A DNA stretch of 31,342 nucleotides. Origin: a virus. The notes below the pieces were generated by a model that ran no database searches, had not been told where the DNA came from, and saw nothing but the letters and a program-made list of their open reading frames with translations. A program made the position numbers and the translations under genes. The stretch covers positions 1-31,342 of IMG/VR virus record IMGVR_UViG_3300007734_000564; one strand, written 5' to 3'. Shown here one piece after another: positions 1 to 31,342 of this stretch. The stretch's first letter is position 1. Each line of letters begins with the position of its first letter.

Positions 1-125
1 CAACGTAGCCATGAGGGTAGATTACCTTCGCTATCAGCAAAGATAGGAAGGAAGGGGTTAATTGTAAAGCCTACAAGATTAATTGTAAGGTCTGCTAGAA
101 AGTAGATTAGGAAGCGTGTGTACAT
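1..125 (-). CDS. Small hydrophobic phage protein, partial at window edge
   Basis: An open frame starts with ATG at 125 and runs off the left edge after 41 codons (starts MYTRFLIYF, later NPFLPIFAD and EGNLPSWLR). The first half is strongly hydrophobic and could be a membrane segment. The FAD..GNLP.WL pattern resembles a small conserved protein I recall from other podophages, but I cannot name the family or a function with certainty. It lies just downstream of a tail fibre gene, and its first eight codons are duplicated exactly upstream of that gene (826-849). Its C-terminus is outside the window. Confidence 0.6.
   Translation of the reverse strand, partial: MYTRFLIYFLADLTINLVGFTINPFLPIFADSEGNLPSWLR
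102..125 (-). repeat. 24-bp direct repeat, copy 1 (5' end of the downstream gene)
   Basis: On the minus strand this copy begins exactly at the ATG of the partial gene at 1-125 (ATGTACACACGC...). It is identical over 24 bases to 826-849. The two copies flank the tail fibre gene 134-802. Sequence similarity stops sharply at both ends of the repeat. Confidence 0.9.
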
Positions 126-133
126 GAAATATA

Positions 134-802
134 TTATCTGAAAATAGAGACATTCATATAACCAGGTCCTGTTGGATCTGCATACCCTACACCATTTGTT
201 GCGCAATATACAGTGACAGACGTTGTTCCAGGAGCAGCTGCTACAAAATCCTGTCCTACTGTCTGACCTGTCCCTGGTCCATTACCACCAGATACGATGG
301 TGCAGTAATTTGCGTTAGGCATAGCAGTGGTGAAATTGACGGTGTATTTGCCAGCACTAACCCGCGTAACGGAAGTGACATTACCGGAACTGCTAATTGC
401 CCCACTAGATCCTAAAAAATTAACCCATGCTCTACACATATAGAGTGGTGCTGTACCAGAGATTGTGACAAGTGAGGCAGAATCAAATGTAGGTGTAGTC
501 AGAGTTGGAGAAGTCCCCAATACATTAGCACCAGTACCTGTGCTAGTTGTTACTCCAGTTCCTCCATTAGCTACTGGCAATGTGCCTGACACATTAGTTG
601 CCAAGGCACAGTAGGTAGTAGATGTAGAGCCTGTTCCACCACTAGCCACAGGAAGGGGCTGTGCTAATGTCACAACTTGCGCTGTGGAGATAGTGACTGC
701 TGTGGTAGTTCCATTAGTTTGTAGGACTAAAGCCCCAGAGGTATCTCCTGAAATGGCTATTGCCGTTCCTGTTGTAAGACCTGCTGCGATAACACTCGCC
801 AT
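134..802 (-). CDS. Tail fibre protein
   Basis: The 222-residue protein starts MASVIAAGLTTG. I chose the ATG at 802 because GGAG lies nine bases upstream; a longer frame reaching 883 would overlap the small gene at 849-998. The N-terminal SGDTSG module and the repeated LPVANGGTG motifs are typical of phage tail fibres and are shared with the fibre at 1165-2310. The C-terminal part (from about residue 120, with CRAWVNF and YTVNFTTAMPNANYC) resembles the terminal domain of many aquatic phage fibres, which is likely the receptor-binding tip. It is flanked by a 24-bp direct repeat, suggesting that the gene was inserted here. Confidence 0.85.
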   Translation of the reverse strand: MASVIAAGLTTGTAIAISGDTSGALVLQTNGTTTAVTISTAQVVTLAQPLPVASGGTGSTSTTYCALATNVSGTLPVANGGTGVTTSTGTGANVLGTSPTLTTPTFDSASLVTISGTAPLYMCRAWVNFLGSSGAISSSGNVTSVTRVSAGKYTVNFTTAMPNANYCTIVSGGNGPGTGQTVGQDFVAAAPGTTSVTVYCATNGVGYADPTGPGYMNVSIFR

Positions 803-849
803 TATATGTTCTCCAAAGCGGTTAGGTAGATTAGGAAGCGTGTGTACAT
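802..849 (-). pseudogene. 15-codon remnant ORF of the duplicated gene start
   Basis: The repeat copy opens a 15-residue frame ([15 protein letters not shown]). It starts in a TAATG overlap with the stop of the gene at 849-998 and ends in a TAATG overlap with the fibre start at 802. The first eight residues equal those of the gene at 1-125; the rest differs. It looks like the decapitated start of that gene left after insertion. It may still act as a translational coupling leader. Function is inferred. Confidence 0.5.
826..849 (-). repeat. 24-bp direct repeat, copy 2 (upstream of the fibre gene)
   Basis: Exact copy of 102-125, again starting precisely at an ATG. It lies between the small zinc-ribbon gene (849-998) and the fibre start at 802. 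Confidence 0.9.
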
Positions 850-998
850 TATGCCTTCTTCCCTGTGCCGTTGCATTTCTCACAGCGTTGCACCGACTTC
901 ATTGACATACTGGGTACTACGCCTCGCCCCTCGCAAGCTACGCACATTGGTCTATATGTAGGATGTGGCGGGTTTGCTATTTGGTTGAAGTGAATCAT
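849..998 (-). CDS. Small protein with DnaJ-type zinc motif
   Basis: This 49-residue protein carries two CxxCxGxG motifs (CVACEGRG at 19-26 and CEKCNGTG at 39-46), the signature of the DnaJ cysteine-rich zinc ribbon, here with only two of the usual four. The ATG at 998 overlaps the TGA of the preceding gene as ATGA, which indicates translational coupling. Stand-alone mini zinc ribbons of this type occur in many phages. A role in protein folding or assembly of the fibre proteins is possible but not shown. Confidence 0.75.
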
Positions 999-1162
999 GG
1001 TGTTACCTCATCTGCGGAAAGTGGTGTGTTGCCTTCGGCTATCCATGCAAGGTAGGCTTGGTAGTCTGTGTTGGCGGGGTCGAAAGGGATGCAAGCATTG
1101 TCAGATAAACGCTGAACTGCATTAGCAATCTTAGAATAAAAGTCTATTTGAGTTTTATACAT
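995..1162 (-). CDS. Short tail-fibre-associated protein
   Basis: A 55-residue protein starting [14 protein letters not shown] lies eight bases before the ATG at 1162; the alternative ATG at 1168, which overlaps the TGA of the upstream fibre gene, is too close to it. The C-terminal half ([16 protein letters not shown] and EGNTP) is a motif very common in small proteins encoded beside phage tail fibres and at the ends of fibre assembly proteins. A fibre-assembly or accessory role is inferred from this and from its position between two fibre genes. Confidence 0.75.
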
Positions 1163-1164
1163 AA

Positions 1165-2310
1165 TCATAACTCCGCAGAAGCAACATACTGAACGCCATA
1201 TGCTTGCCCAACTGTAGTACCTGTTCCTGAATATCTGCATCCAGACGTTGTTGCTGTAGTAGTACCAGTTTCATCACCAGCTCCATCCGCTACAATTTTT
1301 CCAGATGCTCCTGTTGCAGGAGAATAAATTGTCATTGTTGGTGTGGCTCGCTTTTCAACTCGGAATACATTTGAAAACGGCCAACCGCCAGACCCACGTA
1401 TGCCGCCAACATAACCATTATATGTTGCAGTACCAATTGTTATTCCTTGCCCATAAGATGTTTCATAGTACCTCTGACACAACTGCAACTCAGTCCCATA
1501 AGGTCTGTAATCAAAGCTCGTTGCTGTTGAGCCTTTTTCGAGTTGGACATTACCAATAGTCCAAGTTAGACCTGCTGTTAATGCGCCCACAGTAAACAAG
1601 ATTTGTATACCCGTAGTTGCTGCCGCTGGAATACTGATATTTGCAGAAAAGTTGGTGACTGTTGCACTAACTGTAAATGTTCCTGTAGCAATTGAGGTAA
1701 CTGTCGGACTTGCCAATGTGCCAAAGGTATCCGCTGTTGTGGTGGCATAGTACGCTGTCCAAGTAACTGTAGTTAGTGTTGCAGATATACCTAAGTCTGC
1801 TGATAGAGTACAAGTAGAGCCAGCCAAATCATAAGAATTCTTTTGTTCAATGCGTTGACCAAAGCCTACTGCGGTGACAGATGCAGCACCAGTAAACCTA
1901 TATCTATTTTGAGTTACTGTTGGGGTTGTTGCGCCAGCAACTTGCTGACCTGTGACGTTTGCACCAGTACAATAGCCATACCATCTGTCTACGGAATAAG
2001 CTAGGGCTGCTGCTGCTGTAAATGTTTGAGAAGCCCCCGCATTCCTTTGGTCAATCACCATCGCGCCATTTATGATGCGGTTCTTGAAGCCATAGTACCC
2101 TGTGGTAGTTCCTGTACCGCCATTAGCTACTGGTAGTGTTCCTGTCAACTGCGTTACCGCTATGCTCTTATTCGTCAGCGTATCAGTCGTGGCTTTGCCC
2201 ACTAGGGTGTCGGTAGCTACTGGAAGGGTGAGTACAGAGCTACCCGATACCGCAGGTGCGCTTAGTGTTATCGAACCCGATGTGTCTCCTGAAACTATTA
2301 ATGAACTCAT
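1165..2310 (-). CDS. Tail fibre protein, middle/distal part
   Basis: A 381-residue protein starting [12 protein letters not shown]. The ATG at 2310 overlaps the stop of the upstream fibre gene as ATGA and has GGTGG just before it; a longer frame from 2322 is less likely. The N-terminus holds the SGDTSG and LTNKS...[11 protein letters not shown] motifs of phage fibre shafts. A middle segment beginning [19 protein letters not shown] is a well-known phage fibre domain followed by beta-rich sequence ending with [17 protein letters not shown], a motif common before fibre tips. The C-terminus (about 300-381) is likely the receptor-facing part. Confidence 0.88.
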
Positions 2311-3146
2311 AATACCACCCATCTCGCGCCACCAGGCACGGTAACTACTACACCACCATTAATCGTAATTGGCCCAACGCTACAAGCTGATTTGTTAGTA
2401 GTCAGCGTATAGTTTGTAGTCACAATGAGGCTGTTTTCCTGAAATACTGTATCACCACCAGCACCAGTAGCACCGCCACCGATTGAACCCCATGCAGAGC
2501 CGTAACCCTCGAAGGTCGCTGTGGTTGTATTATACCTTACATATCCTGCACTTGGGGCTACATCGCGCTGTGCTGTTGTGCCAGAAGGTACTACTGTTGA
2601 TCCTGTTGTACCTGTAATGGGAGTAACTAAGTAGCTGTTTAATAACTGGAATCTTGTACCATCGTACTGTATAACGACTACTCGATTGGCAGTTAATGCA
2701 CCAGCAGTTAATGTTGTAGTGCCATTGGTGATAGCTTTAGCCCCTAGACCGTCTATGTTGATGGTTACATTAGTAGTATTGGTCGATCCAACGATAAAGG
2801 TGAACATATCGCCATTGGTATAAGCACCGTAAGTAGGTGTCATTACCCCTGTGATTACATCGCCAGTTCCAGCTACGGTTATTAGCTTGTTTACACCAGT
2901 TTGGAGTTGCTCAAACCTTACAGAATTACCAGCAGCAGTCCCAGCAGCCAATCCTGTGAGTTTAAATGACCCCATAGGTAGGTTAGTGGTGGGTGGCGAT
3001 TGCCCATCCCTTGTTACGCAAGTAGACAGCGCAGTAGCTAGATCAGCAGTCAAAGTATTGAATGTTGAATCTAGTATGTCTGTTCCTGCGACTACTGGCT
3101 GACCAGCAGTCAACGTATATGTTCCTACCCCATTAAAAGGTGGCAT
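2307..3146 (-). CDS. Tail fibre/tailspike N-terminal (virion-attaching) protein
   Basis: A 279-residue protein with ATG at 3146 preceded by GGAAGGG. The N-terminus (PFNGVGTYTL, then FNTLTADLATAL, SPPTTNLPMGSFKLTGL) is the usual phage fibre head region that docks on the tail. The remainder is a Gly/Thr/Val-rich beta protein. It ends with an ATGA overlap into the next fibre gene, so the two may assemble as one appendage. Upstream lies a plus-strand HNH gene, so expression of the fibre genes may need its own promoter or readthrough across that gene. Confidence 0.85.
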   Translation of the reverse strand: MPPFNGVGTYTLTAGQPVVAGTDILDSTFNTLTADLATALSTCVTRDGQSPPTTNLPMGSFKLTGLAAGTAAGNSVRFEQLQTGVNKLITVAGTGDVITGVMTPTYGAYTNGDMFTFIVGSTNTTNVTINIDGLGAKAITNGTTTLTAGALTANRVVVIQYDGTRFQLLNSYLVTPITGTTGSTVVPSGTTAQRDVAPSAGYVRYNTTTATFEGYGSAWGSIGGGATGAGGDTVFQENSLIVTTNYTLTTNKSACSVGPITINGGVVVTVPGGARWVVL

Positions 3147-3175
3147 TTGCTTTCCCTTCCATTATGTGCCATAAT
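3147..3175 (+). promoter_or_regulatory. Candidate sigma70 promoter for the plus-strand HNH gene
   Basis: TTGCTT at 3147-3152 and CATAAT at 3170-3175 are separated by 17 bases, 25 bases before the ATG at 3201. The -10 box matches the consensus at five of six positions and the -35 box at three. The -35 box begins one base beyond the first codon of the oppositely oriented fibre gene. Moderate-quality match only. Confidence 0.4.
3161..3175. repeat. Short inverted repeat between divergent genes
   Basis: ATTATG and CATAAT are perfect inverted arms around TGC. Each arm reads CATAAT on its own strand, so the element could hold two divergent -10 boxes or an operator. It lies in the 54-base gap between the minus-strand fibre gene and the plus-strand HNH gene. 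Confidence 0.4.
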
Positions 3176-3200
3176 ACCATTTTATGTACACGGTTAATAT

Positions 3201-3773
3201 ATGTCATATTTGATTGCACCCCCATTATACAGCACTTGGTGTGGAATGAAGTCTAGGTGTAACAATCCCAACAATCCACACTATCAGAATTATGGTGGTA
3301 GGGGCATTACAGTCTGTGCCGAATGGTCTATTAGCTATCATTCCTTCATTGCAGATATGGGGTTAAAGCCTGTCGGTACTACGCTAGACAGAATAGATAA
3401 CAACCAAGGGTACAGTAAATTTAATTGCAAGTGGTCTACACGCAAAGAACAACAGCACAACCGCAGAATTAACCGCTTTATTACAGTCGATAACGTAGTG
3501 TATAGAGTAGCGGATTTAGCTGAACAATCTGGGCTTAAACCAGATACCATTATTAGCCGATCAGAACGTGGGTTTGCACTACCAGATATATTAGCCAAGA
3601 CAATCTTTAGGGATTTAGCTGGGCTATCTTTGGGCGCACAAGCTAGTTCAATAGCGCGAAAGGCTCGCACACATTGCAAGTATGGGCATCCTTTTAGGAA
3701 TGGATTAAGAAGATGCAACATCTGTAATGCAGCCAGAGAAAGGAAGCGTACTCAGCTTAAAAGGGGTTACTGA
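3201..3773 (+). CDS. HNH-type homing endonuclease, free-standing
   Basis: A 190-residue protein and the only convincing plus-strand gene. The N-terminal 90 residues (YSTWCGMKSRCNN, YGGRGITVC, LDRIDNNQGYS, KWSTRKEQQHNRR) match a very common phage HNH-like endonuclease family. Residues about 95-120 (YRVADLAEQSGLKPDTIISR) look like a helix-turn-helix DNA-binding segment. The C-terminus has a CxxGHPF...CNIC zinc motif often fused to homing nucleases. It sits against the direction of all neighbours, between an internal virion gene and the fibre operon, as expected for a mobile homing gene. No good ribosome-binding site is visible before the ATG. Confidence 0.82.
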   Translation: MSYLIAPPLYSTWCGMKSRCNNPNNPHYQNYGGRGITVCAEWSISYHSFIADMGLKPVGTTLDRIDNNQGYSKFNCKWSTRKEQQHNRRINRFITVDNVVYRVADLAEQSGLKPDTIISRSERGFALPDILAKTIFRDLAGLSLGAQASSIARKARTHCKYGHPFRNGLRRCNICNAARERKRTQLKRGY

Positions 3774-3862
3774 ACAATTGAAGGCCATCGTTTAACCTCT
3801 TGTGTTATAATTAGAATGTGTCGATATTAACAACATTATTGGGTGTAGCGTTCTATTCATGG

Positions 3863-5518
3863 TTAATTTCCCTGATTAGAGCTTATCATGGCAGCAGACC
3901 CAGAAAGCAAGGGGTTAGCCTTCCTTATCGCATCGGCAAGCATCTGGGCTTGTTCTGGTCGTTTTGTAAGTATCGCAGAAGCAATATTACGGCCACCAGG
4001 AAGATAAGGTAGACTAGCAGTACCCAATCCGATAGCGGCAGGAACAAGCGCACCAACACCATAAGCAGCACCACCAGCACCAACTCCCAAGCCTATTCTT
4101 CCAGCCGTACCAGAATCAGGTACTTTGCTACCCAAGATATTCGTACCCTGTTCAGCTAGATCTTGCATTAAAGCATTTCCTGTAGCACTAGCACCCTTGC
4201 CTACTGACTTATCTTGTGCGCGTACAGCGGCAGCGAGTTGTGCAGGAGTAAACACCCCTTCCCTAGCACCAGCATTGGTAGAATTGGCTGCTTGGCGCAA
4301 TCTCACATAATTAGCATAGCCAGTATCAATAGCCTTTAATCTGTCTGCATACATCGGATTAGCGCGAATTAATGTTTGGCGCATGGAATCTAACGTACCA
4401 TTCAGAGCATCGCCTAGTTCCCTAGCATACGGATCTGGAGAACCTGAAAATGCCTTTGCTTTCTCACCTAGATGACCAGCAGCAATCTTAAAGGTTTCCC
4501 CTGTCATGTGACCATTAGGGCTTGCATGGTGCATTACCTCGCCCATAATGCGATTGTATGTTCCTTGTTCTTGTGGTGCTAGGCCAGATATAAGTTTTTG
4601 AAAATTATTCTTTTCGGCAAGCCATTGAGCATCTGGTACAAAACTAACATTAGGCAATACAGCATCATACGCATTACCCAACTTGGTTTTAACCTCAGTC
4701 ATTCCTTCTCTGCCGATAGCAGTTGACTTCTCACCTATAGGGTTTAACGCGCGATTCATGGCAGCAGTATTGAATTCTTCCTGTGCCTTACCTCTGCTAA
4801 ATCTGATAGCATCGCCAACAATAGGTAATGATTGTGCTTTTTCCTCTATCGAGTTCCACATACCGCCAAGCGTTTGACCTGGTGTAGGGGTAACTCCTTG
4901 GCGCAGTAAAGAAGCGACTTTCTCGTTAGTTTCTGGCCTAATTACCCTTGCACCACCAGCCAATAGCCCAGAAGTACCAGCACCGATCACAGTACCTTTA
5001 CCTGTTTCTATTGCTTTGTTAGCCCAATAGTCAGGTGCGTTTACATCTGTTTGTTCAGTAGCACCACCAACCGTGCCAGCAGCAGCACCAGCCTTAACAG
5101 CGTTTGCACCCCTAAGTACCATAGGTATCTTAGATGCTACAGCAAGATTGGTAGGGCTAAATACGTTTCCAGCTAGTCTAGCTACATCCGTACCCTGTAA
5201 GCCTGTGTTTGCAGCCTTATATTCAGCCTCATTAGCCTTGTTCATAGCTTGTACACGACTAGCCTCAGAGCCAAAGAAGTTGCTAACTGGATTAGGATAG
5301 TTACCGCCCAATGAAGTAACGGCCTCTAGTCCCTTGGGAAGCATGGAAGCAGCTTCGTTGATAGGGTCTATAGCACCATGAGCAAATCTGGATAGGGGCG
5401 ATTTTACTGGCCCTGTCTTAATGTCTATGGTTGTTCGTGGTGTAGGAGTGCCTTGCTCGGCTTCTTGTTCAGCCTCTAGCCTAGCCCTAAATTTAAATTT
5501 TTCTGATTCGTCAGACAT
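3863..5518 (-). CDS. Internal virion / DNA ejection protein
   Basis: A 551-residue protein with ATG at 5518 preceded by AAAGGAAG. The N-terminal 25 residues are charged, followed by a long Ala/Gly-rich region with membrane-like stretches (about 130-150, 175-190 and 475-505). The middle is helical, with many Gln, Ala and Asn residues. This pattern, and the position after another large internal protein and before the fibres, fits podoviral proteins ejected with DNA that form a conduit across the envelope. No enzyme motif was seen. The family cannot be named from sequence alone. Confidence 0.65.
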   Translation of the reverse strand: MSDESEKFKFRARLEAEQEAEQGTPTPRTTIDIKTGPVKSPLSRFAHGAIDPINEAASMLPKGLEAVTSLGGNYPNPVSNFFGSEASRVQAMNKANEAEYKAANTGLQGTDVARLAGNVFSPTNLAVASKIPMVLRGANAVKAGAAAGTVGGATEQTDVNAPDYWANKAIETGKGTVIGAGTSGLLAGGARVIRPETNEKVASLLRQGVTPTPGQTLGGMWNSIEEKAQSLPIVGDAIRFSRGKAQEEFNTAAMNRALNPIGEKSTAIGREGMTEVKTKLGNAYDAVLPNVSFVPDAQWLAEKNNFQKLISGLAPQEQGTYNRIMGEVMHHASPNGHMTGETFKIAAGHLGEKAKAFSGSPDPYARELGDALNGTLDSMRQTLIRANPMYADRLKAIDTGYANYVRLRQAANSTNAGAREGVFTPAQLAAAVRAQDKSVGKGASATGNALMQDLAEQGTNILGSKVPDSGTAGRIGLGVGAGGAAYGVGALVPAAIGLGTASLPYLPGGRNIASAILTKRPEQAQMLADAIRKANPLLSGSAAMISSNQGN

Positions 5519-7369
5519 TTATCTTCCTTTAGGGTTCGCAGCTTTGTATGCTTGGTAACGCGCTTCTTCTGCTGAATCAGAATAGGTTGCTGTTGGATTA
5601 GCAGTAACAGCAGGTTTATTCCATTTAGACATGATAGGAGAATCAAATATAGACCTATTTGCTTCTGGACTGTTAATCCATGCACGTTCCATTACTGATA
5701 AATCACCATCCTTTAGTGCTTGGTCGTAATGGTCACGGTAGAATTTCGCTTCAGCACCTTTTCTTTGTATAATGGCACGTTGCAGGTCATTGATAAATTT
5801 GTTAGCTTGTGGTGTATTGCCAAGTGATGCGAATGTCGATTTAGCGCGTACAGCATCGCCTTCGGTTTGTGGGCCTTTAGCCAAATTCAACTCGTCATTA
5901 ACCTGTCTAGCTTGGATTGCTCTAAATGTCTGCGAGTTCGATGCTAGTTGTTTGGCCTCATCACCCTTATACCCCATGCCAACCAATACTTCAGCAGCTT
6001 TAGCTTGAGCCTCAGTTCCCCAACCAGTTTTTTCGCTAATTGGTAAACTTTCTAACGCATCTAGCCTACCTGATACTAATTGACTAGCTTTAGCAGCATC
6101 TTGTATAGGTCTATAGCTATTCTTAATGAAGTCCTCATTGGTGTGCATCCTAGCACTACCCTCGACTTGGTTAATCATCTTGTTTTCGACTGTTGTCTTA
6201 CCTGCTGTTGCTATTTTTGTCCGACTGTCAACTACAGGTGTGTTAACTTCCCATTTGCCAGTATCAGGATTAAATCTCGCAAAATCAGTACCAAGATTAG
6301 CTGCTGCTGGTTGTTTAGGCTGCCTTGTACCTATAGGCTCTCCTGTGAGTGGGTTAAGCAGTCGGCCTTCTACAGCCACACCCTTACCGTGACCAGCCAT
6401 AGCAGCATCATTGACCCTGCGTTCTTTCACATAATCCATTAGCGATTTACCCAACTCAGGCTGATCGTTTTGGAAAGCAGCAGTTGCAGCAGCAATTACA
6501 GCAGCTTCGCTGTAGCCACCAGACTTGGGTACATTCCTAACTGTAGCAGCTTGTGTTGGTGCATACTGACCTTCACCCTTTAGCATTTGCGCTAATTGGC
6601 TAGGCTCTGGCTCTGGTCTAACGGTAACTGCTGGTAACATCCCATCTGCACTAGCTTGATTTGCTGCTGGTATAGCAGGGTTAATTGTTTGTCCGTTGAC
6701 TGCTTGTGGTATAGCAGATTGTGCATTAGCACCAGCTACAGCACCTTCTAAGGGCGCGTTACGCACCGCATTAGCCAATGGTACGTTATCGGATGCAGTC
6801 ATGTCCGATGGAGTACCCATGTACTGATTGTTCGTAGGATTAGCGTTTACATTGCCTGTAGCCTCTGCTGTAGGTGGCATATAAGCCTGTGCGCCATCAT
6901 TCGGCATAGCCGATGGGGTAGCCGATGGGGTAGGCGCAGCATCGAATAACGGTTGACCTTGTGCATCTGAGCCGTATCCACTAGCAAGCAATTCGTCTAG
7001 TTTTGCATTGGTTGCACCACTTTCAACTGCTGGTACTTGGACTTGATGTGCAGGTGTTCCTTGTCCCAAGTCTAGCCCAGCTACTTGCGCTGCGACATCT
7101 TTCATGCCTTGTTTTTTCTGGCCTACCAAAGCCTTGTATTGCTCTCTAGCAGCTTTCTCATCTTGGTAATTGTTGTATTGCATCAAAGCATCAGCTAGAT
7201 TCTGTGTCAATGCTGGCTTAACATACCATCCACCTACCATCTGTCCTTGGGCTGGCTTAAATGCAGTCCTGAGTGCGCGAGCAGTAGCAGCTTGCTCTCT
7301 AGCACCTAGTATCTCTAGGTCAGCACCGCTTAACTGACCATATTTTTCTGAATACTTATCAGTTGCCAT
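5519..7369 (-). CDS. Large internal virion protein
   Basis: A 616-residue protein that starts 11 bases inside the end of the previous gene. The N-terminus (GQMVGGWYVKPALTQNLADA, about residues 43-62) resembles the N-terminal region of internal virion proteins of other podophages, and the same segment is found in the short gene just upstream. The centre (about 125-290) is Ala/Pro/Asn/Thr-rich and probably disordered; the C-terminal half is helical, with LNLAKGPQTEGD and ERAWINSP. A role as a structural or ejected virion protein is inferred from its location between the PAPS-reductase-like gene and the ejection-like protein. Confidence 0.65.
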   Translation of the reverse strand: MATDKYSEKYGQLSGADLEILGAREQAATARALRTAFKPAQGQMVGGWYVKPALTQNLADALMQYNNYQDEKAAREQYKALVGQKKQGMKDVAAQVAGLDLGQGTPAHQVQVPAVESGATNAKLDELLASGYGSDAQGQPLFDAAPTPSATPSAMPNDGAQAYMPPTAEATGNVNANPTNNQYMGTPSDMTASDNVPLANAVRNAPLEGAVAGANAQSAIPQAVNGQTINPAIPAANQASADGMLPAVTVRPEPEPSQLAQMLKGEGQYAPTQAATVRNVPKSGGYSEAAVIAAATAAFQNDQPELGKSLMDYVKERRVNDAAMAGHGKGVAVEGRLLNPLTGEPIGTRQPKQPAAANLGTDFARFNPDTGKWEVNTPVVDSRTKIATAGKTTVENKMINQVEGSARMHTNEDFIKNSYRPIQDAAKASQLVSGRLDALESLPISEKTGWGTEAQAKAAEVLVGMGYKGDEAKQLASNSQTFRAIQARQVNDELNLAKGPQTEGDAVRAKSTFASLGNTPQANKFINDLQRAIIQRKGAEAKFYRDHYDQALKDGDLSVMERAWINSPEANRSIFDSPIMSKWNKPAVTANPTATYSDSAEEARYQAYKAANPKGR

Positions 7370-7640
7370 AACTTACCTCAGTGGTAGGTGTCGCTAATGG
7401 TGTTGCAGTTATTGTAGGCGGCATAGTATTGTTAAATTGCTTCATAGCACTATATTGCTTTAACGCATTGGCAAGTTGAGATGTGGCACTAGGTGCTACA
7501 GCCCAGCCACCTACATTCTGTGTCTGTGGTGCTGTATTTGCACCCAAGATGCCCATAGCAGCATTGTGGTCATATCGTCTATCACGTTGACCTTGATAGG
7601 TGTTATCGTATGTTTCTTGTGGATCAAAAAGATTAGCCAT
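7359..7640 (-). CDS. Short virion-type protein, paralogous to the next gene's N-terminus
   Basis: A 93-residue protein starting in a TAATG overlap with the preceding stop. Residues 42-66 (NVGGWAVAPSATSQLANALK...) align with residues 45-69 of the 616-residue protein encoded immediately downstream, including VGGW.V.P, a following L.dAL and a tyrosine. The rest is low complexity (Pro/Thr-rich tail). It may be a truncated paralog or a small partner of the larger virion protein. No function is assigned. Confidence 0.65.
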   Translation of the reverse strand: MANLFDPQETYDNTYQGQRDRRYDHNAAMGILGANTAPQTQNVGGWAVAPSATSQLANALKQYSAMKQFNNTMPPTITATPLATPTTEVSYGN

Positions 7641-8338
7641 TATATGTCCAGTATTTCGTTTAAATGCTTCATTTCTTTATCTATTTCATTCTTTATAATC
7701 TTGAATCTTCTGCTTACTTCCTTTGCCACTATTGGGTGATTCTCTATCAAGTATTGCAACTTCCATGTATTCTCAGCTAAGTACGCTGTGCAGTGCATAC
7801 AGTCTAGTCCTGTGTTAGCAACTTTATAATGTTTTGGTAGCAGTTCGCTATCCTTCACATACTCCATGACCTGTGCATCTGTCCAATCTTCAATGGGAAA
7901 GTTGTATCTAATCCCATCTACAATGTCACCGTTCTTAACATTACTTTTCATGCTATCCGATGCTTTCTGCCCTCGGATTATCTCTGTTGCACCTAATTGT
8001 ATGGCTGCGTTGTGTAGAGGCATTATAAAACTTCTTACACAACATTCCGAATACCCTTGCAACTTTGGTCGTTCACCATGTAAATCTTTACAGGATGTAT
8101 GACAGCTTACTGGTAACACATCTACAGGATAGCCAAAATCTCTAATCACTTCTTTTTGGAATCCATTTACCGTGATAAAATTAGGGCATATCTTCTTCAC
8201 TAATTCCATCTGTGCGTAGGTTTCTGGGAAGCTATCACCAGAATCAGCCCACAATACAGTTATATCTTTCAACTCATCCTTCAACAGCAACAAAACTGCT
8301 AACGAATCCTTTCCACCACTAAACTCTAATATCCTCAA
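7640..8338 (-). CDS. PAPS reductase-family protein with Fe-S cysteine pattern
   Basis: A 232-residue protein of the PP-loop adenine-nucleotide hydrolase superfamily. It has the SGGKDS loop at 7-12, an acidic motif WADSGDSFPET (30-40), RGQKASDS (122-129), CC at 99-100 followed by PL, and CMHC at 180-183. The CC-X79-CxxC spacing matches the [4Fe-4S] site of APS reductases. The C-terminal ECGLH catalytic cysteine motif of sulfonucleotide reductases is missing, so thioredoxin-dependent sulfate reduction is unlikely unless another cysteine serves. Related folds include DndC of DNA phosphorothioation. It overlaps the virion genes on both sides by four and three bases, so it is co-translated with them. 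Confidence 0.85.
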   Translation of the reverse strand: MRILEFSGGKDSLAVLLLLKDELKDITVLWADSGDSFPETYAQMELVKKICPNFITVNGFQKEVIRDFGYPVDVLPVSCHTSCKDLHGERPKLQGYSECCVRSFIMPLHNAAIQLGATEIIRGQKASDSMKSNVKNGDIVDGIRYNFPIEDWTDAQVMEYVKDSELLPKHYKVANTGLDCMHCTAYLAENTWKLQYLIENHPIVAKEVSRRFKIIKNEIDKEMKHLNEILDI

Positions 8339-9348
8339 TACAGCATCGCACCAGACATAGCCATTTGCCCTAGACCACCTACCATACTGCTATTTGCAGC
8401 TTGATTAGCGTTGTAGATACCTTGATTGTACTGACCTGTAGCAGTTGCAGCACCCAGTAGGTCTGGCCCAGCAGTACCTTGTTGCATAGCCACGTTCTGT
8501 TGTGTAGGCAAGGTAGCTGTGTTCATTTGCTGACCAGTACGAACCGCGTTCAGCATATTGATTGGGTTTTGCTGTAGTGCTTGCCTCGACGCAAAGTCCT
8601 GTGCGCTAGTAGCGTTCTGGAGTTGTGAGTTCTGCAGGTTCTGTCCAAACATACCTTGAGCAGCCCCTACACCTTGTGCAGTAGCCGAGTTCCTAGCTGA
8701 TTCATACGCCTGTTGACGAGCATTACTCTGATTGAGCATAGCTGTATTAAATGCCTCAGAACCTCTAGTTATTCCTTGATTGGCTAGTTTAGATTCTAGT
8801 GCCGTATCTGATTGTGCGAACTGTGGATCAAGATATTGTTTAGCGTTATTATATAGCGCGTTCTGTACGTTTTGCTGTAGTAGCTGTGGATCACCTGCGC
8901 TAGTAGATAGGGCATTAGCACCCTGTAATGGGCTTCCTAGTGCGCTTTGAACGTAGCCTAGACCTTGCTGTGCTACACCGCCAAGCTGTTCGTTTATTTG
9001 ATTATTTTGGTCGAACTGTCTTTGTTGGGTAGGCGATAAACTGGTGGTCATGCTCCACCCAGCGTCAGGGTTTAAAGTCCCACTTAAATCGCGGGGTTGG
9101 GTGTTGACACCAGATATGCTATCCAACCAACCAGCCATCCCAGTCCTGGGTGGAGTGTATGGAGTATTGCTTCCTGTTCCTGCATAATTGGTTGGTGCTT
9201 GGCTGTAGGTTATAGAACCATACGGAGTGATTTGATTGACACGATTAGCAGATGCTGCTGCTCTAGCAGCCTCAAGATTTCCTGCTGCTGTTTGTTTCGC
9301 AGCACCTGCGTAGTCTGGTGCTGGTGGTGGTGACGAATCCTTACCCAT
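8335..9348 (-). CDS. Virion structural protein, Ala/Gln/Asn-rich
   Basis: A 337-residue protein with ATG at 9348 preceded by AGAGGAAA. The N-terminus (SSPPPAPDYAGAAKQTAAGN, then AAASANRVNQITPYGSITYS) is a hallmark of a conserved podophage virion protein encoded between the tail-hub genes and the internal virion proteins, often loosely annotated as a tail protein. The remainder is rich in Ala, Gln and Asn and mostly helical, as in ejection or tail-needle-like components. The C-terminus (NSSMVGGLGQMAMSGAMLY) is weakly hydrophobic. Precise role unknown. Confidence 0.75.
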   Translation of the reverse strand: MGKDSSPPPAPDYAGAAKQTAAGNLEAARAAASANRVNQITPYGSITYSQAPTNYAGTGSNTPYTPPRTGMAGWLDSISGVNTQPRDLSGTLNPDAGWSMTTSLSPTQQRQFDQNNQINEQLGGVAQQGLGYVQSALGSPLQGANALSTSAGDPQLLQQNVQNALYNNAKQYLDPQFAQSDTALESKLANQGITRGSEAFNTAMLNQSNARQQAYESARNSATAQGVGAAQGMFGQNLQNSQLQNATSAQDFASRQALQQNPINMLNAVRTGQQMNTATLPTQQNVAMQQGTAGPDLLGAATATGQYNQGIYNANQAANSSMVGGLGQMAMSGAMLY

Positions 9349-9401
9349 AGTATTTCCTCTTAGTTAGCTATGAGTGGGTTGCCACTTTTAAGCATTATAC
9401 C

Positions 9402-9812
9402 TTAAATTGATGATTCAATGTAGTTACATTGTTCTCTTGTCATGGTCATAATGACTAAATCGCCATTCTTATCGGCATCCTTGATGACCGCTTCCTCTAT
9501 GTAGCCAAACTTTAGATTCATGGCGTAAGCCCTTGTATTTGTGCTAGATACCATGCCAATTAGCTTATTAACTTTAGCAATATCAAACACATACCTGAAG
9601 CAATACTTAATCCATGTTAAATCCATCCTACCGCCATCTACAGCTAAATGACCCATCATACTGGCTGTATTGTAGTCCTCAAACCCTGCTACAGCGCATA
9701 TTAGACCGTTTCGCTCTAATCCTATATACACACCCCTACCAGCTAGATATGTACCGCCTAGCCTTGACATTAACCACCTTCCCAGTTCCTCTTGGCGATC
9801 AGTTATTATCAA
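9402..9812 (-). CDS. GNAT-family acetyltransferase-like protein
   Basis: A 136-residue protein from a TTG at 9812 that overlaps the upstream TGA (TTGA) and has GAGAAGG ten bases ahead. A longer frame to 9854 would overlap more, and an ATG at 9770 with GGAAGGTGG is also possible but would lose conserved N-terminal sequence. The pattern of ITDRQEELGRWL, IGLERNG, MGHLAVDGG and NTRAYAMNLKFGYIEEA matches GNAT proteins commonly encoded near podophage tail genes. The RxxAY...GF/GY element is the acetyl-CoA-binding end of the fold. The substrate is unknown. Confidence 0.75.
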   Translation of the reverse strand: MIITDRQEELGRWLMSRLGGTYLAGRGVYIGLERNGLICAVAGFEDYNTASMMGHLAVDGGRMDLTWIKYCFRYVFDIAKVNKLIGMVSSTNTRAYAMNLKFGYIEEAVIKDADKNGDLVIMTMTREQCNYIESSI

Positions 9813-11335
9813 AAGCCGATAGCCTTCTCGAATACATGGGTAGTAGACTGCCAAGTAAATGTAGTGTTATTACTCGCTGTAGCTATGTGCATACCAGCGC
9901 AATATCCTATACCACCAGATGTATTCCACGATGATTTCACATTACCTAGTGCTGAACCCCATAGACAGCCGTTCCATTTGGATACACCCCACACACCCAC
10001 AGCACCAGGAGATGATACCGAACTGGTAGACAATGGTTGATTAAAGTTGAAATCTATATTCAACCCTAGTGTTACACTAATAGTGCTTTGAGTGGAACTA
10101 AATATCGGTCTAGCTAGTTTGAAGTGCTTTAAGTTCTGTGTGCCAAGATAGTTAAATGCCTGAATAATATCAGTATTTATGTTAGCACCGCTATCTGCGT
10201 TAGTATCCCAAGCCTTACATACGTTGCCCAGCCCATCACCGAAGTAAATGTCATCTGCGTACATCTCCCAACATCTAGCATCCCAGCCTGTAAACTTGCA
10301 CCAAGCACCTGAGATGGTGTTCATAACGTATTGATAATTCGCACTATTGCCAGCAGGAACATTCATTAATAGCATATTCTCTCTAGGGAACAGTCTACAT
10401 TGCCATCCTGTGTTAGCTGAATAAGTGCTTATATCCAATGACATAATGTATTGAATCTTATCGGTCAAACTGACTTTATTGCTTACCCGTGAACTCATCA
10501 ATGCCTTAGACATAGGCATTAATCCGTCTTGGGTAATGATTAGCAGATCAGAAGCGTACTGGGACATACACCTTCTGCCCATTGGTGAGCCTATTTGGTA
10601 AGTACCAACCAAACTCCAAGTTAATGCAGATGATGGATCAATACCTCGATATGTAGCTACTTCACCCTCAGATGTAACGAATACAGCGTAGTCATCCATA
10701 CCTGCGCCAGAATCAATAGTCCAGCTACCCATAGCCATTAAGTAGCCGCCGCGCTTGAATATAGATGAGAAGTCAATAGCAGTCGCAGCACCAGCAATAG
10801 CGTTTATAGGCAGATACCATACCTTCATGGTGTCCTTCTGGATAAACCATTGTCGCTGCATATGAACAGTTACGTTGATTAATTCAGTCGTGGTAACCCC
10901 TGTGATAGCTGGGTTAGTCCAAGTAGTACCATCGAAAGCCTTGGGTGCATCCACACCGTTAACACAGGATAGGTAGAAACCACCAGCAGTAGCAAAGTTA
11001 ACGTGCTGCCAGTTAGAGTTCGTACAGGTCGTTACAGCAGCCCCTACAGCACCACCAGCAGTCACATTGTAGAAGTTAGTACCAGCAACAGCTATTAGCT
11101 TCTTAGTCGTGCCAGCGTTATAAGCCATGATCGTGTTGACAGTAGTTCCTAGCCCTGTAGCCCACTTTGAGTAGCCAGCACGAATCCGTACGCTTGTCGT
11201 AAGTGGAAACCAGTTATCCATCTTTACAGCATCGGCAGCACCCATCGCTGCATAGGAATCTCTCGCATTTAGACCGCCAACTGGTGCAGATACGTTAGCT
11301 GTGGCTGATACTCTTTTAGTATTGCGTATTTTCAT
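9809..11335 (-). CDS. Head-tail/tail stabilisation protein (P22 gp10-like)
   Basis: A 508-residue beta-rich protein. The N-terminus (PVGGLNARDSYAAMGAADAV and MDNWFPLTTSVRIRAGY) followed by repeated strands and turns (AYNAGTTKKLIAVAGTNFYNV) is typical of the P22 gp10 packaged-DNA-stabilisation family, a propeller-like tail hub component placed below the adaptor. Its ATG overlaps the stop of the upstream gene by four bases. Position after the adaptor and before the A/Q-rich virion protein fits this. The family is inferred from overall pattern, not from a catalytic motif. Confidence 0.75.
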   Translation of the reverse strand: MKIRNTKRVSATANVSAPVGGLNARDSYAAMGAADAVKMDNWFPLTTSVRIRAGYSKWATGLGTTVNTIMAYNAGTTKKLIAVAGTNFYNVTAGGAVGAAVTTCTNSNWQHVNFATAGGFYLSCVNGVDAPKAFDGTTWTNPAITGVTTTELINVTVHMQRQWFIQKDTMKVWYLPINAIAGAATAIDFSSIFKRGGYLMAMGSWTIDSGAGMDDYAVFVTSEGEVATYRGIDPSSALTWSLVGTYQIGSPMGRRCMSQYASDLLIITQDGLMPMSKALMSSRVSNKVSLTDKIQYIMSLDISTYSANTGWQCRLFPRENMLLMNVPAGNSANYQYVMNTISGAWCKFTGWDARCWEMYADDIYFGDGLGNVCKAWDTNADSGANINTDIIQAFNYLGTQNLKHFKLARPIFSSTQSTISVTLGLNIDFNFNQPLSTSSVSSPGAVGVWGVSKWNGCLWGSALGNVKSSWNTSGGIGYCAGMHIATASNNTTFTWQSTTHVFEKAIGF

Positions 11336-12804
11336 TTTGACCTTAATGCGTTGACTAATTTATCATTCTCTCCAGCCATTAGGTCTGGTGCTGCTGTTCC
11401 AGTTAGTGCTGCTATAGCTGCGTTCCTGCGCCAAGGGTCGAACGCTGCAAACCGTGAACGTATATCGTGAGGGTTGAACGGTATTACTACTTGATGACTT
11501 TCTTGTGCGCCACCACCCTTGCCACCTGTATCTATGATGCCTTGGTATCCTAATTTCTTTAATTGCTCAGTTACTTTGTCTGGGATAGAAGTCCATACAT
11601 AAGAATTATGACCGCCAGCGACATCTTGCTCTAATTGGTTCACCCATTCTTTTGGTGTCCATCTAGAGTTTTTAGCCCATTGGTCAGAGTTAGATGCTGA
11701 TGTTTTTGTTCTGTCTTTTGCAAATGCTGCTTTTAATGCTGGTATAACTGTGCTTTGTACTTCTTCAACATTTCCTGTATTTAATGGCCTCTCCATCATT
11801 GCCTTGCCAAGTAGCACACCTTTAGCCTCTGTCCAAGGTGCATTAGTTTGGCTAATTTCATGCGGATAACCAGATAACTTATAAATATCAGCTAGTTCAG
11901 ATGGTGCGTAAGGGTCTAGCATACCACTCTCGCCATACAAACTTCTGAGTGCTGCTAACGGATTACCTTTTGCTTCTTGTAGTGCATAGTCGTAAGTCCT
12001 ATCACCAAATGGCGCACCTTCTGATGTTGGATGCAAAGTCCAAGCACCTGATGCTTCATCTATATTTTGGTATCCAATCCTGCGTGATTTATCTAAAATA
12101 TCAGCCTTAATATCTGGTGATAAATGATGCCAGCTTTGCTCTACTGTATATGGATTTGTTCCTCTGTACCCCAATGACTTTGGTGATACTTGGAAGTATT
12201 GGTCTAAACTTCCCATGTCATTGTTCATTCTGCTAGTATCTTGTTTGCTCATAGCATACCTAGATGCTATATCAGGTGAATTTGTACCGAACGGCATAGG
12301 GCCAGAAGTTGCTCGTTTAGGATCAAGATTTTTTCCAGACAACAGCCTGTCTAATCTTTCTGTTCCGTGTAGGTAGTCTACAGCACTTTGAGCATTGGCC
12401 CTATCCATAGCCGTATTACCAGTAGGAAGCCCTAGCCCATGTTCTGATACAGGCAGCATAGCGCGATCATGTGCTAGTTTCTGAGCCAACTCACCCGCTG
12501 TTTGGGTTGCTTTAATCGTGCCTAACCCACCACCAAATAGGCTCATTCCCATGTCTACTGGCTCTTGCTGAGTAAAGTTCTGCACACCTTGCGCTATAGT
12601 GTCGGTTGGGTTCATTAATCGCTGACCAGATTCATTCAGCCATGATTCAAATGGAGTTGGTGGAGTAGCGCGTATAGAGCCTGTATCAGCGTTCTCCATA
12701 GCAGCTTGTGCGATAGGCTGTCTATATCTGGAACGCAGGATGTTAGCAGCGTTTATGCCACTATCATTACCCATAAGTCCAAACAAGCCCGATGAATCAG
12801 CCAT
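11332..12804 (-). CDS. ADP-ribosyltransferase-like virion-region protein
   Basis: A 490-residue protein. HGTERLDRLL at 146-155 and GPMPFGTNSPDIASRYA at 168-184 resemble the HGT and ST-like segments of mono-ADP-ribosyltransferases. LGYQGIID at 418-425, ESHQVVIPF at 435-443 and IRSRFAAFDP at 448-457 match the C-terminal segment of the ART domains found in phage polyvalent and MuF-type proteins, where an E/Q plus VVF.P.qIRS motif ends the domain. The two parts are about 230 residues apart, so an insertion lies inside the domain. Encoded between adaptor and gp10-like genes, it could be packaged and act on host proteins after injection. Activity is not shown. Confidence 0.65.
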   Translation of the reverse strand: MADSSGLFGLMGNDSGINAANILRSRYRQPIAQAAMENADTGSIRATPPTPFESWLNESGQRLMNPTDTIAQGVQNFTQQEPVDMGMSLFGGGLGTIKATQTAGELAQKLAHDRAMLPVSEHGLGLPTGNTAMDRANAQSAVDYLHGTERLDRLLSGKNLDPKRATSGPMPFGTNSPDIASRYAMSKQDTSRMNNDMGSLDQYFQVSPKSLGYRGTNPYTVEQSWHHLSPDIKADILDKSRRIGYQNIDEASGAWTLHPTSEGAPFGDRTYDYALQEAKGNPLAALRSLYGESGMLDPYAPSELADIYKLSGYPHEISQTNAPWTEAKGVLLGKAMMERPLNTGNVEEVQSTVIPALKAAFAKDRTKTSASNSDQWAKNSRWTPKEWVNQLEQDVAGGHNSYVWTSIPDKVTEQLKKLGYQGIIDTGGKGGGAQESHQVVIPFNPHDIRSRFAAFDPWRRNAAIAALTGTAAPDLMAGENDKLVNALRSK

Positions 12805-12976
12805 AAGATTTGTTGCGTAATGCGTGTGCCATCTTAACGTGCGCTGGTAGGTTCTTGCTTGCTGGGTGCGAATACTCCTTGCCTACAGATTGGGGTATTC
12901 CTACCTTCTTGGCAAAGTCTGGATTATGTGCAACGGCTTGCATCAGGTGTAATTGGGCTTTACTCTTGGCTGGCAT
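12797..12976 (-). CDS. Small SKAQ-type phage protein (DUF3008-like)
   Basis: A 59-residue basic protein starting MPAKSKAQLHLMQAVAHNP and continuing FAKKVGIPQSVGKEYSHP. Its ATG directly follows the TAA of the adaptor gene, and its TGA lies eight bases inside the next gene. The MPxKSKAQ start followed by AKKVGIP.SVGKE is shared with small proteins of unknown function in many phages. The domain number is from memory and uncertain. Role unknown; location suggests a minor assembly or virion factor. Confidence 0.8.
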   Translation of the reverse strand: MPAKSKAQLHLMQAVAHNPDFAKKVGIPQSVGKEYSHPASKNLPAHVKMAHALRNKSYG

Positions 12977-13684
12977 TTATACTGACCAACTTCCAGATGG
13001 AACTACAACGGCTGGGAAGATGTCATATCTGGCTTCTCCCATGTTTAGAATCGGTTTAGCCCCATCTCTGCCTATCTCCATCAACACACGAGTTTCATAC
13101 TTCTGGTAGTCTGTGCCGAAGTCTAGCCCCTTGTTGGCCTTCCATCTCCATATAAGACCTAATGTCATTATGTCCTCATTGAACAAGGATATATCGCTGT
13201 CTACTGTGAAAGATGATTTATAAACTGCGCCTGTAGAATCAGTAGCGAAATATTTAGATACATACTCAAAGTAGCAATCTTGTCCAGCAGCAGGTGATGG
13301 GAAGAAGGTAAGGTTGTTACCCTTAACCCTATACTGATTCCACGGCCCAGCAGTAAACATAGCCTTCTGTTGTTGCCAATACTGTGCGCCTAATGGCCCG
13401 AATACAGGTCTACGGATAGTCCTGTTCCAGATCGTATCATTGATAATGTAATTTAATCCTGGACAAATAGTAGCTAATGTACCTTGAATCTCAGCAGCTA
13501 GTGTTGTAAAACTAGCCTCTTTGATTAAGACTTGCCACTCTGTCCTAGCGGATAACTCACTACCTTCTTCGTTGAGAAGGGCTAGGAGTTGTAGGTATTG
13601 AACATCTGAACTTGTTGCTACTGAGTTTGGGGAAGGTAAGCCCAGCCTAACACAAGCTGACTGCACCATCGTTAACATTGACAT
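12977..13684 (-). CDS. Head-to-tail adaptor (P22 gp4/SU10-type)
   Basis: A 235-residue protein with ATG at 13684 after GGGGAAG. The N-terminal pattern (MLTMVQSACVRLGLPSPNSV, then LQLLALLNEEGSELSARTEW) is the helical start typical of the SU10/P22-type adaptor that binds under the portal. The middle has FFPSPAAGQDCYFEYVSKY, a stretch conserved in this family, and the C-terminal helix includes LIWRWKANKGLDF..DYQKYE. It follows the head genes and precedes the tail hub gene, the usual location of the connector ring. Confidence 0.85.
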   Translation of the reverse strand: MSMLTMVQSACVRLGLPSPNSVATSSDVQYLQLLALLNEEGSELSARTEWQVLIKEASFTTLAAEIQGTLATICPGLNYIINDTIWNRTIRRPVFGPLGAQYWQQQKAMFTAGPWNQYRVKGNNLTFFPSPAAGQDCYFEYVSKYFATDSTGAVYKSSFTVDSDISLFNEDIMTLGLIWRWKANKGLDFGTDYQKYETRVLMEIGRDGAKPILNMGEARYDIFPAVVVPSGSWSV

Positions 13685-13701
13685 ACACTTCCCCTATAAA
13701 G

Positions 13702-14292
13702 TTATTCCTTCGGTTTACGCTTCTTCTCTGCCTTCTCTGGCTGATTAGCCATCAACTTGTCTAGCTGTTCTTGCATAGCCTCAAGTTTAGATTTCAGAGC
13801 AGTATTTTCTTCTGCTACCTTCGATCCAGCAAAGTTTTCAAGTATCTTCTCTGCCTTCTGTTTAAGTGTTCTACCACCCATACCCATGTTATTCATGGCT
13901 TGTTCGTTACATACCGCTAGGGCTTCCAATGTAAAGATTTTAACACTCTCACATTGTGCTACCTCGGCTGGGCTAAATGCTAGACTAGCCCTGATTGGTG
14001 TTCCTTCCGTAGCCATGTCGATGCCATCTTTGTAGGCAGCGAGCATCTTGCTAAAGCGTTTATGCCAATCTTCATACTCGTTAGCTGCTGAATCGAATGG
14101 GCCTCTAGTCTGACTTTTGTCCATTAACTGAACAATCCACTCATCTGCTAATTTTACGATCTCATCCTTACTACCTGCTGGGGTAATATGAGCCATTATC
14201 ACATTCTTGTACTGATTGTGACCTTCTAGATCCTTGGTTACCTCTACCTCTGTTTCAAAGCGTACATACGGTAACTTCGCTGCTTGTATCAT
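13702..14292 (-). CDS. Conserved phage protein with C-terminal coiled coil
   Basis: A 196-residue protein with ATG at 14292 after AAGGAG and overlapping the previous stop by four bases. The N-terminal part is mixed alpha/beta; the last 50 residues are strongly helical and end in a lysine/glutamate-rich tail (KAEKKRKPKE). No catalytic motif was recognised. Its position between capsid-decoration and adaptor genes suggests a virion or assembly role. Function not assigned. Confidence 0.7.
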   Translation of the reverse strand: MIQAAKLPYVRFETEVEVTKDLEGHNQYKNVIMAHITPAGSKDEIVKLADEWIVQLMDKSQTRGPFDSAANEYEDWHKRFSKMLAAYKDGIDMATEGTPIRASLAFSPAEVAQCESVKIFTLEALAVCNEQAMNNMGMGGRTLKQKAEKILENFAGSKVAEENTALKSKLEAMQEQLDKLMANQPEKAEKKRKPKE

Positions 14293-15680
14293 CTTTTCTC
14301 CTTGTGGGTTGCCACTCGTTTTTTAACATAAAACATTGATGCAATTTCATTTCCGTGCGCTTCGAGTACATTATACCCTAATTCCTCGAATAAATCTTGC
14401 CACCATGCTTGGGGTTTTACCGTTAAATGAAGGGTTTGCCCTATCATGTGACCCATAACATCGTCTACCACGCATATCTGGAAGAAGCAGTAGTCCACAC
14501 AGTCCATGATGTTATTTATCACTTTACGGACATTTTCAGGCTCTATGTGTTCCATTACATCCGTACAATAGCCATATTTAGCGAATACATCGTCTGGTAG
14601 GGGTTTGGTCAGGTCATGCTGTAGGAATGGAAACTTCATAGCTTCCTTATCCCTTGAATTATAAGCAAAATCTACTAGGAATGGTGAGCAGCCGTACTCG
14701 TGTATCTTGATCGAACCACGACCAGTACCCGAACCAAAGTCGATTACTTTGCCCGATGGTCTAGCGATATTAAAGAAGTTCTCTGCACAGCGTTCTCCAG
14801 GAGAGCCAATCCTATAGGCATCAATCTGCCATATCTGCTCGTACTTCTCCTGTTCGGTCATATACTCCACAATGTCGGGATTAGCCCACATATCAGGCAA
14901 TAATCCTGTTCCATGTACTGTTATGCTAACACCCATGTCAACTAGGGCTTGGGCGGTTTCCCTGAACTTCTCAGCCTGTAGCTTCATGGTGAATGATGCT
15001 GTGTACTCTTTACCGTGGAACCTGACTACTGCACACGGATCGCCTTCGTTCATCTTCTGGTGGAAGGCATGACCACATCCGTTCTTGTGGCTAGAATCGT
15101 ACCCAAATAGGTGTAAATTCCTATATCCTAGTGTATAAGCTAGGCAAGTAGTCGTATTACCTACTGAAGCAGCCCCACCGATCAAGGCATAGGCTGGCAC
15201 ATACCACTCTAGTTCATTCTCGATATCACCTATCTGCAAGTGCCATAGCTGGGCTTCTGGCTTGGCTGCAAAGCAATCTGGGTGTACCTGAGATGCGAAT
15301 AGGTATCGTTTAGCCTTGCTAATCAGCGTAGCAGTTTCCTGTCTAGCATCGAGCAAGACTTGGTAATCAGGCAGAATACCGTTATCATTTAAGAACTTAG
15401 CTGCACCGTTTAGCGCAAAGATAGTACCACCACCCAGCTTTAGCTGCCTTACATCTTCGATAGTATCTGCTAATGATGGGCCACTCCCTACGATAATTGC
15501 CATTCCGTCATGCTCTGGTAAGCATTTGACCCAGTTCCCTCTATCCTTAGAGTTAGTCCTGACATTGTTATAAAGGTCATCATCTGAAGTATTGCATATA
15601 ACATGAACAGGTAAAATAAGAGGCATGGTAGCCTCTGGGTTTTGATGCTGAACTCTTAGATTAGCATACGGCAATAACAT
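14289..15680 (-). CDS. Fusion of DUF115/MptE-like domain and SAM methyltransferase
   Basis: A 463-residue protein. I chose ATG at 15680 because AGGAG lies five bases upstream; a longer frame from a TTG at 15704 would enter the terminator hairpin. Residues about 58-260 carry VGSGPSL (64-70), ALNGAAKF and LFGYDSSH, the Rossmann-like signature of DUF115/MptE-like proteins, which include flagellin glycosyltransferase-like enzymes. Residues about 295-455 carry IDFGSGTGRG (313-322), an SAM-binding motif I, then LQHDLTKPLP and DVMEHIEPE, typical of class I methyltransferases. The fusion could modify a sugar or a virion or host surface component. Substrate unknown. Confidence 0.8.
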   Translation of the reverse strand: MLLPYANLRVQHQNPEATMPLILPVHVICNTSDDDLYNNVRTNSKDRGNWVKCLPEHDGMAIIVGSGPSLADTIEDVRQLKLGGGTIFALNGAAKFLNDNGILPDYQVLLDARQETATLISKAKRYLFASQVHPDCFAAKPEAQLWHLQIGDIENELEWYVPAYALIGGAASVGNTTTCLAYTLGYRNLHLFGYDSSHKNGCGHAFHQKMNEGDPCAVVRFHGKEYTASFTMKLQAEKFRETAQALVDMGVSITVHGTGLLPDMWANPDIVEYMTEQEKYEQIWQIDAYRIGSPGERCAENFFNIARPSGKVIDFGSGTGRGSIKIHEYGCSPFLVDFAYNSRDKEAMKFPFLQHDLTKPLPDDVFAKYGYCTDVMEHIEPENVRKVINNIMDCVDYCFFQICVVDDVMGHMIGQTLHLTVKPQAWWQDLFEELGYNVLEAHGNEIASMFYVKKRVATHKEKR

Positions 15681-15702
15681 TGAATCTCCTATTGATGAAC
15701 TC

Positions 15703-15728
15703 AAAAACCCCCCATTTCTGAGGGGCTT
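15703..15728 (-). terminator. Rho-independent terminator after the decoration gene
   Basis: On the minus strand CCCCTC pairs with GGGGGG (one U-G pair) across the loop AGAAAT and is followed directly by five T residues; AAG before the stem can extend pairing into the T tract. It lies 15 bases after the stop of the decoration gene (15743) and just before the ribosome-binding site of the next gene. It would end or attenuate the head-gene transcript. Confidence 0.85.
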
Positions 15729-15742
15729 AAAACTACACCAAC

Positions 15743-16240
15743 TTAGGTAATACGACCCTGCTTATGGGGTCTTGCGATCATTACCTTTACTGTGGTACGA
15801 CCTGCTGCTGCCGAGGCAACTGCTGATACTACCGCACCTTGAATTTCCTTGCCAGATCCAGTACCAGCAATGAATCCTGTGGTTAGCACACCAACTGCTG
15901 CACCAGCAGCCAATGATACTAGGCAAGATTTAGCTATAACTGCTTGACCGCTAATCTGATACCAACCGTAGGCAGCAGCCACGTTAGCCGACATAGCAAT
16001 CGCTACTGCGCGAGGGATGTTACCACCGACAGCACTCAATACCGTTTGGTATGTAGATGCGTCATAAGTAACTACTGAACCCACAGTTGTTGAAGCAACA
16101 CCAAGTAGATAGATAAATTCTCCATCTCCGTAGGTTGGATCATTGGCACGGATAATTGTGCCAAGTGGGTGGTTTTGCACCGTGTCTGTAGTCGAGATCG
16201 CTTGACTACCGATGCGTGGGTCTGATGTTCCATAAGCCAT
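15743..16240 (-). CDS. Head decoration / capsid-stabilising protein
   Basis: A 165-residue protein with ATG at 16240 after AAGGAG. It is rich in Ala, Gly, Thr and Val, with alternating beta segments (YGDGEFIYLLGVASTTVGSV, AVAIAMSANVAAAYGWYQISGQA), a pattern typical of head decoration or capsid-associated proteins encoded directly after the major capsid gene. No enzyme motif. The gene is followed by a strong terminator, as expected for a highly expressed capsid transcript. Confidence 0.75.
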   Translation of the reverse strand: MAYGTSDPRIGSQAISTTDTVQNHPLGTIIRANDPTYGDGEFIYLLGVASTTVGSVVTYDASTYQTVLSAVGGNIPRAVAIAMSANVAAAYGWYQISGQAVIAKSCLVSLAAGAAVGVLTTGFIAGTGSGKEIQGAVVSAVASAAAGRTTVKVMIARPHKQGRIT

Positions 16241-16274
16241 TTTTATTACTCCTTATAAGTGAATTGATTAAGAC

Positions 16275-17165
16275 TTAGGCCTTCATGCAGCCTTGTAGGA
16301 ATCTAGCACTAACTACCAGGTTACCTTGGGTCAGAACTGGAATAACTACAGCGTCTTGGTTAACTGATCTCAACTCATCCATCATGGTCATGTTGGCATC
16401 ACGATGCACAACCCACTCAAGATAATCTGTGTTCAGGAAGTAGGCATGACTTGCTGGAATACCGCCAGAAGTATCAAAGAACACATCAGCACTCTTGTAC
16501 TTCATAGAGATCATACCGCCTGCACCGTTTTCATCAGAAGTATAACGCTTCAATGAAGTTTGGCTCTGTTCGTACATGGTGAAATAAATGTCATCCATAA
16601 CGATCATGTCAGGCATATCAGTACCACGAGTCAGTTTGAGCCACAATGGAAGCATTAGAGCCTCAATGGTGGATGCTGATGGGGTGATAGCTGAAACACC
16701 GTTTAGTGGTGCTGCTGCTGATTGCAGAATAGACTTCCAGAATGTCCAAGTTGTTGAATTGATACCACCTACAGTACCAGTTCCCAAATCAGATACTAGG
16801 GCTTGCAGACCGCCAATTTGGTTAGCAGCAGTTCCGTCCGAGTACATATCAGTAGAAAGACCGTTAGCCATTGAGCGCATAGCGTTCTTGACTTTAGCTT
16901 TGGTGAAGTTAATGATTCTGTTCTCGCCAGAGTTAGTACGCAGTTCCAAGCCAGATGCAGCTACGTTTACTGCTACTTGCCTCCAAGGGAACTCCGCACT
17001 TGTCAACACATCTACAGCATTGATGTTTAATACATCGAAGCCAGAGTAACGCTGATAAGTGGAGTTAGCTTGGTAATCAAGTGGTTGAACGATGGTCAAA
17101 CCACCATCTTCCACACGAGTACGGCCTTTTTCTGTCAAACGTCTGAACAGAGCATTGTGTTTTGT
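16275..17165 (-). CDS. Major capsid protein, exon 2 (297 codons with stop)
   Basis: This is the bulk of the coat protein, from TKHNALFRRLTEKGRTR to the terminal LVVSARFLQGCMKA. An uninterrupted frame continues upstream to 17447, but those residues read through the intron and overlap the endonuclease gene in another frame, so they are not capsid. Splicing to exon 1 (17931-18023) gives a 327-residue protein of usual size for this capsid group. A long helix-strand pattern (SGLELRTNSGENRIINFTKA, SSRD-like loops, DMPDMIVMDDIYFTMYEQSQ) and the position between scaffold and decoration gene support the identity. The product forms the icosahedral shell. Confidence 0.88.
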   Translation of the reverse strand, partial: TKHNALFRRLTEKGRTRVEDGGLTIVQPLDYQANSTYQRYSGFDVLNINAVDVLTSAEFPWRQVAVNVAASGLELRTNSGENRIINFTKAKVKNAMRSMANGLSTDMYSDGTAANQIGGLQALVSDLGTGTVGGINSTTWTFWKSILQSAAAPLNGVSAITPSASTIEALMLPLWLKLTRGTDMPDMIVMDDIYFTMYEQSQTSLKRYTSDENGAGGMISMKYKSADVFFDTSGGIPASHAYFLNTDYLEWVVHRDANMTMMDELRSVNQDAVVIPVLTQGNLVVSARFLQGCMKA

Positions 17166-17930
17166 CGATCTTGTTATCGCACGGCTCTTTATCCGTACTT
17201 CTAATACTTTCATATTAGTCCAGACTATATCATCATTGTTTTTTAGCTCTTTTAGCTGCGCTAATCTGTGCGCAATGTTCAGGTGTAAACACCCTGCCTT
17301 TAAGAGCCCTGCTACGCTTGTCATTCGCTTCTGGTGTCCATCTGTTGCCACGCTCTTTATGCGCATTTGCAACACCTTTGCGAATACTCTCTGGACTAAG
17401 TCCTTGTGATTGTTCGTGTGCGTTATACAGTTTGCCAAGCGAAGCATAATGATTTATCCATTTTTGCTCTGTTTCGCAACGTGCGCCTCGATGTGAGTAT
17501 GTTCCTTCTTCTAGTGGTTTGATACTAAACGCACCTTCTCCATACTTCAACCAATCAGCAGTTAACTTAACCGCATGATGCTTGTTATTCCTACACAAAC
17601 ATCTATGTTCCCGAAGTCGCTTACTTAGCTTACTACTTGTAACACCTATGTAAGCAAAACCGTTAACACTACATTCTAAAGCATATATAACAGCCATTCG
17701 GAATTCTCCTCTCTGGTAAAAAACAATGTTCCGCGCTCTTGGGATTATACGCCAGTTCTTGGCTTTTGTCCTAGTCGTTGAACCTTCAACCTATCCCTAG
17801 GTCGCTTGGCTGCTGATTGCCCAATCTTGATTATTTTTAACATTCGCATTTTCGATTACTCAATCTGCTGTAGTTAATCAAGCTATAAGGGGTTTCCAGC
17901 ATTTCACGGAATTTATTCAGGTCTAAATCA
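17166..17930 (-). ncRNA. Group I self-splicing intron in the capsid gene
   Basis: The 765-nt intron pairs as a group I ribozyme. P1: exon CAGGTT (17936-17931) with GACCTG (17923-17918), giving the expected U-G pair at the 5' splice site. P3: AATGTT (17844-17839) with AACATT (17730-17725). P4 region: TTGGGC...GCCAA near 17824-17804. P7: GACTA (17776-17772) with TAGTC (17227-17223). P8: GTTTTTT (17724-17718) with AAAAAAC (17244-17238). The intron ends in G at 17166. The first intron codon is TGA, so unspliced RNA would stop after 31 codons. The endonuclease gene fills the P8 loop. Subgroup not assigned. Confidence 0.9.
17233..17697 (-). CDS. Intron-encoded GIY-YIG homing endonuclease
   Basis: A 154-residue protein with ATG at 17697, eight bases after AGGAG. 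The GIY-YIG nuclease domain occupies about 1-90: IYA at 4-6, YIG at 16-18, candidate catalytic arginine R27, and glutamate E77 in ETEQKWI. The C-terminus carries a NUMOD3-like DNA-binding motif (GRVFTPEHCAQISAAK). The last codons form the 3' strand of intron helix P8 and the stop lies in the J8/7 joining segment. It likely cuts intronless capsid alleles and so spreads the intron. The nuclease domain looks intact. Confidence 0.9.
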   Translation of the reverse strand: MAVIYALECSVNGFAYIGVTSSKLSKRLREHRCLCRNNKHHAVKLTADWLKYGEGAFSIKPLEEGTYSHRGARCETEQKWINHYASLGKLYNAHEQSQGLSPESIRKGVANAHKERGNRWTPEANDKRSRALKGRVFTPEHCAQISAAKRAKKQ

Positions 17931-18023
17931 AACCTGATCGGCCACTTCTTTCGAGTGGGCGCGATAAGTCGTGGAAGCTAGTTCACTCCACGCTGTGATA
18001 ATGGTGCTTGCTGGTGATGCCAT
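17931..18023 (-). CDS. Major capsid protein, exon 1 (31 codons)
   Basis: ATG at 18023 with AAGGAG eight bases upstream begins a 31-residue segment, MASPASTIITAWSELASTTY then RAHSKEVADQV, after which the frame meets TGA, the first intron codon. Joining to 17165 gives ...KEVADQV-TKHNALFRRL, in frame. The N-terminal helix fits a coat protein. It lies 11 bases downstream of the scaffold stop. Confidence 0.88.
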
Positions 18024-18034
18024 AATTTATCTCC

Positions 18035-19024
18035 TTAATACATTCCAAGTTCTTTAGCTTTGGAACGAATGGTATCTTCGATTGAGCCTACCGCAGCTTG
18101 AGCAGGTATTACTCCCCTGGTTCTCACGTTTGCGCTAGACAGTTTTTTTGCTTCTATAGCCTTGGTAGCTGCTTTAGATCGAATCTCTTTTTGCTGTTCT
18201 GCAAGTAGAGTTGCCCTAATCGCTGGGTCTGCCCATATAGCTGTTTCGTAAGCCTCTTGAAGTGATTTAGAAGCGTTTCCCTCTAATAGAGTAGCCATCC
18301 TATCTCTAACTGCTTCAAAATGCTCATTCTTTGCTGCAAAGGCTGCTATATCGTTGTTTAGCGATGCTGCCTCACGTTCCTGCATATTCTGCATCTGTTG
18401 AGCCTGTTGAGCCTCAAACTGTTGCAATCTGTTCTGCAAGTGTCCTATCTCAGGATTAGCTTGCGAGTTATTCTGTTGATCGAACCATTCGGGATTAATA
18501 CCGTATGATTGAATAATGTGTTGAATTACCGCTACTTTCTGTGCTGGTGATCCATAACGTAAATTATGGTCGGTCTGCATCAGTCCAGTAATAGCCTGTT
18601 CTGGTGTAGTGCCTATCTTCTGGATAGTATCTCTGAATGGGGCAAATGCCTTCTCGTATGTGTTACCACGTTCAGCAGCTACCTTGTAATGTTCTACACC
18701 TCTGTGTATATCGCCTTCTCGTCTAGCAATCTCTGCCTGTATATCTGGTGGCAAGGTTGCAAACTTGGCTTGTTGTTCCTTCTTCCATGAAGATGGGGCG
18801 CGTACTGTACTTTCTGGTTCTGCATCAGGTATCGATTCTGAAGCCTCTGAAGGGGTCGTAAGCGCATTATCTTCTGAACTAGCTACCACAGGGGCAGATT
18901 CAGTTACTTCCTTCTCTTGAGCCTCTGGTTCGTTCCTAGACTGTATCTCAGCCCAAGCACTACCTATTGTTTCATCCATCGTTGGTGCAACTTCGTCTTT
19001 CTGGGTTTCCAGATCTTCACTCAT
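18035..19024 (-). CDS. Capsid scaffolding protein
   Basis: A 329-residue acidic, helical protein. Residues 1-80 are Glu/Ser/Pro-rich and probably disordered; about 85-130 (SSWKKEQQAKFATLPPDIQAE...) is a motif common in phage scaffold proteins of this type; a Gln/Asn-rich coiled coil (NRLQQFEAQQAQQMQNMQ) follows; the C-terminus is basic and helical, as expected for contact with coat protein. It sits directly before the major capsid gene and overlaps the previous gene by eight bases. It would be removed from the shell during maturation. Confidence 0.85.
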   Translation of the reverse strand: MSEDLETQKDEVAPTMDETIGSAWAEIQSRNEPEAQEKEVTESAPVVASSEDNALTTPSEASESIPDAEPESTVRAPSSWKKEQQAKFATLPPDIQAEIARREGDIHRGVEHYKVAAERGNTYEKAFAPFRDTIQKIGTTPEQAITGLMQTDHNLRYGSPAQKVAVIQHIIQSYGINPEWFDQQNNSQANPEIGHLQNRLQQFEAQQAQQMQNMQEREAASLNNDIAAFAAKNEHFEAVRDRMATLLEGNASKSLQEAYETAIWADPAIRATLLAEQQKEIRSKAATKAIEAKKLSSANVRTRGVIPAQAAVGSIEDTIRSKAKELGMY

Positions 19025-19406
19025 GTGCAGCTTCTCCGCTAGTTAAAACCTTTCTTGTTGCTAGTGGTAGGTCGTGAAAAGCGTTGGTTGCAGCCTTTTC
19101 TGCCGACTTATCTAGCATTGAATCAAATTCCTTTTCCCTGCCTTGCGCCATCTGTGTTTCTATCTCTTTCCCCTCCCAGGGTCTTGAGCCTGATTCGGCT
19201 AAGTCCTTCTTGCGTTGGTTGGGTGAATCTATCCATTGTCCTGTTACTGGGCTTTGGTATGACTGCATAACGTATACGTTACAACATGTTAGCTGTTTCT
19301 CAGCAGTCTTACCACACTCACAATACTGTTGCTCGGCTACGTTGGCAGCCTTTAAGAATCTTTCAAACTTCTTACCGCATGGGCATAGATAGTCAAATAC
19401 TGGCAT
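19017..19406 (-). CDS. FmdB-type zinc-ribbon protein
   Basis: A 129-residue protein. The N-terminus MPVFDYLCPCGKKFERFLK followed by YCECGK is the FmdB-like zinc ribbon (CPCG at 8-11, CECG at 29-32). The rest, including SPVTGQWIDS and QRKKDLAESG, matches small proteins commonly encoded between portal and scaffold genes in podophages. Zinc binding is probable; a specific role is not known. It overlaps the scaffold start by eight bases. Confidence 0.78.
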   Translation of the reverse strand: MPVFDYLCPCGKKFERFLKAANVAEQQYCECGKTAEKQLTCCNVYVMQSYQSPVTGQWIDSPNQRKKDLAESGSRPWEGKEIETQMAQGREKEFDSMLDKSAEKAATNAFHDLPLATRKVLTSGEAAHE

Positions 19407-19625
19407 TTATCCTACCATCGCGTTGGTAATGGTCGTGGCTTGTGTCGCTGCGCTATCTGTATTGGTCGTGAGTATCCATCTGTTCTTGCCAGCATAAGGT
19501 GCTACACCGCCAGATACATAGAACTCGTCTTTAGTGGAACTAACTGGATTAACCCTCAGAATCTTCATATTCTTTTCGGTTGCGTCTAGTGCTGCCTGTA
19601 CTGCTACTGCGCTTACGATTGCCAT
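19407..19625 (-). CDS. Small phage protein between portal and scaffold
   Basis: A 72-residue protein with ATG at 19625 after AGGAG. It starts with an amphipathic helix (AIVSAVAVQAALDATEKNM) and continues as beta-prone sequence (EFYVSGGVAPYAGKNRWIL). No recognised domain. The conserved location in the head module suggests a minor structural or assembly role. Confidence 0.65.
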   Translation of the reverse strand: MAIVSAVAVQAALDATEKNMKILRVNPVSSTKDEFYVSGGVAPYAGKNRWILTTNTDSAATQATTITNAMVG

Positions 19626-19633
19626 GATTACTC

Positions 19634-19891
19634 CTAAATGAACATTAAAATAGCTTCTTCGTCATCTATTTCTAAATGCGATTGTAACTCATTTGCGTTA
19701 ACTCGTGTTGGTTTTAGTGTATATCTTTCAACAGTTAATGCGGATATTGCCTCTGGTACAACGATTTCGTTCCCGAAGTCATCCTTTCGTGGCTTGGGTT
19801 TATATTTGAGATTCTTTACAGTTCTGGGCGCATCGTCATCGGCCTCCATCATCACCTCTATGCCTTTTTCGTACTTTATATAAGCTGCCAT
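19634..19891 (-). CDS. Small acidic phage protein
   Basis: An 85-residue protein whose ATG overlaps the portal stop. It contains many charged residues (EADDDAPR, KYKPKPRKDD) and ends with DDEEAILMFI. No family recognised. Part of the head operon directly downstream of portal. Confidence 0.6.
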   Translation of the reverse strand: MAAYIKYEKGIEVMMEADDDAPRTVKNLKYKPKPRKDDFGNEIVVPEAISALTVERYTLKPTRVNANELQSHLEIDDEEAILMFI

Positions 19892-22374
19892 TATTGTACA
19901 CCTGCAATCTTGCCGTTAGCATCACGAAGGATGGTTCTGGGCTTCTGTAGGTGTTCCATTACAGAGCCTATCTGTCCCATAGCATCGTTGTGCATTTGCA
20001 GCATCATATCCATTCTGTTGTTGTCATCGTTGAACATAACATTGTTATTCCCTAGTGATTCAGCTACTTCTGTGTTGGCTGCGTTAGTGGCTGCGAGCAT
20101 GGCTGTGTCCATAGTGGTCTTGGAACTGATCTGGCCTAGCAGTATCTTGGTAGAGGCATCTAGTTCAGCCTTCCACCGTTCAAACTCCTGTTCTTTCTCA
20201 AGTTTAGCCATCTCCAACTCGGTTGAATAGCGTTGTGCCATCTCATCCGACTGTGCCTTGAGTTCAGCCTTGAAGCGTTCGACTTCCATCGTTGCTTGGG
20301 CTTGTGCTTGACTAGCTTGGGCATCGGCTGCTGCTCTCATCTGTTCAGACTGGGCTGTAGCTTGCGTTTTCATCTGTTCTAGTTGAGCAGATTGGTCTAG
20401 TTTCGCCTTCTCTAGCTGTGCCTGTCCTTGCAACTCCATGTTCTTGAGTTGTAGTAAGTCTTGATGTTTACGCATCTCAAGCTGTTGTTTGGCTTGTTCT
20501 GCTGCTGCTGCACCCGCATTAGGATCTTGTGGGGCTTGTGGTTCTTTCATCTTGTCCAGAGCATCCTCTACCGCAGAACCCATCTTGGATCGACGACATA
20601 TGGTCATCATAATCTCTTTGGCAGCTTCCATCGGTAATGCACCCATCTGTACGGCTGGGGCTACACCTTGCACGAACGCTACGATACCAGTTAGCAACTC
20701 AGTCAAGCCCTTCATATCCTCTTGGACAGTCGAAGCTGTGGTTGAATCGGTTTCCACATCGATCCTGTAGGTGCGTTGGCAGTCATCCTTAATAACCTTC
20801 TGTAAACTCTCCCAAGTGAATGGTGGTGGTACAGGCTGTTGTGGTGGCTGTGGTGGTGTACCGCCCATAGGTGGTTGACCAGGTGGCTGCATCTGAGCCA
20901 TTTGAGCCTGTTGGTTGAACATCTCCATCTGCGATTGGTACTGCATCATCGCTTGCTGAACTTGCTCGTCAGTAGGGTAGTTTAAGCCTGTCATCTTCTG
21001 CAAGGTATCAAGCTGGAACTTCTCGGAGATAATCTCAGCCATAATACGCATCATATCTCTAATATAACGCTGTAATTCACGTTGAAGTGTCGAGATACGC
21101 ATCGTACCCCATTGGGCTTTGATCTGCTGTGCGCCAAGCGTTTCACTAGCGTTGGACTGACCGCGTAGAATATCGCCTAATCCATTGATTTCATAGATAA
21201 CTTGCTTACAGGCTTCACGTTGCTGAGTGAGAACAACTACCACCTTGGCAGCTTGCTCAATAGGCATCATCCAGATAGCTTTTTCAATGCCTCCACGCTC
21301 TAACCAAGCAGCAGCATTTTGGGCTGGAATCAAGTCGTTATCGTTACCCTTCAGGAGTTCTGATACCTCACTCATGGTTGAATCGTATATACCCCGAACC
21401 TTGAGGGCATCGTATATCTTGTTGATTCGTGTTGATACTTTGTCCAGTTCCTCGGCTTGCTCTTGATACTGCGAGTAAAGCGTAGTAGGTAGCATAGTAC
21501 CGCCATCAACGATAGCGTATACAGGTCTAGCGATAGGGAAGAACGAAGTTAACTCTAGCGGATCTTCCAGTATCTTTAAAGGCTCGGTACAGTTCTGGGA
21601 TACGAAGATTACTTGCTTTTCCTCTTTATCCCATATCTCCCATACACTTGCAGTCTTGAAGGCATCAATAGTGGATTCATCTTCACGATTCACATCCTCA
21701 TCGTTGGTGTCATCGAGGCGCATCTTCTCGCCCTTATCGCCAAACTTCTCTACTAGGTCATCGCGCGTCATTCTGTGGTGGAAGGCGATCCATTGCACTT
21801 CTTCCCACGTTTTTCCTGCACCCATACGAAAGTCATCGTATTGAACATGCTCAATTACTACTTGTTCCCAGCCCAGTTCCTCGGTTGTTTCAACTTCTAG
21901 GGATTCAGTCTGTAGTGATTCAGTTTCCTGTGGCTCTTCGTCAGAGTAGCCTACTTGCTCGAATGATGGAACGTAGCGGATTCGATTGACACCACGACCA
22001 GTTAACAACATATCCAACAATGAATGTTTAATAGCCGTGTCGAACTGCTCAATATCAACGCTAAACTCTAGTGAACGTGAGAGTATGTCGGATACAGCCT
22101 TACCTACTGGATCTTCGTCCTTGAACCGTCTACGAACATTAGGCTGTGGAAGTGAGTTGTATACCGCTGGCATCAAAGTTTCGGTATTCGACCACAGTAT
22201 GTTAAAACTGTTCTTTTTCCTGTTCCTACCACGATAGCGATCTATAGTAGATTTGGCAGTCTTACGCCATTCAGCCTCGCGTTTATCAGATAGCTTGAGT
22301 TCGAGCATCCACCTTCTTTGGATACCCTTATCGCCCTCTCCCAGTTCCTCTTTGCGTTCGTTCTGGGCTTCCAT
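19891..22374 (-). CDS. Portal protein
   Basis: An 827-residue protein. The N-terminal third (RRKKNSF-like basic stretch, then FNILWSNTETLMPAVYNSLP, PVGKAVSDILSRSLEFSVD) and the central MTGLNYP/QQREACKQVIYEINGLGDIL region are typical of P22/SU10-type portals, which form the dodecameric DNA channel. Around 490-530 is a Gln/Pro-rich stretch; from about 620 to 740 is a long Gln/Ala/Lys coiled coil, the barrel seen in large portals. It follows TerL and one small gene and precedes the scaffold. Length is within the usual 650-830 range. Confidence 0.9.
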   Translation of the reverse strand: MEAQNERKEELGEGDKGIQRRWMLELKLSDKREAEWRKTAKSTIDRYRGRNRKKNSFNILWSNTETLMPAVYNSLPQPNVRRRFKDEDPVGKAVSDILSRSLEFSVDIEQFDTAIKHSLLDMLLTGRGVNRIRYVPSFEQVGYSDEEPQETESLQTESLEVETTEELGWEQVVIEHVQYDDFRMGAGKTWEEVQWIAFHHRMTRDDLVEKFGDKGEKMRLDDTNDEDVNREDESTIDAFKTASVWEIWDKEEKQVIFVSQNCTEPLKILEDPLELTSFFPIARPVYAIVDGGTMLPTTLYSQYQEQAEELDKVSTRINKIYDALKVRGIYDSTMSEVSELLKGNDNDLIPAQNAAAWLERGGIEKAIWMMPIEQAAKVVVVLTQQREACKQVIYEINGLGDILRGQSNASETLGAQQIKAQWGTMRISTLQRELQRYIRDMMRIMAEIISEKFQLDTLQKMTGLNYPTDEQVQQAMMQYQSQMEMFNQQAQMAQMQPPGQPPMGGTPPQPPQQPVPPPFTWESLQKVIKDDCQRTYRIDVETDSTTASTVQEDMKGLTELLTGIVAFVQGVAPAVQMGALPMEAAKEIMMTICRRSKMGSAVEDALDKMKEPQAPQDPNAGAAAAEQAKQQLEMRKHQDLLQLKNMELQGQAQLEKAKLDQSAQLEQMKTQATAQSEQMRAAADAQASQAQAQATMEVERFKAELKAQSDEMAQRYSTELEMAKLEKEQEFERWKAELDASTKILLGQISSKTTMDTAMLAATNAANTEVAESLGNNNVMFNDDNNRMDMMLQMHNDAMGQIGSVMEHLQKPRTILRDANGKIAGVQ

Positions 22375-22375
22375 G

Positions 22376-22873
22376 TTAGCTTACAGTCGCGCCAGCTTGT
22401 AATGGGGTGTATCTAAGGTAGTGTTTCCATGTGCCAGTTGTTGATCCTACTCCTATAACAACTTTCAGCGTTCCTGCTGGGAAGTATACACCACGAGCAG
22501 CTTGGCTTAACCCTACACCATTTGGTGAGATTACAGGGGCAGTAGCTAGTGCATCGCCTACTAGGGTTATTATTGTTCCTGCTGCTACTGATGCTAGTGT
22601 AGTGGTAGCACCTGAGATGGTGGTTGATGTGCCTATTGTGGGAACTATTTGATACTGTAGTGTTGAGGCAGTAGCGTTATTAGCTGTAACGCATACGGAT
22701 ACCAAATCGTGTATTGTAACATCGCCAGTAGCTGTGAAAATTGTATTGCCGTTCACCATGACTGCTGTCGCTGATACTACATTGTTATCATCTAGTCCTG
22801 ATATTTGCGCCCCTGTGTGGCTATACCATACGTTATTGTGGTAAATGTCTAGCGGATCTGTTCCGAATGGCAT
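22376..22873 (-). CDS. Small beta-rich protein between terminase and portal
   Basis: A 165-residue protein with ATG at 22873. It is rich in Thr, Val, Ala and Gly with repeated strands (VVSATAVMVNGNTIFTATGD, TTISGATTTLASVAAGTI), and ends WKHYLRYTPLQAGATVS. The pattern fits a minor capsid or decoration-like protein. No family was recognised. Stop and portal start are one base apart. Confidence 0.6.
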   Translation of the reverse strand: MPFGTDPLDIYHNNVWYSHTGAQISGLDDNNVVSATAVMVNGNTIFTATGDVTIHDLVSVCVTANNATASTLQYQIVPTIGTSTTISGATTTLASVAAGTIITLVGDALATAPVISPNGVGLSQAARGVYFPAGTLKVVIGVGSTTGTWKHYLRYTPLQAGATVS

Positions 22874-22881
22874 ACTATCTC

Positions 22882-24204
22882 CTAATCATCATTAATGCGC
22901 TTGTTGCGCTGGGCTTTAATTAACTCAGCGATGGTCTGCTGGGTCGGGTATCTTATCTCAGGAGGGGGTTTAGGTTTCTGTTCCTCTCGCCAAGCTACTG
23001 AAAGCATACGGAAGGCGTCAGCATCGTGAGAAGTCCAGTCATGCAATGGATGCTCTCTAAACGCCTTCCTACCCTCGTCAAACTCTCTACGGTATAACGA
23101 CAGACTGTTTAATCCATCCCTGCATTTATCTCTATCGAACCAGCACTTAGGCAAGGTCATTCTAGCAGCCTGAATACCATCCTGAATGGACAGCGTAGGC
23201 ACAATCCTACTAGCAAAGCCTAGCGTTAAGAACTGTTCTTGAACACTCTTACCTGCCGCTGCCAATGTCTTGGCTCTAGCATCATGGGGTAGCCATACAA
23301 AAGGCTTGCCTCCCATCTTGGGGTAATTATACCCCTTTTCGGACAATATTGTTGAATAAAAGGCGATGTTTTCCCCATTTGTGGCAAAGTGGTCAATAAC
23401 ATGGATCTCACCATTGATGATCTGCCACCACCAAATAGCCGTATCATCTGAGTAACCTATGTCAAATGCTGCGTGGGTTTCGACTTCTACTTGATGTGGT
23501 ACTGAGCATATCTGGCCTGAACTCTCCAATAGTGCTAATTCCTTGCCATAGTACGAACCTTGAATAGCTGCCTCGAATGAACACTCGAACTCCTGTTCGT
23601 ATTGATCATCCGTCATTTCGCACTTGGCTGCTGCTAACTCTACTGGGTCTATCAGGCCTGAATCACTAGCCTTGAGCATGAGCCTGAACCAATCTGCTGA
23701 CGATTCGGTACGCATCCATAGGTCGTAGAAGTCATTATGCCCTTTGGGTGTCCCAATGAACACTCCCCAGCCCTTACGATCTGACAGAGCAGGTCTAAGC
23801 ACTTCACCCCATATAGATGGCTTCATATCAGCGTATTCATCGAGTATAACTCCGTCAAGGTATAGACCCCTCATCCTATCTGGGTTATCCGCCCCATATA
23901 GCCTTATACGGCTTCCATTTGGCAAGTCTGCGCGTAGTTCTGATTCGTTGTAGGAGATACCAGGAATATCGGATGTTAATTGCTTAATGTATACCCATGC
24001 CACATCCTTTGCCTGATTGAACTGTGGGCAGATATACGCAAACCGTGCATTAAGTTTAGGGGTAACGAGGGCGCAAGTAACCAACTCAGCTATGCAAGCT
24101 ACAGTCTTACCTGCTCGTCTATGGCAGACTAATACTCCCCAGCGTTCTTTTCTACGATGGAACTTGTCGAAAGCATCTCTAACTGCGTACTGGTTGATTC
24201 CCAC
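22882..24204 (-). CDS. terL: Terminase large subunit
   Basis: A 440-residue motor that packages DNA into the prohead. Walker A HRRAGKT is at 28-34, Walker B GVILDEYAD around 118-126 with the catalytic glutamate E123, then the motor motif GTPKGHNDFYD. The nuclease domain begins with AFDIGYSDDTAIWWW (about 245), and the second acidic site is in SHDADAFRM near 400. The start is GTG at 24204, one base into the TerS stop TAG. Start position fits homologs, in which the ATPase domain begins about 25 residues before Walker A. Confidence 0.95.
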   Translation of the reverse strand: MGINQYAVRDAFDKFHRRKERWGVLVCHRRAGKTVACIAELVTCALVTPKLNARFAYICPQFNQAKDVAWVYIKQLTSDIPGISYNESELRADLPNGSRIRLYGADNPDRMRGLYLDGVILDEYADMKPSIWGEVLRPALSDRKGWGVFIGTPKGHNDFYDLWMRTESSADWFRLMLKASDSGLIDPVELAAAKCEMTDDQYEQEFECSFEAAIQGSYYGKELALLESSGQICSVPHQVEVETHAAFDIGYSDDTAIWWWQIINGEIHVIDHFATNGENIAFYSTILSEKGYNYPKMGGKPFVWLPHDARAKTLAAAGKSVQEQFLTLGFASRIVPTLSIQDGIQAARMTLPKCWFDRDKCRDGLNSLSLYRREFDEGRKAFREHPLHDWTSHDADAFRMLSVAWREEQKPKPPPEIRYPTQQTIAELIKAQRNKRINDD

Positions 24205-24602
24205 TAGGTATTGCGGTCAATCATGTTTTGGGTAACGAATGGGAGTAGTAACTCAAACTTGTGATCTACGTTGAGTTGTCCTGGTGCATTGAATCCGTGC
24301 ATACAGTTCAATTCCTTCACCGAGGCTACCCTGTCTGAACACTTAGCATCTGGTGAGTTGTAGACTGCGACTAATGCGATTACTGACTTCTCTCTTGTCC
24401 ATAACTCCTTTTGAACCAATGTCTTGCGTAACTCTGCTATCCTTAGTGCCACTTTAGGGTTTGAAACTAGCTTGCTTGCCTCTACATATATTGAATTTTC
24501 TTGTGAGTTTTCAGTATTATACGCTTCACGGTAGGCATCAGCCTGTGTCTTACCATTGACTATAGCTAATGCGAATGATTCTTGTTTAGCTGTGAGTGTC
24601 AT
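24204..24602 (-). CDS. terS: Terminase small subunit
   Basis: A 132-residue protein. The N-terminus LTAKQESFALAIVNGKTQAD then AYREAYN and SKLVSNPKVALRIAELR is the classic helix-turn-helix/coiled-coil pattern of phage TerS. It recognises phage DNA and recruits TerL, encoded next with a one-base overlap. The C-terminal residues (KFELLLPFVTQNM) probably contact TerL. Confidence 0.9.
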   Translation of the reverse strand: MTLTAKQESFALAIVNGKTQADAYREAYNTENSQENSIYVEASKLVSNPKVALRIAELRKTLVQKELWTREKSVIALVAVYNSPDAKCSDRVASVKELNCMHGFNAPGQLNVDHKFELLLPFVTQNMIDRNT

Positions 24603-24793
24603 TTCACACCTTTTCTGAGTTGCCAGAAGTCCCTACATGGGATCGAACACCAACGCGCACCCTTGTCGGTCTTTACTCCGCACTCCAGACAAATTGAACT
24701 GCGTGGTGTCTTTCGCACCATCGAACGTACTCGTTGCAGTTCAGCATCTCTTTGAATCTCCTCGTTAATTGAGGCTATATCTGTGTCATCCAC
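24599..24793 (-). CDS. Small zinc-finger protein
   Basis: A 64-residue protein with CLECG at 35-39 and CSIPC at 49-53 inside GARWCSIPCRDFW, forming a treble-clef-like zinc site. Such small proteins are common just upstream of terminase in phages and are often annotated as DksA/TraR-like or zinc-finger proteins. Function unknown. It overlaps TerS by four bases. Confidence 0.75.
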   Translation of the reverse strand: MDDTDIASINEEIQRDAELQRVRSMVRKTPRSSICLECGVKTDKGARWCSIPCRDFWQLRKGVK

Positions 24794-25038
24794 TATTTTC
24801 TAAGTCTTTCGTCATGCGTTTCACAGTAATACGTTAGCGCGTGTAAGTGTTCTATAGCCTGAACGATTAATGGCAACGCAGACTTGTAGGTTCTATCGTT
24901 GCAATCGCCAGCTATGTTGTTGATTAGTTTACGAAGCTGTATTATATCACCAGCCCAGTCTTTTGGGGTAGAAAGAGGAGAAGTCATTAAATGTCCTACT
25001 GTGGTAAGATTTTCAGAAATAGGGAAGTCTAGTATCAT
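24793..25038 (-). CDS. Hypothetical phage protein
   Basis: An 81-residue protein. It is mixed helical and contains LRKLINNIAGDCND and LIVQAIEHLHALTYYCETHD. No motif recognised. It is coupled on both sides by one-base overlaps in the operon leading to the terminase. Confidence 0.55.
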   Translation of the reverse strand: MILDFPISENLTTVGHLMTSPLSTPKDWAGDIIQLRKLINNIAGDCNDRTYKSALPLIVQAIEHLHALTYYCETHDERLRK

Positions 25039-25460
25039 TACCAGTATCCTCCTTCCATTGTGCTACCTACCGAATTTCGTGGTAGTTTCCTTAATGGCTG
25101 GGCGAGGGCTTTCGTTCCATATTTATTTAGCATGAGATCGTCTACAAAGACCATCCTACCGTGTGGTGACTTCTTAAACGCTAGTGGGTCATCTACTCTA
25201 GGTACATGAACATAGTCGGGATTCAGGATAAACCCTTTGTATACTCCGTGGCCTGTGCTGGGTAGCTTAACTGGAATAAATTCATCTCTGATTGATCTCA
25301 TAGCATTAGTTACCACAAAATCAGTTAACCCCATGATTACAGCCATCTCTTTGGTACGAATGAGGGGTTTTTGTGCTATTAGCTGTCTGATGCGTTCCTG
25401 TCTAGTCTTGGTGAGTTCGCGTTGTTCATTCTTGCTTAAATATACCTTATCTTCAATCAT
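25038..25460 (-). CDS. Helix-turn-helix DNA-binding protein
   Basis: A 140-residue basic protein. The sequence RTKEMAVIMGLTDFVVTNAM at about 35-54 fits a helix-turn-helix. ATG at 25460 overlaps the NinG stop as ATGA and has AAGGAG upstream. Placed just before packaging genes, it may be a transcription regulator of late genes, but that is inference from position. Confidence 0.65.
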   Translation of the reverse strand: MIEDKVYLSKNEQRELTKTRQERIRQLIAQKPLIRTKEMAVIMGLTDFVVTNAMRSIRDEFIPVKLPSTGHGVYKGFILNPDYVHVPRVDDPLAFKKSPHGRMVFVDDLMLNKYGTKALAQPLRKLPRNSVGSTMEGGYW

Positions 25461-25996
25461 ATCATCTCCTTGTTTAATTTATGATATTTCTGTTGGATTA
25501 ACTTCAGTTCCTCGATAGTCCACTTCTTTTCTACTGGTGCGCCTTCTAAAACATCTACTCTGTCCTGGCCAATTTTCTTAATAAGGTTGATACGATACCA
25601 TAAAAGATTCCCACTTAGGTGAGTATTACACGGTTGGCATTGTTTGTGTACGTTATCCTCCGTGAACCTTAGATTGGGTCGTACACTCGTAGCCATATAA
25701 TGCCCAGCGTGATACTGCCCTGTATGGTGTCGATTACAGCTAATGCACGGTTCGTTGGCATCCCTAGTACGGATAAACTTATTAAATGCCTTCTGGGTGT
25801 CCTGTAGCCATTCCCTGCGTGTCTTTAACTCCTTTCTTCCTTTCGACTGTTCAAGTCTGATAGCGCGTAGCTTCTTTTTAGCCTTTGTGAAGAAGTTTAG
25901 CGCGCCAGCACATTCCCAATCGCATACTATCTGCATGGGTCTATGAGGGGTAAACTCTACCCCACAGGATTTACATTTTTTCGATTTGGGATTCAT
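25457..25996 (-). CDS. ninG: NinG/Rap recombination protein
   Basis: A 179-residue protein of the lambda NinG family. The N-terminal zinc motif CKSCG (8-12) is followed by CDWECAG; the C-terminal half has CISCNRHHTGQYHAGHYM and a following NVHKQCQPCN, the HNH-like metal site of NinG, and SGNLLWYR. NinG (Rap) is a structure-specific junction nuclease that helps recombination. The start overlaps the small gene 25971-26141 by 26 bases. Confidence 0.9.
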   Translation of the reverse strand: MNPKSKKCKSCGVEFTPHRPMQIVCDWECAGALNFFTKAKKKLRAIRLEQSKGRKELKTRREWLQDTQKAFNKFIRTRDANEPCISCNRHHTGQYHAGHYMATSVRPNLRFTEDNVHKQCQPCNTHLSGNLLWYRINLIKKIGQDRVDVLEGAPVEKKWTIEELKLIQQKYHKLNKEMI

Positions 25997-26141
25997 CTAA
26001 TGCTGCGATTGCGACTAAAGTTCCACGATCTGCGAATAGCTGAACCGCATCTCTTGCCCACATTGGCTCTATGTCTATGATTAAACGTAGAGTACCATCT
26101 GCCATGTCTTTATAACCGCTAGTCGTTCCTTTGATAACCAA
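25971..26141 (-). CDS. Small conserved phage protein
   Basis: A 56-residue protein from a TTG at 26141, seven bases after AAAGGAG; a GTG at 26147 is a longer alternative but too close to the same site. It reads MVIKGTTSGYKDMADGTLRL then IIDIEPMWARDAVQLF, a pattern (xIKGTxxGYKxMxDGTxRL...P..A) I recognise from small proteins of unknown function beside recombination genes in other phages. It overlaps both neighbours. Confidence 0.7.
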   Translation of the reverse strand: MVIKGTTSGYKDMADGTLRLIIDIEPMWARDAVQLFADRGTLVAIAALDESQIEKM

Positions 26142-26421
26142 TTTCACTCTCCTTTGTAAAAAATAAGTCTAACTTCTGCTCTACATCACACTTTGCGTAG
26201 TGTTCGTTGTCGGCATCGCATTGATACAGCGCATCCTCTTGGTCAATAACTTGATAACTTAGGATACTCTCGCCAACATAATGCTGTGAGAACTCCTTTG
26301 CTTGATTTATCGTCACAGTATCTAAAGCATATTCTGGGAAGTCAACAGGACATTCCACCATGTACTTAGTTACATACTGCGAAATACACTCCACTAAAAC
26401 CCAATTAGTTTTGTTAGCCAT
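26119..26421 (-). CDS. Conserved phage protein of unknown function
   Basis: A 100-residue protein starting MANKTNWVLVECISQYVTKY. ATG at 26421 lies six bases after GAGAGG; ATG at 26427 is an alternative, two residues longer. The sequence, including YALDTVTINQAKEFSQHY and GESILSYQV, is typical of a small phage family seen in middle-gene clusters. No catalytic motif. Confidence 0.65.
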   Translation of the reverse strand: MANKTNWVLVECISQYVTKYMVECPVDFPEYALDTVTINQAKEFSQHYVGESILSYQVIDQEDALYQCDADNEHYAKCDVEQKLDLFFTKESEIGYQRND

Positions 26422-26756
26422 GACCATCCTCTCGGTGAATTAACTTCTGTGAATTTGATTACATCTTCAAATTCAAATATGTTGTCCATACCCCTGATCT
26501 TCTCCTCTGCGAAGTATGCAGCCTTGTACTTAGGATTGATCCAACGTAATGCCGTGTTGTCTGCGCTTGAGTATGAACACACCTCGAATACCTCAAGTGT
26601 ATCTGGGTCATAGACAACCGTGTAGTCGCGCCCACCTTGCTCACCCCACTCCGAGGTTATACCCATAGCGTTCTTGCCGAAGCAGCCCCAGTTAAAGCCC
26701 CAAACATCGCTGATTCTATACTTAACCCCTTCCATCCAATCTTTAATGCTAATCAT
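26394..26756 (-). CDS. Hypothetical phage protein, aromatic-rich
   Basis: A 120-residue protein with ATG at 26756 after AGGAGG. It is rich in Trp, Tyr and Phe (YRISDVWGFNWGCFG, WINPKYKAAYFAEEK). No family recognised. It overlaps neighbours on both sides and belongs to the middle-gene operon. Confidence 0.6.
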   Translation of the reverse strand: MISIKDWMEGVKYRISDVWGFNWGCFGKNAMGITSEWGEQGGRDYTVVYDPDTLEVFEVCSYSSADNTALRWINPKYKAAYFAEEKIRGMDNIFEFEDVIKFTEVNSPRGWSWLTKLIGF

Positions 26757-26859
26757 TCCGCTTCACCTCCTGTTTGATTATCGGCTCTCTTGGTGTCGTT
26801 GCTTGGTCGTGGACATTCCAGCCGACTGCGAAAGCGTAGGCTGCGATTAAGAACCACAT
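26749..26859 (-). CDS. Small single-span membrane protein
   Basis: A 36-residue protein starting MWFLIAAYAFAVGWNVHDQA. ATG at 26859 has AAAAGGAG nearby and the TAG overlaps the next start. The N-terminal 14 residues form a short membrane anchor; the rest is polar. Small phage membrane proteins of this sort have no known role. Confidence 0.65.
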   Translation of the reverse strand: MWFLIAAYAFAVGWNVHDQATTPREPIIKQEVKRND

Positions 26860-27092
26860 GTAAATCTCTCCTTTTGTTTCTGAATATCTTTCTCAATCAA
26901 TTCAAAATACCCTAAATCCGTAGGTGTAGTGAAATATCTTAATACAAGAACCAGCGCAGCGAGCAACTCCCAATCTGGTTCGTCAGGACACTCACCTTCA
27001 TACGGTGACAAATTTAAGTCAACTGCCAGTTTCAGTTCTTTAATGGTAATGCACTCGCATTGCTCATCATCTATTTCGACTTCAGTTTTCAT
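26847..27092 (-). CDS. Acidic hypothetical phage protein
   Basis: An 81-residue protein starting MKTEVEIDDEQCECITIKEL, with a helical centre WELLAALVLVLRYF. Start and the previous stop share one base. No known motif. Confidence 0.6.
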   Translation of the reverse strand: MKTEVEIDDEQCECITIKELKLAVDLNLSPYEGECPDEPDWELLAALVLVLRYFTTPTDLGYFELIEKDIQKQKERFTCGS

Positions 27093-27265
27093 TACAAACT
27101 CCCTTTCTGTCCTTGCAAGACATAGTGTTTAACAATCTCTAGCACACCAATCACTTCAGCCGCAGACAACTGCCCGTCATACTCAAGTACCACGTTGTAA
27201 AGTGCATCAGCAAAGTCACCATTTATGACAAAGGTCTTATTAAAGTCAGGGCGCAAGACTGTCAT
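27092..27265 (-). CDS. Small hypothetical phage protein
   Basis: A 57-residue protein starting MTVLRPDFNKTF. ATG at 27265 overlaps the upstream TGA as ATGA; a start five residues earlier at 27280 is possible but has a poorly spaced ribosome site. No domain recognised. Confidence 0.6.
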   Translation of the reverse strand: MTVLRPDFNKTFVINGDFADALYNVVLEYDGQLSAAEVIGVLEIVKHYVLQGQKGSL

Positions 27266-27513
27266 TGATTTTTTACCCATCCTGCCTCACCACCAGCCTC
27301 ATCGTATAGGACTGGATTGCCACTACCCTTAACATACATCGTGTCCCTTTGATAGAATCCGAGCCACCCCTTGATGATATGGAAGCCCTTGAAGTATACA
27401 TCTCCATCAATAGCTTTCCTTGCTTCCAAGGAACTGTTATATAACAGATATATTTTCCTGTTAACAGAAAACAGAATATACCCCCTCAACAAAGCCTCAA
27501 GTGATTTGTTCAC
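27262..27513 (-). CDS. Small hypothetical phage protein
   Basis: An 83-residue protein from a GTG at 27513 that overlaps the upstream TGA as GTGA and lies five bases after GGAG. It reads MNKSLEALLRGYILFSVNRK and contains an aromatic-rich C-terminus (GFYQRDTMYVKG). No family recognised. Confidence 0.6.
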   Translation of the reverse strand: MNKSLEALLRGYILFSVNRKIYLLYNSSLEARKAIDGDVYFKGFHIIKGWLGFYQRDTMYVKGSGNPVLYDEAGGEAGWVKNQ

Positions 27514-27941
27514 AGCAGCTCCAGCCTTTGAGCATACCACGCAGCCTTGCCAGCATCATCTTCACCCTTAGACCCCATGCGACTAGCGTACTTGAGTAGG
27601 TTACCCCTGAGATAGCCTCTATATTCCTCTGGTGATAGCTTTGCTTTGATGAAGTCTATGGTCTCGATTCCTCCATTGGTGTAATGAGGAGGGCTATTAA
27701 CCATATCAGGTCTGACGGCATCCCAATCGCTGGGAGTTGTGCTGTTTAAACCAGCAACCCAGTAGTTCTCACCTGCTTCACTAGACTTAGGTTTCTCTTT
27801 CAATGCCTCTTGTGCTCTGCGCGTATCCTCGTATGAATATCCGTATGTCATAAACATAATCTCCTGTATTTGTTTTAAAGTAACACCTACCCCGCTGTTA
27901 GCCTTCAACACATGCTTTAGTACATCATATATGTCATTCAT
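27510..27941 (-). CDS. DUF3310 family protein
   Basis: A 143-residue protein. The C-terminal half VNSPPHYTNGGIETIDFI through YLRGNLLKYASRMG and KAAWYAQRLELL is the complete DUF3310 signature, found in many phages and often near nucleotide-metabolism genes. The N-terminal 70 residues look like a separate helical region. Function unproven. Confidence 0.85.
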   Translation of the reverse strand: MNDIYDVLKHVLKANSGVGVTLKQIQEIMFMTYGYSYEDTRRAQEALKEKPKSSEAGENYWVAGLNSTTPSDWDAVRPDMVNSPPHYTNGGIETIDFIKAKLSPEEYRGYLRGNLLKYASRMGSKGEDDAGKAAWYAQRLELL

Positions 27942-27942
27942 A

Positions 27943-28206
27943 TTACTTCCTCATTTTATGGAAATCATCCCACATGATGTTATAACAACGCATCGCGGGC
28001 ATATCACTAGTCTTATACTTCTCGTAACATGTGCAGTACCCTGTTATTAACTTGTCAGGTAATGGCTTGTTAGCGGGTAAAGCACGTTGTGCGCTAAAGC
28101 AAGACTGTGGTTGTACAATGGATGCAGCAAATAGAGCATGTGAGTTCTTAGCCCCAACCAAACATAGCAACACAACAACTAGTGTCTTCATCGCTTGGTA
28201 TCTCAT
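27943..28206 (-). CDS. Exported small cysteine-containing protein
   Basis: An 87-residue protein. The N-terminus MRYQAMKTLVVVLLCLVGAK plus NSHA is a signal peptide with probable cleavage after SHA; the remaining 60 or so residues have four cysteines. ATG at 28206 overlaps the previous stop. A phage-encoded periplasmic protein could be involved in host envelope interference or superinfection exclusion, but nothing in the sequence proves this. Confidence 0.7.
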   Translation of the reverse strand: MRYQAMKTLVVVLLCLVGAKNSHALFAASIVQPQSCFSAQRALPANKPLPDKLITGYCTCYEKYKTSDMPAMRCYNIMWDDFHKMRK

Positions 28207-28463
28207 ATGCCACCCCTAGATGCACACTGAACCCACTTGGCTGATTCATCCATGTCCTTCTGCACCCCTAGTCCCCTTGCATACATAAGGGCTAGGTTGT
28301 ACTGAGCCTCTATGTTGCCTTGGTCAGCTGACTTGTGATACCAATACAGGGCATCTTCATAACTCTTATCTACACCTCGCCCCTCATAGAACATCCATCC
28401 ATAAGCTTCTTGAGCAACTGGGTCACCCAATCCTGCCATTTTAGGTACTTCGTCTAAAGTCAT
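28203..28463 (-). CDS. Sel1-repeat protein
   Basis: An 86-residue protein built from two Sel1-like repeats: GDPVAQEAYGWMFYEGRGV and GNIEAQYNLALMYARGLGV, each followed by a short helix (SYEDALYWYHKSADQ). Sel1 repeats mediate protein-protein contact in bacteria. No signal peptide. Neighbour to the exported protein with an ATGA overlap; a joint role is possible but inferred. Confidence 0.85.
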   Translation of the reverse strand: MTLDEVPKMAGLGDPVAQEAYGWMFYEGRGVDKSYEDALYWYHKSADQGNIEAQYNLALMYARGLGVQKDMDESAKWVQCASRGGI

Positions 28464-28744
28464 TTGTTTCCCTCCACAATGTCCTGAACCTGTTTAAACA
28501 GCTCCCACTCCGTGCCATACCTCTTCTCAAACTCTTTCTTCCAAGGATGCCTAGACACCGCTAGGTGATTGTTTACACCCAGTCTATGATGGATAGGGCA
28601 TAAAGGTATGGTATGGAAGTCATCTATCCTACCTGTACCCTTGGAGATGTGATGCATGTCAGGCTCGCTCCTAATGCCTTGTGTGTTTAAACAAACTATG
28701 CACCCCATATCCTGTAGGGCTAGATACCATCTACGCTTACCCAT
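28460..28744 (-). CDS. Ref-like HNH nuclease
   Basis: A 94-residue protein. CIVC (15-18), DMHHISKGTGRIDDFHTIPL, CPIHHR, then SRHPWKKEFEKRYG match phage Ref, the RecA-dependent HNH nuclease family. Metal and catalytic histidines are present. It may cut DNA at RecA-bound displacement loops during recombination. Confidence 0.8.
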   Translation of the reverse strand: MGKRRWYLALQDMGCIVCLNTQGIRSEPDMHHISKGTGRIDDFHTIPLCPIHHRLGVNNHLAVSRHPWKKEFEKRYGTEWELFKQVQDIVEGNK

Positions 28745-28940
28745 TGTTTAATACATAAATCCTGTCTTCTAACTCAGCTACCTTATTCCGTGAATACTGC
28801 CATTCATTGGTGGATTCCTGATGTTGTGTACACTGTATACGAGCAGACTCCAATCTATCCTGTAAATCTTTAAGTGCCCATGCCTTGTCAGTATCTTGCT
28901 TTAGCTTGTTATCTAACCAAGCCCTGTCTTCATTGTTCAT
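28737..28940 (-). CDS. Small coiled-coil protein
   Basis: A 67-residue protein starting MNNEDRAWLDNKLKQD. ATG at 28940 overlaps the upstream TGA as ATGA and has GGGAG before it; a longer frame from 28952 is less likely. Highly charged and helical throughout. Function unknown. Confidence 0.6.
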   Translation of the reverse strand: MNNEDRAWLDNKLKQDTDKAWALKDLQDRLESARIQCTQHQESTNEWQYSRNKVAELEDRIYVLNNG

Positions 28941-29371
28941 TTTAGCTCCCATCCATGTTTAAACAATAAGTCTTTCTTAATTAGGAATGCCTTTTTGCTA
29001 TGACTGTCTCCAGTTCCTGTGAAAGTCGTATAAGATAATTTGTTTATCAAAATATAATGCACGAGTTTTTTGGGTGTAAACACCATATACTGATGGTCAT
29101 CATATATAACCCACCAGTCAGCAGTGGTTGTCATTAGAGCAGACATCTGGTCATGAAATTCTATTTCTATTACGATATTGCCAGTCTTCATACTCATGGG
29201 GTCATACTTAACCTCAACTGATTTATGTAGTTCTGGTATCCATATATCATAGCCCTTAAAACCATTCACAATACAAGCGCATGGGTATTTCTTGTGGATA
29301 ATCTTGAGAACTTGCTCCTCTATAACCCTACCTCTGGCAAGGTCACCGAGGAATGCATCGTGGCTACTCAT
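28937..29371 (-). CDS. PD-(D/E)XK-type nuclease-like protein
   Basis: A 144-residue protein. GYDIWIPELHKSVEVKYD (about 40-57) holds the D...EVK signature of PD-(D/E)XK nucleases (D41, E53, K55), preceded by a helix with an acidic residue (GRVIEEQVLKIIH). The following WWVIYDDHQYMVF strand fits the fold. It may be a recombination or host-DNA-processing nuclease. ATG overlaps the upstream TGA. Confidence 0.65.
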   Translation of the reverse strand: MSSHDAFLGDLARGRVIEEQVLKIIHKKYPCACIVNGFKGYDIWIPELHKSVEVKYDPMSMKTGNIVIEIEFHDQMSALMTTTADWWVIYDDHQYMVFTPKKLVHYILINKLSYTTFTGTGDSHSKKAFLIKKDLLFKHGWELK

Positions 29372-29496
29372 TTGCGCTTGTAACGCTTCACTGGATTGTG
29401 CTCATAGTCTGTGACATACCCAATAATAAATAGAAACAATACGAATGCCACTGCTGACAGACCTAGAAAAGCAAACCCAATCAATGCTATGTCCAT
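29368..29496 (-). CDS. Small membrane protein
   Basis: A 42-residue protein starting MDIALIGFAFLGLSAVAFVL, with one long membrane segment (2-27) and a basic tail (NPVKRYKRK). ATG at 29496 follows GGAAGGAG at eight bases. Stop overlaps the next start. Role unknown. Confidence 0.7.
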   Translation of the reverse strand: MDIALIGFAFLGLSAVAFVLFLFIIGYVTDYEHNPVKRYKRK

Positions 29497-29497
29497 G

Positions 29498-29680
29498 CTA
29501 ACGCTCCTTCCGTCTCTTCTGTTTAATTGCTAGGATGCCATCTTCCTCAGTCATCATGCTCTTGGCTAATGCTTTAGCCATAGATGGTATCTCTTCTATA
29601 GCATACCCGCCATTAATAAGCAGACCGAGCATAGCTACACCACTGTATATAACACCCATTTCCACATCATGGTCTGTCAT
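29498..29680 (-). CDS. Small hypothetical phage protein
   Basis: A 60-residue protein with ATG at 29680 after AGGGGGAG. It has a short hydrophobic stretch (GVIYSGVAMLGLLINGGYAI) that may associate with a membrane, then a charged C-terminus. No family recognised. Confidence 0.6.
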   Translation of the reverse strand: MTDHDVEMGVIYSGVAMLGLLINGGYAIEEIPSMAKALAKSMMTEEDGILAIKQKRRKER

Positions 29681-29987
29681 GTCTCCCCCTCATATGCTGT
29701 TCTATACCATCGCATATCAATGCAGCAAATGTCTTACCTGATGGGAACATCATCCCTCCCCCTTTGGTTTGCCTAGTAATAGCCATTGCCTCGTTTAAAC
29801 CAGCATTAAATCCAGCATTGTATTGGTCTCCAGTAGACATTCGCAGATTCAAAGCTTCTCTAGTGAGTTGAGATAGGTTCATGTGGTTATCGGATGCGTA
29901 CTTCCTAACCTTCTCATCCCCATCTAATGTTAGATAGACATAGAAGGACACCCTAGAAGGGGTCTTTTTTATCTTTCCAGATGTCAT
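29667..29987 (-). CDS. Ribbon-helix-helix-like DNA-binding protein
   Basis: A 106-residue protein starting MTSGKIKKTPSRVSFYVYLT. I chose ATG at 29987, which follows AAAGGGA; a longer frame from 30071 has no such site. FYVYLTLDGDEKVRKYASDN followed by HMNLSQLTREALNLRM fits a ribbon-helix-helix fold. It may regulate middle genes. It overlaps the upstream gene by 35 bases. Confidence 0.6.
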   Translation of the reverse strand: MTSGKIKKTPSRVSFYVYLTLDGDEKVRKYASDNHMNLSQLTREALNLRMSTGDQYNAGFNAGLNEAMAITRQTKGGGMMFPSGKTFAALICDGIEQHMRGRHDRP

Positions 29988-30381
29988 ATTCCCTTTCCAT
30001 TTCATCAAATTTATCTTTAGCATGTTGATTGCCATTGAGTTCAGTCCTTGAAGAGATTTCACACACCTCATAGATATGTGCTATTGCCCTCTCCTCTGCT
30101 GATGCTCCAAGTTCAGATATACCCCTATGCCCTATCTCATCTAACCATTCCTGAAACCCCCTGAAACGACAGAGGATTGCAGACTTCTTAACACGGTTAT
30201 TAACAGGCTGTGCAGTTTCGTCATCCTGTATCCTAACCATTGCTATTCCGTATCGAGACCCAACAAAATCCCGAATCAGTTCTTCGGGAATCTCGTCTGG
30301 GTGGATACTAATGGTCAGTACGAATCCAGAGCGGTCTTGCTTAAGCGCGACCTTCGTGCATTCAAACTGTAATGCGTTCAT
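29953..30381 (-). CDS. Conserved phage protein of unknown function
   Basis: A 142-residue protein with ATG at 30381 after GAGG. FECTKVALKQDRSGFVLTIS, HPDEIPEELIRDFVGSRYG and AMVRI are features of a small protein common in podophage and siphophage early regions. No enzyme motif. Confidence 0.65.
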   Translation of the reverse strand: MNALQFECTKVALKQDRSGFVLTISIHPDEIPEELIRDFVGSRYGIAMVRIQDDETAQPVNNRVKKSAILCRFRGFQEWLDEIGHRGISELGASAEERAIAHIYEVCEISSRTELNGNQHAKDKFDEMEREYDIWKDKKDPF

Positions 30382-30386
30382 TATGA

Positions 30387-30623
30387 TTACCTCAAAATAA
30401 TTTGTGCTTCAAGGTAAGATATAATAGTCTTGAGCCTTAATATCTCGCTGTCAGCATCGTCAGCACTGTAAACCAAGTTTTTATTCTGGATTAACAGTTG
30501 ATAGTTCTCAGCCTTCAATTCTTCTATATCATCCTTGAGTTTCAACACATCCTCCCTCAGATACTCGATATGAGTATCCTTGGAGATTTTCTTTTTGTGA
30601 TGTGATTCTTTTGGTTTGCTCAT
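30387..30623 (-). CDS. Coiled-coil protein
   Basis: A 78-residue basic-to-acidic helical protein with long heptads (EDVLKLKDDIEELKAENYQL). ATGA overlap with the upstream stop. Function unknown. Confidence 0.6.
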   Translation of the reverse strand: MSKPKESHHKKKISKDTHIEYLREDVLKLKDDIEELKAENYQLLIQNKNLVYSADDADSEILRLKTIISYLEAQIILR

Positions 30624-31108
30624 GCGTTCAACCCCTCTCCGTTAAGTTTATGCCACTTACAATGGCATTTTGGACATAAGTACCTGACTATTAAAGGAAG
30701 GGCATAGTCATCATGATGTCCATGCAACCTGTCATGATTAATACCGCAGTCCACACATTGTGTTCCTTTGGTTAATTTACCACTTTTAATTGCGTTGCCA
30801 ACCAACAATTGTGCAGAACGTTTAATAACATTTGATTCTGCCCATTTTGCTTTTGCTTTTCTAGCGACAGCCTTACCTTCATCGGTCTGAGAGTAGTGTT
30901 TATTAGCCTCTATTCTATTAGGTAAATTTGCCCTACTTCTGTCATACTCCAGATAATAGTCGTGATTCTTTGTTATATTATCTTTTACATCTTTCTTGGC
31001 ACAGGATTTACACTTACCAAGATGACCGTCAGCCATTCCAGAATGTTTATAAAACTCCGTTAACAACTGACTTTCACCACACTTAAAACAAACTTTTGAA
31101 TCATGCAT
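30620..31108 (-). CDS. HNH-type zinc-finger protein
   Basis: A 162-residue protein. CFKC (7-10) and CKSC (33-36) form an N-terminal zinc finger. The C-terminus has CVDCGINHDRLHGHHDDYA followed by YLCPKCHCKWHK, an HNH-like site with paired CxxC motifs. Such proteins in phage early regions are likely DNA-binding or nicking nucleases. The gene follows the extended -10 promoter at 31138-31146. Confidence 0.75.
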   Translation of the reverse strand: MHDSKVCFKCGESQLLTEFYKHSGMADGHLGKCKSCAKKDVKDNITKNHDYYLEYDRSRANLPNRIEANKHYSQTDEGKAVARKAKAKWAESNVIKRSAQLLVGNAIKSGKLTKGTQCVDCGINHDRLHGHHDDYALPLIVRYLCPKCHCKWHKLNGEGLNA

Positions 31109-31137
31109 GAGTTATATACCGTGTAATAGACAACCCC

Positions 31138-31146
31138 ATTATAGCA
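31138..31146 (-). promoter_or_regulatory. Extended -10 promoter
   Basis: Minus strand TGCTATAAT: a perfect TATAAT with the TGN extension. A -35 box 17 bases upstream is poor, as is common with extended -10 promoters. It lies 30 bases before the ATG at 31108 and would start the operon that runs through the middle genes. Confidence 0.65.
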
Positions 31147-31151
31147 TAATT

Positions 31152-31342
31152 CTAATTAAAAGGTACATCATCATCTTCTTTAGTGCGTTTAAACGCAGAC
31201 CCAGACTCCTCCTTAACCCAAGGCTTACTTGCTGAGATTCTCAGGTAAGTAGCACCATTACCCATAGTGTTCTTCCACCCACCTAGAGATACATTTACCT
31301 GATTGTCCACAACTTCAAACTCACTCAGGTCTATCAATAGGT
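31152..31342 (-). CDS. Protein with SSB-like acidic tip, partial at window edge
   Basis: The reading frame is open to the right edge, so the true start may lie outside; a TTG near 31337 gives 61 residues. The sequence contains NVSLGGWKNTMGNGATYLRI and ends KEDDDVPFN. The acidic DDD.PF tail recalls the C-terminal tip by which SSBs recruit partners, and short phage proteins of this type exist. No OB-fold can be proved from the visible part. Confidence 0.55.
   Translation of the reverse strand, partial: LLIDLSEFEVVDNQVNVSLGGWKNTMGNGATYLRISASKPWVKEESGSAFKRTKEDDDVPFN

Follow-up and report, generated by a model that had tools for sequence, protein, structure and literature searches.

In an uncultured tailed phage, the major capsid gene appears, almost certainly, to be interrupted by a mobile self-splicing group I intron that has homed into the boundary between codons 31 and 32. 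The gene is in the window, i.e. the whole stretch of DNA that was analysed, a viral contig record of 31,342 bases. Sequence evidence, at the nucleotide and amino acid levels, establishes the RNA fold and the precise intron boundaries, and shows intron-free alleles and a conserved nuclease; splicing and homing of the capsid intron are what we infer from them. All computable refuting tests set by an earlier, sequence-only reading of this DNA came out in favor of the intron, and this supports its presence. Unless otherwise stated, features described below are on the minus strand of the window.

The capsid exons

Exon 1 of the capsid gene (positions 17931–18023) has 31 codons, MASPASTIITAWSELASTTYRAHSKEVADQV, and its translated sequence is identical to that of the uninterrupted genes in the contigs L003, L004 and L005. 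A ribosome-binding site, AAGGAG, can be read directly at positions 18036–18031. The exon ends with GCC GAT CAG GTT, and a TGA codon is found right behind GTT. Exon 2 (positions 16275–17165) has 296 codons and a stop codon. Conceptual joining of the two exons yields a 327 amino acid chain that reads ...ADQV-TKHN... at the junction; the predicted exon junction sequence when spliced is GATCAGGTT followed by ACAAAACAC. The sequence-only reading had proposed that exon 1 has its own ribosome-binding site and is followed by TGA, and that splicing restores the frame, and both proposals hold.

The spliced product has a profile match to PHROG 9953, “major head protein”, over residues 10–324 (E-value = 2.1e-79). 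It aligns without a gap through residues 25–40, as had been anticipated for related capsids. The portal gene is upstream of the capsid gene and the terminase gene is farther upstream, a gene order that makes the capsid locus consistent with a head module.

Intron boundaries and fold

The intron is 765 nt long (positions 17166–17930) and ends with a 3′ terminal G at position 17166. A search of both strands of the whole window with Rfam models gives a match to the group I intron family RF00028 at positions 18010–17201 on the minus strand (62.7 bits versus a cut-off of 50, E-value = 7.7e-14). The E-value rules out a chance match. The match spans all 253 model positions, and RF00028 is the only RNA family above its cut-off on this strand. 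The covariance search proposed along with the sequence-only reading thus gives a match over the cut-off.

The P1 5′ strand, TCAGGTT, lies in exon 1 (positions 17931–17937), and its final U is in the u.G pair at the splice site. Its partner, GACCTGA, is the internal guide sequence (positions 17917–17923). The P3 strands are at positions 17905–17911 (5′) and 17729–17735 (3′); both these and the guide are defined by a comparison of helices in three versions of the intron, described below. P4 (positions 17896–17901 and 17811–17816), P7, the guanosine-binding helix (positions 17772–17776 and, for the 3′ strand TAGTC, 17223–17227), and the 5′ strand of P8, CATTGTTTTTT (positions 17718–17728), are placed by the Rfam match together with the helix comparison. 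The 3′ strand of P8, AAAAAACAATG, is at positions 17234–17244 and doubles as the final codons of the nuclease gene. A P9 hairpin is at positions 17201–17218. P1, P3, P4, P7 and P8 had already been drawn in the sequence-only reading, and all of them pair as drawn; in addition P6a, P7.1, P7.2, P9 and P9.1 can be drawn. The P7.1 and P7.2 hairpins follow P7 and precede the P3 3′ strand; both are paired apart from one broken cell, and they show compensatory changes. Because these two hairpins are present, the intron probably belongs to subgroup IA. A P10 pairing is weak when judged by eye, and none is claimed.

Intron-free alleles

A scan of IMG/VR with the spliced protein yielded 36 loci encoding relatives. 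In L003, L004 and L005 the capsid gene is uninterrupted, with nt sequence identities of 95.2%, 95.1% and 92.6% over 983 nt, and the alignments to the spliced gene have no gap at the junction. The alignment of the window with the L005 contig breaks off at position 17165 and restarts at 17932; the L005 contig is continuous across the intron site, with one mismatching base between the aligned blocks. This base, at the −1 position, is T where the intron is present and A in L003–L009. Directly before the junction, intron-bearing alleles therefore have the codon GTT, and the seven intron-free relatives closest to them have GTA. No match to RF00028 is found in the nearest intron-free records. A second contig, L034, carries the intron with one difference in 765 nt.

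Near the site, the intron-bearing allele differs from all of L003–L005 at −28, −13 and −1, all upstream; on the downstream side, exon 2 shows no difference from L003 and L004 in its first 118 nt. The sites are too few for this pattern to be more than suggestive of a co-conversion tract.

Divergent orthologues and compensatory changes

A more divergent version of the intron, 760 nt long, interrupts the same V|T boundary in L040 (positions 2767–3526). Its amino acid sequence identity to the window is 73% in capsid exon 2 and 61% in the nuclease. L241 (intron at positions 1741–2506) and L243 carry a third version, also at this boundary. The u.G at the 5′ splice site is common to all three versions, and the introns end in ATCG, ATTG and ATTG. 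It should be noted that the window, L040 and L241 also share a TGA that is in frame and comes immediately after the 5′ splice site (window positions 17930–17928).

Ten helices were compared across the three versions. Canonical pairs are found in 165 of 168 cells, and 24 of 56 helix pairs, some in P1 and P8, have changed on both sides and are still paired. In a control in which the 3′ strands were slid by 1–3 bases, 54–76 cells are paired and 2–4 pairs are double-changed; since the helix set was hand-drawn from these same sequences, the control exaggerates the contrast in cells paired. The double changes are hard to explain other than by a conserved pairing. In P1, exon TCAGGTT versus AACGTT is accompanied by guide GACCTGA versus GACGTT, a compensatory change seen in L040 and L241. 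In P8, five of the seven compared pairs are changed on both sides, despite the 3′ strand also coding for the end of the nuclease, and in P9 this applies to four of six pairs. P4 and P7 are invariant in the three versions, and covariation is therefore uninformative for them.

The RF00028 match at 62.7 bits, the intron-free alleles and the divergent orthologues with compensatory changes together bear out the proposal of a group I intron in the major capsid gene. The whole introns of L040 and L241 score under the Rfam gathering cut-off (the L040 core is found at E-value = 1.5e-11), so default annotation would overlook capsid introns with long P8 open reading frames.

Many viral contigs are fragments, and one may ask whether the intron is degenerate and splicing-dead, or an assembly artefact, so that the capsid gene is broken and either a 390 amino acid frame or nothing is made. 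This appears very improbable. Assembly noise was rejected since the intron is present on the independent contigs L034, L040, L241 and L243. Against a splicing-dead element, the helices, the guide, the terminal G and the reading frames have been kept through compensatory change, the nuclease is under purifying selection, and the essential capsid gene is intact apart from the intron.

The nuclease and its overlap with the ribozyme

The P8 loop contains an open reading frame of 154 aa (positions 17233–17697) with a ribosome-binding site, AGGAG, read directly at positions 17706–17710, also in the loop. It encodes a GIY-YIG homing endonuclease (Pfam PF01541, 38.2 bits versus a cut-off of 22.6) and has a profile match to PHROG 314. 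Residues Y16, G18, R27, H31 and E75 are invariant in the nuclease alignment, and among solved structures the best relative is the I-TevI catalytic domain (1mk0, E-value = 0.005). Between L040 and L241, dN is 0.154 and dS is 1.38, which indicates purifying selection and a nuclease that is kept functional. A scan of bacterial and archaeal genomes found no relatives of the nuclease and hence points to no host.

The nuclease gene had been described as filling the P8 loop with its final codons forming the P8 strand, and the positions of the open reading frame (17697–17233) and of the P8 3′ strand (17234–17244) agree with this. The placement of its stop codon in J8/7 stands in part: the TGA (positions 17235–17233) straddles the border of P8 and J8/7, with the A in J8/7 and the U and G within the last two P8 pairs. 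In L040 and L241 the stop codon is TAG, and this is within the P7 3′ strand.

The 390-residue frame

A gene caller would take the capsid gene to be a 390 amino acid frame at positions 16275–17447, which is open and has an ATG start. As a real alternative N-terminus of the capsid, rather than an artefact of reading through the intron, this frame is scarcely credible. For its first 94 residues, the only significant matches are to intron copies. Exon 1 is matched by about 30 capsid homologues whose sequence extends to the N-terminus; the upstream frame is matched by none of them and moreover overlaps the nuclease gene, P8, P7 and P9. The 390 amino acid frame was therefore rejected as the genuine N-terminus, in agreement with the sequence-only reading, which had called it false. 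The capsid annotation of this phage group is thereby corrected, as automatic calls give the false 390-residue protein and drop exon 1.

Proposed splicing and homing

In the capsid transcript, exon 1 would pair with the guide sequence to form P1. Attack by guanosine would follow the U of GTT at the 5′ splice site, and the released exon would then attack behind the terminal G at position 17166, restoring the 327-residue capsid. The TGA behind the 5′ splice site may halt ribosomes ahead of the ribozyme. Translation of the nuclease would start from the ribosome-binding site that the P8 loop provides, and the protein would cleave intron-free capsid alleles of co-infecting relatives close to the junction. 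Repair would copy the intron plus some exon flank into the cut allele, and the co-copied flank would include the U required for splicing (GTT here versus GTA in intron-free relatives).

It is also conceivable, but unlikely, that the intron splices and is fixed and vertically inherited, i.e. is not currently homing; this reading competes with the homing part only. All versions with this nuclease are at one homologous site, and the nuclease (61%) and capsid exon 2 (73%) diverge together, as vertical inheritance would have it. However, the distribution is patchy, with the nearest relatives (92.6%–95% nt identity) lacking the intron, and the nuclease frame is kept under purifying selection. These observations favor a homing intron. 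The set of intron-bearing alleles, intron-free alleles and divergent orthologues offers clean natural material on homing in a highly expressed essential gene.

Host genes and overlap in the intron lineage

A scan with a core pattern gave at least 120 contig stretches (L044–L163), and a P7 3′ strand can be recognised in 117 introns among them. The sample is biased: the pattern was derived from the window itself, the set of contigs was not dereplicated, a small number of loci appear twice in the counts, and endonuclease open reading frames make up some of the stretches. Among the matches listed, 19 of the 117 introns have an open reading frame of at least 90 aa that starts downstream of the P7 5′ strand. 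In 16 of the 19 its end falls in the interval from 25 nt ahead of the P7 3′ strand to 8 nt inside it, that is, it terminates in P8, J8/7 or P7. Overlap of nuclease and ribozyme is thus the rule in the sampled lineage, and the idea that it is exceptional was rejected.

Exon stretches are readable for 109 introns, and roughly 40 of these, among the matches listed in this biased sample, are in major capsid genes, from about ten PHROG families (13 matches to phrog_1328, 12 to phrog_267, 9 to phrog_1357 and about ten to smaller families). Major capsid is thereby the commonest identifiable type of host gene in the listed sample. Other host genes encode DNA polymerase, RNA polymerase beta subunit, single-strand binding protein, tail proteins and portal. 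The most similar intron cores among annotated isolates lie within or next to genes for RNA polymerase beta subunit, DNA polymerase and transglycosylase. A preference of the lineage for capsid genes, with the nucleases perhaps acting as weapons that cut the capsid genes of co-infecting relatives, is a tentative suggestion.

L107 displays a compact group I intron without an open reading frame (RF00028, 80.6 bits) in a distantly related capsid gene of PHROG 9953. It is near a YSG motif, on the reverse strand around positions 5700–5970, and the L107 match is at positions 4982–5277 on the minus strand. Its site differs from that in the window; capsid genes of the PHROG 9953 family have thus been entered more than once.

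Comparison with known systems

The T4 td intron, like that of the window, is a phage group I intron with a GIY-YIG endonuclease, and the window nuclease domain aligns to I-TevI (1mk0/1ln0, E-value = 0.005–0.009). The td intron interrupts the thymidylate synthase gene and has its open reading frame in a loop other than P8, whereas that of the window is in P8.

In mycobacteriophage LittleE (Cluster J) the major capsid gene contains a probable group I intron, which is 819 bp long and carries a homing endonuclease gene; removal of the intron was proven by RT-PCR and protein N-terminal sequence, and intron-free relatives exist (PMC3706429). The capsid-gene location, the homing endonuclease gene and the intron-free relatives are shared with the window, but removal was seen in RNA in LittleE and splicing is inferred in the window. 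The capsid family and the intron sequence are also different, and the LittleE nuclease is LAGLIDADG-related and on the opposite strand, unlike the GIY-YIG nuclease of the window. A capsid-gene intron in lactococcal phage Tuc2009 is cited in the LittleE report (PMC3706429).

In bacterial group I introns, endonuclease open reading frames can reach into core sequence (PMC3984707, Fig. 2b). The overlap is of the same kind as in the window, where it involves the P8 3′ strand, and in L040 and L241 it involves P7 as well. Capsid introns and nuclease–ribozyme overlap are therefore already known, and the window adds another case. The novelty that the sequence-only reading had seen in a capsid intron with this overlap does not hold, as both are published (PMC3706429, PMC3984707) and both are common in the sampled lineage. 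The literature searched contained no paper on the window's own intron or on a preference for capsid genes. For Phi-PA3, interference of an intron-encoded nuclease with a co-infecting phage has been shown (PMC11620839). The window likewise has a phage intron-encoded nuclease, and interference by it is a possibility.

Other observations on the contig and a relative

Downstream of its portal gene, the close relative G003 contains an additional 1.8 kb (L255, positions 3384–5203), with small open reading frames and a repeat-rich extension of the adjoining open reading frame. A search of this insertion for an intron gave no RNA family match. G003 also contains, with 88% identity, the stretch at window positions 3201–3773, which on the plus strand, opposite to the phage genes, carries an HNH endonuclease gene (PHROG 3377). 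An endonuclease-like gene (PHROG 2340) is found at window positions 30620–31108 on the minus strand, with a weaker match to endonuclease VII.
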